DNA of 64,000 nucleotides. Source: Niastella populi. GTDB lineage: Bacteria; Bacteroidota; Bacteroidia; Chitinophagales; Chitinophagaceae. A program made the position numbers and the translations under genes. This document shows, piece after piece, positions 1-64,000 of the stretch. Under the pieces are notes generated by a model, which searched no databases, was not told the origin of the DNA, and saw nothing but the letters and a program-made list of their open reading frames with translations. The stretch's first letter is position 1. Every line of letters starts with the position of its first letter. The stretch lies in contig NZ_LWBP01000254.1 of the NCBI RefSeq assembly GCF_002078015.1, positions 1-64,000 of the forward strand, given 5' to 3'.

Positions 1-40
1 ACGGTGGGTCAACATGGACAGGAATCTACAAGTTCTTACA

Positions 41-119
41 AAAAAAGCCGGTTTTTGCCAACTCAAATTTTCCCAAATAATGAAAATTAAAAAAAGTTGC
101 CCTAACCGGCGGCTTTTTT
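41..119. repeat. Long-range inverted repeat upstream of GH3 gene
   Basis: AAAAAAGCC at 41-49 followed by GGTT can pair with AACC at 104-107 and GGCTTTTTT at 111-119, leaving a three-base bulge and a loop of about 50 bases. The right arm ends in six T, so it may act as a terminator for a gene lying before the window. The long loop makes this weak. Confidence 0.25.
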
Positions 120-183
120 CTTTTGCCCCATGCAGCATTCCCTAATCTTTGCAAAATGTGCAATATATCAGGCTAAAAACCTT

Positions 184-191
184 TAATTTTG
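184..191 (+). promoter_or_regulatory. Putative -7 box of GH3 gene promoter
   Basis: TAATTTTG matches the Bacteroidota -7 consensus TAnnTTTG exactly and lies 32 bases before the ATG at 224. I see no well-placed -33 TTTG, so only the -7 element is claimed. Confidence 0.4.
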
Positions 192-223
192 GTTTAATGC
201 CTGACCAAACGGGCAGTTAATTA

Positions 224-1762
224 ATGGCCCTAATTGATATCTCTTTACCCCGGTCGGTTGCCCGTGCGTTGCGATTACCAGCGAAATCACCCAGGCGGCA
301 GCAGATAAGGGTGCTAAAGAAATTGCTGAAAAAAGCCCGGTTTACCGAATTCGGTCAAAAATACCGGTTCGATGAGATCCTATTGAGCAAACACGCCGGG
401 AAAAAATTCCAGCAACTGGTCCCTACCTATGATTACAACAAGATTTATGCTGAATGGTGGCATAAAACCCTTGAAGGAAAAAGGGATATTTGCTGGCCCG
501 GAAAGATCAAATATTTTGCCCTTAGCTCCGGAACTTCCGAATCTGCAAGTAAGTATATACCCATTACAAACGACCTGATGCGGGGTAACCGTATCGTCAT
601 GATAAAGCAATTGCTTTCTTTACGCACCTACCACGATATTCCTGTAAAAAGTATTGGCAAAGGATGGCTAATGCTGGGCGGTAGTACCGACCTGCAAAAA
701 GGTCCGGGTTACTACGCCGGCGACCTTAGCGGCATAACCGCCAAAAAGGTTCCGTTCTGGTTCTCCCCTTTTTATAAACCCGGGAAAAAGATTGCCCGTA
801 CCCGTGACTGGAACAGTAAAATTGAAGCCATTGTTGAAGAAGCACCCAATTGGGACATTGGTTTTGTGGTGGGCGTTCCGGCCTGGATCCAGATGTGTAT
901 GGAAAAGATCATTGAACGTTATCAGCTGAATTCCATTCACGACATGTGGCCGAACCTTGCGTTCTTCGTTCATGGCGGCGTTTCGTTCGAACCCTATAAA
1001 CACGGCTTTAATAAACTGGTGGCCAAACCGCTTACGTTTATTGAAACCTACCTGGCGTCGGAAGGGTTTATTGCATACCAGGACCGCCAGGATACGCATG
1101 GCATGAAGCTGGCCCTGAATGATCATATCTTCTTCGAATTCGTTCCGTTCAACAACGATAATTTCGACGCTGACGGCAACCTGGTTGAAAACCCGGAAGC
1201 ACTGATGATACACCAGGTGGAGGAAGGGAAAGACTACGCCATTTTGCTAAGCACTACTGCCGGCGCATGGCGTTACCTGATTGGCGATACGGTTCGGTTT
1301 GTTGATAAAGAGCGTTGCGAAATTATCATCACCGGCCGCACCAAACACTTTTTGAGCCTTGTAGGCGAACACCTTAGTGTTGATAATATGAATAAGGCCA
1401 TAAAACTGGCCAGTGAAGAATTGAATGTAAACATTCCTGAATATACAGTAGCCGGTATTCCTCATGGTTTGTTCTTTGCCCATCAATGGTGGATTGCCTG
1501 TGACGATGCAGTTGATCCTGAATTACTGCGTCAGAAAATTGACGACAGCCTCAAAGAATTGAACGACGACTATGCCGTAGAAAGAAACAGTGCGCTGAAG
1601 GAGGTATATCTGAACGTTTTACCTGTTTCAAAGTTCATGGAGTTTATGCATTTAAAGGGAAAGATAGGCGGACAACACAAATTTCCACGTGTTATGAAAG
1701 GTAAGATGTTCGAAGACTGGGCAACATTTATTGAAACCGGTACCATTTCGAAACCAGCATAA
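224..1762 (+). CDS. GH3-family acyl-adenylating protein
   Basis: A 512-residue member of the GH3 (auxin-responsive promoter) family, in the ANL-like adenylate-forming fold. Plant members conjugate amino acids to acyl acids through an acyl-AMP; the bacterial substrates are largely unknown. The three ATP/AMP motifs are visible: SSGTS at residues 101-105, YLASEGF at 276-282 and YLIGDTV at 351-357, followed by GRTKHFLSLVGEHLS from 371, which marks the start of the mobile C-terminal domain. Length is close to the family norm. There is no signal peptide, so it should be cytoplasmic. It stands alone on this strand, and a dispersed inverted repeat follows it. Family assignment is firm; the reaction in this organism is not known. 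Confidence 0.9.
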   Translation: MALIDISLPRSVARALRLPAKSPRRQQIRVLKKLLKKARFTEFGQKYRFDEILLSKHAGKKFQQLVPTYDYNKIYAEWWHKTLEGKRDICWPGKIKYFALSSGTSESASKYIPITNDLMRGNRIVMIKQLLSLRTYHDIPVKSIGKGWLMLGGSTDLQKGPGYYAGDLSGITAKKVPFWFSPFYKPGKKIARTRDWNSKIEAIVEEAPNWDIGFVVGVPAWIQMCMEKIIERYQLNSIHDMWPNLAFFVHGGVSFEPYKHGFNKLVAKPLTFIETYLASEGFIAYQDRQDTHGMKLALNDHIFFEFVPFNNDNFDADGNLVENPEALMIHQVEEGKDYAILLSTTAGAWRYLIGDTVRFVDKERCEIIITGRTKHFLSLVGEHLSVDNMNKAIKLASEELNVNIPEYTVAGIPHGLFFAHQWWIACDDAVDPELLRQKIDDSLKELNDDYAVERNSALKEVYLNVLPVSKFMEFMHLKGKIGGQHKFPRVMKGKMFEDWATFIETGTISKPA

Positions 1763-1764
1763 AA

Positions 1765-1859
1765 ATTTCTGATTTTCGATTTTAGTGATTTTGAGATTTT
1801 ATGAAATGCCCGTGGTAGTAAGAAATCTCTAAATCTTCTAAATTCCCGAAATCAGAAAT
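1765..1859. repeat. Extended AT-rich inverted repeat
   Basis: ATTTCTGATTTTCG (1765-1778) pairs with CGAAATCAGAAAT (1847-1859), and inside it GATTTTGAGATTT (1787-1799) pairs with AAATCTCTAAATC (1822-1834), both with single mismatches. The apex carries ATGAAATGCCCGT. There is no T-run, so it is unlikely to be an intrinsic terminator. Parts of the core recur at 12971-13016 and 47209-47251. Confidence 0.6.
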
Positions 1860-1918
1860 CCCCAATATGTTACCTACCTTGCGTACACGTATAACTAAAA
1901 TCGGAATATTTATAAGGC

Positions 1919-2560
1919 ATGTGGCAAGCCATAATTAGTGGGTTAACGCTGGGATGTATCCTTGCTCTCTCTGTAGGGCCCGTAATATTTACCGTAATTA
2001 AGCAAAGTTTAAATAATGGACATACCGGCGGGCTGGCCTTTGTTACCGGGGTATGGATCAGTGATATTGTTCTTGTTATAGTAAGCAATGCCTTCTCCTC
2101 TTTTGTTACCGGGCTAATGGCTTATAAGAATGTCATCGGTTATTTGGGCAGCACCTTCCTGGTAGGGGTTGGCGTTTACTATCTGTTCTTCAAAAAAGTA
2201 ACCCTTCGAACCGATGCCGACGGCAATGCCCTGAAGGTTCGCAAACTCGATATGTTGAAGATCCTTTCAAGCGGGTTTTTACTGAATACCCTTAACCCCA
2301 GTATTTTTCTCTTCTGGCTGGGAACCGCATCTGCTTTCGCAAAATATACTTTCAATCAACGGCTGCTGATCTTCTCCGTTTGCCTGGCTGTTAATATAGC
2401 TGCTGATATCTTTAAAGTGATGCTGGCCGGTAAACTGCGCAACAAGCTTACCCTGCATAACATTTCATTGATAAATAAAGTGTCTGGCGTGATACTGGTT
2501 GGTTTTGGGATAGCGCTTTTTTATGCTTCTTTTTTCATGCCCGACAGGATCATGAATTGA
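1919..2560 (+). CDS. LysE family translocator
   Basis: A 213-residue integral membrane protein of the LysE/RhtB exporter superfamily, which exports amino acids or related small molecules using the proton gradient. The N-terminus has the typical LysE pattern with GLTLGCILALSVGPVIFTVI at about residues 8-27, followed by the ITGVW-like segment FVTGVWISD. Five to six hydrophobic segments are spread along the chain, and LNTLNPSIFLFWLG near residue 125 matches the family's conserved LxNPKxxLFW region. Length is normal. It is monocistronic, between the GH3 gene and a secreted protein. Substrate cannot be told from sequence. Confidence 0.85.
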   Translation: MWQAIISGLTLGCILALSVGPVIFTVIKQSLNNGHTGGLAFVTGVWISDIVLVIVSNAFSSFVTGLMAYKNVIGYLGSTFLVGVGVYYLFFKKVTLRTDADGNALKVRKLDMLKILSSGFLLNTLNPSIFLFWLGTASAFAKYTFNQRLLIFSVCLAVNIAADIFKVMLAGKLRNKLTLHNISLINKVSGVILVGFGIALFYASFFMPDRIMN

Positions 2561-2659
2561 TCTGTACAGGTTGGCTTGTTCAAGGCTGCCATTTGCGGCC
2601 GGTCTCTTTAACAAATCATTAGTTAAATTACAAAAAGGCGCTCTGTAACTTGTTGCCGA

Positions 2660-3235
2660 ATGAAGAAAGCTTTACTATTTATATTACTGCTATCTGTAAC
2701 AGAAGTGACCTTATCACAAACCTCCGATTTTGTCGTATTAAAAAAACGCAATAACAGAACGATAAAGACCTATTATCCGGGCGCTTTTCTAGCTGCACAA
2801 ACATATAACGGGTTTTCAATAAATGGATTTATAAAAGATATTCGAAACGACACTATAATAGTTCTTCAACAGGAACGCCGTTTAACGGGTACCGAATTCG
2901 GTTCTTCCCTCGATACCTTCTCGTACACCATTGGTATAGACTATCATGAAATAAAGACCTTTCATTATACGAGCCGGTATACCTGGGGCCGCAAACGGGG
3001 TTTTGCCCAAATAACCCTTCCCCGCCTGATGAAGGTGGGTGGCGTGGGTTTCCTGATCCTCGAGCTGGTAAACACCGCTTACCGCAAGGAATCTATCACT
3101 GCAAATAATAAGATAGTTCCATTAGGGATAGCTGCCGGCGTAGCCGCAACAGGCTTTGCAATAACTTACTTTCAGAATAAAAGCGACAAAGCCGGGGGAA
3201 AATACAAAGTGGTATATGTGAAAAATTCAAAATAA
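2660..3235 (+). CDS. Secreted/membrane hypothetical protein
   Basis: A 191-residue protein I do not recognise. Residues 1-19 form a signal peptide (MKKALLFILLLSVTEVTLS) with likely cleavage before Gln20. The middle (residues 25-120) looks like a beta-rich domain with DYHEIKTFHY. Two hydrophobic stretches follow at about 126-140 (VGGVGFLILELVNTA) and 152-171, ending in a basic tail. It may therefore sit in the inner membrane with a periplasmic domain. It precedes mtgA by 80 bases on the same strand, which suggests but does not prove an envelope role. Confidence 0.7.
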   Translation: MKKALLFILLLSVTEVTLSQTSDFVVLKKRNNRTIKTYYPGAFLAAQTYNGFSINGFIKDIRNDTIIVLQQERRLTGTEFGSSLDTFSYTIGIDYHEIKTFHYTSRYTWGRKRGFAQITLPRLMKVGGVGFLILELVNTAYRKESITANNKIVPLGIAAGVAATGFAITYFQNKSDKAGGKYKVVYVKNSK

Positions 3236-3315
3236 GAAAATATACCGGGCTTATATAACGTTAAAGGAACAGCAATCAAAATTGTTATCTTGCAGGCCAA
3301 AGAAGTTCCTTACTC

Positions 3316-4020
3316 ATGTCAACTACAACGAAAGAAAAAGCCCTTCGCATCTGGCGCATAATTAAACGGACTTTGATCTTTCTGATACTTTTTCAGTTTT
3401 TTTATATCCTCCTTTTAAAGTGGGTTGACCCGCCTTTTACCTTAACACAGTTGGGTAGCTTATTTACCGGCAATGGGTTAAAGCGGGATTATGTCGACAT
3501 GAAGCAGGTTTCTTCCTATGGCCGCTTATCGTTCATTGCCGCTGAAGACCAGTTATTCCCCGATCATAATGGGTTCGACTGGAAGAGCATCAATAAGGCA
3601 ATGGAATATAACAAAAAGAAACCCAATCGTATAAAAGGCGCTTCAACCATTAGCCAGCAGGTTGCCAAAAATGTTTTCCTGTGGCAGGGCCGCAACTGGT
3701 TCCGCAAGGGCCTTGAGGTATATTTCACCTTTATGATCGAATTGTTATGGGGTAAACAACGCATTATGGAAATGTACCTGAACGTTTCTGAAATGGGCCC
3801 CGGGATATTTGGAATTGAAGCGGCGGCACAAAATTATTTTAAGAAGCCTGCCAAAAAGCTCACCCGCCAGGAAGCGGCCATGATAGCATCGTGCATGCCT
3901 AATCCAAAAAAATATACCGTAAAGCCTTTGTCGAGGTACGTTGCCAACCGGTACCCCTGGGTGATGAAACAAATGGCCTTTCTGCAAAACGATCCCGATA
4001 TTCAAAAGATCCTGCAATGA
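3316..4020 (+). CDS. mtgA: Monofunctional peptidoglycan glycosyltransferase
   Basis: A 234-residue GT51 enzyme that polymerises lipid II into glycan strands without an attached transpeptidase. One N-terminal transmembrane segment lies at residues 17-36. The GT51 motifs follow in order: the catalytic-Glu motif AAEDQLFPDHNGFDW (Glu77), GASTISQQVAKNVFLW from 108, and the segment RKGLEVYFTFMIELLWGKQR from 130, then EMYLNVSEMGPGIFGIEAAA. Length fits MtgA. Its TGA ends at 4020, directly against the reverse-strand stop of the next gene at 4021, so the two converge with no intergenic base. Confidence 0.95.
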   Translation: MSTTTKEKALRIWRIIKRTLIFLILFQFFYILLLKWVDPPFTLTQLGSLFTGNGLKRDYVDMKQVSSYGRLSFIAAEDQLFPDHNGFDWKSINKAMEYNKKKPNRIKGASTISQQVAKNVFLWQGRNWFRKGLEVYFTFMIELLWGKQRIMEMYLNVSEMGPGIFGIEAAAQNYFKKPAKKLTRQEAAMIASCMPNPKKYTVKPLSRYVANRYPWVMKQMAFLQNDPDIQKILQ

Positions 4021-5694
4021 TCATTCAACACACAGCTCAAACTCGGTACTGTTAATTGATGGAAATCCCGGCAGCATGGAGCCGATACATAACCGGGCAC
4101 TATATGTTCCTGCAACCACATCGCGCGGAATACGTATGGTAAGCTCAAAACTGACCCCTGTTAGCTTTTGAACAGTGGCTCCCGAATTGATCAATGTTTT
4201 TACATCACCGTCTTCGTATAGCACCAGCCATACAGGCGTTTGGCAATAAGCAGGTTGTTGAAATAAAGGCATATAATTGCCCGGAACCGAAACCTTCGAA
4301 TTTACTTTAACGGCGCCCTTTTTCACCGCGGTGCATTTAATTTCAGTAAATAATACCCGCGAAAAGGAATAGAAATTTTGATGAATACCATCCTGCGGAA
4401 AGGGCCAGCCATGTGGGTTGAAAAGCCGCCTGAAATAATCGTTGTTATCGGGCACATCCATATAAACCGTTTTACCCATCAATGAATCTTCAACCGGCCA
4501 CATATTGAAATTGTTTCGGCGGTAATATGGCGAGTTCAATGAAAACGCCGGCATCCCCGAATAGAACCAGTACTTCGATGCCTTTTGATAAGTATCGATA
4601 AACACTACAGGCAGATTGCCCGCTTTCCTGTGCATCTCGGTTGTCCATGTACGGTTACCGTGAAACTCGTTGCGTTTTATCCACGGTATTGGCGGAAACC
4701 ACGACATGATATAAAGCCGCACTGCTATGATAACCAGCAGGGTGATGGGTATACTTCTATAGATCCATTTTTGTAAACGGTAGTTCTTTACCAGATATCG
4801 ATGGCTTAACACCATTAACGGTATAAAGGCTGCCACTGTCCAGTTAGCCTCAACGCGTCCCTTGTAGGTGCTTAAAAGAAAAACTATATAGGTGCCTGCC
4901 AGGGTGAATTGCATGGCCCGTTCAAGATATGAATATGGGCGGTAGCGGAAGGTTGCCCATAACAGGAACCAACCAATGACGGGGCCGGCAAAAGCTATTT
5001 GTGCAACCAGGTATTCGATTGTAAAAGCGAACCTGTAATTTGCCGCATTGCGCTCGAACAAATGGAATTGAATAGAAGGAAAATTATGCTGGTACTGCCA
5101 GTACAGGTGCGGGGCAAAAAGTACCAGGCAAACCAGTGCCGCAACATATGTGTTTATGTTTACAAATAATTTCAGGTTCGATAGCAGTACAAAAAATATA
5201 ACTAGCACGCCATGATACTTGCTGTACAACATACACGCCATACATATACCCAGCAGGATGGCGTTGGAAATATTATTATTTTGAAGGAACCGTTGATAAA
5301 GCCAGAAGAAAAGTACTACGAAGAATAACAATGGCGTATCAGGTACGGCAATAAAACCGCCTACCTGAGCAACGGCAACAGAGGTGGCCACCGCGTAAAA
5401 TAACAGATCGTCTTTTTTACAGGTAAGTTGATGTACAACAAATACAGTGGCTGTATTTAATATCAGAACAAATAACCGAACGCCCACCTCGTTTTGAAAA
5501 ATGGCGTAACCCGCTTTTATCATAGCGGCGATCATGGGAGGATGATCAAAATACCCCCAATCGATAAATCGGGAATACACCCAGTAATAGGCCTCATCGT
5601 CGAAGAGTTCAGTATTAGCAGCTTGTATAAAACTCAATAACGCCCATCCGACATAGAAAACCAACCTGTGATTTCTTAGCAGCGCGTTTTGCAT
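4021..5694 (-). CDS. GT39-like membrane glycosyltransferase (ArnT/PMT type)
   Basis: A 557-residue polytopic membrane protein of the dolichyl-phosphate-mannose mannosyltransferase/ArnT superfamily. Such enzymes move a sugar from a polyprenyl-phosphate donor to lipid or protein acceptors at the outer face of the inner membrane. The first periplasmic loop carries the diagnostic acidic motif FDDEAYYW (31-38) and YFDHPPM (48-54). About ten hydrophobic helices fill residues 10-340, and the last 200 residues form a soluble, mostly beta domain. It may belong with envelope glycan or lipid modification. It converges with mtgA and is transcribed away from the NR-kinase gene start region on the same strand. 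Acceptor and donor unknown. Confidence 0.85.
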   Translation of the reverse strand: MQNALLRNHRLVFYVGWALLSFIQAANTELFDDEAYYWVYSRFIDWGYFDHPPMIAAMIKAGYAIFQNEVGVRLFVLILNTATVFVVHQLTCKKDDLLFYAVATSVAVAQVGGFIAVPDTPLLFFVVLFFWLYQRFLQNNNISNAILLGICMACMLYSKYHGVLVIFFVLLSNLKLFVNINTYVAALVCLVLFAPHLYWQYQHNFPSIQFHLFERNAANYRFAFTIEYLVAQIAFAGPVIGWFLLWATFRYRPYSYLERAMQFTLAGTYIVFLLSTYKGRVEANWTVAAFIPLMVLSHRYLVKNYRLQKWIYRSIPITLLVIIAVRLYIMSWFPPIPWIKRNEFHGNRTWTTEMHRKAGNLPVVFIDTYQKASKYWFYSGMPAFSLNSPYYRRNNFNMWPVEDSLMGKTVYMDVPDNNDYFRRLFNPHGWPFPQDGIHQNFYSFSRVLFTEIKCTAVKKGAVKVNSKVSVPGNYMPLFQQPAYCQTPVWLVLYEDGDVKTLINSGATVQKLTGVSFELTIRIPRDVVAGTYSARLCIGSMLPGFPSINSTEFELCVE

Positions 5695-5726
5695 ATTGCA
5701 TCAACAAAGCAACAATTGAAACGGTT

Positions 5727-6260
5727 CTATTGTATAAATAAATCGTTTACCGCCTGAATGGCTTTTTGGAACCGTTCATCATAATTCCCCGATATCTCTA
5801 CCCAGGGAACCGGTTGATCAGTGAGTATGTTTTTGTATATCGCATATAATTCCTGCCGCGGAGCCAGGTCGGGATACTCTCTTAATGCATCATGTGTCCA
5901 GGGCAGGTCAATATTGCATAAAAGGTATAAATCATATTTTCTTTTTGTAATCTGATCCAGTATCCACGGGTGGCATTTACCAAAAACAAATTCGCACCAC
6001 ACTTTCATTACATATTGATCGGTATCGATAAACAGCAGCTTTGAGGCAGGTGTGGCTTTTTCGATATAGCTTTCTTCCAGCAACAGCTGGCCTCTGGCAA
6101 TGGTAAGCAAATCCTCATAAGTGTATTCAGTGCCATGTTGTATCAGGTACTCACGGGCGAATTCCGGCACCCAACTGGTGCTATAATGTTTTGCCAGCTG
6201 TTCGCTTAACGTACTTTTTCCCGTTGACTCCGGACCAATGATCACTACTTTTTTCATCAA
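5727..6260 (-). CDS. NadR-type ribosylnicotinamide kinase-like ATPase
   Basis: A 177-residue P-loop kinase resembling the C-terminal kinase domain of NadR, which phosphorylates nicotinamide riboside to NMN. The Walker A is GPESTGKST (9-17); FIDTDQYVMKVWCEFVFG near residue 73 and the lid-like stretch around DLPWTHDALREYP are typical of this domain. The NMN-adenylyltransferase half of full NadR is absent, so the protein is a stand-alone kinase. It starts six bases after the pnuC stop on the same strand, so the two are almost certainly one operon and form an uptake-plus-trapping route for nicotinamide riboside. Confidence 0.85.
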   Translation of the reverse strand: MMKKVVIIGPESTGKSTLSEQLAKHYSTSWVPEFAREYLIQHGTEYTYEDLLTIARGQLLLEESYIEKATPASKLLFIDTDQYVMKVWCEFVFGKCHPWILDQITKRKYDLYLLCNIDLPWTHDALREYPDLAPRQELYAIYKNILTDQPVPWVEISGNYDERFQKAIQAVNDLFIQ

Positions 6261-6266
6261 AATCTT

Positions 6267-6935
6267 TTAATGTTTTTTGCCCTGAAGTTCAGCCCCTTCC
6301 TGAAATGCTTTACCGTGTTGCAATGCCCGTCTTTTCCATTCAAACAAACCAAATACGGCCATTACAAATAAGATGAAGTAGAATACGCTGGTAAAAACAT
6401 ATTGTTTGGCGAAGTATAAAGGTATGGAGGCAATGTTAGTAGCTATCCACCAGTACCAGCTTTCCACTTTCTTTTTAGCCATCAGCCACATGCCGGTGAA
6501 TGCGGTAGCAGACGCAAAAGCATCGGCCCAGGGAATAGTGGCCGAGTCGAATGCTCTTCTCAGCCAGGTGAGCGCGCTGAAGATCGCGATATAGAAAAAG
6601 GCAAAGAACAGTAATTGTTGTAACCATTCGCGCCGGTTACTGAATTGCACCGTTACCACGTAGTGTTGTTGCCTGTCTTTTTTCAGCCAAAGCACCCAGC
6701 CGTATATACTCATAACAGTATAATACAGATTAACGCTGGCCTCGCCATATAAACTCCGCTCGGCGCTCAGGAATATATAAATGACGGTGCTGATAAGGCC
6801 CACCGGGTATACCCATATATTTTCAATGCGTGAGAACCATACGCTCGCAATGCCCGAAAACACCGCAATGTATTCGGGAAGTGTGGTGGCGCGCATGCCT
6901 TCTACAAATTGGTTCAGGAACTGCTCGAATGTCAT
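6267..6935 (-). CDS. pnuC: PnuC family nicotinamide riboside transporter
   Basis: A 222-residue membrane protein of the PnuC family, with about seven hydrophobic segments and many aromatic residues. PnuC carriers allow facilitated diffusion of a vitamin that is then trapped by phosphorylation; relatives import thiamine (PnuT) or riboflavin (PnuX). The conserved region FSRIENIWVYPVGLISTVIY begins near residue 34, and ATAFTGMWLMAKKKVESWYW matches the conserved second half. The coupled NadR-like kinase downstream argues for nicotinamide riboside rather than thiamine, and I see no TPP riboswitch in the leader. Its start is divergent from the SDR gene, with 106 bases between. Confidence 0.88.
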   Translation of the reverse strand: MTFEQFLNQFVEGMRATTLPEYIAVFSGIASVWFSRIENIWVYPVGLISTVIYIFLSAERSLYGEASVNLYYTVMSIYGWVLWLKKDRQQHYVVTVQFSNRREWLQQLLFFAFFYIAIFSALTWLRRAFDSATIPWADAFASATAFTGMWLMAKKKVESWYWWIATNIASIPLYFAKQYVFTSVFYFILFVMAVFGLFEWKRRALQHGKAFQEGAELQGKKH

Positions 6936-7041
6936 TGTGTAAAAAAATGCAATTTAATTCTATTGACAATATAATAACGGATGAGGTATTCTCTGCATTC
7001 CGGCCTGTTTTACGATATTTGGCCATTAAATATTTTACCCC

Positions 7042-7869
7042 TTGAGTTATTTTTCCAATAAAACCGTTTGGATTACCGGCGCTTCTTCGGGTATTGGCGA
7101 AGCGCTTACCTATGAACTTGTAAAACAGGGCGCAAACGTCATTATTTCGTCCCGCCGGGAAGAAGAGTTGAAACGTGTGCAGCAGCAGGCCTGTCAGAAC
7201 GGGTTGTCCGGGCAGACCGGTGCATCGAATGTATATGTGCTTCCGCTCGATCTGGAGGCGGCCGGTTCCTTTCCCGCAAAAGTACAGGAAGCCATTGGCG
7301 CGTTTGCCCAAATTGACATTATGATCCATAACGGTGGCATTAGCCAGCGATCGAAGGTAAAGGATACCCTGCCGGCTGTGCAACGGAAAGTAATGGAAGT
7401 TGACTATTTCAGCTATATAGAGCTTACCCGCCTTTTATTGCCGCACATGCAGCAACGAAAAACGGGTCACATAATAGCGATCAGCAGTGTAATGGGAAAA
7501 ATAGGAACGCCTATGCGTTCAGCCTATGCTGCGGCCAAACATGCCCTGCATGGTTTTTTCGACTGCCTGCGTGCAGAAGTATGGCGCGATAATATAAAAG
7601 TTACGTTGATAATGCCGGGGTATATAAGAACGCAGGTTTCACTGAATGCGGTTACTGCTTCGGGCGGGAAGTTAAATGAGCTGGGGAAGAATATTGGGAA
7701 CGGTTACCCGGCCGGTAAAACGGCGCAGCAGATTCTGAAGGCAATACGAAAAGGAAAATTTGAAAAATATGTTGGCCGCCCTTTGTCGCAGGAATGGATG
7801 GCAATACACCTGATGCGTCTTTTTCCCACACTGGCCTTTAAGATCTTTAGAAATGCCGTACCGGAATAG
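7042..7869 (+). CDS. SDR family NAD(P)-dependent oxidoreductase
   Basis: A 275-residue classical short-chain dehydrogenase/reductase. The nucleotide-binding TGASSGIG is at 12-19, the structural HNGG at 96-99, and the catalytic Ser-Tyr-Lys set is Ser148/149, Tyr162 and Lys166 in YAAAK. The start is TTG at 7042; no in-frame ATG lies before the glycine motif, so this start is needed to keep the Rossmann fold. The C-terminal part contains the GYIRTQVSLNA pattern of DHRS7-like enzymes that act on lipids or steroids, but the substrate is unknown. Its last 23 bases overlap the 3' end of the reverse-strand SRPBCC gene. Confidence 0.9.
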   Translation: MSYFSNKTVWITGASSGIGEALTYELVKQGANVIISSRREEELKRVQQQACQNGLSGQTGASNVYVLPLDLEAAGSFPAKVQEAIGAFAQIDIMIHNGGISQRSKVKDTLPAVQRKVMEVDYFSYIELTRLLLPHMQQRKTGHIIAISSVMGKIGTPMRSAYAAAKHALHGFFDCLRAEVWRDNIKVTLIMPGYIRTQVSLNAVTASGGKLNELGKNIGNGYPAGKTAQQILKAIRKGKFEKYVGRPLSQEWMAIHLMRLFPTLAFKIFRNAVPE

Positions 7870-8401
7870 TACCATCGTACAATTCGCAAAACTTTTTAAG
7901 ATTGATCAATCCTTCGGCAAACTGACGCTTCAGGTTTTTATGGATCACAAAGCCCATTAACCGGCCTATGGGATAAGGCAACATGCCACTGTTTTGCCAG
8001 GTAACTTTTGTTTCCCCGATACCCCAGTCTTCAAAAAGCCAGTTATCGCGGGCAATGGTTCTTATTGGTTTTATAAATTCCAGATCGAAGTGAATATGCT
8101 TTTCATCGATATCACGAAGGGTAAGGCTGCCCGTGCCGATCTTGCTATCTTTCCAAGAATATTTATGCCCGGGCCTTTTCGACGTACCGGTTATGGTGGG
8201 TTTACTTTGAGCGCCTTTTGGCTGCCAGGGATTCCATTGAATGTGATTATGAAAATCAGCTACTTTGTCCATCACAAAAGCGCATGGCTTTTTTATTATA
8301 GCCGACTTCTCTATAAAATACCCATTTGGTAAAAATAGTGCTATGATCAGGAGTAGCACTGTCACAACCACTAATGCCCCTAAAATATACAGAAAGGTCA
8401 T
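7847..8401 (-). CDS. SRPBCC (START-like) membrane-anchored protein
   Basis: A 184-residue protein with one N-terminal transmembrane helix (about residues 3-25) followed by an SRPBCC/polyketide-cyclase-like domain that forms a hydrophobic ligand cavity. Supporting segments are VADFHNHIQWNPWQPKG, the Trp-rich WNPW element near residue 55, and a long final helix (LMGFVIHKNLKRQFAEGLINL). Such single-helix SRPBCC proteins are common in Bacteroidota and have no assigned role. Its stop lies inside the coding end of the convergent SDR gene. Confidence 0.75.
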   Translation of the reverse strand: MTFLYILGALVVVTVLLLIIALFLPNGYFIEKSAIIKKPCAFVMDKVADFHNHIQWNPWQPKGAQSKPTITGTSKRPGHKYSWKDSKIGTGSLTLRDIDEKHIHFDLEFIKPIRTIARDNWLFEDWGIGETKVTWQNSGMLPYPIGRLMGFVIHKNLKRQFAEGLINLKKFCELYDGTIPVRHF

Positions 8402-8476
8402 AAACCTGCTGTTTTGCTGAATTTACTGCATTCCCGCAATACAGCCAAGCATGGTTGATATTTTACCGTCGTAAAA

Positions 8477-9313
8477 TTAAAAGTCGAAGCGGATAGCTGC
8501 AGTTGTGTAAAAAAGGTTATCGGCTTTTTGTGCAAGGCCATTGGAGGTAATTACGTTTTGCGGAATAACCCAGGCAGGCGTTAAAATGAGATTCATTTTC
8601 CCGATCCCATACACAACCGGGCAGGAGAACTCGTACGACATTACGCTGAAACGGCTGCTGCTTTCGGTTACAGCCTGCTCACCAATGGGAAGAAAAAGAA
8701 AACGTTTTTCCTGCATCCAGGTTTTTGAAAAGCGCTGTGTTCCAAAATAACTGTAAGCGGCAGGACTGATCACTATCACGCCTTTTTTTCCAACCGGATC
8801 GAACCGGAAAGCATGGTCAAGCCCGGCATATGCACCAAAGTCGGTCTGGTTGCTGAATTTCGCATCAGCGCCACCGTAAATGCCTACGATCTTATTGTTG
8901 TGAACCAGGTTTATACCGGCCTGCGCTTTCACTACCGATTGTACAAGGTTAACCCCGGCATCGTAGAAAAAGCGGGTGCCGAAAATATTTCCCCGCCAGT
9001 TCCCTTTTTTGTTTTTGAATTTATACCCCGCTTCTATGGTAGTAGCGCCATATGTAGTAGCCACTGCATTGTTGATAAATATAAAACTGGAGAACAGGTA
9101 TAATCCATTGTTCAATGCAATACCTGCAAATGGATAAATACCCTGGCTTTTCAGACTGTCGGTACGTCCATAATAATTCAATCCGGAATTATAGCCAACA
9201 CCGGCAGTGATCGTTATTGTCTTTTTCTTTTCGGTGGTAATTGAGTCGGCTTGCTGGGCATGAACTGCCAGGCAGGTAATAACAAGTAGAAAAAGGGCGG
9301 TTACTCTTTTCAT
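8477..9313 (-). CDS. Secreted outer-membrane-like beta protein
   Basis: A 278-residue protein with a clear signal peptide (residues 1-19, ending AVHAQ). The rest alternates short beta-type segments rich in Gly, Tyr and Asn (for example ITAGVGYNSGLNYYGR and GVIVISPAAYSYFGTQR) and ends in RFDF, an aromatic C-terminus typical of outer-membrane beta-barrels inserted by BamA. I infer a small barrel of roughly ten to twelve strands. No family name is recognised. A strong terminator of the neighbouring gene lies just upstream (9335-9370), so it is transcribed separately. Confidence 0.65.
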   Translation of the reverse strand: MKRVTALFLLVITCLAVHAQQADSITTEKKKTITITAGVGYNSGLNYYGRTDSLKSQGIYPFAGIALNNGLYLFSSFIFINNAVATTYGATTIEAGYKFKNKKGNWRGNIFGTRFFYDAGVNLVQSVVKAQAGINLVHNNKIVGIYGGADAKFSNQTDFGAYAGLDHAFRFDPVGKKGVIVISPAAYSYFGTQRFSKTWMQEKRFLFLPIGEQAVTESSSRFSVMSYEFSCPVVYGIGKMNLILTPAWVIPQNVITSNGLAQKADNLFYTTAAIRFDF

Positions 9314-9334
9314 AAAAACAAATTGAGGGTGCTG

Positions 9335-9370
9335 TTAAAAAAGCCTTCCCGCTTTGGGCGGGAAAGGCTT
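9335..9370 (-). terminator. Intrinsic terminator of the Thr/Ala-rich protein gene
   Basis: On the minus strand AAGCCTTTCCCGC and GCGGGAAGGCTT pair around a short CAAA-containing loop, followed by TTTTTT. It lies 16 bases after the stop at 9386. Confidence 0.85.
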
Positions 9371-9385
9371 ATGGTCACAGAAACA

Positions 9386-10012
9386 CTATTGTTGTTTGCC
9401 TGCTTTTACAGCGGCCTCACTGTTTACTGCAGAAGAAGATGATACAGATGTGTTTGATGCTGTTTCCTTAACGGCACTTACCGTATTGGTTGTGGTTGCT
9501 TTTACCTTTCCTGAAGTTTGACGGGTTGTTGACACGGCAACTTCTTTTGTTTTTTGAACATTCTCTACAACGGCTCCGCTTACCTGTTCAGAAGCTGCAT
9601 TGTTTGAGTTACCGGAAATACTAACCGCTTTATCTGTGCCGGCTGAAACCGCGAGAACATTATCACCGGAAAGTGTAGCTGCATTTGTATTGGTATTGTT
9701 TTGAATGGCAATGCCGGTATGTACGCTGGCATTGGTATTTTGACCTGCCTTATTATTAATACCGGCCACTGCATTTTTTGTTGTGGACATCGTGTTGGAA
9801 GCAACTGATCTGGTGGTATTCACTGATTTTTGAGTGGCACTTTGAACAGAGGTACGGGTTGATTGAACGGCGGAACCTACGCCACCGGTGTTGATGCTTG
9901 TAACACTACGCAGGCTGGCCGAAGTAGTGGCGCCGAGGTTAAGTTGCGCTTTCGCTGCAGTACCAATTATCGTGGCTGCTGCAGTAGTAATAAACAGGAT
10001 GTGTACTTTCAT
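9386..10012 (-). CDS. Secreted low-complexity Ala/Thr/Ser/Asn/Val protein
   Basis: A 208-residue protein with a signal peptide (residues 1-22, ending AAKAQ). The mature part is almost entirely Ala, Ser, Thr, Val, Asn, Gln and Lys, with irregular repeats such as ATTSASLRSVTSINTGG, QSTRTSVQSATQKSVNTTRS and KATTTNTVSAVKETASNT. There are no Cys or Trp residues and few aromatics. The pattern resembles extended, possibly amyloid-like or coiled surface proteins, but no family is recognised. It has its own terminator directly downstream and a 327-base non-coding region upstream. Confidence 0.65.
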   Translation of the reverse strand: MKVHILFITTAAATIIGTAAKAQLNLGATTSASLRSVTSINTGGVGSAVQSTRTSVQSATQKSVNTTRSVASNTMSTTKNAVAGINNKAGQNTNASVHTGIAIQNNTNTNAATLSGDNVLAVSAGTDKAVSISGNSNNAASEQVSGAVVENVQKTKEVAVSTTRQTSGKVKATTTNTVSAVKETASNTSVSSSSAVNSEAAVKAGKQQ

Positions 10013-10339
10013 AATTCTTGATTTTAGTTAAATAAATAGTCGTTTTCAGGTTAAGACAAAAGTTGCCCTCTTCAACCGGTTGCATAAGAAAATGCCGCCT
10101 GTTGAAACAAATCAGTGCCATTAAAATTTTAGCTGTTCAGTTAGGAGTAACCCTAAAAGATGGTACTGTAAGTACCGTATATGTTTTTTTTATGACCGTT
10201 TGTTTGGCTAATGGTTTAATCGGTAGTTAAGCCATGTGATTGCTTTCATCGTCCCTTTTGCCTTCACGTATGTATAAAAAAAGGTCCCGCCACACGGCGG
10301 GACCTTAAGAACGTGTAATATATTAACCGGTTACAATTA
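10013..10339. other. Non-coding region between low-complexity gene and Nfu gene
   Basis: Holds the Nfu-gene terminator (10274-10306) and the presumed promoter of the low-complexity gene. A small hairpin GGTACT/AGTACC at 10162-10176 is followed, after seven bases, by eight T at 10184-10191 on the plus strand and could end a short plus-strand transcript. I see no credible reading frame. Confidence 0.4.
10274..10306 (-). terminator. Intrinsic terminator of Nfu-type gene
   Basis: Perfect 11-bp stem AAGGTCCCGCC/GGCGGGACCTT with a four-base loop, followed on the minus strand by seven T. Confidence 0.92.
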
Positions 10340-10936
10340 TTATTCTGCTTCAGCCACTACTTCTTTAACCTCGGGGATCATACGCTTCATCATGCCTTCA
10401 ATGCCTGCTTTCAATGTGATCATTGAAGAAGGGCAGCCACTGCATGAACCTTGTAACATCAGGTTTACAACACCGTCGTTATAGCTTTTGAACTGAATGG
10501 CACCGCCATCCATTTCAACAGCCGGTTTTACGTAGTTCTCCAGTAATTCTTTAATACGTTTAACCACGTCATCGTCATCGGCGGCTACTGTATTAGAGCT
10601 TTCCTGTTTAATTGTAGCAATCTCTTCCTCATTGATCACTACTTTATTTTCTTCAAGGTATTCTTTCAAAAACTGGCGTATGGTTGGAATAACATCATTC
10701 CAGTCGGTTTCAACGGTTTTTGTAAGCGTAACAAAGTTGCTGGCAATGAACACAGCTTTTATAAAGGGAAAACCAAATAATTCGGTAGCCAGCGGCGAGG
10801 CCTTTGCATTTTCCAGGTCTGGAAAATCAATGCTTTTGCCGGGGTACAACAACTTATTAGCCACAAATTTCATTGTCTCCGGATTAGGCGTCATTTCGGT
10901 ATATATACTTATGACTGGACTTCCTGTTTTGATCAT
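10340..10936 (-). CDS. NifU-like (Nfu-type) Fe-S scaffold protein
   Basis: A 198-residue iron-sulfur carrier with two parts. The N-terminal Nfu_N domain begins IYTEMTPNPETMKFVANKLL, and the C-terminal NifU domain carries the cluster-binding CSGC (Cys165 and Cys168) in QGSCSGCPSSMITLKAGIE. Such proteins bind a 4Fe-4S cluster between two subunits and pass it to client enzymes. The open frame extends 54 codons further upstream to 11098, but that extension is arginine- and proline-rich, overlaps the MerC-like gene and lacks family similarity. The ATG at 10936, preceded by AAGGAAG, gives the usual family start. It sits in a group of metal-handling genes. Confidence 0.92.
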   Translation of the reverse strand: MIKTGSPVISIYTEMTPNPETMKFVANKLLYPGKSIDFPDLENAKASPLATELFGFPFIKAVFIASNFVTLTKTVETDWNDVIPTIRQFLKEYLEENKVVINEEEIATIKQESSNTVAADDDDVVKRIKELLENYVKPAVEMDGGAIQFKSYNDGVVNLMLQGSCSGCPSSMITLKAGIEGMMKRMIPEVKEVVAEAE

Positions 10937-11085
10937 GATACTTCCTTCGTTTAAGTTGAATACAAAAATAACAAATGCCCGCTGCAATTGTTTCTTATTT
11001 TGAAAATCTTTAAACCGGGGATGAAGGTCAGGCGGGGAACTGCTGAAAATTGCCTGCGGGCGGGTTGAAACCGGTAAAGGCAGGG

Positions 11086-11478
11086 TTAGTGATCGCAATC
11101 ATCTTCGTGCGCATGGTTATGTACCCGGCAGGCCCTGAAGTTCATTAAATGGGCGGTTACGATCATTAAAACAGCAACAGGCAGTATCCATAACTGGTAT
11201 TGATGCCATATTTGCTTGGCGATCAGGCCGGTAATGCCAATAGCAAAGATGATAATGGGCAGCGCGCTATGGTGATGTTTTTTATAGCCATGCCGTAATG
11301 AGTATACCCCGATACCAAAGGCCACGAGGATCATAAAATACTCAAACGCCTCATTTTCAATGATGTTTATGCCTAAAACAGGCAAACTGGTTAAAAGAAG
11401 GGGTAATATTGCGCAGTGGATTGCGCAGGCAAGTGAAGCGGCCACACCCATCGCATCCCAGTTTACTCTAAAATTCAT
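11086..11478 (-). CDS. MerC-domain membrane protein
   Basis: A 130-residue protein with four hydrophobic helices of the MerC family, first known from mercury uptake. The paired cysteines of the first helix region appear in SLACAIHCAILPLLL (about residues 15-29). The C-terminus is His/Cys/Asp-rich (ACRVHNHAHEDDCDH), a likely metal-binding tail. In Bacteroidota such genes are frequently not part of mer operons and may handle other metals. It lies upstream of the Nfu gene on the same strand, with the divergent SCO gene beyond. A metal-transport role is inferred. Confidence 0.8.
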   Translation of the reverse strand: MNFRVNWDAMGVAASLACAIHCAILPLLLTSLPVLGINIIENEAFEYFMILVAFGIGVYSLRHGYKKHHHSALPIIIFAIGITGLIAKQIWHQYQLWILPVAVLMIVTAHLMNFRACRVHNHAHEDDCDH

Positions 11479-11550
11479 GGCCCGAAGATAAGAAGTAAAT
11501 TATTTCGCATGCAACTTTGTTGCAAAAAGATTCGTTATAAAATAAATTCA

Positions 11551-11580
11551 TTGAAGGCGGAATGGGTAGCCGTACCTTTG
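11551..11580 (+). promoter_or_regulatory. Bacteroidota-type promoter of SCO gene
   Basis: TTG at 11551-11553, 19 bases, then TACCTTTG at 11573-11580. Both elements and spacing match the consensus of the Bacteroidota housekeeping sigma factor. The start codon follows 24 bases later. Confidence 0.7.
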
Positions 11581-11603
11581 AGGCCTGAAAAATCATCCCT
11601 GAT

Positions 11604-12254
11604 ATGAGTCGGAAAGCGATCTATTATATTGCATTTTTTATAGTGCTGGCGGTTGGGTTTTATTACGCCATGACCCAGGTAATACCTGGCTTTGGCGACG
11701 TTAAACTGCCCGTGGTGAACAAGGTGAAGCCTTTTAGTTTTACAAACCAGGATGGCCGCCAGGTAACAGAAAGAACGGTAGAAGGCAAAGTGTATGTGGC
11801 GGAATACTTTTTTACCACCTGCCCAAGCATTTGCCCGCAGTTGAACAGCAATATGAAGAAGATCTATGAGGAGTATAAGAATGAGCCGGCTTTTATGATC
11901 CTGTCGCACACCGTTGATCCCGATAATGATACGGTAGGCAGGTTGAAATGGTATGCCGATTCAATGAAGGTAAATACCCAACAGTGGGTATTTTTAACGG
12001 GAAGGAAAGACAGCCTGTACCTGGCTGCGCGCAACAGCTATGTGCTCGACGATCCGCAGAACAACCTGCAAAATATAAATGACCAATTTTTGCATACTCA
12101 GTTTTTTGCCCTGGTAGACAGGATAGGGCGGGTTCGCAAAATTTACGACGGCCTGAAGAAAGATGAGCTGGAAGAGCTGAGAAAGGATATAAAGAAGCTG
12201 TTGCGGGAAAGAAATACAGGCGAGCGTTTCTCAAATAATATTTTCGGCAGTTAA
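11604..12254 (+). CDS. SCO1/SenC family copper chaperone
   Basis: A 216-residue membrane-anchored thioredoxin-fold protein. SCO proteins deliver copper to the CuA site of cytochrome c oxidase or act as thiol-disulfide reductases. One transmembrane helix lies at residues 5-22. The copper ligands are present: the CxxxC motif in TTCPSICPQ (Cys73, Cys77) and His164 in QFLHTQFFALVDRIGR; the conserved DPDNDT is at 105-110. The gene has its own good promoter and is followed after 14 bases by a Fur-family regulator, so the two are probably cotranscribed. Confidence 0.93.
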   Translation: MSRKAIYYIAFFIVLAVGFYYAMTQVIPGFGDVKLPVVNKVKPFSFTNQDGRQVTERTVEGKVYVAEYFFTTCPSICPQLNSNMKKIYEEYKNEPAFMILSHTVDPDNDTVGRLKWYADSMKVNTQQWVFLTGRKDSLYLAARNSYVLDDPQNNLQNINDQFLHTQFFALVDRIGRVRKIYDGLKKDELEELRKDIKKLLRERNTGERFSNNIFGS

Positions 12255-12268
12255 TACTGCCTGGATTA

Positions 12269-12697
12269 ATGTTTTCACAAATGGAGGCACAGATAGACGA
12301 AATACTACGGAAAAATCAGTTAAGCGTAACTGGTAGCCGGAAGCGCATTCTGGAATTGTTTTTAATGAGCAATGGGGCGCTGGCCCATGGGGATATTGAA
12401 AAAAAGACCGGTGAAAAATTCGACCGGGTAACCGTATACCGTACCCTGCAAACATTTCTTGAGAAAGGCATTATTCATACTATTCCCACATCAGATAATT
12501 CGGTACTATACGCTCTTTGCAAAGACAATTGCAGCGAAGGCCATCACCACGATGACCATGTTCATTTTATTTGCCAGAAATGCGCAAAAACAATTTGCCT
12601 GGCCGATGTTCATATTCCTCAAGTAAAATTACCGGGTGGGTTCTTACCACACGATTACCAGATGGTAGTAACCGGATTGTGTGCAGCATGTCGCTAA
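12269..12697 (+). CDS. Fur family transcriptional regulator
   Basis: A 142-residue metal-responsive repressor. The winged helix occupies residues 8-85 with the recognition region FDRVTVYRTLQTFLEKGIIH, and the dimerisation/metal domain follows. Structural zinc cysteines are Cys102/Cys105 (FICQKCAK) and Cys138/Cys141 (GLCAACR); the His-rich stretch EGHHHDDHVHF (90-100) provides regulatory metal ligands. The family includes Fur, Zur and PerR, and sequence alone does not decide the metal. Its position after the SCO gene suggests a link to copper, zinc or iron supply. The ATG at 12269 is 14 bases after the SCO stop; Met5 is an alternative start. Confidence 0.92.
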   Translation: MFSQMEAQIDEILRKNQLSVTGSRKRILELFLMSNGALAHGDIEKKTGEKFDRVTVYRTLQTFLEKGIIHTIPTSDNSVLYALCKDNCSEGHHHDDHVHFICQKCAKTICLADVHIPQVKLPGGFLPHDYQMVVTGLCAACR

Positions 12698-12970
12698 AAG
12701 CTTGACGAAGATCATGAAATCGCTATCTCCGGTTATCCGGCAGCGGAAGAGTCATAAGCATAAGTAATAAACAACGGGCAAAAAGGGCATCCGCGATTGA
12801 TAAGGGAGGCCGGATATTGGCAATCCCTCCAGATTCCCGGTTGGTTTTCCTTTATGAGTATCGGTATACCATAACCGGTTTTTAGATACTGAAAGAAAAG
12901 GCGTGAAAAATTAAAGCGGAATTAAAATTGCTGCGAAGATTTGCAAAACTCAATGCTTAAACAATTTTGC

Positions 12971-13016
12971 CTGAATCAAATGAAATGCCCGTCGGCATTG
13001 ATTTTCATTTATTCAG
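12971..13016. repeat. Inverted repeat with ATGAAATGCCCGT core
   Basis: CTGAATCAAATGAAATGCC pairs imperfectly with GGCATTGATTTTCATTT plus ATTCAG around a CGTC loop. The segment ATGAAATGCCCGT is identical to the apex of the repeat at 1765-1859. No T-run follows. Confidence 0.5.
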
Positions 13017-13043
13017 TGTTGTTAACAAAACTTTAAATGCCTG

Positions 13044-13080
13044 AAAAAACAAAGCCCCGATGTAGAAACACCGGGACTTT
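13044..13080 (-). terminator. Intrinsic terminator of M3 peptidase gene
   Basis: On the minus strand AAAGTCCCGGTGT pairs, with one mismatch, with ACATCGGGGCTTT around a TTCT loop, followed by GTTTTTTC. It lies 137 bases after the stop. Confidence 0.75.
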
Positions 13081-13216
13081 TGGTTAAGGCTCTGATTAGT
13101 AGCTATTTTATGATGGCAGGTAGCATTGCTACCCTGGTCAAAATTTTTTTAGTGCTACAAATATAATAGAATGAATTAATATTTCGCATACCATGAACTG
13201 GGTATTTTTTTCCCGG

Positions 13217-14947
13217 CTAGGGATGAACGTTTAGTTTGTCCATTTCGCTTTTCACAAACTCCATTAACTGCTTTATATAGTCGGGTGAAAAATTAAAAAC
13301 CAGTCCTGCTGCCTTGTAAAGTTCAGGCAACGTTTTGGTGCCGCCCAGTTGTAAAGACATCATATAGTTATTAAGCGCTGCTGATTTGTCTTTTCTGAAC
13401 TGCATCCACAAACCAATTGCGCCCAGCTGAGCAATACCGTATTCAATATAGTACAAGGGAACCTCAAATAAATGAAGCTGGCGCTGCCAGGCGTATGTAC
13501 GATAGCCTTCAAGGCCTTCCCAATCGATAACACTGCTAGAAAACTCATTCAGGATCTCCATCCATTTTTTTGCTCTCTCCTCTTCGGTATGAGAAGGATT
13601 TTCGTATACCCAGTGTTGAAATTTGTCAATGGTGGCAATCCAGGGGAAGATGGTGATCACTCTTTCCAGTTGGTGTTCTTTGGCCCTGATCAGGTCTTCT
13701 TCTTTATTGAAGAAAACATCCCAGGCATCCATGCTGAACAATTCCATCGACATGCTGGCCACTTCGGCTATCTCCATTGGGTATTCTTTAAAGGAAGTTA
13801 ACTCCAATGGATGGGCGAGAAATGAATGCACCGCATGGCCGCCTTCATGTACCATTGTGGTAACGTCACTCATTTGTCCGGCCGCATTCATAAATATAAA
13901 GGGGGCGCCGGTTTCGGCGAGCGGACAATTATACCCACCCGGAGCTTTGCCTTTACGGCTGTCGAGATCGAGGCGTTTCATTTCGCTCATTTTGCGCAGG
14001 CAATCGGCGAAAAAGGGATGCACCCGATCAAAGCATTGAATACTTTTCTCCAATAACTCACTACCGGTGCTAAACGGGTTTAGTGGAGCAACGCCTTCCG
14101 GTTCTGCTTCTGAATCCCAGGGGCGTAAGGAAGTAAGGTTCAGTTTTTTCTTTTTGCGCTCATTGATAATGTTTACCAACGGCAGCACGTGTTGTTTCAC
14201 TGCCTCATGAAACTGAAAGCAGTCTTCTTTTGTATAGTCGAACCGGCCCAGCTCTTTGAATTTATAATCCCGGTAATTATCGAACCCGGCATTTTTACCA
14301 ACCTGATGCCTTTTCTGCACCAGTTGCGTATACAGGTTGTTCAGTGCTTCCTTGTCCTGAATGCGCCGCTCATTGATCTTGCGGTAAACGCTTTCGCGTA
14401 AACTGCGATCGTGGCTTTCCAAAAACTTGCTGGCCTGTTGCAGAGTGTATTCCTTACCGTTCACTTCAACCGTCATTTTGCCGGCAATAGTGCCAAACTG
14501 CTGGGCCAGTACGGCCAGTTCAGATTGGAGGGGAATATTTTCTTCGCGAAACAACTCAATGCTTTTTCCAACGCTCCGCAGGTAGGTAAAATACTTTTGC
14601 TTATCGAGTTCTGCTACGAAAGGGCTTTCAACCAGTTTTTTATTCAGCTTATCGGCATAGGGCTGAATTTTGGGTTGTATTTCGGTAACAAAGAACACAA
14701 ATGCTTCTTCAAGCGATTTGTTTTCGGTATCGCAGGTCATTTTTATCTGGCGCCAGCAGGCGTCTTCGCTCACCACGGCTTCCAGCTCGCTCATATCGTG
14801 CAACCATTTTTCCAGGCCGGCTTTAGTGTTAACCGGCCTGTCGAGCAGGTTTTTGAAATATGGCTCAAGATTATCCCAGGTAGTTACCGTAAAATCCTCC
14901 GGCAAAAAGTGCCGGGGCAATTTTTTTATGTCTGCAGTATGATTCAT
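13217..14947 (-). CDS. M3 family oligoendopeptidase
   Basis: A 576-residue zinc peptidase of the M3 family (PepF/thimet type) that cleaves short peptides inside the cell. The zinc motif HEGGH has His367, Glu368 and His371; the downstream EIAEVAS (392-398) supplies the third ligand. The conserved substrate-binding stretch near the C-terminus, including YYIEYGIAQLGAIGLW, is present, as is GGYNCPLAETGAPFIFMN before the active site. Length matches PepF-like members. There is no signal peptide. It is monocistronic with a terminator 137 bases downstream. Confidence 0.93.
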   Translation of the reverse strand: MNHTADIKKLPRHFLPEDFTVTTWDNLEPYFKNLLDRPVNTKAGLEKWLHDMSELEAVVSEDACWRQIKMTCDTENKSLEEAFVFFVTEIQPKIQPYADKLNKKLVESPFVAELDKQKYFTYLRSVGKSIELFREENIPLQSELAVLAQQFGTIAGKMTVEVNGKEYTLQQASKFLESHDRSLRESVYRKINERRIQDKEALNNLYTQLVQKRHQVGKNAGFDNYRDYKFKELGRFDYTKEDCFQFHEAVKQHVLPLVNIINERKKKKLNLTSLRPWDSEAEPEGVAPLNPFSTGSELLEKSIQCFDRVHPFFADCLRKMSEMKRLDLDSRKGKAPGGYNCPLAETGAPFIFMNAAGQMSDVTTMVHEGGHAVHSFLAHPLELTSFKEYPMEIAEVASMSMELFSMDAWDVFFNKEEDLIRAKEHQLERVITIFPWIATIDKFQHWVYENPSHTEEERAKKWMEILNEFSSSVIDWEGLEGYRTYAWQRQLHLFEVPLYYIEYGIAQLGAIGLWMQFRKDKSAALNNYMMSLQLGGTKTLPELYKAAGLVFNFSPDYIKQLMEFVKSEMDKLNVHP

Positions 14948-14962
14948 TAGTTCACCTTTTTA

Positions 14963-15012
14963 AAATAAGAAAGCTACAAACTTCCGGTATAAAAACCAGC
15001 AGCCTGTAGCTT
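14963..15012 (-). terminator. Possible terminator of DUF5606 gene
   Basis: AAGCTACA (14971-14978) pairs with TGTAGCTT (15005-15012) across a 26-base loop; on the minus strand the stem is followed by TCTTATTTT. The long loop lowers confidence. Confidence 0.45.
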
Positions 15013-15034
15013 TAGTTTATTAAAGTTTATTAAA

Positions 15035-15724
15035 TTACTTCTTAGCGTCTTTTTTGGGAGCTGCTTTCTTTTTAGCGGGTGCTTCTTCCCCATCACCTTC
15101 TTCTTTTTTGGCTTTGGGCGCTGCTTTTTTCTTAGGTGCCGCTTCTTTCTTTTCTTCGCCGGCTTCGTCTTCTTCTTTCTTAGCTTTAGGCGCTGCCTTT
15201 TTCTTAGGCGCTGCTTCTTTCTTTTCTTCTTCGCCTGCTGCTTCTTTTTCTTTTTTAGCAGCCTTAGGTTTTTCTTCTTTTACGGAAGCTTTTTCTTCAA
15301 CAGCAACTTCCTCTTCAACCGGTTCTTCTTCCGGAGCCGCTTCTCTCAGTTTGATCTCAATATTGTTTGACTTCAGAACGCCAAACCACTTTATCATTTT
15401 CTTCATATCGCTCGAATATACACGGTCAAAATCGAGGTCGGCATATACTTTTTCGAAATAATTCTTAACGGCGGCGTTATCTTTTTCATCGGGCAGCTTT
15501 TCGCCGCTGTTATCCATAGCGGTGAAAATATCAACCAGATTCACATTATCGCGAACTGTATATACTTCAATGCTTTCGAGATGAGAAAAATTATGTATCC
15601 TGCTCGAAACAAATTTTGTGCTCTTGTCTTCCAGTGACCTTACAATAGCGCCATCAGATTTACTGCTCACCAATTCGAATAATCCTGGTAAACCTGTTAC
15701 AGCAACAATTTTAGCGTATTCCAT
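15035..15724 (-). CDS. DUF5606 protein with basic histone-like tail
   Basis: A 229-residue protein in two parts. Residues 1-125 match the Bacteroidota DUF5606 domain, starting MEYAKIVAVTGLPGLFELVS, with a tudor-like small beta region and a helical part ending KMIKWFGVLKSNNIEIKL. Residues 130-229 are a disordered Lys/Ala/Pro/Glu tail with two near-identical copies of EEKKEAAPKKKAAPKAKKEE, ending in lysines. The tail resembles histone H1 or the lysine-rich tails of some bacterial nucleoid proteins. Function is unknown; nucleic-acid binding by the tail is inference. No signal peptide. Confidence 0.85.
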   Translation of the reverse strand: MEYAKIVAVTGLPGLFELVSSKSDGAIVRSLEDKSTKFVSSRIHNFSHLESIEVYTVRDNVNLVDIFTAMDNSGEKLPDEKDNAAVKNYFEKVYADLDFDRVYSSDMKKMIKWFGVLKSNNIEIKLREAAPEEEPVEEEVAVEEKASVKEEKPKAAKKEKEAAGEEEKKEAAPKKKAAPKAKKEEDEAGEEKKEAAPKKKAAPKAKKEEGDGEEAPAKKKAAPKKDAKK

Positions 15725-15963
15725 ATCAATACAAATTTTTTAAGGAGTTGCAAGATAATCTGATTTTGGCAAACGGTGTTCCAAAATAGTCCGGAAAGAT
15801 GGTAACCGGTAAAACGAGCCCCAAAACCCCCGTGTTTTGGCCAATTTGGGTGCCCGGGGAGCATTTTTTGACCTTCCCATACAATATTTTATGATCCTGC
15901 GCAGGTTTTTTGCCCTGGCGGCATCCAACTTTTATATACTTTCCTTAAACTAAATCTCATAGC
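15725..15963. other. Short intergenic region with CCAAAAC/GTTTTGG hairpin
   Basis: Divergent spacer between the DUF5606 gene and the LTXXQ-like gene. It holds a hairpin CCAAAAC/GTTTTGG around 15822-15841. No clear promoter match was found. Confidence 0.3.
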
Positions 15964-16356
15964 ATGAAAAAAGTGATATTATTATTAGCGATTGCAATAA
16001 CCGGCGCCATTGCCGTGCAGGCGCAGGGCGGTTTTCAACGCCGTACGCCCGAAGAAAGATTAAAACACGTTAAAGAAAAGCTGGTTGACCTGAAGCTGGA
16101 TAATGAACAGACGACCAAAAGCGATAGCACTTTCATGGAATTTTTCAGGGGTCAGGGTAAAATGTTTGAGGAAATGCGTGCCGGCGGGGCTCCTGACCGC
16201 GAGCAGATGCGTGAAAAAAATCAAAAACTGGTCGCAGAGCGCGATGAAAAGCTGAAAAAGATCTTTACCGAAGATCAATATAAGAAATGGAAGGATGAAA
16301 TAGAGCCTTCTTTGCGCCCTCAACGCGGTGGTAACCGTGGCGGCGGCAACAACTAA
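15964..16356 (+). CDS. Small periplasmic Spy/LTXXQ-like protein
   Basis: A 130-residue secreted protein. The signal peptide covers residues 1-20 (ending IAVQAQ). The mature part is helical and highly charged, with a heptad-like pattern: TPEERLKHVKEKLVDLKLDN, a middle segment MFEEMRAGGAPDREQMREKN, and KIFTEDQYKKWKDE, the last resembling the LTxxQ-type repeat of Spy/CpxP periplasmic chaperones. The tail is Arg/Gly/Asn-rich (RPQRGGNRGGGNN). An envelope-stress or chaperone role is inferred by resemblance only. It has a good terminator directly downstream. Confidence 0.75.
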   Translation: MKKVILLLAIAITGAIAVQAQGGFQRRTPEERLKHVKEKLVDLKLDNEQTTKSDSTFMEFFRGQGKMFEEMRAGGAPDREQMREKNQKLVAERDEKLKKIFTEDQYKKWKDEIEPSLRPQRGGNRGGGNN

Positions 16357-16383
16357 TGTCTTTGATGCACACGTTATAGGATG

Positions 16384-16416
16384 TACCCCGGTAGTTTATA
16401 TTATCGGGGTTTTTTA
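16384..16416 (+). terminator. Intrinsic terminator of Spy-like gene
   Basis: ACCCCG and CGGGGT pair around an AT-rich loop, followed by six T. It is 28 bases after the stop. Confidence 0.85.
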
Positions 16417-16641
16417 TTGGTCAATGGAAAGGTGAATGGTGAGTGGGGCCGCCTGACGTTTGAACTAATATAATGATGCTGGCCGACCGAATTTTCAGAT
16501 TTCTGTCCTATTCTTCTATTTGCTTATTTCGCTATGCCCTGGCTTTAACGGCCTGCAATTCGCAGGGAGGCCGGCGATCAGGTTCAGCTCTGTATTCCAT
16601 TATCACAACCTGTCCCGCTTTGCTGGATTATCACATTAGTA

Positions 16642-17397
16642 TTACTGCCCCATCCACTGCTTAAAAGCAGCGGCATTTTCCTGGCTTATTATAATATCTT
16701 CAGTAACCAGCGGCACAACTTCGAGCAGCAGTTTGCTTTTAGGGTATGCCTTTATTCTTTTGATCGCGCTCATATTTACCAGGTATTTGCGGTTCACGCG
16801 GTAAAAAGCCGCGGGATCAACCTGGGTTTCAATATCGGCCAGCGACTGATCCATTATAAATTTTTGCCCGCTGCTGTCAACCATACAAACCAGTTTATGG
16901 GTTGCATAAAAATAAGCCACTTCCTCTGCCTTGATACTTATGTAATCGGTTCCCCGTTTTACCAGGAACCGCTTTTTAAAACCAGTTTGCGGCTGTGTAG
17001 CCGGCCACTGGGAAAGGCTTTGATAGTTAGCCGTAAAATGTTGCTTTAGCTTATGGTATTTATTTAGCGCGGCATCCAGCTTTTCGGGTTTTATAGGTTT
17101 TAACAGGTAATCTATGCTGTTATGTTCAAAAGCTTCCTGCCAGTATTCATCGTACGCTGTTGTAAAAATAACCGGGCATTCAATATTGAATTGCTCAAAT
17201 ATTTTAAAAGAAAGGCCATCGGTCAATTCAATATCCATAAATATCAATTCAGGTGTGGGGTGATGTTGCAGCCACTCCATAGCTTCGTTGATACTGCCCA
17301 GCACTGCTTCAACATACACCTGTTGATTGCTTAAAGCAAGTAGAGAAATTAATTTTTCTGCTGCCGGTTTTTCATCTTCGATAATAACGCATTTCAT
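16642..17397 (-). CDS. LytTR-type response regulator
   Basis: A 251-residue regulator. The receiver domain (1-120) has the acidic pocket EDE at 7-9, phospho-acceptor Asp55 in FMDIEL and the conserved KPI near residue 103. The LytTR DNA-binding domain (about 145-250) contains FLVKRGTDYISIKAEEVAYF and FYRVNRKYLVNMSAIKRI. It is encoded 64 bases after a LytS/YehU-type kinase on the same strand, forming a two-component system. Targets are unknown. A second such pair lies at 58457-60365. Confidence 0.93.
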   Translation of the reverse strand: MKCVIIEDEKPAAEKLISLLALSNQQVYVEAVLGSINEAMEWLQHHPTPELIFMDIELTDGLSFKIFEQFNIECPVIFTTAYDEYWQEAFEHNSIDYLLKPIKPEKLDAALNKYHKLKQHFTANYQSLSQWPATQPQTGFKKRFLVKRGTDYISIKAEEVAYFYATHKLVCMVDSSGQKFIMDQSLADIETQVDPAAFYRVNRKYLVNMSAIKRIKAYPKSKLLLEVVPLVTEDIIISQENAAAFKQWMGQ

Positions 17398-17461
17398 CTG
17401 AGATCATTTATTTGGTTTTTGGCCCCCGGCCACTTGTGGGCAGGAGAACATCGGGTCTACA

Positions 17462-18646
17462 TCAGGCAATTTTTAGAACCGGTAACGAAACGGTGAAATC
17501 ACTGGCTGATGCTGTTACACTTATTTCCTTACTGGTGGTTAATTTATAGCGTTCGCCGAGGTTGTTCAACCCAATACGCGAAGATGCCTTACGCAGTATT
17601 TTTTTCCGTACCTGGTTATGTATGATCAGTTCATCGTTTTGCATGTCGATGGTAATTACCAGGGGAACGGCATCGGAAAACTCATTATGTTTGATGGCGT
17701 TCTCAACCAGTATCTGTAAAGATATGGGTGGTATCAAATACTGATCGAACAACGCCGGGTCGATATTTATTTGTAATTGTACGGCCTGCTCAAACCTGAT
17801 CTTCAGCAAAGAAAAATAGTCGGTTAAAAATAACATTTCTTCATGCAGTAATACCAGCTCACGGGCTTTGTTTTGAAGAATGTACCGGTAAACATCTGCC
17901 ATGTTATCATTGAACTGTTTGGCTTTGGCCGGCTCTTTTTCAATAAGGTGCGATAACGTATTCAGCGAATTGAATATAAAATGCGGATCTATCTGGTTTT
18001 TCAATGCTTCCAGTTCTGCCTCGGCTCTCGCTCTTTCCAGTTGTTCTTTTTTCAGCTTTTCATTTTCGGCTTCCCGCACCAGAAACACCGTTTCATATAT
18101 ATGTGTAATGAACAATACACATATCATTATAACAAGTATGGTGGTGGTTATTAGATCCCAGTTCACTATTCCATCATTAAATATCTTATACCATATCACC
18201 AGCATTAAAGCGCTGATGGGAATGGTATAGAATGAAATAGTGAAAACAATCACTATTATTTTACGAACCGGTTTGTTGAACCAGTCGAAATAACTGCGCA
18301 GGGTGAACAGCAGGTAACGGTTTCCCTCCCATATTAAAAAGGAGATACCGATCGTAAATAAAAAACTGAGCTTGAACTTCCAGGTTGAAGGCGTTTGATC
18401 GTTTACCATCCCCGTTATCAGCGGAATAACTACGCCAAATGCAGGTATAAGAATTACCCTGAACCCGATGTCATTTAAACGTTCGGCGCCGCCCGGTTTT
18501 TTGATCGGCTTATTATTGATATTGATCGCCTGCTTTTCCAGCCTGATTCCCTTTTCATTGAAGGTATAAAAATTAGCAAATAGATTTGACATAATCATAA
18601 AATCTGCCGGGCGAATCAGCCATGAGAAATATATTGTAATAAGCAA
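17462..18646 (-). CDS. LytS/YehU-type sensor histidine kinase
   Basis: A 394-residue membrane kinase with four or so transmembrane helices between residues 60 and 190, no extracellular sensor domain of note, then a coiled linker and a His_kinase domain. The phospho-acceptor is His222 in DPHFIFNSLNTLSHLI; the ATP-binding region shows VENAIKH and SRIGLNNLGERY. The open frame may start too early: Met17 or Met19 (18598 or 18592) are alternatives, and the first 16 residues show no clear role. It pairs with the LytTR regulator downstream. Confidence 0.9.
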   Translation of the reverse strand: MLITIYFSWLIRPADFMIMSNLFANFYTFNEKGIRLEKQAININNKPIKKPGGAERLNDIGFRVILIPAFGVVIPLITGMVNDQTPSTWKFKLSFLFTIGISFLIWEGNRYLLFTLRSYFDWFNKPVRKIIVIVFTISFYTIPISALMLVIWYKIFNDGIVNWDLITTTILVIMICVLFITHIYETVFLVREAENEKLKKEQLERARAEAELEALKNQIDPHFIFNSLNTLSHLIEKEPAKAKQFNDNMADVYRYILQNKARELVLLHEEMLFLTDYFSLLKIRFEQAVQLQINIDPALFDQYLIPPISLQILVENAIKHNEFSDAVPLVITIDMQNDELIIHNQVRKKILRKASSRIGLNNLGERYKLTTSKEISVTASASDFTVSLPVLKIA

Positions 18647-18701
18647 TCCCCACTTATATCCGCCATTGACGGGATAAGAGGGGGATATTTTAAAAAACTA
18701 A

Positions 18702-19139
18702 ATGTTTATGACAATGCCTTTAATAAACTGGTGGGCCGTACTGGTGGCCGGCATCTCTTCATTTGTAGTTGGCGGTATCTGGTATTCGCCCGGTCTTTTT
18801 GGCAAGGCCTGGATGAAGGACAACAACTTCACCGAAGAAGAGATCAGAAAAGGCAACAAAGGAAAGGTCTTTGGCTTCACGCTTATATTTTCCCTGCTGA
18901 TGGCCGTTAACCTCGCTATGTTTTTATCAACGCCGGCCGATTGTCCACCGCAATGTGCAGCAAAAACCGATATAACCTGGGGCGCTATTGCCGGTCTTCT
19001 TGCCGGCATCTGGACGTTTAGCGCCATAGCCATACATAGTTTGTTTGAATTAAAACCCTGGCGATTGATATTCATAAACGGGTTCTATAGTGTGGTTGCA
19101 TTGATACTGATGGGCGCCATCATAGGCGCCTGGCGATAA
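18702..19139 (+). CDS. DUF1761 membrane protein
   Basis: A 145-residue protein with four hydrophobic helices (about 8-27, 55-75, 91-112 and 120-143). The pattern GGIWYSPGLFGKAWMK at 24-39 is the hallmark of DUF1761. Function is unknown. It begins 55 bases from the start of the divergent kinase gene, so their control regions overlap. MTMPL at residue 3 is another possible start. Confidence 0.85.
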   Translation: MFMTMPLINWWAVLVAGISSFVVGGIWYSPGLFGKAWMKDNNFTEEEIRKGNKGKVFGFTLIFSLLMAVNLAMFLSTPADCPPQCAAKTDITWGAIAGLLAGIWTFSAIAIHSLFELKPWRLIFINGFYSVVALILMGAIIGAWR

Positions 19140-19287
19140 GAAGGAAGAATTACCGCAACTGTTGTTATAGATCTCCGGTACATAAACAGGTATAGCCATG
19201 AAAAACCTTGCGGGTTAGCGGGCAGGCGAACTGCATCATATCACGACAAACCCGGAAGGCTTATCTTTAAATTATAATACTTCGTTT

Positions 19288-19677
19288 ATGAATAATTCTA
19301 TCAGCTGGTTCGAAATTCCGGTAACCGATCTTAACCGGGCACAACAGTTTTATGAAACAGTATTTGGCATACGATTAAACGCTATCGATTTGCCTAATAT
19401 AAAAATGCGGGTGTTCCCGGTTGATGATCAAATGAGCGGGGTAACCGGAGCGCTGGCCGATACAGGCGGCACGTTTCACAAACCGTCGGCCACTGATGGA
19501 CCGCTATTATATTTAAATGGCAACCCCGATGTACAAAGGATATTGGATAAAGTAGCGCATGCAGGTGGAAAAATAATTGTTCCAAAAACCGAAATTGCAC
19601 CCGAATACGGGCATATGGCTGTGTTTATAGATACCGAAGGGAATCGCATTGGAATACATTCCATTCCGGCGCAATAG
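19288..19677 (+). CDS. VOC (glyoxalase-fold) family protein
   Basis: A 129-residue protein of the vicinal oxygen chelate superfamily. It has two beta-alpha-beta-beta-beta modules, beginning ISWFEIPVTDLNRAQQFYET and ending FIDTEGNRIGIHS. Metal ligands typical of glyoxalase I are not all obvious. Members include glyoxalases, dioxygenases and resistance proteins, so no activity is assigned. It is followed after 20 bases by an SRPBCC gene, a pairing often seen in Bacteroidota. Confidence 0.88.
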   Translation: MNNSISWFEIPVTDLNRAQQFYETVFGIRLNAIDLPNIKMRVFPVDDQMSGVTGALADTGGTFHKPSATDGPLLYLNGNPDVQRILDKVAHAGGKIIVPKTEIAPEYGHMAVFIDTEGNRIGIHSIPAQ

Positions 19678-19697
19678 AAAAACAAAATTTTTTATTT

Positions 19698-20198
19698 ATG
19701 ACAACAATAGACTGGAGCCGTTTTGTAACGCGCATAAATGTGGGCGCACCTGTTGAAACCATTTACCAGGCCTGGGCAACCCGCGGTGGTATGGAAAGCT
19801 GGTTTCTCAGGTTATGTGAATACAAGGATAAAAATGGAGTGGAAAGATCGGCAGAAGAAAAGATCGTTACCGGGGATACCTATAAATGGTTATGGCATGG
19901 TTATCCTGATACTTCTGTTGAAAATGGACAAATTCTCGAAACGAACAACAAGGACCATTTGAAGCTCAGTTTTGGTAAGGCAGGCGTTGTTACTGTTACC
20001 ATAAAGGAAGAAGATGGTGAAAGTATTGTTGAGTTAACGCAGGATGAAGTACCGACCGATGAACAGGGCAGGTTTAATTTTCATGTGGGTTGCAAAACCG
20101 GCTGGACGTTCTATCTCGCAAACCTGAAGTCGATCTTAGAAGGCGGAATTGATCTGCGCAATAAAAAACAAAGACAGAAAGAGATGTTGAACAGCTGA
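19698..20198 (+). CDS. SRPBCC (AHSA1-like) protein
   Basis: A 166-residue START/AHSA1-type protein related to the Hsp90-activator Aha1 C-terminal domain. Typical parts are INVGAPVETIYQAWATRGGM (14-33), the beta strand set around DTYKWLWHGYPD and the last helix with CKTGWTFYLANLKSILEGG (131-149). It has a likely hydrophobic cavity. It is cotranscribed with the VOC gene upstream and ends in a strong terminator. Ligand unknown. Confidence 0.9.
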   Translation: MTTIDWSRFVTRINVGAPVETIYQAWATRGGMESWFLRLCEYKDKNGVERSAEEKIVTGDTYKWLWHGYPDTSVENGQILETNNKDHLKLSFGKAGVVTVTIKEEDGESIVELTQDEVPTDEQGRFNFHVGCKTGWTFYLANLKSILEGGIDLRNKKQRQKEMLNS

Positions 20199-20238
20199 TT
20201 GCCGAATGGAAATACAATGTAAAACGCTTTATACTATT

Positions 20239-20261
20239 CCCGGGTTTTTGCCCGGGTTTTT
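20239..20261 (+). terminator. Intrinsic terminator of VOC-SRPBCC unit
   Basis: CCCGGG, a six-base loop, CCCGGG, then TTTTTATTTT. Confidence 0.85.
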
Positions 20262-20322
20262 ATTTTGTGCCCGGGCTGGTGTTATGCCGGGGGTGCGGGC
20301 AGGTGGGGGGCTTACTGTTAAA

Positions 20323-20356
20323 ACAATAAAAAGCGCCCCGATAATGTCGGGGCGCC
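20323..20356 (-). terminator. Intrinsic terminator of DUF1579 gene
   Basis: GCGCCCCGA/TCGGGGCGC hairpin, followed on the minus strand by TTTTTATTGTTTT. Confidence 0.9.
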
Positions 20357-20382
20357 TGTAATGCGCGCATTATCAATAATAA

Positions 20383-20955
20383 TTATTTAGCTCTTGTGAG
20401 CGTAATTTCCATGGTCTTGAATTCCTGGCCGTCCTGGGTCATAAACATTTCCATCTTTTGGGTATTGTCGTTAACAACGGCAAATGTTTGTTTTACATCC
20501 ATATCCTTTCCGGTTGCGGGATCGATTGTTTTGCCTTTCATTGTGGCCGTTTTTGTTGCATTATCCCAGGTGCCTTCCATGTACATAATACCGGTTCCCA
20601 TATTGTCTATCCAGGTACTGATAAGCATTTTACGGGCATTGTCCCAGGCCAGCGTTCCCTGGCCTTCGAAAGGCTGGCCCATCATGTTACCGCTATGCGT
20701 GCTTTGCTGATAGCGCCCGCCCAATATCATTTTGTTTACACAGGTTGATTTGCTTTTGGTAGGAGGTGCACCTGGTTGCATCCAGAAGGTTACATCCTCA
20801 TTCCATTTTCCATCCCATTTGGCCATCATTTTGTGAACATCACCAGGCGTCATATAATCAGTCCAGGCTTTCATTTGGTCCTGGGTTTGCGCACCGGCAT
20901 TAAAACTGTTGACAATGAACAATACGGCCGAAGCCGCGATGGCTAGTTTTTTCAT
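20383..20955 (-). CDS. DUF1579 family secreted protein
   Basis: A 190-residue protein with a signal peptide (MKKLAIAASAVLFIVNSFNA, about residues 1-20). The rest matches DUF1579: MAKWDGKWNEDVTFWMQPG, the Met-rich strand KMILGGRYQQSTHSGNMMGQ and TWDNATKTATMKGKTIDP. Such proteins have a lipocalin-like barrel and unknown function. The frame extends 22 codons upstream to 21021, but the extension lacks any signal-peptide pattern and the ATG at 20955 gives a normal one. A TTTG, 17 bases, TGATTTTG promoter-like pair lies just upstream on this strand. Confidence 0.85.
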   Translation of the reverse strand: MKKLAIAASAVLFIVNSFNAGAQTQDQMKAWTDYMTPGDVHKMMAKWDGKWNEDVTFWMQPGAPPTKSKSTCVNKMILGGRYQQSTHSGNMMGQPFEGQGTLAWDNARKMLISTWIDNMGTGIMYMEGTWDNATKTATMKGKTIDPATGKDMDVKQTFAVVNDNTQKMEMFMTQDGQEFKTMEITLTRAK

Positions 20956-21119
20956 AACTGTTAGTTTTATTAAAATTACAAAATCAAAAGAGGTACCAAT
21001 GTTCAAACTGATCAGTATCAATTAAAGCATGATGAAGCAGGAATGCAGCCCGATGAAAACAGAAGTGAACCGGTTACCTTTCGTACCTTCAGTTATAAGT
21101 AATATCAAAACATGGCGTT

Positions 21120-21602
21120 ATGAAAAAGTATACTGTTACCATTTCTATCCTGATAATGAGTATAACCTGCTCGATGGCGCAACAATCTTATTCAGGCAAA
21201 GAATTTAAACCCCTGCAGGGTTTAACCGGGTTATGGAAGATGGATACAAAACGCGGTACCATATACGAAGAATGGCAGGTGAGAAGCGATAGCGGGCTTA
21301 CAGGACGTAGTTACAAGCTCAACAATAAGGATACTGTAGTACTTGAGAACGTGGTTCTTTCTTTACAGGGCAATGACATCTTTTATACACCGGTGGTCAG
21401 CGATCAGAACAATCAACAACCGGTTCCGTTCAAACTGGTATCCTGCATTGGCAACCGGTATGTGTTTGAGAACAGGGAACACGATTATCCGCAGCGGGTG
21501 ATCTATGAGCTGGTATCAATGAATGATCTGAGGGCGCGCATTGAGGGCAGTAAGAATGGAAAAGAAATGAGCTCGGATTTTAATTATATCAGGGTGCATT
21601 GA
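21120..21602 (+). CDS. DUF6265-like secreted protein
   Basis: A 160-residue protein with a signal peptide (residues 1-20, ending SMAQQ). The mature part contains LQGLTGLWKMDTKRGTIYEE, then LTGRSYKLNNKD and FENREHDYPQRVIYEL, the signature of the DUF6265 family (small lipocalin-like barrels). Function unknown. It is divergent from the DUF1579 gene, another small predicted barrel. Confidence 0.75.
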   Translation: MKKYTVTISILIMSITCSMAQQSYSGKEFKPLQGLTGLWKMDTKRGTIYEEWQVRSDSGLTGRSYKLNNKDTVVLENVVLSLQGNDIFYTPVVSDQNNQQPVPFKLVSCIGNRYVFENREHDYPQRVIYELVSMNDLRARIEGSKNGKEMSSDFNYIRVH

Positions 21603-21686
21603 GGAAGGTTGAAAAGTTAACCGACTGGCTGGTTTTGTGTAATACTGGTTAAGAGGTTGCCAGGGTTGATAAGTTGATAATGGCAG

Positions 21687-21706
21687 CTGCCCGGTAAGAC
21701 GGGCAG
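21687..21706. repeat. REP-like hairpin CTGCCCG/CGGGCAG
   Basis: CTGCCCG, six bases, CGGGCAG. The same arms recur at 58387-58406, and a half site lies at 61792-61799 near transposase-like genes. No T-run follows. Confidence 0.45.
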
Positions 21707-21781
21707 GTTGAATGGTTACTATTGCCAGTTTGGGTAATTAAGAAAGCCTGACCGCCGGTGGTTTCTTTGGCAGCTCATAAA

Positions 21782-21823
21782 TAAAAAAGCCCGACGGTTC
21801 TGCATGCAGGGCCATCAGGCTTT
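21782..21823 (-). terminator. Intrinsic terminator of amidohydrolase gene
   Basis: On the minus strand AAAGCCTGATGG pairs with CCGTCGGGCTTT with small mismatches, followed by TTTA. It lies 20 bases after the stop. Confidence 0.75.
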
Positions 21824-21842
21824 ATATATTTTGCGAATTGTT

Positions 21843-22931
21843 TTATTCGGGGAATTGCGATCTGTCGATATTGGGAATAATACGCAGTGCGTTCCTGTAA
21901 TATATTTTTTTCAGAATAGCATCGGGTAAACCCATGCCATACATAGCCCAAAAGGCATGATACTTTTTGTGATATGGAAAATATTCATCTTCGGTTTCCA
22001 GCACCCTGAAATAAGTGGCATATTCCTCAGGCACCCAGCTGTCCTTTCCAAAGAGAATACGATCCTGGTACTTTTCGAAGAACCGGCGTGCCATCCGTGG
22101 CTGACGGCCCAGTTCCGCGATCACAGCGCCAAACTCCACAACTACGTTCGGCATTTCATCCATAAGTTGTCCGAGTTTCGGGAGGTTGTTGGGGTACCAG
22201 CCAAAATGCGCGGCAATAAAAGTGGTTCCGGTATGTTTTTTAAACATGCGGTGCTGTTCTTCAATCAGTACCTCCCAGGGAGCAGGATCGTTGGGGCCTC
22301 TTTTTCTGCCCGGGTGAGAAGTAATCTCGAGCCAGCGTTCGTTGTGCTCATCTTCGGGGTCCCAGAAAGGTTTAGGATCAGCTGTATGAATAAGCACCGG
22401 TATTTTCAGTTCGCCGCATTTGGCCCAGACAGGATCGAGCCGCGGATCATCGACTGTTACCCGTTTGCCGGTATTGTCTTTAACTGACAGCCCCAGGTTT
22501 TTGAAAACCTTCAATCCGTTGGCGCCATACTTTACATCTTCTTCCAGTTGTTTAACGGCTTTCTCCGTCCAGCCGGGTTCGCCAATGCCGCTGAAGTTTA
22601 CATTGGCAAAAACAATAAAACGTTTGGGGCTCGTTGAGCGAATATTATCGATCTTATTTTGAAGACGGCTGCCATTTTCACCACTGAGGTTAACCATCAC
22701 CGCCATGTTCAGTTTGTCCATTTCAGCCTGCAGCCCTTTGAGATCGCCGGCCGACATGGCGCGCTGGTGATTGTGCACATCGATAAATGGAAAACGGGCG
22801 CGGGAAATTTTATGTTCGGGCACCACCAGGGTTGAAGTGGGGGCGTATTTTTCAAAATCCATATGTGACGTTTGCGCACTGGCCAATTGAACTGCCAGCA
22901 GGGAACCGGTGATGATAAGAAGGCTTCGCAT
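21843..22931 (-). CDS. Secreted amidohydrolase family protein
   Basis: A 362-residue TIM-barrel metal hydrolase of the amidohydrolase 2 group, with a signal peptide (residues 1-19). The metal ligands show in FIDVHNHQR (His53, His55), VLIHTADP, TFIAAHFGWYPNN and LFGKDSWVPEEY. Related enzymes are decarboxylases or hydrolases of aromatic or lactone substrates. Export to the periplasm is unusual for classic decarboxylases but common for Bacteroidota members of unknown substrate. It is monocistronic with its own terminator. Confidence 0.87.
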   Translation of the reverse strand: MRSLLIITGSLLAVQLASAQTSHMDFEKYAPTSTLVVPEHKISRARFPFIDVHNHQRAMSAGDLKGLQAEMDKLNMAVMVNLSGENGSRLQNKIDNIRSTSPKRFIVFANVNFSGIGEPGWTEKAVKQLEEDVKYGANGLKVFKNLGLSVKDNTGKRVTVDDPRLDPVWAKCGELKIPVLIHTADPKPFWDPEDEHNERWLEITSHPGRKRGPNDPAPWEVLIEEQHRMFKKHTGTTFIAAHFGWYPNNLPKLGQLMDEMPNVVVEFGAVIAELGRQPRMARRFFEKYQDRILFGKDSWVPEEYATYFRVLETEDEYFPYHKKYHAFWAMYGMGLPDAILKKIYYRNALRIIPNIDRSQFPE

Positions 22932-23089
22932 GCTAAGAATTTATGCCAATTTAAATGGTATTGGTAGAATTGTAAAACCGGTGATCAAAAAGGTGAATGG
23001 TGGGTAGGCTCGCGGGCATTTGGAACGTGCAGCGGTTTTATGTTATTTCACGTTTGCCGGTTGCCGATTCGCCGATGCCGGTTTACCTA

Positions 23090-23126
23090 CAAAGGTGGCT
23101 CACCTCTGAATAGTGACCCACCTTTG
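23090..23126. repeat. CAAAGGTGG inverted repeat
   Basis: CAAAGGTGG-CT-CAC, nine-base loop, GTG-AC-CCACCTTTG; 12 paired bases. It lies 52 bases after the sugar-kinase stop without a T-run on either strand. Confidence 0.5.
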
Positions 23127-23177
23127 CATTTTACTATTGCCAATTCGCAAGAAGGATGACCGTCTTAAGGTTGTAAA

Positions 23178-24131
23178 CTAATCGAGTTTCATTTTATATG
23201 TATCAGCATATTTATTGATCCAGTCATATAGCCGGTATACATCTTCTTTTTTAAACAATTGTGTGCCGGGGTTCATTGTGGCAGCGGTACCGCAGGCCAC
23301 GCCAAAACGAACGGTCTCTGAAATCGATTTGCCCTGTGCCAGCATCCAAACCATACCGGCTACCATACTGTCGCCGGCGCCGACTGTGCTTTGTTTTTTT
23401 ACCGTTGGCGTAGGCACATGCTCGCATCCGTCGCGGGTAACCAGGAGAGCGCCGGTGGCCCCCATGGAAACTACCATTACTTCACAACTACCTTGTTTTA
23501 TAACCTCCATAGCCGCATCATCCACTTCATTTACCTCCAGGTGTTCTTTACCTACCAATGCACACAACTCGCTTAAATTTGGTTTTAACAGGTATACGCC
23601 TTCTTTCGCAGCCAGTTGTAACGGCCTGCCCGACGTATCTATGATGTACCGCGCATTCAACTGCTTCACTACCCTGGCTAACTGACCGAAAAAGTCATCC
23701 GGTATACCGGGCGGTAAGCTACCGCTGGCAACAATACAGGTGGGACGCGGTTCCAGTTGTTGTAATAATTCAAAACAGGCATGAGCTTCTTTTTCCGATA
23801 AAACAGCGCCCGGCATCACAAAACGGTATTGCGAATTGGTATCCGTTTCCCGAACCACGATGTTTTCCCGCGTTTCATGGGCAATGGGAATGCTTTTAAA
23901 GCTGATCTGCTTTTGTGATAAATAATTCTCCAGCAATTTTCCATTCATGCCACCCGATGGAAATACGGCCAGCGACTCGCCGCCCAATTCCTTTATAGCC
24001 TTGCTGACATTGATACCGCCGCCGCCGGCTTCTGTTATCAGCTCACTGCAACGCATTTTTTTCTCCGGCACCAGTTTATCTATAGAGGTGCTTTTATCTA
24101 CGGCAGGGTTCATTGTAATTGTAACGATCAT
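23178..24131 (-). CDS. pfkB: PfkB-type hexose-phosphate kinase
   Basis: A 317-residue ribokinase-superfamily enzyme of the 1-phosphofructokinase/6-phosphofructokinase-2 branch, phosphorylating fructose 1-phosphate, fructose 6-phosphate or tagatose 6-phosphate with ATP. Signature 1 is GGGGINVSKAIKELGG (36-51), and the anion-hole/catalytic motif GAGDS has the base Asp254. VITMNPAVD-like ITMNPAVD at the N-terminus marks the phosphosugar-kinase branch. A DsbA-like gene ends 19 bases upstream on the same strand, so the two are likely an operon. The exact substrate is not decided. Confidence 0.9.
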   Translation of the reverse strand: MIVTITMNPAVDKSTSIDKLVPEKKMRCSELITEAGGGGINVSKAIKELGGESLAVFPSGGMNGKLLENYLSQKQISFKSIPIAHETRENIVVRETDTNSQYRFVMPGAVLSEKEAHACFELLQQLEPRPTCIVASGSLPPGIPDDFFGQLARVVKQLNARYIIDTSGRPLQLAAKEGVYLLKPNLSELCALVGKEHLEVNEVDDAAMEVIKQGSCEVMVVSMGATGALLVTRDGCEHVPTPTVKKQSTVGAGDSMVAGMVWMLAQGKSISETVRFGVACGTAATMNPGTQLFKKEDVYRLYDWINKYADTYKMKLD

Positions 24132-24150
24132 GGTAGTATTTTTAATTTAC

Positions 24151-24798
24151 TTAACTGATATCTTTCAAAGCGCTTTCTATCCGTTGTTTTAAAACTTCAT
24201 ACTTTGTATAACCCGATGCCAGTAACATGAACTTCGCTTCATTTACCTGCATCAACACGGCCGGATAGCCGGTAACCTGCAACTGTTTGCATATAGAGAA
24301 CTCGTGGTGGGCTTTTTCTTTATATGCGGGATCTTTTAAAGCATCGTAAAATGCATTGGCCGGAATGGCATATTTTTCAAGCAAATGCCGGTATGCTTCA
24401 TTATCGCACAGATCGCGGCCTTCATACTGTAATGCATATTGCAGATCGGCTGCAAAGGCCACCTGTTTACCGGCATGAAATTCTTTGAACACGCACAAGG
24501 CAATGGCCGGTTTTTCTGAATTGGGGAACCAGTCGCTGAGATGGGGGTTTTTAATATGCCACAGGAAATCTTCTCCAAATTCCGCGCCGGTATGTTCGGC
24601 AACCGTTTGGCAGTTCTGTAGAAAATAATCAGCCATTACGCTTATAGGCCTGGGCGTTTGGGGTAAGATCATGCCGCCTGAAAGCACTTCAAAATGCAGC
24701 CTGCTATCGAATTCACCGGCTATTTTTTCCATAACCGGGCTAAACCCGTAACACCAGTTGCAATAAGCATCGTAGCAATAAAAGATCACTGGTTCCAT
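24151..24798 (-). CDS. DsbA family oxidoreductase (FrnE-like)
   Basis: A 215-residue cytoplasmic thioredoxin-fold protein with a helical insertion. The N-terminus MEPVIFYCYDAYCNWCYGF has the redox CxxC at Cys13 and Cys16 plus an extra Cys8. The cis-Pro loop appears as QVTGYPAVLM near residue 174. There is no signal peptide, unlike periplasmic DsbA, so it belongs with FrnE/2-hydroxychromene isomerase-like thiol oxidoreductases. It is probably cotranscribed with the PfkB-type kinase downstream. Confidence 0.87.
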   Translation of the reverse strand: MEPVIFYCYDAYCNWCYGFSPVMEKIAGEFDSRLHFEVLSGGMILPQTPRPISVMADYFLQNCQTVAEHTGAEFGEDFLWHIKNPHLSDWFPNSEKPAIALCVFKEFHAGKQVAFAADLQYALQYEGRDLCDNEAYRHLLEKYAIPANAFYDALKDPAYKEKAHHEFSICKQLQVTGYPAVLMQVNEAKFMLLASGYTKYEVLKQRIESALKDIS

Positions 24799-24833
24799 AA
24801 TGACCGTGAATTTACGTCGAACCTTTCAATCTC

Positions 24834-24874
24834 AAAATAAAAACGGCTATCTATGCATTCACAGATAGCCGTTT
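24834..24874 (-). terminator. Intrinsic terminator of the lipocalin-like gene
   Basis: Perfect 12-bp stem AAACGGCTATCT/AGATAGCCGTTT, followed on the minus strand by TTATTTT. It is 31 bases past the stop at 24905. Confidence 0.88.
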
Positions 24875-24904
24875 ACGATAGTGGCAGTTGTATATCCGCT
24901 GCTG

Positions 24905-25417
24905 TTATTTTTTTCTTTTCCTGTAAATGAGGATCGCCTCCTCACTACTGTTCGAACCGCTTTTTACAAGCCCTTTCAAAGTAAGAATATTTTCATCAAC
25001 ACCAATAACTACAAACACTTTGGCATCATTGCCGGTAGCGTCATTAAGCTTCAGTACGGTTGGTCTTCTTTCGTCAACCACTCTTTTTCCCAATTCATAT
25101 TTCACTTCTTTAACCAGTTCTTCTTTAATGTTCCATTTGTACAACTTTACTTCATTTGTACAACCGGTCTTATTTGAACCATAATATGTTTTGGCATTTA
25201 AATCGGGAAACAATTCAAGTTGCTGATCTTTTCTGCATTCGTCAAATTCCCAAAAGGCATCGGAAGAGCGGTAACCATCTTTATTGAGGTCGACGGGATG
25301 TTTAAATTTAACAGATTGTAGTACCCATACACCGGTAAACTGCGAAGTATCGTACTGCGCGTACAAGGTAATGATGAATAGAAAGCAAATGATTAAAGAA
25401 GCTAAAATTCGTTTCAT
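24905..25417 (-). CDS. Secreted lipocalin-like hypothetical protein
   Basis: A 170-residue protein with a signal peptide (residues 1-20, MKRILASLIICFLFIITLYA). The mature part has FTGVWVLQSVKFKHPVDLNK, two cysteines in DECRK and TGCTNEV and several beta-type segments, the general pattern of Bacteroidota lipocalin-like proteins. It ends in a basic tail RKRKK. No specific family is recognised. It carries its own strong terminator. Confidence 0.65.
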   Translation of the reverse strand: MKRILASLIICFLFIITLYAQYDTSQFTGVWVLQSVKFKHPVDLNKDGYRSSDAFWEFDECRKDQQLELFPDLNAKTYYGSNKTGCTNEVKLYKWNIKEELVKEVKYELGKRVVDERRPTVLKLNDATGNDAKVFVVIGVDENILTLKGLVKSGSNSSEEAILIYRKRKK

Positions 25418-25612
25418 AGTATAAGATTAAGGGTATAATTCACAGAAACGACTTTCTGTAAATAGAACGCCGAAAGATCAATATTATTTCTGTAAAAGTG
25501 AAATGTTTACTTAAAAAAAACCTTTAGCAATCATTTACTAATCAATACTTCAGGCGATGTTTTTTGCAGATGGCCGCCGGGTTCCGCATCACATACGTGA
25601 TCTGTTATGCGT

Positions 25613-25789
25613 TCAGATTTTTCTGAAGTTGTTCGGGAATGAATGTTTTGAAAGATTGTTTGTTATGTTGTAGGGAAGATGCTGCCAGCTGCGTGCGTCA
25701 AATGCAATTGATTCCAATTCGAATATATGATCATTTGTAAGTCGCTCAAGATCTATATCCTGACCGCGAATGATGCTTTCTGATTGCAT
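25613..25789 (-). pseudogene. Remnant of a GNAT N-acetyltransferase N-terminus
   Basis: A 58-codon frame. Its first 43 residues contain LERLTNDHIFELESIAFDAR and SWQHLPYNI, closely following the opening of GNAT acetyltransferases (L.PL..DH...L..LA.D..IW..MP). The remaining 15 residues do not continue the domain and the acetyl-CoA-binding R/Q-x-x-G-x-G/A loop is absent. A typical GNAT enzyme has about 170-190 residues. I infer a deletion leaving only the first helix; chance similarity is possible. Confidence 0.4.
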
Positions 25790-25815
25790 GAGAAGAAGTT
25801 TGGCTTTTGAAGAAC

Positions 25816-25850
25816 AAAAAAAGTCCTCCCGGCAATTAATCGGGAGGACT
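25816..25850 (-). terminator. Intrinsic terminator of the 869-residue protein gene
   Basis: AGTCCTCCCG/CGGGAGGACT stem with a short AT-rich loop, followed by TTTTTT on the minus strand, 26 bases after the stop. Confidence 0.92.
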
Positions 25851-25875
25851 GCAAAATTAGTTTTATAAAAGAATG

Positions 25876-28485
25876 TTATCCCTGCCTTCTTATTCCACCG
25901 CGGCCGCCGCCACCGCCTGATGAACTGCCCCCGCCATTATCCCTGGAGCCGATGGAGGGTCTTGAGCCCCCGCCATTTCCGCCGCCGCCACGGGGGGCGA
26001 AGCCACCGCTATTACCACCGCCACGCGGGCTAAAACCACCGCCCTGTGGTTGTGAGCCACGACCTGGCGAGAACACTCTATTGCCGCCATCGCCGCTATT
26101 ACCGCCATAAGGCCTTGAGAAATTGCGTTGTTGTGGTTGTTGCCAGCCGCCGGAAGGGCGATCTGTTGATCCTGGCTGTCTGCCGGGCAATTGCCGGATC
26201 CTTTCTGGCGTGCGGCCCGGATTATTGTTCCAATCGCGGTTACCGCCATTGGGATTGGCAAATCGCTGGCCCTGCCCCGGGCGTATAGCACCTTGTTGAT
26301 CATTGTTATTTCTCCAACCCCTGACGTTTCCGTTGTTATCTGGGCGGGCAAGTCGTTCGCGGTTATAGGTTCCGTTCTGCGAATCGAAACCTCTTCTTCC
26401 GCCTGCATCTGGGCGGGCAAGTCGTTCGCGGTTGTAAATTCCGTTCTGCGAATCGAAGCTTCTTCTTCCGCCTGCATCAGGACGGGCAAAACGATCGCGG
26501 TTGAAACCGCCGTTTTGTGGCGTGGCAATTCTGCCGCCGGCGTCGGGGCGGCCATTTCTGTCGAAGCGGCCACCGCTATAACCTCGTCCATTATCGGCAA
26601 AACCCATGCGGCCACCACGGCCGCCACTGCCATAACGCGGGCCTCTGTCGTAACCACCGCGGCCATAATCACGGGTTACAATGCCATTTCTTCCCCTGTA
26701 TATGTTGGTATTGCTATAGTAGTTATTTACTACCGTTACGTTGTTATATTGACGGTAAGATCTGTAACTGTTATACCCATAGTAACCGCCACGGTAGTGG
26801 TATGAAGGGCCGTAGTAGCAGGGGCGATAAACGCGTGGACCGCCCCACCAGCCGCCATAACCCCAATAACCCCAAGGGTAGGCATTACCAAAACTGATGC
26901 TGACATTAAACCAGTCCCAGCCAAAGCCACCGCCGAATCCCCAGCCAAACCACGGATTGTAGCGGATACCAAATCCCCACGTATAAGGACGCGCATAATA
27001 ATAACGGCCATACCAGGGGCGATAGTAATAACCGGTTCCGTATACAACGGTTGGCCCATATACATATGCATTGAGGTAACCGGGTGTATACCCCATGTAA
27101 ACATAATCGGGCGTTACATCGTAGATGTCAACATACTTCATGTAATAAACCGGGTAACGGGGCGGAATAAGTGCCACCGCATAAGGCCGGCTTACGCTCA
27201 CCACCCACGGGCCAACTGCGTTATATGATTCGAACCACACGCCGTTATCAACGGTGTAATACCTGTTACGCCAGCGGATTACCGATGCCGGTGAATTGGT
27301 GGCGTAATACATATCGGTGCCATCGATTGCTTCAAATTGTGGATCGCCATCATAATCAACATCGGCGCGCACTTTACTGCGTTCCACTTTTGCGGTTTGC
27401 GGAACCTGCGCTTCGGCAATAGCGTCATTCGCTTCTTCGGTGCCTGCAACGCTGGCAAGTACATTGTCTTTTGATGATCCTTTGGGAATTTTGGCAAAGT
27501 CTGCAGGCAGTTGATCTGCCGCTACATATTGCCAGTTACCAGTAAGGGTTTTTGATTTATACCAGCGGCCCGACAACAACACATAGTATTGTTGCGAGTT
27601 AATGTCCATGAAAATATCATTCTCTGAATTGGATACGTACAACAAACCGGTTCCGTCTACTGCTGAAAAATTCGCTTCCCCTTTTGATTGTATCAGTTCT
27701 GCCGGTTCTGTGGTTACCACTATGTTGTAAATGGTGTTGGCGTCAGTTTCTTTATTCTCTTCAGGATTTTTCTTGTCGGCTTCCTTAATGGCAGATTCAA
27801 TTTTATTGAGGTTGTTTGGAATGCCGGTGATCAGTTTGTAGGGGCCTGTTGCTTCGGGAGCTGTATACCAGTGTTTACCCCCGTACAGGTAAAACTTATC
27901 ATCGCGGTTCTTTACCAGCACAAACGGGGTGTTCACCACTGCTTCTACGCCCCAGTCTTTATTGGCCTGCAGTTTAGGAGCTCCGTCGATAGATACCAGA
28001 ATGGAAGGTACGTTGGTGTAAATAACCTTGGGCGGGGTGTTACTAATTTGCGTGGCAAGGGCGTTTTGCTGTTTGTTGAGGTCAAGGGATGCCTGCAGGT
28101 CCTTATTCGCAAATTCAATATCCCAGGATGCAACCTTGTCTTCAATGGTGTTGGCCAGGCTTTCGAGTTTGCTTTCATCACTTTCGCCAGGCAACTTAAT
28201 ATTGGTAATGTAAATTGATTTAACGCTCACCTGATCGCCCCGGGTTTCGGTTGAGGCCTTTAACCAGGCTACACCGAAAACAGGTTCTGACTTGCCGTTT
28301 TCCAATACCGAAATAGCCGCATGGGCTTTTAGTGTATTGTCGGCAAACGACTCGGGCTGCCATTGATAAAGTTTAATAATGGTCCCTTCGGAAGTGGTTG
28401 TTGTTTTGGGCCAGCTATCCTGGGCCATAGCCAAATGAGTGATCATGCTACCCAACAACACAGCCATCAATGTAAAGATCTTCAT
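25876..28485 (-). CDS. Large secreted Tyr/Trp/Gly- and Arg/Gly-rich repeat protein
   Basis: An 869-residue protein with a signal peptide (residues 1-21). Three zones are visible. Residues 22-430 are ordered, with repeated short motifs such as KDWGVEAVVNTPFVLVKNRD, KHWYTAPEATGPYKLI, RWYKSKTLTGNWQYV and VWFESYNAVGPWVV, each ending in a Trp/Tyr-Gly-x-Trp turn. Residues 430-620 are extremely rich in Tyr, Trp, Gly and Pro. The last 250 residues are Arg/Gly/Asn-rich and include a 23-residue repeat. Similar proteins in Bacteroidota are sometimes labelled carbohydrate-binding family V/XII. Function unknown; surface or adhesive use is inference. Monocistronic with a strong terminator. Confidence 0.8.
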   Translation of the reverse strand: MKIFTLMAVLLGSMITHLAMAQDSWPKTTTTSEGTIIKLYQWQPESFADNTLKAHAAISVLENGKSEPVFGVAWLKASTETRGDQVSVKSIYITNIKLPGESDESKLESLANTIEDKVASWDIEFANKDLQASLDLNKQQNALATQISNTPPKVIYTNVPSILVSIDGAPKLQANKDWGVEAVVNTPFVLVKNRDDKFYLYGGKHWYTAPEATGPYKLITGIPNNLNKIESAIKEADKKNPEENKETDANTIYNIVVTTEPAELIQSKGEANFSAVDGTGLLYVSNSENDIFMDINSQQYYVLLSGRWYKSKTLTGNWQYVAADQLPADFAKIPKGSSKDNVLASVAGTEEANDAIAEAQVPQTAKVERSKVRADVDYDGDPQFEAIDGTDMYYATNSPASVIRWRNRYYTVDNGVWFESYNAVGPWVVSVSRPYAVALIPPRYPVYYMKYVDIYDVTPDYVYMGYTPGYLNAYVYGPTVVYGTGYYYRPWYGRYYYARPYTWGFGIRYNPWFGWGFGGGFGWDWFNVSISFGNAYPWGYWGYGGWWGGPRVYRPCYYGPSYHYRGGYYGYNSYRSYRQYNNVTVVNNYYSNTNIYRGRNGIVTRDYGRGGYDRGPRYGSGGRGGRMGFADNGRGYSGGRFDRNGRPDAGGRIATPQNGGFNRDRFARPDAGGRRSFDSQNGIYNRERLARPDAGGRRGFDSQNGTYNRERLARPDNNGNVRGWRNNNDQQGAIRPGQGQRFANPNGGNRDWNNNPGRTPERIRQLPGRQPGSTDRPSGGWQQPQQRNFSRPYGGNSGDGGNRVFSPGRGSQPQGGGFSPRGGGNSGGFAPRGGGGNGGGSRPSIGSRDNGGGSSSGGGGGRGGIRRQG
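26341..26544 (-). repeat. Three tandem 69-bp coding repeats
   Basis: Units begin at 26341, 26410 and 26479 with exact 69-bp spacing; the first two are nearly identical and the third is diverged. They encode the 23-residue unit NRERLARPDAGGRRxFDSQ plus NGxY of the large secreted protein. Confidence 0.85.
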
Positions 28486-28700
28486 ATGGGGAAGTTTATA
28501 TTTTTAGAAAAATCCATAACGGGGAAATATTGCTTTAATTTACTACCATTAGACGGCAGTTTTAGTTAGAGGTTTGTAAATATCCCAACATTGACAAAAT
28601 ATTAGACAAAACAACTGTTAAAGGAGTGGTTCTCTATTGACAAATTAATCCCTTTTTAACAAGGGAATCTTTAGCGCACTGTCATTTAGTCTTTTACGTG

Positions 28701-28708
28701 TATTTTTG
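28701..28708 (+). promoter_or_regulatory. Putative -7 box of tmk promoter
   Basis: TATTTTTG matches TAnnTTTG exactly and ends eight bases before the ATG, so the transcript would be leaderless or nearly so. No convincing -33 TTTG is seen. Confidence 0.45.
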
Positions 28709-28715
28709 ATCGATT

Positions 28716-29351
28716 ATGACGCGGAAAAACTTATTTATTGCCCTGGAAGGAATTGACGGTAGCGGCAAAAGCACTCAAACGAAATTGTTAACGGAACAGT
28801 TATCGAACCGGGGATATAAAGTATATAGCACTTTTGAGCCTACCAATAACCAGATAGGTAAGCTGATCAGGGATATTCTGAAAGGGAACGCCAGGGCCGA
28901 TCACCGCGTCATTGCGGGGCTGTTCGTTGCCGACAGGTTAGATCATTTGCTGAATGAGGATTATGGTATTGTGAAAAAACTCGAGGAAGGATATACCGTG
29001 ATCACCGACCGGTACCTGTTTTCATCCTACGCTTACCAGGGCGCTCACATGAACATCGACTGGGTAATTCAGGCAAATGCCATGGCCGCTGAAATTCTTC
29101 GTCCCGATGTAAATATCTTCATCGATGTGGCGCCGGAAGTAAGCATGCACCGGGTACATACCAACAGAGAGAACGTTGAGTTATTCGAAACGCTCGACAG
29201 CCTGAAACTGGTGCGGTCGAAATATATGGAGGCATTTGAAAAAGCAGGATCAGCCGAAAATGTTTATAGTGTAGACGGAAACCGTTCTCCCGACCTGATC
29301 GCTCATGACATTTGGCAGAAAGTGCAATCGATGCTCGGGCGGGATAAATAA
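28716..29351 (+). CDS. tmk: Thymidylate kinase
   Basis: A 211-residue dTMP kinase that makes dTDP for DNA synthesis. The P-loop is GIDGSGKS (12-19) in ALEGIDGSGKSTQTKLL, and the nucleotide-binding DRYLFSSYAYQGA motif follows near residue 97. The stretch IDVAPEVSMHRVHTNRENVE carries the lid-region arginines. Length is typical. It stands alone between divergent and convergent neighbours, at the start of a block rich in DNA-maintenance genes. Confidence 0.95.
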   Translation: MTRKNLFIALEGIDGSGKSTQTKLLTEQLSNRGYKVYSTFEPTNNQIGKLIRDILKGNARADHRVIAGLFVADRLDHLLNEDYGIVKKLEEGYTVITDRYLFSSYAYQGAHMNIDWVIQANAMAAEILRPDVNIFIDVAPEVSMHRVHTNRENVELFETLDSLKLVRSKYMEAFEKAGSAENVYSVDGNRSPDLIAHDIWQKVQSMLGRDK

Positions 29352-29369
29352 GCCGGGAGAAGCGGTAAA

Positions 29370-29954
29370 TTATTTCACGAACTGCATCGGGTATTTTGCT
29401 TTTATCTGACCTTTGGCAATTTTCTCCAGTTTCCCATGCAATAGTTTGCGGGTGAGCGGTTTCAGGTAATCGAGATACAGCACTCCTTCGGTGTGATCGT
29501 ATTCATGTTGTATCATTCGCGCCGTTGTGCCGTAAAAGGTCTTTGTTTGTTTTTCGAACTGCCGGTTGAAATACTCAATGGTAATGCTCCAGGGGCGTTT
29601 TACCCGTTCTGTTAGCGCGGGAATGCTCAGGCAGCCTTCTTCATCGATCCAGGCGTCGTCAGATTCGTCAAGGATATTTGCGTTGATAAAAGTTTCCACA
29701 ATACCGGTATCTTCCCGAACGAAATGATCTTCCCGTATAACCTCATCCATCCTGTCGTGGGTTGATTTGCTATCTACCACGAACAATCGAACAGGTACAT
29801 TTACCTGCGGGGCTGCCAGGCCGCAACCATTGGCGCCATACATGGTTTCCCACATATTGTCGATAAGTTTGTCGAGGCCGGGATAGGATGGATCAATTTC
29901 ATCGCATTGTTTTCGAAGAATATCGTGGCCATAGGCCAGGATTGGCAGTTGCAT
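29370..29954 (-). CDS. def: Peptide deformylase
   Basis: A 194-residue metalloenzyme that removes the formyl group from nascent proteins. All three motifs are present: GCGLAAPQ (43-50), EGCLS (106-110, metal-ligand Cys108) and HEYDH (150-154). The second position of motif 1, usually variable, is Cys here. Length is normal. It converges with tmk and lies downstream of polA, separated from it by a strong terminator. Confidence 0.95.
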   Translation of the reverse strand: MQLPILAYGHDILRKQCDEIDPSYPGLDKLIDNMWETMYGANGCGLAAPQVNVPVRLFVVDSKSTHDRMDEVIREDHFVREDTGIVETFINANILDESDDAWIDEEGCLSIPALTERVKRPWSITIEYFNRQFEKQTKTFYGTTARMIQHEYDHTEGVLYLDYLKPLTRKLLHGKLEKIAKGQIKAKYPMQFVK

Positions 29955-29977
29955 ATGACTAATCGTTTTTTTAAATA

Positions 29978-30013
29978 AACCCTGGCTGAACCTGTTATTC
30001 AGCCAGGGTTTTG
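29978..30013 (-). terminator. Intrinsic terminator of polA
   Basis: Perfect 13-bp stem AACCCTGGCTGAA/TTCAGCCAGGGTT with a seven-base loop, followed on the minus strand by TATTTA. It could also act on the plus strand, where TTGTTT follows. Confidence 0.85.
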
Positions 30014-30034
30014 TTTACTTATGTTTGGTGCTTT

Positions 30035-32902
30035 TTAGTGCGCTTCGAGCCAGTTAACGCCCGATCCTACCTCTGCTTCAACAGGCACTTCATTGGGTAA
30101 TGGCAGTGCCGACCGCATACAATCGAGGATGATGGGTTTTATGGTATCCATTTCTTCTTTAACCGCATCGAAAACCAACTCGTCATGCACCTGCAGTATC
30201 ATTCTCGATTCAAATTTATGTTTGCGGAACTCATGATAGATCTTCACCATGGCCAGTTTGATCATATCTGCCGCCGTGCCCTGAATAGGGGAGTTGATGG
30301 CGTTTCGTTCTGCAAAACCCCGTACGGTAAAGTTAGATGAATTGATGTCGCGCAGCCAGCGTTTGCGTCCCATGATCGTTTGCACAAAACCGTTCTCGCG
30401 GGCAAAGTTGATGGTATCATCCATATACTTCTGAATACCGGAGAATTGTTTTTTATAGTTATCGATGATCTCTTTGGCTTCCGTGCGGCTGATACCGAGG
30501 TTATCGGCGAGGCCAAAAGCGCCCTGTCCGTAAATGATACCGAAGTTCACGCTCTTGGCTTTGTAACGTTGCTCCTTTGTAACGGCTGATTCTTCTACCC
30601 CATATACTTTAGCCGCGGTGGCGGTGTGAATATCCACGCCTTTTTTGAAAGCCTCGCACATGGCCGGGTCGCCGCTGATGCCGGCAACAATGCGCAACTC
30701 TATCTGAGAATAGTCGGCCGAGATCAATATGCGATTGCTGTCGCGGGGAATAAAAGCTTTGCGAATTTCACGGCCTCTTTCGGTGCGAATAGGTATGTTC
30801 TGCAGGTTGGGATTATTGCTTGCCAGCCGGCCCGTTACCGCTACCGATTGTGCATAGGATGTATGCACGCGGCCGGTTTTACGGTTGATCAGTTCGGGCA
30901 GTGAATCTACGTAGGTCGATTTCAATTTGGTAAGCTCTCTGAACACCAGGATGTCTTCCACGATCTTATTCTGGTGGGCCAGTTTCATCAACACATCTTC
31001 ACCTGTTGCATATTGGCCGGTTTTTGTCTTTTTCGCTTTAGGGTCGAGTTTCAGTTTTTCAAACAGCACTTCACCCAACTGTCGTGGCGAGGCCAGGTTG
31101 AACTTTACACCTGCCTGTTCGTACACCTTGTCTTCTGCGAGGGCCGCTTCGCGTTCCAGTTCTTTTGAATATTCGCGCAGAAAATCAACATCTACTTTTA
31201 CGCCTTCGTATTCCATATCCATCAGCACTTTTGCCAACGGGTTCTCTACTTCGTGAAATACTTTTTCTACTTCCCTGCTTTTCAATAAAGGCGAAAGCAC
31301 CTGTTTCAACTGTAAGGTAATATCGGCGTCTTCAGCGGCATAGTCGCTTATTTTGTCGATAGCCACATCGCGCATGTTCAGCTGGTTCTTTCCTTTTTTG
31401 CCTATCAGTTCTTCAATATGCACAGGTTCATAACCTAAGAAGCGGGCGCTAAGCATATCCATGCTGCGTTTGCCATCGGGCTCAATTACATAATGCGCCA
31501 GCATGGTATCGAAGGTTTCACCCTGCAACTCGTAACCATACCATTTCAAAACGAGCATGTCGTATTTCAGGTTCTGGCCAATCCAGAGAATATCTTTTTT
31601 ATTAAAAACAGGTTCAAAATATTTGAGGATGTTTTTGGTTGCTTCCTGGTCGGCCGGGCAGGGAACATAATACGCTTCTCCGGGTTTGAAGGAGAAACTC
31701 ATGCCCACCAGTTCCACATCATTGGCATCCATGCCGGTAGTTTCGGTATCGAAGCAAACTTCCTTTTCTTCCAGTAGTTCTTTTACGAGTTTTGTTATAG
31801 CTTCTTCTTCCTGTAATGTGCGGTATTGATGTGCGGTGTTGTGAATGTTCTTTCCTGCAGGCATTATATCGCCATTCTCTCCCCGATCCTCATCTGCCGG
31901 TGCCTCTTCCGCTTTCTTAGCTTTGGCTTCCGGTTTTGCTTTGTCCGGTTCAACTGCATTGCCAAACAGGTCGGTTTGCACGCCCTGCGGCGCTGCGCCC
32001 GGTACAATGGCAATCTCTTCGCCTAAAATACGTTTGGCCACTGTTTTGAATTCCAGGTCAATAAAGACTTCTTTCAGCAGATCGCGGTTCCATTCTTTCA
32101 GCCTGAAATCTTCTTCATGAAATTCGATGGGTACATCGGTTATGATAGTGGCTAGTTTTTTTGAAAGGATGGCGGCATTCTTTCCGTTACGCACTTTTTC
32201 GCCCAGCGCGCCTTTTATTTTGTCGGCATTTTCAAGCACATTTTCAAGCGTGCCGTATTCGTTCAGCAATTTGGCGGCGGTTTTCTCACCTACGCCTGCA
32301 ATGCCGGGAATGTTATCAACGGCATCGCCCATAAGGCCGAGGATGTCGATCACCTGGTGCACTTCCCTGATATTCCATTTTTCACAAACCTCTTTTGCGC
32401 CGAGGATCTCGGCGTCGCCGCCCTGGTAACCGGGTTTGTAAATTTTTATATTGCCGTCAACCAGTTGACCGTAGTCCTTGTCGGGCGTAACCATAAAAAC
32501 CTGGTAGCCGGCGGCAGCCCCTTTTTTGCTGAGGGTACCAATAACGTCATCAGCTTCATAACCATCAACTTCCAGTACCGGAATATTGAAACCGCGGATG
32601 AGTTTTTTAATATCGGGAATGGCTGCCATCAGGTCTTCGGGCGCTTCCTGGCGGTTGGCTTTGTAATCGGTGAATTCGGTATGCCGTTCGGTTGGCGCCT
32701 GCGTATCAAAACAAACGGCCATGTGGGTAGGCTTTTGATTATTGATGAGGTCGAGCAGGGTATTTATGAAACCAAACTGGGCATTGGTATTCTTGCCCTT
32801 TGTAGTAATGCGTGGATTTCGGATAAGGGCGTAATAGGCACGAAAAATCAGCGCCAGTGCATCGAGCAAAAAAACTTTCTTTTCATTTGATTGATTCTCC
32901 AT
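30035..32902 (-). CDS. polA: DNA polymerase I
   Basis: A 955-residue family A polymerase with all three activities. The 5' nuclease domain (about 1-300) has ALALIFRAYYALI, EADDVIGTL and GDAVDNIPGIAGVGEKTA. A charged, alanine/lysine-rich linker lies at 305-350. The 3'-5' exonuclease domain retains its catalytic residues, Asp385 and Glu387 in CFDTETTG, with GQNLKYDMLVL and AAEDADITLQL, so proofreading should be active. The polymerase domain shows motif A ISADYSQIELRIVA and motif C LQVHDELVFD. GGAGG lies nine bases before the ATG, an unusually clear Shine-Dalgarno for this phylum. Confidence 0.97.
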   Translation of the reverse strand: MENQSNEKKVFLLDALALIFRAYYALIRNPRITTKGKNTNAQFGFINTLLDLINNQKPTHMAVCFDTQAPTERHTEFTDYKANRQEAPEDLMAAIPDIKKLIRGFNIPVLEVDGYEADDVIGTLSKKGAAAGYQVFMVTPDKDYGQLVDGNIKIYKPGYQGGDAEILGAKEVCEKWNIREVHQVIDILGLMGDAVDNIPGIAGVGEKTAAKLLNEYGTLENVLENADKIKGALGEKVRNGKNAAILSKKLATIITDVPIEFHEEDFRLKEWNRDLLKEVFIDLEFKTVAKRILGEEIAIVPGAAPQGVQTDLFGNAVEPDKAKPEAKAKKAEEAPADEDRGENGDIMPAGKNIHNTAHQYRTLQEEEAITKLVKELLEEKEVCFDTETTGMDANDVELVGMSFSFKPGEAYYVPCPADQEATKNILKYFEPVFNKKDILWIGQNLKYDMLVLKWYGYELQGETFDTMLAHYVIEPDGKRSMDMLSARFLGYEPVHIEELIGKKGKNQLNMRDVAIDKISDYAAEDADITLQLKQVLSPLLKSREVEKVFHEVENPLAKVLMDMEYEGVKVDVDFLREYSKELEREAALAEDKVYEQAGVKFNLASPRQLGEVLFEKLKLDPKAKKTKTGQYATGEDVLMKLAHQNKIVEDILVFRELTKLKSTYVDSLPELINRKTGRVHTSYAQSVAVTGRLASNNPNLQNIPIRTERGREIRKAFIPRDSNRILISADYSQIELRIVAGISGDPAMCEAFKKGVDIHTATAAKVYGVEESAVTKEQRYKAKSVNFGIIYGQGAFGLADNLGISRTEAKEIIDNYKKQFSGIQKYMDDTINFARENGFVQTIMGRKRWLRDINSSNFTVRGFAERNAINSPIQGTAADMIKLAMVKIYHEFRKHKFESRMILQVHDELVFDAVKEEMDTIKPIILDCMRSALPLPNEVPVEAEVGSGVNWLEAH

Positions 32903-32993
32903 ATGGTATCCTCCGGTTATTTTTCACAATGCCCCGAAGGTAGGATTATGGCGCTGAAAATGGCGCTGATTTTAGCACAAAACGGGCAAATGC

Positions 32994-33058
32994 AAAAACG
33001 GTTAATTAGCCCATCGGCCCGATTGTTATACCGGTAATGATCCCGATGGCTAATTAAC
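32994..33058 (-). terminator. Long hairpin, probable terminator of the 50-aa gene
   Basis: GTTAATTAGCC-c-ATCGG (33001-33017) pairs with CCGATGGCTAATTAAC (33043-33058): 16 paired bases and one bulged C, with a 25-base loop. On the minus strand the stem is followed by CGTTTTTGC. It would end a minus-strand transcript just before the polA control region. Confidence 0.5.
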
Positions 33059-33123
33059 CTGATATGATGTCTTCAACCTGTTATAAACAGGTTTTGAAGA
33101 ATGAAGTTTTGAAAGGAACGTTT

Positions 33124-33276
33124 TTAGCGGGCGTTTGCCACGCCCGTTGTTGTCTGGGCTGCCTGGTTTGGTTGTACAGTTTCTTCTTTTGCAAAGGCGA
33201 TCAGGTAAAGTGCAAATGCCAGGCATGCAAATGCAAACGCATTAAACAGGCGACGGCGCATACGACGGGCTCTCAT
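33124..33276 (-). CDS. Small 50-aa single-pass membrane protein (candidate)
   Basis: ATG at 33276, TAA at 33124, 50 codons. The peptide has a very basic start (MRARRMRRRLF), a single hydrophobic helix FAFACLAFALYLIAFA at residues 14-29, and a polar tail rich in Gln, Thr and Ala. The positive-inside pattern predicts a cytoplasmic N-terminus. It is followed on the same strand by a strong hairpin with a T-run. I do not recognise the family. The plausible composition, clean topology and own terminator favour a real gene over chance. Confidence 0.5.
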   Translation of the reverse strand: MRARRMRRRLFNAFAFACLAFALYLIAFAKEETVQPNQAAQTTTGVANAR

Positions 33277-33404
33277 ACGGATAAAAGATATAGGGTTTAG
33301 GGGTTGATTGCGAACGCATTAAGAACGGGCTTATGTGGATAATATTATTCAGGAGTAGAAATTTTTTTGTAGGGGCAGTCGCCATGCCCTGACCCTAATG
33401 GTAA

Positions 33405-33431
33405 GAACCAAAAAAGAAGGCCCGTTTGGGC
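33405..33431 (-). terminator. Possible terminator of uvrB
   Basis: A GCCC/GGGC stem with a four-base loop, followed on the minus strand by TTCTTTTTT. The short stem makes it weak. Confidence 0.4.
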
Positions 33432-33493
33432 GCTCCTTATGTATATAAACTTCAACGCATTTTCTGAACCCTCTCTCATTAAGGGGCCGGGGG

Positions 33494-35536
33494 CTACCCC
33501 TTCATTTCCTGCAATTGCTTTTGCAATGAAAACATTTCGTCGCGCAGGCGGGCTGCTTCCATAAAGTCGAGGTCGCGGGCCGCTTTTTCCATTTCCTTTT
33601 TGGTTTTGGCAATCGCTTTTTCCATTTGGGGAATGGTTTGGTAAACGACCTGCTCTTCTGCGGCAGCGGTGGCAACCAGGTCTTCGTTTGGCGCCAGCGC
33701 ATGCGGGTTGGCCGGGTCGTATCCTTTAATATCGAGTACAGAGGTTTGGGCAAACACCTGATCGCGCGATTTCTTCACCGTTTTTGGAATAATACCGTGC
33801 AGGGTATTGTGCGCGATCTGTTTTTCGCGGCGGCGGCTGGTTTCATCGATGGTGCGCTGCATACTTTCCGTCATATTATCGGCGTAAAAGATCACCAGTC
33901 CGTCAACGTTACGGGCAGCACGGCCTGCCGTTTGGGTCAGTGATTTTTCATTACGCAGGAAACCTTCTTTATCGGCATCCAGGATGGCTACCAGCGAAAC
34001 TTCCGGCAAATCGAGACCCTCACGCAACAGGTTCACCCCTACCAGTACGTCAATGTCGCCAAGGCGCAACTGGCGCAGGATCTCTACCCTTTCCAGGGTA
34101 TCTACCTCGCTATGGATATATTTTGATTTTATATTGATGCGGTGCAGGTATTTGTCCATTTCTTCCGCCATCCGTTTGGTAAGGGTGGTTACCAGAACGC
34201 GGTCGCCTTTCTTTACCCGTTTGTCAATTTCATCGAGCAGGTCGTCGATCTGGTTTACGCTGGGTCGAATTTCAATTGGCGGGTCAAGCAAACCCGTCGG
34301 GCGCACCACCTGTTCAACCACAACGCCGCCTGTTTTTTCCAGTTCGTAATCACCGGGGGTGGCCGAAACAAAGATTGTCTGATCGAGCATGGATTCAAAC
34401 TCATGAAAATTCAGAGGGCGGTTGTCGAGTGCGGAAGGCAGGCGGAAACCATAATCAACCAGCACCAGCTTGCGGCTTCTGTCGCCTCCATACATTCCGC
34501 TGACCTGCGGAACGGTTTGGTGACTTTCATCAATTACACATAAAAAGTCTTTCGGGAAGTAGTCGAGCAGGCAGAATGGGCGGGTGCCGGGGTAGCGGCG
34601 GTCAAAAAAGCGGGAGTAGTTTTCTACCCCATTACAATACCCCAGCTCGCGAATCATTTCAACATCGTAATTCACCCTTTCGTTAAGGCGTTGTGCCTCA
34701 ATAAATTTTCCAACGCTTTTAAAGTATTCTACCTGGGCGGCACTCTCATCCTGGATCTCGCTCAGGATCTGCGTAATCATGTCTTTGGGCGCCAGGTACA
34801 GGTTGGCCGGGAAGATGGCGGCATTTTCAACCATGCCGATCCGTTTACCGGTTTTTATATCGAGGGTTTCTATGGTCTCAATTTCGTCGCCAAAGAAGGT
34901 AATGCGGTAACCAAAGTCAACATAAGGCAGGTTGATGTCAACCGTATCGCCCTGCACCCTGAAATTTCCGCGGTTGAAATCGATCGTACTGCGCGAATAC
35001 AGGGAATTGACAAGCGCATGCAAAAAGCCCTGCCGGCTGATCACCTGGCCCTGGTGAATGCGAATGATCCCGTTCTCAAATTCAGCAGGGTTACCGATAC
35101 CATATATACAGCTTACCGAGGCCACAACGATAATGTCGCGGCGGCCGCTCAGCAGCTCGGTGGTGGCCTGCAGGCGCAGTTTATCCAATTCCTCGTTGAT
35201 ACTGAGGTCCTTTTCAATATAGGTATCGCTTACAGGCATGTAGGCCTCGGGCTGGTAATAATCATAATAGCTTACAAAATACCCAACGGCGTTTTCGGGG
35301 AAGAATTGTTTGAACTCACCGTATAACTGGGCCACCAGGGTTTTGTTATGGGTGAGCACCAGGGTTGGTTTTTGTACCTGCTGAATGACATTGGCAATGG
35401 TAAAAGTTTTACCAGAGCCGGTTACCCCCAGCAGGGTTTGATATTTTTCACCATCGCGGAGCCCGGCTGTGAGCTGGCGAATGGCCTCCGGCTGGTCGCC
35501 GGCAGGTTGATATGGAGCAAAGAGTTTGAAAGCCAT
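33494..35536 (-). CDS. uvrB: Excinuclease ABC subunit B
   Basis: A 680-residue nucleotide-excision-repair helicase-like protein that verifies damage and loads UvrC. Walker A is GVTGSGKT (37-44), the damage-probing beta-hairpin appears in SYYDYYQPEAYMPVSDTYIE, motif II is VIDESH, and the C-terminal helicase part has VGVNLLREGLDLPEVSLVAI and QTAGRAARN. The last 40 residues form the UVR coiled hairpin that binds UvrC. Length is typical. Confidence 0.97.
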   Translation of the reverse strand: MAFKLFAPYQPAGDQPEAIRQLTAGLRDGEKYQTLLGVTGSGKTFTIANVIQQVQKPTLVLTHNKTLVAQLYGEFKQFFPENAVGYFVSYYDYYQPEAYMPVSDTYIEKDLSINEELDKLRLQATTELLSGRRDIIVVASVSCIYGIGNPAEFENGIIRIHQGQVISRQGFLHALVNSLYSRSTIDFNRGNFRVQGDTVDINLPYVDFGYRITFFGDEIETIETLDIKTGKRIGMVENAAIFPANLYLAPKDMITQILSEIQDESAAQVEYFKSVGKFIEAQRLNERVNYDVEMIRELGYCNGVENYSRFFDRRYPGTRPFCLLDYFPKDFLCVIDESHQTVPQVSGMYGGDRSRKLVLVDYGFRLPSALDNRPLNFHEFESMLDQTIFVSATPGDYELEKTGGVVVEQVVRPTGLLDPPIEIRPSVNQIDDLLDEIDKRVKKGDRVLVTTLTKRMAEEMDKYLHRINIKSKYIHSEVDTLERVEILRQLRLGDIDVLVGVNLLREGLDLPEVSLVAILDADKEGFLRNEKSLTQTAGRAARNVDGLVIFYADNMTESMQRTIDETSRRREKQIAHNTLHGIIPKTVKKSRDQVFAQTSVLDIKGYDPANPHALAPNEDLVATAAAEEQVVYQTIPQMEKAIAKTKKEMEKAARDLDFMEAARLRDEMFSLQKQLQEMKG

Positions 35537-35579
35537 AATATTATATAGATAGGACCAGGAAATAAGTGCAAAATGTACA

Positions 35580-35607
35580 CAAATTTACCGCCTTAACCCT
35601 TTCCAAA
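35580..35607 (-). promoter_or_regulatory. Bacteroidota-type promoter of uvrB
   Basis: On the minus strand TTTG (plus CAAA at 35604-35607), 16 bases, then TAAATTTG (plus CAAATTTA at 35580-35587). Start codon 43 bases downstream. No obvious LexA-type palindrome overlaps it. Confidence 0.55.
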
Positions 35608-35812
35608 GTTTGATGGCTTTGGAAAGGGGCCTATATAGAACGGATCAGGCTTTTAATTGTTCAGGTATTTGAGCAGAATTAAATGCGGCTGGTGTTGGGC
35701 GCCCATTAATTCCGCAGGCGCCTGTATTGTCTGTGATGATCTTTTTGGAAGGTTGAATGTGCAGCGCATACTGCCTGGCGTTTCGCTGTAATCGGGCCAA
35801 CCGTACATAACG

Positions 35813-36265
35813 TTAAACTTTCCGGTTCAGATAACTGGTGTAGTCAGGAATGTTCACCAGGTATTCTTCCATCATCAAAGGCGAGGTGAGTATAAAATCG
35901 GCGGTAGCGCGGTCGTTGGCAACAATACAGTTCCAGGCAATGGCTACCCGTAATAGGGCTTTTACATCGCTGTCGTGCGGTTGTGCTTCCATGGGGTCCC
36001 AGAAAAAGATCAGCATGTCTATATCGCCGCTGGCTATCATGGCGCCAATTTGCTGATCGCCGCCCAAAGGTCCGCTGAGCAAGGCTCTTACCGGCCGGTC
36101 GAGCGCGTTCTCCAATAATTTACCGGTAGTGCCGGTCGCATACAATTCGTGCCTTGCCAATACGGTCTTATTAAACTCTGCCCATTCAATAAGGTCTTTC
36201 TTTTTATTGTCGTGTGCTACCAAAGCTATTCGTTTACGGGCGTTTAGTTTTCTGACTCTAAGCAT
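35813..36265 (-). CDS. mgsA: Methylglyoxal synthase
   Basis: A 150-residue enzyme turning dihydroxyacetone phosphate into methylglyoxal and phosphate, a bypass when glycolytic phosphate is short. Key residues are visible: His18-Asp19 in ALVAHDNKKKDL, the phosphate-binding ATGTTGKLL, the catalytic Asp70 in SGPLGGDQQIG and His97-Asp98 in DPMEAQPHDSDVKALLR. Length matches the family. It has no operon partner here. Confidence 0.95.
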   Translation of the reverse strand: MLRVRKLNARKRIALVAHDNKKKDLIEWAEFNKTVLARHELYATGTTGKLLENALDRPVRALLSGPLGGDQQIGAMIASGDIDMLIFFWDPMEAQPHDSDVKALLRVAIAWNCIVANDRATADFILTSPLMMEEYLVNIPDYTSYLNRKV

Positions 36266-36426
36266 AAACTTGTGTTCTTGGTTGAATTTATAAGGGGAAC
36301 AAGGTAAATGACTTTTGAAAAACTTTAACTCCCGGCGTTGAATTTTATTAGCGCTTTAAACGTTTTCCACATTCGGGCACAGAAATTGTTAATAGTGAAG
36401 TTCTTGATTTTGACCCATTAAATTCC

Positions 36427-37053
36427 ATGAAGAAAGGCGCACTGGTATATTTGTTATGCCTGCTTGTATTCGTATGTACAGCGCAGGAAGAACCAACGGT
36501 TTCACCGCTGGCCAACCATTTTCCTGCAGATACCTCAGGTTTTATTACTGATCTTTCATTAAGCATATTTGAGAACGCAAGGGTTATCCTGGGTTGGAAG
36601 CAGCCCGAAGATACCTCGCTTGCCTTTGCGGTTATAGAACGCAGCACGGGCGGTCGTAATTTTGAAGTGGTGGCTGTTTTAAAGCAATCTGATATTAGAT
36701 CCACCAATGAGTGGATAGATGAGGCGCCCCCGAAAGGACGCAGCCTGTACCGCGTGAAGTTTTCGGGAAAGGATTCGCAACCTGCTTATTCAAAATCGGC
36801 AGAAGCGCTTATTGCGGGTGATATTTCTTTCCGGTTCTACCCAAACCCGGTTGACAATATCCTTATCATACGTTCTGAAGCCTTACTCGATATTCAAATC
36901 GTTGATGCCATTGGCAAGCAACGCCTCGCTATAAACAGCTTACAGGGCCTTCAAACCATCAATGTAAGCACGCTTGAAAAAGGCATCTATTTTCTGCGAA
37001 TCAACAATCATACTACAGGACTTTTAACCCAGGAAAAATTGCTGAAGAACTAG
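36427..37053 (+). CDS. Secreted protein with type IX sorting domain
   Basis: A 208-residue protein with a signal peptide (residues 1-18, ending VFVCTAQ). The middle (about 40-125) looks like a fibronectin-III-type beta domain (ENARVILGWKQPEDTSLAFA, then VIERSTGGRNFEVVAVL). Residues 135-208 form a type IX secretion C-terminal domain: FYPNPVDNILIIRSEA, the IQIVDAIGKQ strand, LEKGIYFLRI and a final Lys-rich strand LTQEKLLKN. It should be exported across the outer membrane and anchored or released by the type IX system. No catalytic domain is seen. Confidence 0.88.
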   Translation: MKKGALVYLLCLLVFVCTAQEEPTVSPLANHFPADTSGFITDLSLSIFENARVILGWKQPEDTSLAFAVIERSTGGRNFEVVAVLKQSDIRSTNEWIDEAPPKGRSLYRVKFSGKDSQPAYSKSAEALIAGDISFRFYPNPVDNILIIRSEALLDIQIVDAIGKQRLAINSLQGLQTINVSTLEKGIYFLRINNHTTGLLTQEKLLKN

Positions 37054-37359
37054 CGGGATGAATGACCGATGTCATGCTCAACCGATAATAGCAGCTTTAT
37101 TGACACGCTGTTTGAAAATGTCAATAACTTTCCTGATACGTATCCATTCAGAAGGAACACGAGCCAGATACTAATATGTAGTAAATTGATATTCTTATCG
37201 TTACAGACATAAACATTCCATGTATTTATACGGAAAACCAGGTATTAAATCCACCAAATACCTTGGTATTTTTACTATTACCACAAAATGGTATTGCAGA
37301 TATCAGAATTCCCCATTATTTTTACCTCGGTTTTTCATAGGATATTGGATTTTAAAAGC

Positions 37360-37394
37360 GGGGTTGAATTTCTATTCAGACCCCTTTTTATTTT
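37360..37394 (+). terminator. Orphan plus-strand intrinsic terminator
   Basis: GGGGTTGAAT and ATTCAGACCCC pair (one bulge) around a TTCT loop, followed by TTTTTATTTT. Confidence 0.8.
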
Positions 37395-37525
37395 ATGCCG
37401 GATATGCGCAGGTGAGCATGGGTTGAATTAACGACACCGGCAATAATGTACCTAACACTATAAGCACAGCGCTTTATCATCCTCACCGCTTACCCACCCG
37501 ATATATATTACTTTACATAAGGTAT

Positions 37526-37560
37526 TAAAAAAAGATAGTCCCGGTTTAAACCGGGACTAT
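37526..37560 (-). terminator. Intrinsic terminator of recA
   Basis: ATAGTCCCGG and CCGGGACTAT form a perfect stem around TTTAAA, followed on the minus strand by CTTTTTTT. It is 104 bases after the stop. Confidence 0.9.
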
Positions 37561-37664
37561 TTACTTACTAACCCATATAATTCAACTGAACCTGGTCGGA
37601 ATCGGCTGTTAAAAGCTGTAATACCTTATTGAGAGTGGTATTACGCTGCCTGATCCAATATCTA

Positions 37665-38669
37665 TTAAGTTGATTGCATTTCTTTGATCTTTTCCCTGAT
37701 CTTTACTTCAATTTCGTTTGAGAGCTCAGGATTGTCACTCAATAACTGTTTAACCGCATCACGTCCCTGGCCGAGTTTGTTCGAGTCATAGCTGAACCAG
37801 CTTCCGCTTTTATTTACAATACCCAGTTCAACGCCCATATCGAGTATTTCACCGGTTTTTGAAACGCCTTCGCCAAACACGATATCGAATTCTGCGGCGC
37901 GGAAAGGAGGAGCTACTTTATTTTTTACCACTTTTACTTTTACACGGTTACCGATGGCTTCGTCGCCGTCTTTGATCTGGGCCATTCGACGAATATCCAA
38001 ACGAACCGATGCATAGAACTTCAGGGCGTTACCACCGGTGGTTGTTTCGGGGTTACCGAACATTACACCGATCTTTTCACGCAGCTGGTTAATGAAGATG
38101 CAAATGGTATTTGTTTTATTGATGGTAGCGGTAAGTTTACGCAGGGCCTGAGACATTAAACGGGCCTGTAAACCCATTTTGCTGTCACCCATTTCACCTT
38201 CCAGCTCGCCTTTAGGCACCAGGGCTGCTACTGAGTCTATCACTACTACATCGAGGGCGCCAGATAAGATAAGGCGGTCGGCTATTTCAAGGGCCTGCTC
38301 ACCATAATCAGGTTGAGAGATAAGCAGGTTGTCTACATCTACCCCCAGCTTCCGGGCATACAGGCTATCAAATGCGTGCTCCGCATCGATGATGGCGCAC
38401 ATACCGCCTTTTTTCTGGGCTTCGGCAATAACATGTATTGCAATAGTTGTTTTACCGGAAGACTCTGGTCCGTAGATCTCAACGATACGGCCTTTTGGTA
38501 AACCGCCAACGCCGAGGGCCGAGTCAAGACCGATTGAACCGGTGGAGATCACTTCCATAGGGTCCTGTGACTTTTCATTCATCATCATCACACTGCCCTT
38601 ACCGAAGTCTTTTTCAATTTTATCTATAGTGAGCTTAAGCGCTTTCGCTTTTTCGTTTTCTGCTGCCAT
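37665..38669 (-). CDS. recA: Recombinase RecA
   Basis: A 334-residue RecA. Walker A is GPESSGKT (67-74), Walker B lies in [12 protein letters not shown], loop L1 is [20 protein letters not shown] and loop L2 [20 protein letters not shown]. The C-terminus is shorter and less acidic than in E. coli, ending EKIKEMQST, as is common in Bacteroidota. Two good -7 boxes lie upstream and no clear LexA site is seen. Confidence 0.98.
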
Positions 38670-38693
38670 GATGAGTTGTTTTTATAGTTCTTT

Positions 38694-38736
38694 CAAATTT
38701 ACCGATTGCCAAATGTAGAGAAAATTATATTATCAA
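38694..38736 (-). promoter_or_regulatory. recA promoter region with two -7 boxes
   Basis: On the minus strand TTG (plus CAA at 38734-38736), 16 bases, TACATTTG (plus CAAATGTA at 38710-38717). A second exact box TAAATTTG (plus CAAATTTA at 38694-38701) lies closer to the gene. Both match TAnnTTTG; the first has the better -33 element. Confidence 0.55.
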
Positions 38737-38826
38737 CACTAATTATTTTAGTATTCCGGGGCTAATTATTTTGGGGTAGAAGGTTGGTGCGGGAGAAATA
38801 CTATATTATATGGATCAGTTGCCGGG

Positions 38827-38931
38827 TTACCGGTTTCCCGTTACCAGCATCTTTATATTCGTGCTGTTTACAGATTTCAGGAATCCTGACATGTTGGCCT
38901 GCCCGGTTACCGGAATACCGGAAACCGGTAA
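38827..38931. repeat. 12-bp inverted repeat flanking 81 bases
   Basis: TTACCGGTTTCC at 38827-38838 and GGAAACCGGTAA at 38920-38931 are exact reverse complements. The segment between holds further CCGG-containing motifs. It abuts the minus-strand terminator. Confidence 0.6.
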
Positions 38932-38968
38932 AAAACAAAAAACCCTGCCAGCGCGACGTAGCAGGGTT
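38930..38968 (-). terminator. Strong minus-strand intrinsic terminator
   Basis: AACCCTGC/GCAGGGTT stem, followed on the minus strand by TTTTGTTTTTTACC. No annotated gene ends here, so it implies a minus-strand transcript starting somewhere above 38970. Confidence 0.85.
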
Positions 38969-38974
38969 ACCCAC

Positions 38975-39043
38975 ATGAAATTTCTGAGAAAACTACTTCT
39001 GGAAAAGGCAATGGCTGAAACCATGCAGGTGCTAACAAAGTGA
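38975..39043 (+). CDS. Candidate 22-aa peptide between opposed terminators
   Basis: ATG at 38975, TGA at 39043. The peptide begins MKFLRKLLLEKAMAE and is amphipathic with a basic start. A plus-strand terminator follows 21 bases later and a minus-strand terminator lies just before the start codon. The layout resembles type I toxin loci with an overlapping antisense RNA, but neither promoter is convincing and so short a frame can occur by chance. Confidence 0.2.
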   Translation: MKFLRKLLLEKAMAETMQVLTK

Positions 39044-39064
39044 CAATAATTCTCCATACCAGTC

Positions 39065-39087
39065 AATACCACTTAGTGGTATTTTTT
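39065..39087 (+). terminator. Plus-strand intrinsic terminator
   Basis: AATACCAC, short loop, GTGGTATT, followed by TTTT. It is 21 bases after the 22-codon frame. Confidence 0.75.
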
Positions 39088-39385
39088 ATTCACGGTACGT
39101 TCTCATATGATCATTTGTTGTATGCTTACCTGTTTACCGGCAGCTCTGCGATGACAATGTGTTAATTACAAATTAAACACGCTGCTATCTGGTGCCTGTG
39201 CCGGCAGGCCGCTTGCAGCCGTTTTCGGTAAAATTCTTTCGCAGTCACGCAGAACCTGCAGCCGGGATGGTAATTTCGTCATTGTCAGATGCTGTTATCC
39301 GATACATATACCATGTATGAACCTCGTGTCATCCTTGTACCGGCCATGTGCCAAATGGTATACTTTACCAATGGAACACATATGT

Positions 39386-39407
39386 TTGACACATGGTTGA
39401 CACATGG
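39386..39407. repeat. Two direct copies of TTGACACATGG
   Basis: The 11-bp unit is repeated head to tail without a gap; two looser ACACATR copies lie within 50 bases. Its role is unknown. Confidence 0.5.
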
Positions 39408-39741
39408 ATTATGTCATTCATCCCGGGTTTCACACATGCCCGTTCCGGGTTTTTGGCCTTTTCAAATAGTAAGTGAAGTTTATAAGGAGTGATTTTTATG
39501 TAACCAGGCAGAAGCAAGTAACGATTATTATTGGCCGTTAGTTTGGTTTTGCAGGTGCCCGCAAATGAAAAAAGGCAAGGCCAATTATCCATGACTATTC
39601 CCTGCCATCTGAAGGTTGCATCTGTTAATAAAAACAGGCACTTTCTATTATATAACTGCTATTAGTAAAAAAAAATTTATTAAAACGATCTTAAATTCCT
39701 GATTTAAACAAATTTGAATGAGTGATAATGCGTTCAATCTA

Positions 39742-39749
39742 TACCTTTG
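39742..39749 (+). promoter_or_regulatory. Putative -7 box of the OmpA-family gene
   Basis: TACCTTTG matches TAnnTTTG exactly, 88 bases before the start codon, which leaves a leader of about 80 bases. A TTTG lies 25 bases upstream, a little too far for an ideal -33 element. Confidence 0.5.
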
Positions 39750-39836
39750 CGGCTGCCAGGCACAATACTTGCGTAAGGGGCCATTAACAATGAGTGGCCG
39801 TGCAGTATTGGCAAAACAATTAAAACAACATATTAT

Positions 39837-40703
39837 ATGAAATGTAAGCAGGTGTTATTTACAGGACTCTCTTCTCTGTTACTTTTTTCATGTGTTAGCT
39901 CAAAAAAATATAAAGGCGAAATAGCAAAATACGAAGCGCTGAATACTAACTATGTAAAATTACAGGGCGACCTGAAAGGCTGCGAAGACGCTAAAGCAGA
40001 ATATGCCCGTAATAAAGCAACGCTCGAGAGCGAGATCGACAACCTGAAGAAACAAAACGAGTTCTTGAAACAAAACAATTCACAGGCCTTAAAGCAATTG
40101 CAGGACCTGTCGGTTATTTCTTCATCACAAGCTGAAAGCATTAAGAAATCACTTGAGAATATCGGTGCTAAAGATGCGTATATACAGGATCTGCAGGCAT
40201 CCATGGCGCGTAAAGATTCATTGAACATGGCGCTGGTGATGAACCTGAAGGGCGCAATAGGCAACCTGGCCGATGAAGATATCAATATCAAGGTTGATAA
40301 AGGTGTAGTATACATCGATATCTCTGACAAACTGCTGTTCAACAGCGGCAGCTATGTGATCACGCCAAAAGCGAATGAAGTGTTGGGCAAAGTAGCCAAA
40401 GTGTTAAAGGCGCAACCCGATATCGAATTCATGGTAGAAGGCCACACCGACAATGTGAAATTTGCCAAAGGCGTACTGCTCGACAACTGGGATCTGAGCG
40501 TACACCGTGCTACTGCCGTGGTTCGCGTGCTGCAAAATCAATACGGTTTGAACCCTGCACATATTGCAGCTGCCGGTCGCGGCGAGTATTTACCGGTTGC
40601 ACCTAACGATACCCCTGCCGGCCGTGCTGCCAACCGCAGAACAAGGATCGTTATTTTACCGCAGCTCGATCAGTTCTTTAAACTGCTTGAGACGAAAAAA
40701 TAA
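39837..40703 (+). CDS. OmpA family lipoprotein
   Basis: A 288-residue lipoprotein that should tether the outer membrane to peptidoglycan. The lipobox LLLFSC puts the lipidated residue at Cys19. Residues 25-125 form a long coiled coil (LKGCEDAKAEYARNKATLES, then EIDNLKKQNEFLKQNNSQAL). The OmpA C-terminal domain occupies about 145-285 with LFNSGSYVITPKANEVLGKV, the peptidoglycan-binding VEGHTDNVKFAKG and DLSVHRATAVVRVL, ending PAGRAANRRTRIVI. Strong promoter box and terminator suggest an abundant structural protein. Confidence 0.93.
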   Translation: MKCKQVLFTGLSSLLLFSCVSSKKYKGEIAKYEALNTNYVKLQGDLKGCEDAKAEYARNKATLESEIDNLKKQNEFLKQNNSQALKQLQDLSVISSSQAESIKKSLENIGAKDAYIQDLQASMARKDSLNMALVMNLKGAIGNLADEDINIKVDKGVVYIDISDKLLFNSGSYVITPKANEVLGKVAKVLKAQPDIEFMVEGHTDNVKFAKGVLLDNWDLSVHRATAVVRVLQNQYGLNPAHIAAAGRGEYLPVAPNDTPAGRAANRRTRIVILPQLDQFFKLLETKK

Positions 40704-41046
40704 AGTAATGTGTTAGAAAACAATATTGGGCCATTCCGCTTAAGCGGAGTGGCTTTTTTTATGCAGATTATTGCAGGCAACCGGCGGTTCTCTGATAAAA
40801 AAAGCTATCGTGATGAAGTAATAAATTCTATTTTAATCCTCCTCTAATATGCCTGTACCTGAATACGGCTATTGATTTAAGTGATTTTACCTAATTTGTT
40901 GGATGATGTTTAATTTTATTCGAACAAAGCCGCCATTATTTTCCGAAACCCTGTGAATGCGATTAATTTGTTGCCCATTGATCATTTTTTCGAATGTGAT
41001 TCGTTTGAGTAACTAAACCCTGTAGAAAGCGCCCTAACCGGTTGTT
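40704..41046. other. Intergenic region after OmpA-family gene
   Basis: Contains the terminator at 40730-40760. Beyond it I see only AT-rich sequence leading to the hybrid kinase gene; no reading frame or clear promoter was found. Confidence 0.4.
40730..40760 (+). terminator. Intrinsic terminator of OmpA-family gene
   Basis: GCCATTCCGC and GCGGAGTGGC form a stem with G-T pairing around TTAA, followed by seven T. Confidence 0.92.
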
Positions 41047-43416
41047 ATGAAGCATTTCGGATGGATCATTCTGATTGCCCTGACTATTTTGGGCCATTTG
41101 CCAGCTTGTTTGGCAAAGGATGAGCCATTGACCGGAATTACTGCTAAAAAAGGTGTTCTCGACCTGCGTTCTGCAAACCTTCACGACCAGCCGGCTTCCC
41201 TCAACGGGGAATGGCAGTTTTACTGGCGGCAGTTATTATGGCCCGGCGATTCAATAGTAAGCCCACCCGATTATGTTGCCTATCCTTCTTTGTGGAACAA
41301 AATCAAACTGCATGGCGAAACATTGCCGGTAGAAGGATATGCTACCTATGCGCTCACTATTCTTTTGCCAAAAGACCGGCCCAGCCTGGCTATGTTCATG
41401 ACCGATGTGTATTGCTCGTACCGGTTGTTTGTAAATGATTCATTACTGCTATCCAATGGCAGGCCCGATTCAACGGAACAAACCGCCGTTCCATTCTGGA
41501 GCACCCAAACCGTTAATCTTCCTGCCGCCGCCGATACGGTTCGCCTGCTTTTGCAGGTTGCCAACTTCTGGCACTCCAAGGGCGGAACCTATAAACAGCT
41601 TTTTGTTGGCAAAAGCGATGAACTGCATCTGAAACTGCAACGCGACCGGGCCTATGATCTGCTGCTGGCGGGTTGCCTGTTTATGGGCGGGCTCTTCTTT
41701 TTTGGCTTTTATGCATTTGGCAGCCGCGACAAAGCCATCCTTTATTTTTCTTTGTTCTGTATCGTGTACAGCTACCGGATGATAGGCACCAGTTTGTATG
41801 TATTGCATTCCGTGTTTCCCGGCCTTAGCTGGTTCGTAACGATACGGATAGAATATTTAAGCCTTACACTTGGGGTAGCCCTCTTCTCCCGCTATTTTCA
41901 CAGCGTATACCCCAAAGATGCCAACAGGTATATCGTAAACGCAGTAGTGTACATTTGCCTGTTCTATGCGCTTGTAATTGCTGTATCGCCGCCATGGATC
42001 TTTACAAAAGGCATTATACCCTTCCTGGTCGTAATGTTCTTATACATAGGCTTTGCTTTTTATTCCTGTATCAGGGCCGTACAATTTAAACGCGTGGGAG
42101 CGGTGTTTGCATTGATGAGCTGCGGCGTAATGCTGCTGGTGTTTTTGATTATCAACTTAAATTATTTCCAGATCGTAAGCACCGATAAATGGATCGTTTT
42201 TGCCGGTTATGTGATCTTCTTCTTCCTGCAGTCGCTGGTGTTATCGCACCGGTTTGCTTATACGCTTAAAAAAGCGGCCGATGAAGCCGAACAGGGCTTA
42301 CGCACCAAAACGGAATTCCTGTCAACCATGTCGCATGAAATACGCACCCCGTTGAACGTGGTGATCGGCATGGCCCACCTGTTACTGAGAAGTACCCCGC
42401 GAAAAGACCAGGAGAAGAACCTGAATGTTCTATTGTTCTCGGCTAATAACCTGTTGTCGATCGTAAACGATATTCTCGATTATAATAAGATAGAGGCCGG
42501 GAAGATCAATTTTGAAATGGTTCCGATCGATATCGCTTCCATAGCACAACACATTACCGGCGGATTAAGCAGCAAGGCGGCGGAAAAGAATATTACTTTA
42601 ACTACCGAAACCGATCCCCGTATCAACCGTAAGATAATCGGCGATCCTACCCGCACAAGCCAGGTGATCTATAACCTGGTACATAATGCCATAAAGTTTA
42701 CCGAAGCGGGTTCGGTAACGCTGTCGATACAGGCAGAAAAAATAACTGAAGAGCATATAACCCTTACCATTCGGGTTTCCGATACCGGTATTGGAATTGA
42801 ACCCGATAAACAGCAATTGATCTTCGATCGTTTTACACAGGCCGACTCCTCCACTTCGCGCAGTTATGGCGGAACCGGTCTGGGCCTCGCTATTACAAAA
42901 CGCATACTTGAATTACAGGGCGTGGTGCTTAATTTAAGAAGTGAACCAGGAAAAGGATCGGTCTTTTATTTCAGCCAGGTATTTACAGTAAGCGATGAAC
43001 CGGTAATGCAGGAAGAGCAGCCCGGTCCGCAGCAGGAACCCGATAAACAATTGCAGGATGTTTCCATATTGGTTGTAGAAGACAATCCTTTCAATGTTCT
43101 GGTAGCCCAGGCGTTGCTCGAACGCAGTGGTGCAGTGGTGGATGTGGCAAATAATGGCCAGGAAGCGCTGGAGAAAATTCAACCCGGAAAATATCACCTG
43201 GTGCTGATGGACCTGAATATGCCCGTTATGGATGGCTTTGAGGCAACCCGCAGGTTGCGTGCCCGCGGAGTAACGCTGCCGGTGATCGCATTGACGGCCA
43301 GCCTGCCGGCCGAGGTGGAAAAGGATGTGCAAAGCGCGGGACTTACCGATATAGTAGTGAAACCATTTAATCCCGATGAACTGTTCAGGGTGTTGTTGAA
43401 ACACCTGAAGAACTAA
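41047..43416 (+). CDS. Hybrid histidine kinase with 7TMR-DISM sensor
   Basis: A 789-residue membrane sensor. After a signal peptide (1-23) comes a beta-sandwich extracellular domain (about 35-195) with RSANLHDQPASLNGEWQFYW, the jelly-roll pattern of 7TMR-DISM receptors that may bind carbohydrates. Seven hydrophobic helices follow (about 203-400). The HisKA domain has His430 in STMSHEIRTPLN, the ATPase has NAIKFTE, DTGIGI (579-584) and GGTGLGL (608-614). A receiver domain at 672-789 has Asp722 in LMDLNMPVMDG. No DNA-binding domain is fused, so output is probably a phosphorelay partner not seen here. Confidence 0.93.
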   Translation: MKHFGWIILIALTILGHLPACLAKDEPLTGITAKKGVLDLRSANLHDQPASLNGEWQFYWRQLLWPGDSIVSPPDYVAYPSLWNKIKLHGETLPVEGYATYALTILLPKDRPSLAMFMTDVYCSYRLFVNDSLLLSNGRPDSTEQTAVPFWSTQTVNLPAAADTVRLLLQVANFWHSKGGTYKQLFVGKSDELHLKLQRDRAYDLLLAGCLFMGGLFFFGFYAFGSRDKAILYFSLFCIVYSYRMIGTSLYVLHSVFPGLSWFVTIRIEYLSLTLGVALFSRYFHSVYPKDANRYIVNAVVYICLFYALVIAVSPPWIFTKGIIPFLVVMFLYIGFAFYSCIRAVQFKRVGAVFALMSCGVMLLVFLIINLNYFQIVSTDKWIVFAGYVIFFFLQSLVLSHRFAYTLKKAADEAEQGLRTKTEFLSTMSHEIRTPLNVVIGMAHLLLRSTPRKDQEKNLNVLLFSANNLLSIVNDILDYNKIEAGKINFEMVPIDIASIAQHITGGLSSKAAEKNITLTTETDPRINRKIIGDPTRTSQVIYNLVHNAIKFTEAGSVTLSIQAEKITEEHITLTIRVSDTGIGIEPDKQQLIFDRFTQADSSTSRSYGGTGLGLAITKRILELQGVVLNLRSEPGKGSVFYFSQVFTVSDEPVMQEEQPGPQQEPDKQLQDVSILVVEDNPFNVLVAQALLERSGAVVDVANNGQEALEKIQPGKYHLVLMDLNMPVMDGFEATRRLRARGVTLPVIALTASLPAEVEKDVQSAGLTDIVVKPFNPDELFRVLLKHLKN

Positions 43417-43425
43417 GGTGGGCGC

Positions 43426-44022
43426 TTATGCCAGCGGTTTGAAGTACAATTGAAAATTTACTTTGATCTCTTCTTTTATTCTTATAAACCCCGCGAGTTT
43501 CTTGGGCGGTGTTAAATTGAATTCCGAGAATAACAGTGTTTTTGTTCCATTCATTTGAATAAGACCGGAATTGCTTACACTGGTTTTGAAATCTATGGTA
43601 GTGCATTTAATTCGCCCGGCCAGCAGGATATCTACCTTGCCCCGAACGGTTTGCGGATGCTGCGGATCAAAAGCATCGAGACAAATGAACTGTATTTTAA
43701 GAAAGCGGTTTTGATCGGCCTTTAATGTTTTTCTGAAATCATTTGTAATGAGCCGTTGGTGACAATCAAAGTCATTGATATTTACTGTAAGCCGGCTGTT
43801 ATTGAAAACAAGCTGGCGGGTAGCTTCATTCTTTATATACTGCAGGGTGTCTGATTCAAGGTATTTGGTAACCTCGCAGCAAAAGGGGCTCAGGTTCGAA
43901 CGGCCTTCAATATTGAGTGAGCTGTTGCCGGCCACTACCCAGCGTTTTACCAATGGATTGGCCGCATTGTTTTCCGGCAGGGGCGTACCAAAAAGAAGAT
44001 GGAAGAGTATTATGAACAACAT
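43426..44022 (-). CDS. YceI-like secreted protein
   Basis: A 198-residue protein with a short N-terminal hydrophobic signal (MLFIILFHLLFGTPL). The body resembles the YceI lipocalin-like fold: WVVAGNSSLNIEGRSNLS at the start, a middle FLKIQFICLDAF, and an end EFNLTPPKKLAGFIRIKEEI that parallels the end of the YceI protein at 45448-46056 (NVTPPSIMLGAIKTGDDI). YceI proteins bind isoprenoid quinone-like lipids in the periplasm. Divergence is high, so it is a distant member. It is separated from the porin-like gene by a terminator. Confidence 0.7.
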   Translation of the reverse strand: MLFIILFHLLFGTPLPENNAANPLVKRWVVAGNSSLNIEGRSNLSPFCCEVTKYLESDTLQYIKNEATRQLVFNNSRLTVNINDFDCHQRLITNDFRKTLKADQNRFLKIQFICLDAFDPQHPQTVRGKVDILLAGRIKCTTIDFKTSVSNSGLIQMNGTKTLLFSEFNLTPPKKLAGFIRIKEEIKVNFQLYFKPLA

Positions 44023-44052
44023 GGCCCAAAGGATTTTATAAAGTTCATAAAA

Positions 44053-44087
44053 GAAAAAAAGAAGCCTCCCGGTACAATGGGAGGCTT
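44053..44087 (-). terminator. Intrinsic terminator of porin-like gene
   Basis: AAGCCTCCC and GGGAGGCTT pair around a short loop, followed on the minus strand by CTTTTTTT. Confidence 0.9.
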
Positions 44088-44100
44088 TGTGAGAGTAATG

Positions 44101-45414
44101 CTAGAATCCAACAGTAGCTGCAATCACATACCCGGAGAATTTTCCAGCGTTGCGAATATCGCCGACGGGGAAATCGAGATATTTCTGCTGTACATACTCA
44201 CCTTTCAATAACACGTTCCGGGTAATGAACCAGCCTGCGCTTCCCACAATCCGTTCTACAGTAATATTGTCATCTATATTCTGTAATCTTCCTTTTACTG
44301 TATTATAACGGGCTGCTACGTACAGGTTCTCTTTGCAACCAAAGCGGTAAACACCATCGATGGCAAACTGGTTCATTTTTCTTGACCAGGTTTCTGCATT
44401 TGTACGACCGCGGGCCTGTTCATATGTGCCAAACAGTTCGGCTCCGCCAACTTTTACGAAGGCATTGAACTGGGCGGCATCTATCTTTTTGCTGAAGCCG
44501 GGGTTCAAACGGCCTGAGGCATAGTTAGCTGTGTATGATCCGGATGTTGGTTCAAGCACCATAAAGTAGTTGGAGCCGGTACGGTCGCCGCCAAACAGTG
44601 TGTTGCCGTTTTTACCAGCGCTGCTGTTATGGTAATAAGAAGCGGCTAAACGCACCCGTACTTTATCGGTGATCTGGTTGTCGTATGCACCTTTCAAATA
44701 TACCGACGGGCTTTTGCGAATGTTGTCATCCTGCGGTGTAACGGCTACCGAGTCAACATTACCTTTTATCAATCCGTTGGTAACACCCACCATACCGGTG
44801 AAACCATATTTCTGAACATATATTTCACCGCCTATTTCGGTAGCAAACGCATCCATGATATAGTTTTCTGCAAATGGGTTGTAGAAGGTGTGACCGCCAT
44901 CTGACCTGCGGAAGTGCTGATCGCCATAGTTGATCTCCATATGACCCACTTTGATGGTGGTAACTTTCATGATGTCATCGAAGAGTTTTCCTTTTAAAGG
45001 CAATTTGTCGAATTGGATGTAGCCGCCTTTTACCCAGGTTTCGTTATGGTGTCTTGAAGAAAGATATGAAGTAAGGTTTAACCTGATACCGTCGGCCAAA
45101 GCAACATCCATTGTCAAATTTGCCGATGCGGTATTGAAACCGGGAGTTATTCCATACAATTTCTGGTTGGTGTTTTTACCGTAGCTGTTCTCGTGTTTCA
45201 GTCCCTGGAACGTTTGGGTGAAACCACCGCCGAGCCGGATCTTGATGCCGGTAAATTCAATAGGCGTTTCTTTTGACGTTTCAAATACATTGATGCCTCT
45301 TTGATCGTTGTAGCGCATATAGCCTATGCTGTCGCTGAACTGCGCTTTAAGGGCCACAGGCATACAGCAGGCGGCGATGGTGAAAGCTTTTAAAAGCAAG
45401 GATGTGTATCTCAT
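44101..45414 (-). CDS. Porin-like outer-membrane beta-barrel protein
   Basis: A 437-residue protein with a signal peptide (residues 1-24, ending ALKAQ). The rest shows regular amphipathic strands of a large beta barrel, such as IRLNLTSYLSSRHHNETWVK, KVRVRLAASYYHNSS, MNQFAIDGVYRFGCKENLYV and VLLKGEYVQQKYLDFP, ending VIAATVGF with a C-terminal Phe. The general pattern is like phosphate-selective or other 16-strand porins, but substrate is unknown. It starts 33 bases after the YceI gene, so the two form one transcript. Confidence 0.75.
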   Translation of the reverse strand: MRYTSLLLKAFTIAACCMPVALKAQFSDSIGYMRYNDQRGINVFETSKETPIEFTGIKIRLGGGFTQTFQGLKHENSYGKNTNQKLYGITPGFNTASANLTMDVALADGIRLNLTSYLSSRHHNETWVKGGYIQFDKLPLKGKLFDDIMKVTTIKVGHMEINYGDQHFRRSDGGHTFYNPFAENYIMDAFATEIGGEIYVQKYGFTGMVGVTNGLIKGNVDSVAVTPQDDNIRKSPSVYLKGAYDNQITDKVRVRLAASYYHNSSAGKNGNTLFGGDRTGSNYFMVLEPTSGSYTANYASGRLNPGFSKKIDAAQFNAFVKVGGAELFGTYEQARGRTNAETWSRKMNQFAIDGVYRFGCKENLYVAARYNTVKGRLQNIDDNITVERIVGSAGWFITRNVLLKGEYVQQKYLDFPVGDIRNAGKFSGYVIAATVGF

Positions 45415-45447
45415 GACAGTAAATTTTAAATTGTTTAAATAGTTAGT

Positions 45448-46056
45448 TTATCTGGCTTTGTACAGGAGGTTGAAGTTTACGGTGATATCGTCACCGGTTT
45501 TTATAGCGCCCAGCATAATGCTGGGTGGAGTAACGTTGTAAGATGTCATTTTAAGTTTGTAGGAACCGTTAAGTGCAATGCTTTTATCGGGATTTACAGT
45601 ACCGGTACCTGTTACATCCACATCGCGGGTAACGCCGCTGATGGTTAACTTTCCCTTTGAAAAAACCTGGAAGTTGTTTCCGGCAGGTTTTATGGAGGCC
45701 GACGAAACTGTAAAAGAAAGCGATGCATATTTACTGCTTTGCATTGCCTTGTATGCATTTTTATCCAAGCCTGAGTGCTCGCTCTTCAGGCTTTCAACGG
45801 GCATGGTGAACGTTAGTGAGGTAAGCCCGTTGATAACGCCATTTGCATCTGTAACGAATACGGCGGTGCTGTTGCCTTTTTCAGTTTTCATTTCCCAGTC
45901 GTGGATATTGGAGGTTCCCTGGATCTTGATTTTAACAGGCCCGGCGGTTTGATAGGTTGTTTGTGCGTGAACGGTATTGAACAGGCTCACACTATAAATA
46001 ATAAAGGTGAGTGCAGCGATCCTTATTACATGCAGCCTGGATTGAAAACGTTTCAT
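45448..46056 (-). CDS. YceI family periplasmic protein
   Basis: A 202-residue YceI protein with a long signal peptide (about residues 1-31, ending NTVHA). The lipocalin-like barrel begins AGPVKIKIQGTSNIHDWEMK, followed by NGVINGLTSLTFTMPVESLK, KYASLSFTVSSASIKP and the ending NVTPPSIMLGAIKTGDDITV. Members bind polyisoprenoid lipids. It is cotranscribed with the porin-like gene, so lipid or quinone handling at the outer membrane is possible but unproven. Confidence 0.9.
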   Translation of the reverse strand: MKRFQSRLHVIRIAALTFIIYSVSLFNTVHAQTTYQTAGPVKIKIQGTSNIHDWEMKTEKGNSTAVFVTDANGVINGLTSLTFTMPVESLKSEHSGLDKNAYKAMQSSKYASLSFTVSSASIKPAGNNFQVFSKGKLTISGVTRDVDVTGTGTVNPDKSIALNGSYKLKMTSYNVTPPSIMLGAIKTGDDITVNFNLLYKAR

Positions 46057-46297
46057 AGTAAACCTTTTAAAGTATTTGGAGATGGTTTGGGTTAGTTTGA
46101 TATCACAAAGCTATATGCGATAAGGTGAGGCGGTATTGATGTATGTCAAGCCAAAACATGAAGATGATCATGAGCGCAGGTAGATTAGATCATGTTTTTG
46201 GGCGATGAGGGGAAACGATGGTCAGGCGGCATCACCCGTTTTGCTGTCGTTTATCAGGTTCGGCGGGCTGTTGGGCTTTGGCTAACAGGGAACAAAG

Positions 46298-46328
46298 TTT
46301 TTAATTATGGGGAAGGAGACTATTTTTG
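46298..46328 (+). promoter_or_regulatory. Promoter of zinc metallopeptidase gene
   Basis: TTTTT at 46298-46302, 18 bases, then TATTTTTG at 46321-46328, an exact TAnnTTTG. The ATG follows after 18 bases. Confidence 0.5.
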
Positions 46329-46346
46329 TACTATAAATGATTTATT

Positions 46347-47198
46347 ATGAAATGGACCGGACGGCGCGAAAGCTCTAATGTTGATGACCGTAGAGGTATT
46401 TCAGGGGGTGGACTGGCAGTTGGCGGTGGCATTATTGGCGTAATAGTTCTATTGGTAAGGTTTTTCGTACTTGGCGACACTTCTGCGGTGAATGAAGCAT
46501 TACCGCAGGGCGGTCCGCAGCAGGAAATGTCTGCCGAAGAAAAAAAGCTCGATGACGAAAGGGCCAGTTTTGTAAAAGTAGTACTGGCTGATACCGAAGA
46601 TGTCTGGAATCAGTTGTATTCACAATCAGGCAAATCATATACAGAACCCACGCTGGTCCTTTTCAGACAATCGGTACAAAGCGCCTGCGGAATGGCGGGT
46701 TCCGCTACCGGCCCTTTCTATTGCCCCGGCGATCAGCAGGTTTATATCGATCTGTCGTTCTTTGAAGACATGCAGAATAAATTGAACGCTCCCGGCGATT
46801 TTGCCATGGCCTATGTGATAGCGCATGAAGTTGGCCATCATATTCAAAAGCTGAATGGTACCAGCGATAAAATGCACCAACTGCGCCGGCGTGTGAGTGA
46901 GGAAGAATACAATAAATACAGTGTGATGCTCGAACTGCAGGCCGATTTCCTGGCGGGCGTTTGGGCGCATCATGCCCAGCGGACGAAAAACATTCTTGAA
47001 GCAAACGATATTGAAGAGGCCCTTAATGCGGCCAATGCCATTGGCGACGACCGCTTACAAAAGCAAGCCCAGGGCCGGGTTGTTCCCGAATCATTTACCC
47101 ATGGTACGTCTGCCCAGCGCATGTACTGGTTTAAAAAAGGGTTTGAAACCGGTGATATAAGCCAGGGTAATACCTTCCAGGATCCGTCTTTAAATTGA
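46347..47198 (+). CDS. Neutral zinc metallopeptidase (YpfJ family)
   Basis: A 283-residue membrane-anchored peptidase of the YpfJ/KPN_02809 group. One transmembrane helix (about 22-43) follows a short Arg-rich start. The zinc site is HEVGHH (His160, Glu161, His164) with the later ligand in LELQADFLAGVWAHH. YCPGDQQVYIDLSFF and TSAQRMYWFKKGFETGD are family signatures. Biological substrate is unknown. It is monocistronic with its own promoter; a dispersed inverted repeat follows it. Confidence 0.92.
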   Translation: MKWTGRRESSNVDDRRGISGGGLAVGGGIIGVIVLLVRFFVLGDTSAVNEALPQGGPQQEMSAEEKKLDDERASFVKVVLADTEDVWNQLYSQSGKSYTEPTLVLFRQSVQSACGMAGSATGPFYCPGDQQVYIDLSFFEDMQNKLNAPGDFAMAYVIAHEVGHHIQKLNGTSDKMHQLRRRVSEEEYNKYSVMLELQADFLAGVWAHHAQRTKNILEANDIEEALNAANAIGDDRLQKQAQGRVVPESFTHGTSAQRMYWFKKGFETGDISQGNTFQDPSLN

Positions 47199-47208
47199 TT
47201 GATTTAGA

Positions 47209-47251
47209 GATGTAGGGATTTTGAGATTTTTTATGTCAAAATCCCTACATC
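47209..47251. repeat. Perfect 16-bp inverted repeat
   Basis: GATGTAGGGATTTTGA (47209-47224) and TCAAAATCCCTACATC (47236-47251) are exact complements with an 11-base loop. The string GATTTTGAGATTTT is shared with the repeat at 1765-1859. No T-run follows on either strand. Confidence 0.75.
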
Positions 47252-47307
47252 CCGCAATCCCAAAATACTGTCCTCTCCCTGGCATATTTTTTTAAGTTGC
47301 CTAAGGT

Positions 47308-47805
47308 ATGAGACCGTTTACCTTACTTATAAGCATAATGGTACTGTCTTGTAATGGTTCCCCTGGCAATAATTTACCCACTACCGATAGTACTATTCAG
47401 GCAAAAAAAGACACACCGGTGGCGCAGGCTTCACCGGCTCAAAAAGATACTACCCGATTGGGCGGAGTATGGTTTTTACAGCCCGTTATAGCCTCCGATA
47501 CGGCAGCGGGTAAAATTCCCCGTTTACATCTCGACCTTTCAACAAAACGGTTCACCGGTAATACAGGCTGTAACAATATGAACGGCACCTTTGATTTTAC
47601 CGATACCACCATTCAATTCAATCAGCGGATCGTTACTACCAAGATGGCATGCATAGGCTATAATGAGAAAGCCTTTATCGAAAACCTGTTACTGGCGAAT
47701 AGTTACAAATTGCAGAACGGGATACTGACACTGATGTTCAATCAAACAGAATTGTCAAGGTGGACGCGCAAAGTGGCCACCAGGCCGGTGATCAATAAAG
47801 CATAG
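47308..47805 (+). CDS. META domain lipoprotein
   Basis: A 165-residue lipoprotein. The lipobox MVLSC lipidates Cys15; a polar linker follows, then the META/HslJ domain from about residue 50: LGGVWFLQPV, the hallmark FTGNTGCNNMNGTFDF, and MACIGYNEKAFIENLL, with the usual Cys pair. META proteins relate to heat-inducible HslJ and a secreted virulence factor; their role is unknown. It converges with the PAP2 gene 19 bases away. Confidence 0.9.
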   Translation: MRPFTLLISIMVLSCNGSPGNNLPTTDSTIQAKKDTPVAQASPAQKDTTRLGGVWFLQPVIASDTAAGKIPRLHLDLSTKRFTGNTGCNNMNGTFDFTDTTIQFNQRIVTTKMACIGYNEKAFIENLLLANSYKLQNGILTLMFNQTELSRWTRKVATRPVINKA

Positions 47806-47824
47806 TATATATGGTGGCGGAGGC

Positions 47825-48523
47825 TCAGGCTTGTTTCAGTCCGGCCGGTCTTATACGGTCGATGAGGAAGGAGCTCAGCAACAACCAGAACGAGCCGATG
47901 CAAAAGCCGGCCACCACATCGGTGAAATAATGCACCCGTAAATAAATACGGCTAAAGCCAATAAACAATAGCAGGGCAACAACCAAAATCAGTAACACCC
48001 ATTTTAGAACAGGGTGGGGTCTTTCTTCGCGCCAGATGATGATCATCAACAGGCCATAAAAGCAAACGCTCATAAAGGCATGACCGCTGGGAAAACTCAG
48101 GCCTCTGGCCGGTTCCAGCAAAGGGATAAGGGGGCGGTGGCGGTTGAATAATAATTTTAACCCCAACATGATCAGTACGCTGCTAAGTGCGATAGCGCTA
48201 ACTTTTATTGAATACCGCGATTTTTTTGTGAGCAAAAAATAAAAAGACACCAACAGGTTGGCGGGAATTAAAAAGTAATGCGATCCAAAAAAAGTGACGA
48301 TCTCCATTAGTTTGGTGGTACTGTCATTAACTATAGAACGTGCAAAGGCAAAAGCTTTTTCATCGGCCCCGGTTTTATCGAGATAAAAAACGCGGAAGGC
48401 GATGAATATAAAAGTGAAGAGGCTAACGGCAAAGGCCGCCAGCAATATGATCAGCTCTTTTGAAAAAATGACGACCTTGTCGGCTACTTTTTTTTCTTCG
48501 GGCGGCAGACTTGTTTTTGTCAT
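47825..48523 (-). CDS. PAP2 superfamily phosphatase
   Basis: A 232-residue membrane phosphatase with six hydrophobic helices. The three active-site motifs are complete: KLLFNRHRP, PSGHAF and SRIYLRVHYFTD. Such enzymes dephosphorylate undecaprenyl pyrophosphate, phosphatidic acid or phosphatidylglycerol phosphate. The charged first 25 residues should be cytoplasmic. It starts 20 bases after the helicase stop on the same strand and may be cotranscribed. Confidence 0.92.
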   Translation of the reverse strand: MTKTSLPPEEKKVADKVVIFSKELIILLAAFAVSLFTFIFIAFRVFYLDKTGADEKAFAFARSIVNDSTTKLMEIVTFFGSHYFLIPANLLVSFYFLLTKKSRYSIKVSAIALSSVLIMLGLKLLFNRHRPLIPLLEPARGLSFPSGHAFMSVCFYGLLMIIIWREERPHPVLKWVLLILVVALLLFIGFSRIYLRVHYFTDVVAGFCIGSFWLLLSSFLIDRIRPAGLKQA

Positions 48524-48543
48524 ACGCTATTGATTATTGCCTG

Positions 48544-50793
48544 TTAATCGGCTGCTTTGCTTACCTGTAACCATTCCCTGTAACTCAGCACCGCCTTTAT
48601 TTCTATCCATGAAAAATCCTCACCCAGTTTTTCCTTTACCGGCGATGAAGCGGGTGTTGGTAAATTCAATTCTTCCACGGTTTGGAGAATGAGAGCGACT
48701 TTATGTTCAGGAACCACGTCTTTTACATCTACCTCACCGGTTTTTATAAACGAAACCAGATGGCTTTCAACGGTAGAAGGGGCCAGTTCCCGTATTGCTG
48801 CAATTTCTGTAATGCTTTTACCTTCCCTAAACAACTGCAGGCTTATCCGGTTCGAATCGCCTTTTTGTGGTTTCGCCGTTTTCTTTTCCATGGTCTCCTT
48901 CTGCTCCCGATTAATTACTTCCGTTCTTTTTTGTTCTACCAGCTCGAGGATCTCACTGGTATTTACGCCTTTCACCAACCCTTCGGTAATTTGTACAGCC
49001 TGGTTCAGTTGTTGTTTTTTTCGTTGTGGCAGCAGGTTCAATTGCTGTAACGCGGCAACATATTTTTTGGCCTTTGGTTTTACTTTTATTTCGGCTATGT
49101 GGTTTTTGATTGACGTTTCCATTTCGTCCATAGCCTGTAAAAAATAGGTGCTTCCTGCCGAAACGCGTTGATGCAGGAACTGGTAGCCATCCTGCATTGC
49201 GTTAGGTAGCAACTGCTCCAGTTGCCGCGAGAACTTACCGGCCATTTCCTGTTGTTTCAAAACGGTATCGAGCAAGGCTTTTGCCCAAAGCACACAATGG
49301 TTTTTATCGGGTACCTGGCGGGTTTCGTAACTTTCATAGAGCATTTCCATGCCTTCTGCCAGCTTTAACCAGTCGAATGTTTGCACCAGGGAGCGGGTTA
49401 TAAATATCTTTTGTTGTTGCTGTAATTCCTGTGCCAGCTGATCTTCTTCTTTCTCGAGCCGGGTAAACTCAATTACCCGTTCATCGGTGTGTATACTGGA
49501 GGGTTGTATGCGCGAATAAAGCACGAGGCCGGCCAGGGAAGTTAACCGGCTCAGGGCTACGTAAACCTGTCCGGGCGCAAACGACGCACCGGCATCTACA
49601 ATGGCTTTATCGAAGGTGAGGCCCTGGCTTTTGTGAATGGTAATGGCCCAGGCCAGCCTGATGGGGTACTGTTTAAAGGCGCCTACTTCATCTTCCTCAA
49701 TGCTGTCCTCTTCCTGATTATACTGGTACCGGATGTTGCGCCAGGTTTCTTTCTCCAGCAGCATGTCGTGTTCATCGCCTTCGAACCTGATATAGATCTC
49801 TTCGCCGGCAATACGCGAAATAGTGGCGATCTTTCCATTGTAAAACCTTCTTGATTCGCCCTTGTCGTTTTTGATGAACATGACCTGGGCGCGTTCTTTC
49901 AGCTGCAGTATAAGATCAGCAGGATAAGCGCGCTCGTTGAAGTCGCCGGTTATTTCGGCTTTGCATTCAATTCCGTCGCCAGCCAGTTTTTCAAGCTGCA
50001 CCTGGTTTATAGTATCTGCCTTTGCGTTATGCGTGGTAAGGGTAATATAGCTTTCTGTACCGCTGCTTTCATAACCGGGCAGGTAATGTTTGTTCAACAG
50101 GTCGAGGTCGGCCTGGGTGGTTTTATTGTTGCGGATATTATTGAGCACTGAAATGAACTCCTGTTCGTGCTGGCGGTAGATCTTTTTCAGTTCAAGGTAA
50201 AGCGGCGGATTCTGTTGCAGGGCCTGGGCATCGAAAAAGAAAGGGCTTCGGTATTGCTGACGTAAAATTTCCCATTCCTCGTTTTTAACAACAGGGGGTA
50301 ATTGAAACAGGTCGCCTATATACAGCATTTGAACGCCGCCAAAAGGCTCAAACTGCTTTTTACGAACATGACGCAAAATGCAGTCAATTTCATCGAGCAG
50401 ATCGGCCCGCAGCATGCTCACTTCATCAACGATCAGCAGTTCCAGTTCCTGCAGCAATACCTTTTTATCATTGTTGAGCCGGAGGTTCTTCAACAACGTG
50501 TGCGGCGTGTTAAAGGAGTTATTGCTGTTCCAGCCGGTTTGCTGAACCGGTAAGAACGAGCCATGCGGCAACTGGAAAAAAGAATGCAGGGTAACCCCGC
50601 CGGCGTTGATGGCGGCCACGCCGGTAGGCGCCACGATGGCCAGTTTTTTAAAAGTATTGTCCCGGATGTATTTTAAGAAAGTGGTCTTTCCGGTACCAGC
50701 CTTTCCGGTAAGGAAAATGTGGCGGTTAGTTTGATTCACAAACCGAACAGCCAGTTGGAACAAATGATTGGATGAATCTCCGGAAAAAGCCAT
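48544..50793 (-). CDS. Pif1-like SF1B helicase with C-terminal HTH
   Basis: A 749-residue DNA helicase. Walker A is GKAGTGKT (30-37), then VAPTGVAAINAGGVTLHSFF and LLIVDEVSMLRADLLDEID, the typical Pif1/Rrm3 motifs Ia and II. The second RecA domain ends with the UvrD_C_2 motif LAWAITIHKSQGLTFDKAIV and GQVYVALSRLTSLAGLVL. Residues 480-600 hold a helical HRDC-like stretch, and 650-745 contain a RecQ-type helix-turn-helix (GKSITEIAAIRELAPSTVES). Pif1 helicases unwind G-quadruplexes and stalled forks. Its upstream region contains the 21-bp array. Confidence 0.9.
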   Translation of the reverse strand: MAFSGDSSNHLFQLAVRFVNQTNRHIFLTGKAGTGKTTFLKYIRDNTFKKLAIVAPTGVAAINAGGVTLHSFFQLPHGSFLPVQQTGWNSNNSFNTPHTLLKNLRLNNDKKVLLQELELLIVDEVSMLRADLLDEIDCILRHVRKKQFEPFGGVQMLYIGDLFQLPPVVKNEEWEILRQQYRSPFFFDAQALQQNPPLYLELKKIYRQHEQEFISVLNNIRNNKTTQADLDLLNKHYLPGYESSGTESYITLTTHNAKADTINQVQLEKLAGDGIECKAEITGDFNERAYPADLILQLKERAQVMFIKNDKGESRRFYNGKIATISRIAGEEIYIRFEGDEHDMLLEKETWRNIRYQYNQEEDSIEEDEVGAFKQYPIRLAWAITIHKSQGLTFDKAIVDAGASFAPGQVYVALSRLTSLAGLVLYSRIQPSSIHTDERVIEFTRLEKEEDQLAQELQQQQKIFITRSLVQTFDWLKLAEGMEMLYESYETRQVPDKNHCVLWAKALLDTVLKQQEMAGKFSRQLEQLLPNAMQDGYQFLHQRVSAGSTYFLQAMDEMETSIKNHIAEIKVKPKAKKYVAALQQLNLLPQRKKQQLNQAVQITEGLVKGVNTSEILELVEQKRTEVINREQKETMEKKTAKPQKGDSNRISLQLFREGKSITEIAAIRELAPSTVESHLVSFIKTGEVDVKDVVPEHKVALILQTVEELNLPTPASSPVKEKLGEDFSWIEIKAVLSYREWLQVSKAAD

Positions 50794-50948
50794 AACTCAC
50801 ACACTTTGAGGCAAGATAAGTAATGACCGGTAAAGGTGAGAAAAAGGCAGCTATAAGATTGGCGCAATCCGTTTATAATGATGATAAATAAGCAGGGCAG
50901 GTTATGGCTCCGTTATTGGGGGTATCAATGTTTATTTCAAAGTGCCCT

Positions 50949-51219
50949 GAAAAAATATCCCGGCGCATCATTTTCATATGACAGGGCACCATTTTCATAT
51001 GACAGGGCACCATTTTCATATGACAGGTTACCATTTTCATATGATAGGGTACCATTTTCATATGGCAGGGTACCATTTTCATATGATAGGGTACCATTTT
51101 CATATGGCAGAGCACCATTTTCATATGACAGGGTACCATTTTCATATGGCAGGGTACCATTTTCATATGAAAACATGGTGAAATCATATGATAGAGTATC
51201 GTTTTAAAATGAAAACGGG
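50949..51219. repeat. 21-bp tandem array of CATATG palindromes
   Basis: CATATG occurs eleven times at exactly 21-bp steps from 50975 to 51185. The common unit is ATTTTCATATG followed by RYAGGGYACC, with variation almost only in those last ten bases. The tenth unit is a 14-bp palindrome TTTTCATATGAAAA; the twelfth has AAAATG in place of CATATG but keeps the flanks, and a decayed unit precedes the first. As 21 is divisible by three, all six frames stay open across it, so open frames here are not evidence of coding. Confidence 0.95.
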
Positions 51220-51477
51220 CCCATTGTTTGGGCCGGTTTTGAGGGGTCACAAATGGTGGAGCCTACCGCTCAGGCTAAGATATTACGATTTATAAAATAT
51301 AGTTTTTTATTGTGTTGCGGGCTTGAAATAAAAAAATCAGATGCGAATAATGAAAAAAGGAAGAGTTGATATGTCATGTTTTAAGGCCCGAATAAAAAAA
51401 AACTGCCTTTTTTATATGATTTAGATCACAGAAAACGCGGAAAATTGAAAAAAACAGCTATATTAGCAAAGGCAAAT

Positions 51478-51506
51478 AAAAAAAGCCACCTGTAGAAACA
51501 GCTGGC
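51478..51506 (-). terminator. Minus-strand intrinsic terminator in intergenic region
   Basis: GCCAGCTGT and ACAGGTGGC pair with one mismatch around TTCT, followed on the minus strand by TTTTTTTATTT. It would end a transcript carrying the 40-codon frame. Confidence 0.8.
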
Positions 51507-51634
51507 CTCTAACGATTGCTTGCCATATGAAAAAAGAGATAAATCTATTTGTCTTTTTGAATACTGGGTATTAACTTGCCGTATTCTTTTTTGAGCCTCT
51601 AATGATTGCTATAACTCTAACGATTGCTTCCCAT
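51506..51634. repeat. Three direct copies of CTCTAAYGATTGCT
   Basis: Copies begin at 51507, 51597 and 51615. The first two share the longer CCTCTAAYGATTGCT and the first and third share CTCTAACGATTGCTTSCCAT. The second and third are 18 bp apart and lie within the 40-codon minus-strand frame; the first is next to the terminator stem. Confidence 0.7.
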
Positions 51635-51693
51635 AACCATTTGCTCATTTGCTGAATCAAAAGTAGGATGTAAATCCGTATCTTTCGAAACAT
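51571..51693 (-). CDS. Candidate 40-aa hydrophobic basic peptide
   Basis: ATG at 51693, TAA at 51571. The peptide starts MFRKIRIYILLLIQQMSK and continues with WLWEAIVRVIAIIRG and a basic KKNTAS end: one long hydrophobic helix between positive ends, like small membrane peptides and type I toxins. The EAIVRVIAIIR part is an internal six-codon duplication. A good terminator follows on the same strand. No family is recognised; chance is possible. Confidence 0.35.
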   Translation of the reverse strand: MFRKIRIYILLLIQQMSKWLWEAIVRVIAIIRGSKKNTAS

Positions 51694-51778
51694 CTTACTA
51701 CCGGTTTTATTACGCCAAGAGTGTGAAAGAAAACCTAAAACCCTTACCGGTACTGAGTTTCAGGCAAATTTCATAATT

Positions 51779-53341
51779 ATGTCCAACCGATTTACAGATG
51801 CATTGTTTCAATTGGTTCATTCACTGGAGAAGTCGGAAAAGAGGCACTTTAAACTTTATATAAAAAGAAGTTCGGCAAACGAAGACTTGAAGATCATACG
51901 GTTATTCGACGCGTTGGATAAATTACCCGAGTATGACGAAAAGTTGTTGCTTAAGAAGTTACCAGACATCAAAAAGCCGCAACTTGCCAACATAAAAACA
52001 CATTTATATAAACAGTTACTGGCCAGCCTTAGGCTGTTAAAGGCTACCGAAAATATTGATCTTCAGCTCAGTGAACACCTCGACCATGCGCGGGTGCTTT
52101 ATAATAAAGGATTAAAACTGCAAGCCCTTAAAATTCTTGAAAAGGCTAAGGAGATCGCGCGCGCCAACCAGAAGTTCAATTTCCTGGCCCAGGTGATCTC
52201 ATTGGAAAAGAAGATCGAAACGCTTCACATCACCCGCAGTTCTACCGAAAAAACACTTCATTTAGCAGAGGAAGCGCAGGAAATAAGCAGTCATATCGAC
52301 CGCGTTACCCGGCTTTCGAACCTCGCCCTGCTCATGTATCGCTGGTTTGTGCTCAATGGCCATGCCCGCAATCCCGAAGACGAGCAGGAACTGCGAAAAT
52401 TCTTTAAAGAATACCTGCCTGCCGATATGAATGTCGTAAACGGCTTTTACGAACGGCTGTACCTGTACCAGAGCTATAGCTGGTATGCATTTATAAAGCA
52501 GGATTTCCTGATGTATTACCGCTACGGTCAAAAGTGGATCGACCTGTACACAGAACATCCCCTGATGAAAGAAGTGGAAACAGGCCACTATATAAAGGGA
52601 ATGCACAACCTGCTTAACGCACATTTCGACCTGCGTAACTTCAAGCAGTTTGAAATTACGCTCAGGCAGTTTGAAGAGTTCTCCAGAACGCCGGTTGCCA
52701 CGCACCACGATAATTTCCGCACGCATACATTTATTTATATAAACAGCGCGAAAATAAACCAGCACCTGATGCAGGGCACTTTCCGCGAAGGACTGGCCCT
52801 GGTGCCTGAAATAGAAGAAAAGCTGGAAGAGTATGCGTTGTTTGTAGATCAGCACCGCATTCTGGTGTTCAATTACAAGATCGCAACTCTGTATTTCGGG
52901 AACGGCGATTTTGAAAAATGTATCGACTACCTGCAAAGGATTATCAACGGCCCGCTCGACCTGCGGGTAGATCTGCAATGTTACGCCCGGTTATTGCACA
53001 TGCTTGCCCATTATGAAATGGGTAATTATGAGTTGATGGAATCGCTCTCCAAATCGGTATTCCGCTTTATGGCGCGTATGAAAAACATAACGGTGGTGGA
53101 AGAGGAGATGCTGAAATTCCTTCGACATTCATTTGGGGTTAGTCCGCGGGAATTGAAACCAGAGCTGGAGAAATTCCTGAACAAGATCAAACATCTTGAA
53201 AAAAACCCGTTTGAAACAAGGGCATTTGCTTACCTCGATATTATTTCCTGGACGGAAAGTAAAGTATACCAGAAGCCTATGCGCGACATTGTATATGAAA
53301 AATATTTAAAGAGCAGGCACCGGCTTTTGGCCAAAGCCTGA
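51779..53341 (+). CDS. Helical-repeat protein of unknown function
   Basis: A 520-residue soluble protein without signal peptide. It is almost wholly alpha-helical and charged, with TPR-like pairs such as ALKILEKAKEIARANQKFNF, TLHLAEEAQEISSHIDRVTR, AYLDIISW and FEKCIDYLQRIINGPLDL. The N-terminus (FTDALFQLVHSLEKSEKRHF) is a conserved opening seen in a Bacteroidota family of unknown function, to my recollection. A scaffold or protein-interaction role is likely from the fold only. It has its own terminator and a long upstream region with the 21-bp array. Confidence 0.8.
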   Translation: MSNRFTDALFQLVHSLEKSEKRHFKLYIKRSSANEDLKIIRLFDALDKLPEYDEKLLLKKLPDIKKPQLANIKTHLYKQLLASLRLLKATENIDLQLSEHLDHARVLYNKGLKLQALKILEKAKEIARANQKFNFLAQVISLEKKIETLHITRSSTEKTLHLAEEAQEISSHIDRVTRLSNLALLMYRWFVLNGHARNPEDEQELRKFFKEYLPADMNVVNGFYERLYLYQSYSWYAFIKQDFLMYYRYGQKWIDLYTEHPLMKEVETGHYIKGMHNLLNAHFDLRNFKQFEITLRQFEEFSRTPVATHHDNFRTHTFIYINSAKINQHLMQGTFREGLALVPEIEEKLEEYALFVDQHRILVFNYKIATLYFGNGDFEKCIDYLQRIINGPLDLRVDLQCYARLLHMLAHYEMGNYELMESLSKSVFRFMARMKNITVVEEEMLKFLRHSFGVSPRELKPELEKFLNKIKHLEKNPFETRAFAYLDIISWTESKVYQKPMRDIVYEKYLKSRHRLLAKA

Positions 53342-53358
53342 TCTGACCAGATATTAAG

Positions 53359-53382
53359 ATCCCGCACACAGCGGGATTTTTT
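53359..53382 (+). terminator. Intrinsic terminator of helical-repeat gene
   Basis: ATCCCGC, five-base loop, GCGGGAT, then TTTTTATTTT. Confidence 0.88.
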
Positions 53383-53423
53383 ATTTTCCTGCCGGTTTAA
53401 TTATCTTCAATAAAACATGCATT

Positions 53424-55289
53424 ATGTCAATACGCCGGTTCCTGATCTTAATAGCGCTGATAAGTTTTTATGGAGCAAATGCCCAGGTAACGTTGACCAT
53501 GCCCCGCAATATTGTGGGGGCTTATGAAAAAGGTACCCGCACCAACAGCGGCCAGCCCGGCCCCAAATACTGGCAGAATACGGGTAACTACAACATCGAC
53601 ATCAATTTTAATCCTGAAACCCGGCTGCTTACCGGCAAGGTCGACATCGAATATGTTAATAACAGTCCAAACACGCTGCAGCAGATCGTTTTTAAACTGT
53701 ACCCCAATCTCTACAAAAAAGGAAGCGTGCGCCTGATGCCCGTAAAACCTGCCGATATTACGGAGGGCGTTCACATTTCATCGTTCCAATATAACAACAC
53801 AACCGTCGATAGCAGCCGCCTGCAAATAAATGGAACCAACATGAGCGTTCCGGTTAGCTCACTCGCGCCCGGCGGCACTATGCGTTTTAGTATTCAATAC
53901 GCATATACGTTGAATAAAACCTCTCATATCCGCACCGGTGAAATCGAACCTGGCGCCGATTTCGTGGCTTATTTCTTTCCCCGGATTGCCGTGTATGACG
54001 ATGTGGATGGCTGGAATATGGAGCCGTATACCGGGCCCCAGGAATTCTACAATGATTTTGGCAATTTCAATGTGGCCGTTACGGTACCGGTGAATTTTGT
54101 AGTGTGGGCCACCGGCGATCTTACCAATTGCAAAGACGTACTGAACGAAACGCATTGCCAGCGGTTACAGGCAGCCGAAAAGCAGGATGGCGTTATTAAC
54201 ATTATTGATTCGGCCGATCTGCTGCAAAAGAACATCACCCGCCAGAACGCATTCAACACCTGGAAGTTTTCAGCCAACGACGTTACCGATTTTGCGTTCG
54301 CTGTAAGTGACCATTATATGTGGAAATCGACAAGTGTCGAAGTTGACCCTGCCACGAAAAGAAGAACGCGGGTAGATGCGGTTTTCAACCCGGCGCACAA
54401 AGATTATTATGAAGTGGTTGATTTTGGCCGTAAAACGGTTTGGGCCATGAGCTACGTATTTCCGCGCTGGCCGTTCCCTTACCCTCATGTCACTATTGTT
54501 GACGGGCTCGATCAAATGGAATACCCGATGATGGTGAACGATAATCCGCTCGCCAGCCGCATTGAAACCATCGAGCTGGTCGATCACGAGGTTTTTCATA
54601 TGATGTTCCCGTTTTACATGGGCACCAACGAAACGAAATACGGCTGGATGGATGAAGGCTGGGCCACCATCGGCGAATGGATCATTTCGCCGGTCATCGA
54701 CAGCAGTATTGTTGACGATTATGGCGTTGGCGGGTATGAACGGCTGGCCGGATCGGAGAACGATTCGCCCGTTACCACACTTTCTACGCAGATAAGCGGC
54801 TCCAATTATTTCGTTAATTCGTATCCGAAACCGGCCCTCGGCTATTTATACGTAAAAGACATGCTGGGTGATTCGCTTTTTACCAGGGCACTGCATTACT
54901 ACATTCAGCAATGGAAAGGCAAACACCCCATTCCGTTCGATTTTTTTAACTGCATGAACACCGGTTCGGGAAAAAACCTCAACTGGTTTTGGAAAAGATG
55001 GTTTATCGATGGCGGCGTACCCGATCTGTCGATAAAAAAAGTTGTTAAAGCGGGAACAAACTACTCCGTAACAGTAGATTGTGTTGGCCATAAGCCGGTG
55101 CCGGTCGATTTAACAGTTGCCTATGCCGATGGAACAAAAACTACACTGCATCGTTCTGTAGCAGTGTGGGAAAAAGCAAATACAGTCACCTTGACACTTC
55201 CTGCAAAAACGTCTGTTAAGTCAATTTCACTGGGCAGTACCTATGTTCCTGATGTTAACAGGAAGAATAATGTGTGGAATAATAAGTGA
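53424..55289 (+). CDS. M1 family metallopeptidase
   Basis: A 621-residue secreted zinc aminopeptidase-like protein. The signal peptide is residues 1-20 (ending GANAQ). An N-terminal beta saddle domain precedes the catalytic domain, where the zinc motif HEVFH has His388, Glu389 and His392 and the third ligand Glu411 lies exactly 18 residues after the second His. The exopeptidase GAMEN loop is replaced by GLDQMEYP (361-368), keeping Met and Glu. The protein ends with a small beta domain. It should act on peptides in the periplasm or outside the cell. Confidence 0.93.
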   Translation: MSIRRFLILIALISFYGANAQVTLTMPRNIVGAYEKGTRTNSGQPGPKYWQNTGNYNIDINFNPETRLLTGKVDIEYVNNSPNTLQQIVFKLYPNLYKKGSVRLMPVKPADITEGVHISSFQYNNTTVDSSRLQINGTNMSVPVSSLAPGGTMRFSIQYAYTLNKTSHIRTGEIEPGADFVAYFFPRIAVYDDVDGWNMEPYTGPQEFYNDFGNFNVAVTVPVNFVVWATGDLTNCKDVLNETHCQRLQAAEKQDGVINIIDSADLLQKNITRQNAFNTWKFSANDVTDFAFAVSDHYMWKSTSVEVDPATKRRTRVDAVFNPAHKDYYEVVDFGRKTVWAMSYVFPRWPFPYPHVTIVDGLDQMEYPMMVNDNPLASRIETIELVDHEVFHMMFPFYMGTNETKYGWMDEGWATIGEWIISPVIDSSIVDDYGVGGYERLAGSENDSPVTTLSTQISGSNYFVNSYPKPALGYLYVKDMLGDSLFTRALHYYIQQWKGKHPIPFDFFNCMNTGSGKNLNWFWKRWFIDGGVPDLSIKKVVKAGTNYSVTVDCVGHKPVPVDLTVAYADGTKTTLHRSVAVWEKANTVTLTLPAKTSVKSISLGSTYVPDVNRKNNVWNNK

Positions 55290-55373
55290 GGATTTTTTTT
55301 CATGTAGCTTAGGCAGTAAGGGTTTGCAACTACCGGCTGGAAAAACATTCATAGGTTTTTAATTTTTCATTCG

Positions 55374-55401
55374 TTTTTAGCAAATTAAATTTGCATCTTT
55401 G
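55374..55401 (+). promoter_or_regulatory. Putative promoter of the 117-aa protein gene
   Basis: TTTTT at 55374-55378 and, 15 bases on, CATCTTTG at 55394-55401, one mismatch from TAnnTTTG. The gene starts 59 bases later. Confidence 0.4.
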
Positions 55402-55460
55402 CAGACGCTTGCTGCCATTTTCCTTAGTTTATTATTTCCATAGTAAAACCGCTTATTATA

Positions 55461-55814
55461 ATGTATACTCACATTTGGCTTAAATACCTGCCCATTCTGA
55501 GAATTTTAATGAAGAAATCGGCCGCAGGTGATCAGATGCTCAACCTCAATCGTCCAGATTTTGAAAAAGCCGGCGTTGCTCGCAAAGCCGGGTACAAATT
55601 CACCATTGAGTTTACCAACGGCAAAGTAGCTAATGTGATAAGCACTTCACAGTTGGCCATGGACCTGGCTACTGTAATGCTGGAAGATGCTACTTGCAAA
55701 ACGCTGTTTGCAACGAACAATTACGCTATCAGCCTGAACACCAAGTTCCAGGTAAGCATCAAAAATTGCACGCCTCAACCAGAAGCCCTGGCCCTGGAAG
55801 AAACAACGGCGTAA
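55461..55814 (+). CDS. Small conserved hypothetical protein
   Basis: A 117-residue protein with no signal peptide. After a helical start (MYTHIWLKYLPILRILMKKS) a compact region follows with FEKAGVARKAGYKFTIEFTN, the helix LAMDLATVMLEDATCKTLF and the strand NTKFQVSIKNC. It ends acidic (ALALEETTA). It has its own promoter-like element and a strong terminator, signs of a well-expressed single gene, but I do not recognise the family. Confidence 0.7.
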   Translation: MYTHIWLKYLPILRILMKKSAAGDQMLNLNRPDFEKAGVARKAGYKFTIEFTNGKVANVISTSQLAMDLATVMLEDATCKTLFATNNYAISLNTKFQVSIKNCTPQPEALALEETTA

Positions 55815-55865
55815 GCAATTGGTTCAATCTTTAACCTATTTCTCCCGAACCATAATGAATTACGG

Positions 55866-55894
55866 AGCCCCCCGATGATCCGGAGGGCTTTTTT
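55866..55894 (+). terminator. Intrinsic terminator of the 117-aa protein gene
   Basis: AGCCCCCCG and CGGAGGGCT pair, with one mismatch, around ATGATC, followed by TTTTT. Confidence 0.85.
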
Positions 55895-56000
55895 ATGCCT
55901 GTATCTTCAGTTTTGTACAGATAATGACTAGTTATTAACTACACCTATTTAATATTTTTTTTCCGCTACAAATAACCGGCAGAGGCATTAACTTGCATAA

Positions 56001-58361
56001 ATGCAAGATTATTTACAGGGTTTAAACGCGCAACAGCGTGAAGCCGTTTTACATAGAGATGGTCCATTGATGATTGTGGCAGGCGCCGGTAGTGGAAAAA
56101 CAAAAGTGCTTACCACCCGCATTGCGCATTTAATGGCTACAGGTGTTGATGCATTTAACATTCTGGCGCTCACCTTTACCAACAAGGCGGCAAAGGAAAT
56201 GAAAGAACGTATCGAGAAAGTGCTTCAAAACAGCGAAGCCAGAAATTTGTATATCGGTACCTTTCACAGTGTGTTTGCCCGCATTTTACGGGGCGAAGCG
56301 CATCGCATTGGCTATCCCAACGATTTTACCATTTACGATACAGATGATACGAAGAGTGTGATAAAAACGGTAGTGAACGAGCTGAACCTCGATGACAAAC
56401 ACTACAAGCCTGCGGCTGTGTACAACCGCATTTCCGGCGCAAAGAACGCATTGGTGGGCCCGGTAGAATATGCGAATGATTACGCTATTCAACAGGAAGA
56501 CATGCGCACCAACCGCCCGGCCATAGCGCAGATCTATGACGCATATGTAAAACGCTGTTATAAGAACGGCGCCATGGATTTCGACGACCTGTTGTTGAAG
56601 TTTTACGAGCTGTTGAAAAACGTTCCCGAATCACTCAGCAAATACCAGCGCAAATTCAAATACATTCTGGTAGATGAGTACCAGGATACCAACCCCGCAC
56701 AGTACGAAGTAATAAAACTGCTGGGCGCCATGCATGAAAATGTGTGCGTGGTGGGTGACGATGCGCAAAGTATCTATAGCTTCCGCGGCGCCACCATTGA
56801 AAACATTTTGCAGTTCCAGAAAGATTATGAAGACGCCAAAGTGGTAAAACTGGAGCAAAACTATCGCAGCTCAAAAAGCATTCTCGATGTAGCCAACGAG
56901 GTGATCAAGAATAACAAAGGGCAAATTCCCAAAAACCTTTGGACAGAAAAAGGCGAAGGCGAAAAGATAAAACTGGTGCGGTTAAATACCGATAACGATG
57001 AAGGTAAGTATGTGGCAGATACCATTCAGGAACAAAAACTGCGCAATCATTACAACAACCGCGATTTCGCTATTTTATACAGAACCAACGCGCAAAGCCG
57101 TGCATTTGAAGAAAGCCTGCGCCGTATGGGTATTCCCTATACCATGTTCGGCGGTCTTAGCTTCTATTCGCGCAAGGAGATCAAGGATTATGTTGCCTAT
57201 TTGCGGGTGATCGTCAATCCGCGCGATGAGGAAGCGCTGAAACGGATCATTAACTACCCTGTGCGCGGTATTGGTAAAACAACCATCGATAAAACTGTTT
57301 TGGTTGCCAATCAGAACAACATTTCCATGTGGGAAGTGCTTGAGCGTGCACGCGAGGTTGGTTTTAAAGCCGGTACCCTCGAGGCGATTGAAAATTTTGT
57401 GGTAATGATCAAAAGCTTCGCCAGCATGCTGCAAAGCAAGAATGCCTATGATGTGGCCGTGCATGTTGGTAAGCAAACAAATTTTGTAAAGGAATTATTC
57501 AACGATAAAAGTACCGAAGGCGTTCAACGGTACGAAAACGTACAGGAGTTGCTGAACAGTATCAAGGAATGGACTGAAAGTCCCGATACCGAAGAAGGCG
57601 AAGTGAATGACAAGGGGTTGGGTTCTTATCTGCAACAGATCACCCTGCTTACAGATGCCGATGAAAAAGACCCCAATGCCGATACAGTGAAACTTATGTC
57701 GATCCACGCCGCCAAAGGCCTGGAATTCGGCTGTGTGTTTGCCGCGGGTTTGGAGGAAATGCTTTTCCCGAATGCGTTGTCTATAAATTCCCGCGAAGAG
57801 CTGGAAGAAGAGCGCCGTTTGTTCTATGTTGTAATTACAAGGGCCAAGGAAAGGCTTTGGATCTCTTATGCCAATACCCGTTACCGCTTTGGTAACCTGG
57901 TGCAGAATGAGCCCAGCCGTTTCCTGGAAGAACTGCCTGAGCAATATGTTGACAGAAGTTTTGCCGGTGGCGGTATGCGTAACCAGGGCATTGGCAACCG
58001 CAGCGCCTACGACAGAATGAATGGCGGCGGCTGGGGTGGCGGTCAGTCGGCCAACCAGGCAGAAAAACGGTATGGCCCGCCGCCTTCGAAAAAAGCATCT
58101 ACACCAACATCAACTACTCCTTCTTACATATCGCCCAAGCCACAAAACAAACCGGTAGAGCATGTGCCTTCAGCCGATTTTGTGGCCAGTGATGTTTCGA
58201 ATTTACAGGTAGGACAGCGGGTTGAACATCAGAAATTCGGATTTGGCGAAGTGGTAAAAATGGAAGGAAGCGCGCACAATCCCATTGCTACCGTAAAGTT
58301 TGAGCTGAATGGTGAAAAGAAGATCATGCTTAACTATGCCAGGTTGAGGATCATAGAATAA
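56001..58361 (+). CDS. pcrA: PcrA/UvrD-type SF1A helicase
   Basis: A 786-residue 3'-5' DNA helicase. Walker A is GAGSGKT (28-34), followed by ALTFTNKAAKEMKERI, the motif II ILVDEYQDTN, VVGDDAQSIYSFRGA and QNYRSS, then VKLMSIHAAKGLEFGCVFAA and FYVVITRAKERLWISYA. A flexible Gly/Pro/Ser/Thr linker (about 660-720) leads to the C-terminal Tudor-like domain LQVGQRVEHQKFGFGEVVKM that in PcrA contacts RNA polymerase. It serves repair, replication and transcription-coupled processes. TAACTTGC lies five bases before the ATG and may be a variant -7 box. Confidence 0.96.
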   Translation: MQDYLQGLNAQQREAVLHRDGPLMIVAGAGSGKTKVLTTRIAHLMATGVDAFNILALTFTNKAAKEMKERIEKVLQNSEARNLYIGTFHSVFARILRGEAHRIGYPNDFTIYDTDDTKSVIKTVVNELNLDDKHYKPAAVYNRISGAKNALVGPVEYANDYAIQQEDMRTNRPAIAQIYDAYVKRCYKNGAMDFDDLLLKFYELLKNVPESLSKYQRKFKYILVDEYQDTNPAQYEVIKLLGAMHENVCVVGDDAQSIYSFRGATIENILQFQKDYEDAKVVKLEQNYRSSKSILDVANEVIKNNKGQIPKNLWTEKGEGEKIKLVRLNTDNDEGKYVADTIQEQKLRNHYNNRDFAILYRTNAQSRAFEESLRRMGIPYTMFGGLSFYSRKEIKDYVAYLRVIVNPRDEEALKRIINYPVRGIGKTTIDKTVLVANQNNISMWEVLERAREVGFKAGTLEAIENFVVMIKSFASMLQSKNAYDVAVHVGKQTNFVKELFNDKSTEGVQRYENVQELLNSIKEWTESPDTEEGEVNDKGLGSYLQQITLLTDADEKDPNADTVKLMSIHAAKGLEFGCVFAAGLEEMLFPNALSINSREELEEERRLFYVVITRAKERLWISYANTRYRFGNLVQNEPSRFLEELPEQYVDRSFAGGGMRNQGIGNRSAYDRMNGGGWGGGQSANQAEKRYGPPPSKKASTPTSTTPSYISPKPQNKPVEHVPSADFVASDVSNLQVGQRVEHQKFGFGEVVKMEGSAHNPIATVKFELNGEKKIMLNYARLRIIE

Positions 58362-58386
58362 TAAGCAATAAACAATAGATTACAGG

Positions 58387-58406
58387 CCTGCCCGGCGACG
58401 GGCAGG
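58387..58406. repeat. REP-like hairpin CCTGCCCG/CGGGCAGG
   Basis: Perfect eight-base arms with a four-base loop, no T-run. The arms CTGCCCG/CGGGCAG are shared with 21687-21706. Confidence 0.5.
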
Positions 58407-58417
58407 TGTAACGGGGG

Positions 58418-58450
58418 GGACAACCGGCACACGTTGGTTGTCCTTTGTTA
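58418..58450 (+). terminator. Probable terminator of pcrA
   Basis: GGACAACC and GGTTGTCC pair around GGCACACGTT, followed by TTTGTTATTT on the plus strand. Confidence 0.6.
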
Positions 58451-58456
58451 TTTGAT

Positions 58457-59206
58457 CTATTTGCTGCCCACTGCAGGTGAAAACACTTTCATTACGCCAT
58501 TGCGGAAAAGCTTGCCGATGGGAATGTCGGTTTTATTCACTTCAACCAGCTCATGGGTGAAGGACTTTATTTTGTTGATGGAAACGATAAACGAGCGGTG
58601 AGTTCTTATAAATAACTTTTCGGGCAGCATGGCCTCAACCGAACTGATAGATTGTTTAGTGATGATAACACCCTGTACCGTATTCACCTTAATATAGTCT
58701 TTCATGCTTTCGATATACAAAATATCATCGAGCATAACTTTCACCATCTTACGATCGGCACGGAAATAAACGAAACTTTCATTTTTCTTTTCTTCTATCA
58801 CGGCCGCCACAACTGCAGGTTTAGACGGTGCTGCAGCTCCATTGAGCGGAAAGGCTTTGTTAACCGCTTTCAGAAAACGATCGAACCGGATGGGTTTCAT
58901 CAGGTAGTCTACCACATCGAGTTCATACCCTTCCAGTGCATATTCAGAAAAGGCCGTGGTAAAAATTACTTTGGGCGGGTGCTTCAGTGTTTTTATAAAA
59001 TCGGTGCCGTTCAACTGCGGCATGCGTATGTCGAGGAATAAAAGATCCACAGGGTGCTGTTGCAGAACGGTAAGTGCCTGAATGGCATTGGCGCATTCGC
59101 CCATCAGTTGAAGTGTAGGAATTTCCTGCACATAGCGGCGAATGATCTCGCGGGCCGGCGGTTCATCATCTATGATGAGGCAACGTATGGTTTTGGTTTC
59201 ATCCAT
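58457..59206 (-). CDS. LytTR-type response regulator (second pair)
   Basis: A 249-residue regulator. The receiver has DDE at 13-15, Asp59 in LFLDIRMPQLNG and KPI near 105. A linker (about 122-140) leads to the LytTR domain with FVYFRADRKMVKVMLDDILY and LFIRTHRSFIVSINKIKSF. Its start overlaps the end of the kinase gene by eight bases, so the two are translationally coupled. Receiver and LytTR domains are arranged as in the regulator at 16642-17397, but the sequences are clearly diverged. Confidence 0.94.
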   Translation of the reverse strand: MDETKTIRCLIIDDEPPAREIIRRYVQEIPTLQLMGECANAIQALTVLQQHPVDLLFLDIRMPQLNGTDFIKTLKHPPKVIFTTAFSEYALEGYELDVVDYLMKPIRFDRFLKAVNKAFPLNGAAAPSKPAVVAAVIEEKKNESFVYFRADRKMVKVMLDDILYIESMKDYIKVNTVQGVIITKQSISSVEAMLPEKLFIRTHRSFIVSINKIKSFTHELVEVNKTDIPIGKLFRNGVMKVFSPAVGSK

Positions 59207-60365
59207 GATATGCTAGCTTAAAGCTACCGGTTTCTTTTTTGGTAAGCGGCAATTTTTCCAGCTGCAGCCACAGGTTTACAATGAACACCTCTTCTTCATC
59301 GGTGATGGTAAGCTCATGTTTGCCGGGGTACAATAGATCGAGGCGTTTGCGTACATTCACAATACCAATGCCTTTATATTTATTGTTTATAACCTCATTG
59401 GTTTTGCCATTCATCAGCTTCACATTCATCCTGTCTTTTTCAAGTGTAACATGCAGGCTCAGCCAGGGCTGTTCTATCATATGACTGGTACCATGTTTGA
59501 AACAATTTTCAACCAGCGGTAACAGTAGCAACGGCGCAATGGCGAGGTTATCGGTATTGCCGGGAAGGTCGATGTGAACATCGAGGTGATCGTCGTACCT
59601 GATCTGTTCGAGCGAAATATAATCCCTGATCATTTTTAATTCTTTCGAAAGCGGAACCTGGCTATGGTTGCATTCGTACAACATAAAACGCAGCATATCT
59701 GACAAACCCATCACCAACTGCGATGCTACAGGTGCGGTGTTCTGCGTATGCGAGTAAATATTGTTGAGCGTATTGAACAGGAAATGCGGATGAACCTGGG
59801 CTTTCAGCAATTGCAATTGCGCCTCGGCATTTTCCTTTTGCAACTGCAGGTTGCGTTGTTCTTTTACATACCATAGTTTCATCAGCTTTATGGAAGCCGC
59901 AATACCGCCAATGGTAATAGCGCCCCGCAACCCGGCCATCAGCGACAGGTGTACCTGGAAGGTGGCTCTTTTTTTCAGGTACTGGCCGAATGCGTCATCT
60001 TTCATGATCAGTTGCTGAATTTCAGGAATGATAGTGGCCGATAAAATGGTGGAAATGGCCGCCGCACCCAAAAAACAGATCAACACCCACATGCCGGTGA
60101 GCCAGTATTTTTGTTTCAGCAGGAACCGCGGAATTACAAAATACATGAGGGCAAATGACAGGGCGATATGCGCTATCATATACACTGCCGATTCGGCAAA
60201 AGAATCGAGCAGGCGAACGGAATAAATGGGTTTACCTGTATAACCGATCACCGAGTACAACACGCCCTGGAACAACCACCAGAAACCCCAGAACGCGAGG
60301 TGCCGCCTTACGCGGTATTTGCGTTCTTGTGAAAAAATAAAAGGGAATTGTTCGGTCGGTTGCAT
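59199..60365 (-). CDS. LytS/YehU-type sensor histidine kinase (second pair)
   Basis: A 388-residue membrane kinase with four transmembrane helices in residues 23-160 (for example AVYMIAHIALSFALMYFVIP), a coiled linker and the His_kinase domain. The phospho-acceptor is His194 in VHPHFLFNTLNNIYSHT; the ATPase shows LVENCFKHG and KGIGIVNVRKRLDLL. No periplasmic sensor domain is present, so the membrane segment itself may sense. Coupled to the overlapping LytTR regulator gene. Confidence 0.92.
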   Translation of the reverse strand: MQPTEQFPFIFSQERKYRVRRHLAFWGFWWLFQGVLYSVIGYTGKPIYSVRLLDSFAESAVYMIAHIALSFALMYFVIPRFLLKQKYWLTGMWVLICFLGAAAISTILSATIIPEIQQLIMKDDAFGQYLKKRATFQVHLSLMAGLRGAITIGGIAASIKLMKLWYVKEQRNLQLQKENAEAQLQLLKAQVHPHFLFNTLNNIYSHTQNTAPVASQLVMGLSDMLRFMLYECNHSQVPLSKELKMIRDYISLEQIRYDDHLDVHIDLPGNTDNLAIAPLLLLPLVENCFKHGTSHMIEQPWLSLHVTLEKDRMNVKLMNGKTNEVINNKYKGIGIVNVRKRLDLLYPGKHELTITDEEEVFIVNLWLQLEKLPLTKKETGSFKLAYHG

Positions 60366-60476
60366 ATACCTAAAATTACATTTCGTTTTGCGGAAATGTA
60401 CCCGCCGGCATGTTAATATCGCCAGACATCAATTTTTCGTCGACAAAAATGTTTGGAGTGTGGGATATTGAGCAGG

Positions 60477-60821
60477 CTACTTCCCTTTAAGGATATTTAC
60501 AACCAGCGATCCGTTTTCTTTAACCTGATGCTGCTGCTCCCAGGCCTGTACCGTAGTTTCAAGCGCTTTCTTCAGGCGCATTTTGGTAGAACGTTTGTTG
60601 AGTTTCAACCGTACGCCTTCGAGCTTTTCTTTATAAACCAGCACCCCGTCATTGTTATAAAAATAAACGATGTGGTGTTTGAACGAATGAATATTGCTTT
60701 CAACCACCCACCATCCCTTCTCCGATACCCATTCCGGTGAAACCCCTGTATTATCCTGGGCAAAAACAGCGGCATGCATCAGCAATCCGATGATCGCCGA
60801 TATGATCAATTTTATTTTCAT
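60477..60821 (-). CDS. Small secreted hypothetical protein
   Basis: A 114-residue protein with a signal peptide (residues 1-21, ending AAVFAQD). The mature 90 residues contain SEKGWWVVESNIHSFKHHIV, YFYNNDGVLVYKEKLEGVRL and a lysine-rich helix RSTKMRLKKALETTVQAWEQ. The pattern is a short beta meander plus one helix. No family is recognised. It lies upstream of the second kinase pair on the same strand, 111 bases from the kinase start, so cotranscription is possible. Confidence 0.65.
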   Translation of the reverse strand: MKIKLIISAIIGLLMHAAVFAQDNTGVSPEWVSEKGWWVVESNIHSFKHHIVYFYNNDGVLVYKEKLEGVRLKLNKRSTKMRLKKALETTVQAWEQQHQVKENGSLVVNILKGK

Positions 60822-61203
60822 GACTATAGTTTTAACTGAAAAATGCAGAACACCGTAAAACTATTGCATTAGTAAGCCTGCCCAATTGTAAAGTGGCTGA
60901 CAGGCTTCAATACTATGTTAGAAAGCGGTTGTAGGTAGACAAAGAGAAAAATGCAGGACCAAGTGATCTGGTCGACGAAATACGAATGGGCTCGACAAGT
61001 ACGTGCTGTGTAGTCAGCACGCTGCAGCAAAATTATTAGCAGGATGTTTCAATACGACGCGAAACGTGCAAAATCGGATTGCTACGGGTTTAAGTCGTTG
61101 AATTGTAGCCCGTAATAGTTGATCCGTATCAAAATTACCGGTATTTGGTATAAAGACCTGATACGGGATTGATTAAATGGTAAAACTTTACTACCTTATA
61201 TGA
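60822..61203. other. Intergenic region upstream of degenerate transposase-like gene
   Basis: Contains a CGTGCTG/CAGCACG hairpin (61002-61021), a TACGGG/CCCGTA inverted pair near 61084-61113, and ATCCGTATC/GATACGGGAT arms at 61122-61169. These hairpins could be remnants of REP-like sequence next to the transposase-like genes. No reading frame seen. Confidence 0.45.
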
Positions 61204-61731
61204 ATGTACGAAAAACCCCCACCCTTCGGCTCTTATTATGTAACATTAAGCGTGTCTGGCTGGATAGACGTATTCACCTGCCACTCTTATTGCGAAATTT
61301 TAATTGACAACCTAAACCATTGTATTGACAACAAAAACCTCCATGTGTATGAATACGTGTTAATGCCCAGCTACATCACTATTATTGCCTCTTCAAAAAA
61401 GAAGCACATTTCTACCATTTTAAGGGAATTTAAAAACGGTACTGCTAAACAGGTGCTGAAATCAATTGCAGAAAATCCTGACGAAAAAAGAAAAGAATGG
61501 ATGATGCGATTGTTCAGCTATTACAGCAACCGGTACCAGCACGATGCGGAACATCACTTCTGGCAATTTGGCAATCATCCGGTTGTTTTGGATAGTACCG
61601 AACTGTTTGCACAACATGTTACCGAAGTAGTAAACCTGCCGGTCACCACCAGGCTGGTAGACGATCCCCATCATTATGTTTACAGCAGCGCCCATCCTCA
61701 CCAACGGGTTAAGCTGGCGCCCTGGCAATAG
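61204..61731 (+). CDS. Degenerate REP-associated transposase-like protein, catalytic residues lost
   Basis: A 175-residue protein clearly related to the Y1/REP-associated transposase-like gene at 62089-62691: it shares the GWIDVFTCHSYCEILIDNLN region, EYVLMPSYITII, REFKNGTAKQVLKSI, HHFWQFGNHPVVLDS and HHYVYSSA. The HUH motif (HLH at 62-64 of its neighbour) is YIT at 57-59 here, and the catalytic Tyr (148 there) aligns with Glu141. The frame is nonetheless intact and near full length. It cannot perform the usual Y1 chemistry. Either decay is recent without frame damage, or the protein has been kept for another function such as DNA binding. Confidence 0.8.
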   Translation: MYEKPPPFGSYYVTLSVSGWIDVFTCHSYCEILIDNLNHCIDNKNLHVYEYVLMPSYITIIASSKKKHISTILREFKNGTAKQVLKSIAENPDEKRKEWMMRLFSYYSNRYQHDAEHHFWQFGNHPVVLDSTELFAQHVTEVVNLPVTTRLVDDPHHYVYSSAHPHQRVKLAPWQ

Positions 61732-62088
61732 TATTTAAAACAGCCTCCGTATACCTCTGCAAGCATTTGATCTACCGGCCGGTTCATTGGCCGGGCAGGT
61801 ATTTATTATCCTTTAATAAAACAATTAGCAAAGAACTAAACCGATATATCGTTAAAGCATTGTTACGGCTAACAGTATTATTCAAACATTATTATTAGCT
61901 GAAGCTATTAACATCCGGTCGTTTTCTAAACAACATTTTGTATATTACACTCCCTTGTCTCTGCTATAACTTTAGCCTGATTGTTCGTTCCGCACCCGGT
62001 ACCAAATTAACAGCACGGTTTTATTATTTACCCCGAGGATTCGCCGAAGTATTTGTTTATTAATGAACATTGATAAAGCAATGCTCCT
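61732..62088. other. Intergenic region between the two transposase-like genes
   Basis: Contains CCGGCCGGTTCATTGGCCGG (61775-61794) with an adjoining half site CGGGCAGG (61792-61799), and a nine-codon frame (62063-62092) overlapping the next start codon. Otherwise AT-rich without further structure. Confidence 0.45.
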
Positions 62089-62691
62089 ATGATTAATAAG
62101 AATAAAGACCAGGGTCTTAAACAACAAGACTGTTCTTACCTGACTTTTAATGTAGTGGACTGGATCGATGTGTTTATACGACCTACCTATAAACAGATCA
62201 TCGTTGACGCATTAAACTACTGTATCGAAGCGAAAAAATTCACCGTGTACGCCTGGTGCCTGATGACCAATCACCTGCACATGCTGGCCCGTGCCCAGGA
62301 CGGGTCGGGGCTGGCAGTGATTGAGAAAGAGTTCAAACGATATACCACTACAAAAATACTCGAAGCCATAGATATTGAGCCCGACCTGCGCCGCTCGTGG
62401 ATGCTGCAGCGGTTCGAAAGCTGCAGCCTTAGTCTCAAGAAAATAGAAAAATTTCAATTGTGGCAAACCTGCACCAATCCTTCTTTTATAGATTTCAGGC
62501 AGGTATATAAACTGCAGGAAAGAGTATTGTACATTCATGAAAATCCCATTCGCGATGGCATTGTAGACAGTCCCGAACATTACCTGTACAGTTCGGCTAC
62601 CGATTATGCCGGTAAGCCGGGGCTTGTTAAAGTGCAGGTAATAAATTTCGAGGCGTTACGGATGGCGTTGCTGAAGAACGGATCAGCTTAA
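62089..62691 (+). CDS. REP-associated tyrosine transposase-like (Y1, IS200-related) protein
   Basis: A 200-residue single-strand DNA transposase-like protein (RAYT group). The HUH motif is His62-Leu-His64 in MTNHLHMLAR, and the catalytic tyrosine is Tyr148 in RVLYIHENPIRDG; SPEHYLYSSATDYAG closes the domain as usual. RAYTs act on REP hairpins dispersed in the genome and are normally single-copy, vertically kept genes. The frame looks functional. No terminal IS-type ends were identified. Its last nine bases overlap the convergent ArsC/Spx gene. Confidence 0.9.
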   Translation: MINKNKDQGLKQQDCSYLTFNVVDWIDVFIRPTYKQIIVDALNYCIEAKKFTVYAWCLMTNHLHMLARAQDGSGLAVIEKEFKRYTTTKILEAIDIEPDLRRSWMLQRFESCSLSLKKIEKFQLWQTCTNPSFIDFRQVYKLQERVLYIHENPIRDGIVDSPEHYLYSSATDYAGKPGLVKVQVINFEALRMALLKNGSA

Positions 62692-63036
62692 TGCGTTCTT
62701 TAATGCCTCAATGGTTTTCTTCTCACTGCCAACAAAGGTCTTATCATTCACAAAAACAACCGGCCGTTTCAGGAATGTGTATTCCTCGAGAATGAGCTGG
62801 CGGTAATCCTTTTCCGTAAGCGGTTTGTCTTTCAAACCCATTTCCTTGTATTTCATGGCGCGGCGGCTGAACAACGATTCATAACTGCCGGTCCTGTTCT
62901 TCATTTCATCGAGCTGGGCCGGTGTGATCTTTTCGGTTTTAATATCCTGCATCTCAAACCCTTTTTTGTCTATACCGGTTTCTTTGATGATCGCCTGGCA
63001 GGTGGTGCAGGTGCCCAGATGGTAGATTTTTTTCAT
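62683..63036 (-). CDS. ArsC/Spx family protein
   Basis: A 117-residue thioredoxin-like protein of the arsenate reductase/Spx family. The N-terminus MKKIYHLGTCTTCQ has the CxxC pair Cys10/Cys13, and the family pattern continues with FEMQDIKTEKITPAQLDEMK and FLKRPVVFVNDKTFVG. ArsC needs one catalytic Cys and several Arg; Spx uses the CxxC as a redox switch. The arginine set for arsenate is not obvious, so a redox role is as likely. It converges on the transposase-like gene with a nine-base overlap. Confidence 0.88.
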   Translation of the reverse strand: MKKIYHLGTCTTCQAIIKETGIDKKGFEMQDIKTEKITPAQLDEMKNRTGSYESLFSRRAMKYKEMGLKDKPLTEKDYRQLILEEYTFLKRPVVFVNDKTFVGSEKKTIEALKNALS

Positions 63037-63262
63037 GTGCGCGAAGATAGGGGGCGCAAGTTGAAAAGTTTACGGGGTTAACAAGTTGATAAGGGAACTG
63101 GCAATCAGGTAGTTAAATAACAATTTCAGTTAATTTGGGTCGAATTTGTTGTAAATTGGCCGCGAAAACCCTATTAACGGTTACTCAATGGGAAGGCTTT
63201 CACATTTTATTTAATAATATCGGCGTTTTTGCCTGTAATTTTTTAAGCAATTCGCCGACCAA

Positions 63263-63808
63263 TTGAGTATCTTTTCGCTAAAACCAACCCAATTGCAGGC
63301 AAAACTTAACCAGGATGAGTTTGTGGCATTGGTGCACCAACACCGCGCTATGTTGTACAAGGTGTGTAACTTGTATTGCACATCCGATTACGATAAACAG
63401 GACCTTTTCCAGGAGATCGTAATACAACTGTGGGGTGCCTATCCACGGTTCAGGGGTGACTCCAAGTTCAGCACCTGGCTGTACCGTATTGCACTAAATA
63501 CCGCCATTTCTGACCTGCGTAAACAAAAGAAGATAATTAAAAGCGTAGAACCAGAATTATTACCAACAGAGATACAAGACATACAATATAGCAACGAAAA
63601 AGAAGAACGGTTACAGCAACTTTATAAAGCTATAAATCATCTTACTGAAATAGAACGGGCTATTGTAATGCTGTACCTTGAAGACAAGAGTTACGAAGAA
63701 ATGGAAGAAATTTTGGGGATCAATCAGAATAACCTGCGCGTGAAAATGAACCGGATCAAAGAAAAATTACGTAAACTCACAAAATCTGTAGAACATGGAG
63801 TTAGATAG
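63263..63808 (+). CDS. ECF-type RNA polymerase sigma factor
   Basis: A 181-residue sigma-70 family factor with regions 2 and 4 only. Region 2 covers about 22-92 (LYKVCNLYCTSDYDKQDLFQ, then RGDSKFSTWLYRIALNTAIS), and region 4 about 125-172 (ERAIVMLYLEDKSYEEMEEI, with the helix-turn-helix ILGINQNNLRVKMNRIKEKL). The start used is TTG at 63263; the first in-frame Met (residue 30) would cut region 2. It overlaps the next gene by 14 bases, a coupling typical of a sigma factor and a membrane partner. Confidence 0.9.
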   Translation: MSIFSLKPTQLQAKLNQDEFVALVHQHRAMLYKVCNLYCTSDYDKQDLFQEIVIQLWGAYPRFRGDSKFSTWLYRIALNTAISDLRKQKKIIKSVEPELLPTEIQDIQYSNEKEERLQQLYKAINHLTEIERAIVMLYLEDKSYEEMEEILGINQNNLRVKMNRIKEKLRKLTKSVEHGVR

Positions 63809-64000
63809 CCTGAAAGATATTTGGAAAAATCTGGATGAAACAGACATTCGTCCGGGCAGTGAAGTGCCGATTTCATCCATGTTGCATAAGCGTTCGCAAG
63901 GTACCATTGCAAGGCTGAAGCGCAACCTCAACCGCGAGCTCATCGCCGTTTTGATCATATACTCATTAACTATATGGTATATTACCACCTTTCAAAGAAT
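63795..64000 (+). CDS. Membrane protein downstream of sigma factor (partial)
   Basis: ATG at 63795, open to the window end (68 codons seen). It begins MELDSLKDIWKNLDE, continues with a Lys/Arg-rich helix and then a hydrophobic stretch LIAVLIIYSLTIWYITTF from about residue 49. The start lies inside the sigma-factor gene in another frame. Position and topology (short cytoplasmic N-terminus followed by a membrane helix) suggest an anti-sigma factor or related membrane partner; this is inference. Confidence 0.75.
   Translation, partial: MELDSLKDIWKNLDETDIRPGSEVPISSMLHKRSQGTIARLKRNLNRELIAVLIIYSLTIWYITTFQR

Follow-up and report, generated by a model that had tools for sequence, protein, structure and literature searches.

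The window analyzed here, a 64,000-nucleotide stretch of Niastella populi DNA on contig C253 of the draft genome (G000; 8,612,588 bases in 263 contigs), contains an array of short palindromes between two genes in divergent order. The left gene (48544 to 50793, minus strand) encodes a PIF1-like helicase (PF05970) with an HTH_40 domain, in agreement with the original prediction of divergent flanking genes, one of them for a Pif1-like helicase. The right gene (51779 to 53341, plus strand) encodes a 520-aa protein, the helical-repeat protein of the original prediction, that had no Pfam hit and whose best match in each of nine congeners was 92 to 96% identical. We would assign neither gene to the array system.

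The array proper (50975 to 51190; unstranded, as are the features below for which no strand is given) consists of 11 exact CATATG hexamers, all ten intervals being 21 bp. It is bordered by decayed units in the same phase, the left one (50949 to 50974) with AATATC at 50954 to 50959 and an S1-like spacer, and the right one (51191 to 51219) with AAAATG at 51206 to 51211; the count, the spacing, and the decayed ends had all been predicted. TRF reported a period of 21 over 50969 to 51170 (9.6 copies, 90% matches), and a two-unit pattern of 33 bases had six matches in the window versus none in 100 of 100 shuffles. Ten of the hexamers lie within an exact TTTTCATATG (50971 to 51169, plus strand) and are separated by nine near-identical spacers of type S1 (ACAGGGYACCATTTT-like), and the eleventh lies within AAATCATATG. 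The full palindrome TTTTCATATGAAAA, which is also found as a site in the 42-bp superunit that makes up other arrays in this genome, is present in one unit only (51160 to 51173) and is followed by the single S2-type spacer (AAAACATGGTGAAAT; 51170 to 51184), a remnant of the alternating 42-bp superunit. The predicted conservation of a palindromic half held, but the predicted ten variable bases between the halves did not: the spacers are 15 bp long, end in TTTT in 9 of 10 cases, and vary at about five other positions. With nine S1 spacers in a row and one S2, the array looks as if one half of the superunit had been locally re-expanded.

Three other features of the window were recorded. Tandem repeats with periods of 72 and 69 lie in an open-frame context at 15097 to 15259 and 26338 to 26503, respectively. 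Upstream of the 520-aa gene, a nearly invariant noncoding block (51480 to 51660, aligned over 51400 to 51781) is present in the window's genome and five congeners; it holds CTCTAACGATTGCTT-like repeats and one minus-strand TTTTCATATG (51524 to 51533) that is kept in all six genomes. It is possibly an unlisted small RNA, with a double change in 1 of 88 predicted pairs of its fold. A search of this block against Rfam gave nothing above gathering and one match below it (E = 0.31), and we discarded the idea that the array owes its locus to a conserved small RNA.

Array places across the genome

The pattern CATATG-N15-CATATG had 68 matches per strand in G000. The matches listed, which run as far as C240, number 50 and comprise an isolated pair on C235 and those in C145, C189, C200, C206, C214, C218, C234, and C240; the remaining 18 equal in number the ten and eight intervals of two arrays on the 316-kb contig C253, at 51 kb (the window) and 197 kb. 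The genome search that the original prediction called for thus gave up to nine further places, or up to ten with the window. The assembly breaks within arrays at C206 (contig end) and at C218 and C234 (contig starts), and C240 is near a contig end; C206, C218, and C234 may be split halves that belong to a smaller number of arrays, which makes the number and sizes of arrays in this draft uncertain. Every interval was 21 bp in the nine arrays that were read, with C206 showing just two sites, and the seven arrays free of a contig-end cut have 8 to 11 sites each. A constant phase with a changing unit number, as had been expected, was seen over the arrays of this genome and those of its relatives. 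The arrays are intergenic as far as the contigs show, with their neighboring genes in convergent, divergent, or tandem order. In eight of the nine, S2 (AAAACAGGGTGTTTT-like) and S1 spacers alternate, forming the 42-bp superunit in either orientation and with occasional departures; the window array is the exception. The edge variant AATATG was common to three arrays.

The hexamers and their spacers differ sharply in conservation. The nine arrays hold 75 cores, and with two per array set aside, since detection needs two adjacent cores, the other 57 supply 342 free core positions, none of which was changed. No inner broken core, which would be expected as a 42-bp gap, was found in these arrays; because an array was taken to end at its first broken core, end decay is uncounted. 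In the 66 spacers, on the other hand, 19% of positions in S1 (39 spacers) and 21% in S2 (27 spacers) were off the type consensus. The TTTT before the core was invariant in all 39 S1 spacers, and the first four S1 positions varied (agreement of 0.59, 0.49, 0.67, and 0.82). A conserved core with drifting spacers is what the original prediction had described. Spacers were more alike within arrays than between them (0.18 versus 0.29 differences per site), and therefore homogenization acts too.

These data bear on the alternative of a repeat confined to the window locus, either a plain minisatellite or a translated repeat. Its near-identical spacers and the open frames that cross the array, one per strand (109 and 125 aa), would fit such a repeat. 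However, open frames are expected because 21 is a multiple of 3, and the variable spacer positions occur at all codon positions. Uniform divergence of all unit positions, as in a minisatellite, was not found (0 of 342 core positions versus about 20% of spacer positions), and up to nine sister places exist in the same genome. A recent minisatellite leaves both this contrast and the frames with other cores in congeners (see below) unexplained, although this array does look locally re-expanded. The array set and those frames refute such a repeat as the sole explanation, and we consider it highly improbable.

We scanned 18 flank proteins with Pfam, 15 of which had a hit and 3 of which had none; one side was without a visible gene at C206, C218, C234, and C240, owing to contig ends. 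The types comprised PIF1, LolA, a flavoprotein that we took for UbiX, O-antigen ligase, ABC transporter, DCC1-like, YebC, Smr, MacB/FtsX, HAD, DUF4834, a LacI-type regulator, and ribose-5-phosphate isomerase, with FtsK and NusA further out. No gene type recurred among the 18, including those whose products may contact DNA (the LacI-type regulator, YebC, the PIF1 helicase with its HTH domain, and FtsK). A ParA- or ParB-like gene was found for none of the 18 (3 of them being without a Pfam hit), and the partition-like role that had been suggested finds no support in the neighboring genes. An array of insertion sequence ends, along the lines of IS21, was also rejected, as the flank proteins were ordinary by Pfam, with no transposase among the 18 scanned.

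A common frame with other cores in related genomes

No CATATG array was found in nine congeners, one of which (G006) is 61% complete; isolated CATATG-N15-CATATG pairs occurred once in G003 and three times in G007. Across 294 genomes of the family, the two-site pattern was present in one, the window's own. We then searched for the frame without the core (TTTTN6AAAA-N28-TTTTN6AAAA), which had 25 matches in G000, 7 in G003, 2 each in G002 and G009, and 1 in G006; the match in G006 and one of those in G003 (5465437) appear to be chance matches. Reversing the pattern as a control gave no match in any of the five and a single match in each of G005 and G007.

In three congeners, the frame surrounds cores other than CATATG, namely, TACGTA and TAATTA/TAATTG in G002, CAGTTN alternating with CAACTG or TAACTG in G003, and CCCAGG, CCCGGG, and CCTGGG (CCCRGG type) in G009. 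These arrays have about 8 to 15 units, with ends set by eye. For eight of them, we compared the spacers with the S1 and S2 consensuses of G000, using shuffles of the inner positions that keep the A/T ends as controls; the controls fitted as well in 0 of 500 cases for seven arrays and in 2 of 500 for one, and therefore the 42-bp frame is shared. Within this framed family, as distinct from all 21-bp arrays, each species has one core type (nine arrays in G000, four in G003, and two each in G002 and G009). One edge of each G002 array carries CAGTTA with TAACTG, or TAGTTG, hexamers of the type inside the G003 arrays, with TAATTA/TACGTA inside. This pattern, in two arrays, fits a turnover of the core in G002 that left fossils at the array edges.

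Across the family, 99 of 394 genomes matched the frame pattern, mostly once or twice. We do not take this as evidence for a family-wide spread of the frame, as the reversed control gave similar numbers in many genomes (22 versus 22 in G253, 14 versus 19 in G290, and 5 versus 8 in G083). In genus g82, the frame pattern had eight matches versus none for the control in G166 and four versus none in G090.

Judging by flank proteins, two of the eight framed arrays in relatives are at array loci of G000, both in G003: the C214 locus (DCC1-like/YebC) corresponds to 360.6k and the C189 locus (O-antigen ligase/ABC transporter) to 6957k. The other six had no match to any of the G000 array stretches that were fetched. 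The spacers at both of these loci run in reverse order in G003 relative to G000, so that the arrays have opposite orientations, which argues against plain vertical descent and is not predicted by simple inheritance with point change of the core.

Presence was patchy otherwise. The C214 locus has a 21-type array in one of nine relatives (G003), and the LolA/flavoprotein locus and C253b have one in none of nine each; of the four loci compared in nine relatives, two had a 21-bp array in one relative each and two had none. G007 carries, at the window locus, 21-bp repeats of a different, TTGYCCNNGGRCAA-like palindrome, about 600 to 820 bp upstream of the 520-aa gene (560 to 830 bp for the window array), and G005 has an 11-bp array; in G001 and G002, contig starts cut the stretches, so that the place is partly or not covered. 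The original prediction had counted absence in close relatives against itself, and this was borne out in part, as the CATATG array is absent at the locus where it is covered and the 21-bp palindrome array of G007 is unrelated to it. A further family of palindromes, GAGGTCACAAATTGTGACCTC-like, occurs in the noncoding DNA of three congeners at this locus (L074, L076, and L077). In L074, such palindromes also appear to lie inside a gene, which presumably encodes an ORF6N/KilA-type protein.

The main rival to a protein-bound array is a selfish repeat keeping its core for its own spread, or a neutral one, in which short seeds are spread within each species by recombination or a putative mobilizing enzyme and expanded by slippage, and a common core reflects recent common origin instead of selection. 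The opposite orientation at shared loci, the relatives without arrays at most loci checked, the partial homogenization of spacers within arrays, and the AATATG edge variant common to three arrays all speak for it, as does the frequency of noncoding 7-, 8-, 11-, and 21-bp tandem arrays in the genus. Such a repeat does not readily account for the absence of free core changes beside spacers of the same arrays with about 20% of positions changed, for a frame common to several species though the core differs, or for a dyad symmetry limited to the 21-bp class (see below). We regard it as rather unlikely, while giving it serious weight.

Dyad symmetry, folding, and curvature

To place the arrays among other tandem repeats, an unbiased scan covered 2,015,792 bases of six genomes, about half of them from G007, with 312,562 bases being noncoding by mask. 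The noncoding arrays fell into period classes of 21 (n = 19), 7 (n = 15), 8 (n = 14, one of them probably coding), 11 (n = 7), and other (n = 5). Several 21-class arrays had periods of 41, 62, or 82 to 83, i.e., 20.5 to 20.8 bp per unit, as helical phasing would permit. In a dyad test covering the first four classes and unusable for the last, 7 of 19 arrays of the 21 class scored at ≤7/200 column permutations versus 0 of 36 in the 7, 8, and 11 classes (best, 19/200). C253b scored 0/200 and the window array 13/200, and 6 of the 19 scored 150/200 or worse. A TTGYCC-type pattern had 17 matches in 995 kb of G007, of which 8 were single and 9 fell within two arrays on C3, at 257 kb and 555 kb; the TTGYCCNNGGRCAA-like palindrome occurs at two G007 arrays, and the 257-kb array was not significant for dyad symmetry (53/200). 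The CATATG arrays therefore belong to a wider 21-bp class in which a clear dyad is not found in every array and several unit types are possible per genome.

Other repeats were observed in the same genomes. Long arrays with periods of 20.5 to 21 bp and other units lie in DNA noncoding by mask at G002:C13:90558-91092 (with A tracts), G002:C13:31493-31819, G008:C1:624885-625453, and G007:C3:342265-342904, and the dyad signal was absent in the first three. Arrays of 11 bp, in which AACAGGGACCT-like units precede their inverted copies, were seen in three species (G005:C1:1198767, G007:C3:396303, and G008:C1:665039).

In a wider contig collection, the exact two-site CATATG pattern was found in 28 stretches, most of them single chance pairs by eye, and among viral contigs as a single pair on one contig. 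Real 21-bp arrays outside the genus occurred in Planctomycetaceae MAGs (L045, L058, and L066) and in an uncultured Bacteroidetes (L041). The planctomycete arrays have CATTTTCAYATGAAAATG-type units in two MAGs, one with L045 and L066, whose arrays are flanked by 7-base repeats, and another with L058, whose spacers are different. A full reading of L113, on the same contig as L045, showed a drifting core beside a nearly fixed GCGCCA spacer, a reverse pattern for which we rejected the planctomycete array as the same system. Another phased dyad array outside the genus, with about eleven 21-bp units of ATAACATAYGTTATAGCAACA, lies on contig C37 of an uncultured Bacteroidetes (L117; G298).

Palindromic units could also act as fold-back elements similar to REPs, whose RNA or single-stranded DNA hairpins serve in termination or RNA stability or as the substrate of a Y1-type enzyme. 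The RNA folds lay far below those of dinucleotide shuffles (z of −7.6 for the window and −10.8 for C253b); palindromic repeats, however, fold by construction. Against a control that kept cores and A/T tracts (60 shuffles of the inner spacer for 15 arrays, seven from G000 and eight from relatives), 25 of 30 array strands were more stable, 4 were less stable, and 1 was equal, with a mean z of about −1.4; folds worse than the control were found for C189 plus (z of +3.1), C200 minus (+2.7), C240 minus (+1.2), and C200 plus (+0.3). The single full palindrome of the window array and the missing fixed GTAG tag, together with the absence of a transposase among the 18 flank proteins, also speak against this explanation, which we consider improbable.

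Alternatively, what matters may be intrinsic curvature caused by A/T tracts that recur in phase (TTTT-N6-AAAA, roughly every 10.5 bp), and such in-phase tracts were found in the arrays of G000, G002, G003, and G009. Curvature does not need an exact hexamer, though, and the G007 array has few A/T tracts, so that we give this explanation very little credence.

Comparison with known systems and a possible binding array

Tandem dyad sites at helical spacing, as in iterons and centromere-like arrays, are what the 21-bp intervals and dyad scores amount to. The F-plasmid centromere sopC (parS_F) comprises twelve 43-bp repeats, and a dimer binds the 16-bp inverted repeat that each of them contains (PMC9178275). 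The arrays resemble sopC and other plasmid centromere arrays in having tandem units near whole helical turns. They differ from it in being up to ten intergenic arrays in a large genome, in their 21-bp spacing, in a core that differs between sister species, and in flanks without a parA- or parB-like gene among the 18 proteins tested. Instead of the one cluster per replicon of ParABS systems, there are ten array places, two of them on contig C253. Among known kinds, the arrays would work most like a centromere-type array, but the tests for an adjacent partition gene and for one site per replicon failed.

REP/BIME elements are GTAG- and CGTC-tagged palindromes that are dispersed, extragenic, and short (PMC3733652). 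The CATATG arrays are likewise dispersed, extragenic, short palindromic repeats. Unlike REP/BIME elements, they have strict 21-bp tandem phasing and no fixed tetranucleotide tag, no GTAG/CGTC being found at the palindrome foot, where the S1 start is variable. No RAYT/tyrosine transposase was found among the 18 flank proteins tested. The STRR/LTRR repeats of cyanobacteria are intergenic tandem repeats whose function is unknown, and they resemble our arrays in this placement, 7-bp arrays also occurring in these Niastella genomes; dyad-symmetric units, helical phase, the contrast between core and spacer, and a common frame with a changing core set the CATATG arrays apart. Some satellite DNAs have a sequence-specific binder, e.g., at the CENP-B box, and like these, the repeat core here changes in concert over dispersed arrays; the arrays here, unlike those satellites, are bacterial and short (about 8 to 15 sites), and their binder is putative. 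A CRISPR array was rejected, as the 15-bp spacers are variants of two types rather than unique. CATATG is the NdeI site, and a reading as restriction sites was dropped, as the G003 cores CAGTTN/CAACTG are not palindromic hexamers. Among open-access PMC titles and abstract beginnings, no description of such arrays was found.

Based on these observations, we tentatively propose, with a little less than even confidence, that the arrays are cooperative binding arrays for a putative dimeric DNA-binding protein of fast-changing specificity. Dyad sites with the core CATATG, often within TTTTCATATGAAAA, would lie two helical turns apart on one face of the DNA, so that 8 to 11 dimeric copies could bind cooperatively over about 150 to 220 bp. 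The 21/42-bp phase, the A/T tracts beside the core, and the CAGGGTG-like and GTAGCGYACCA-like spacers are kept in the genus, while the core changes jointly across the framed arrays within a species, which would be expected for sites that track a trans-acting protein of changing specificity. We infer that the role would be chromosome organization or silencing rather than local gene control, because the arrays lie in convergent, divergent, and tandem gene order without a common gene type. Counted against binding are the opposite orientation at the shared loci, the six of eight framed arrays of relatives that matched no G000 locus, the patchy presence, the richness in other tandem repeats, the weak dyad scores of part of the 21 class, the lack of recurrence of any DNA-contacting type among the 18 flank proteins, and the reverse pattern in L113. 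Overall, the binding-array interpretation of the original prediction is partly supported.

A broader proposal, which we put forward as doubtful, is a dispersed satellite-like system in which sister species would differ by concerted replacement of the core but retain the frame, the phase, and some loci. The pairing of binder and site would then be fast-evolving and possibly antagonistic, comparable to eukaryotic centromere satellites or recombination hotspots. For most dispersed noncoding repeats in bacteria, no explanation is available, and if this proposal holds, bacterial chromosomes would carry a set of sites that evolve in concert, much as satellites do. Finding one frame around different cores in sister species amounts to a natural experiment, which predicts a binder whose specificity differs from species to species in a known way.
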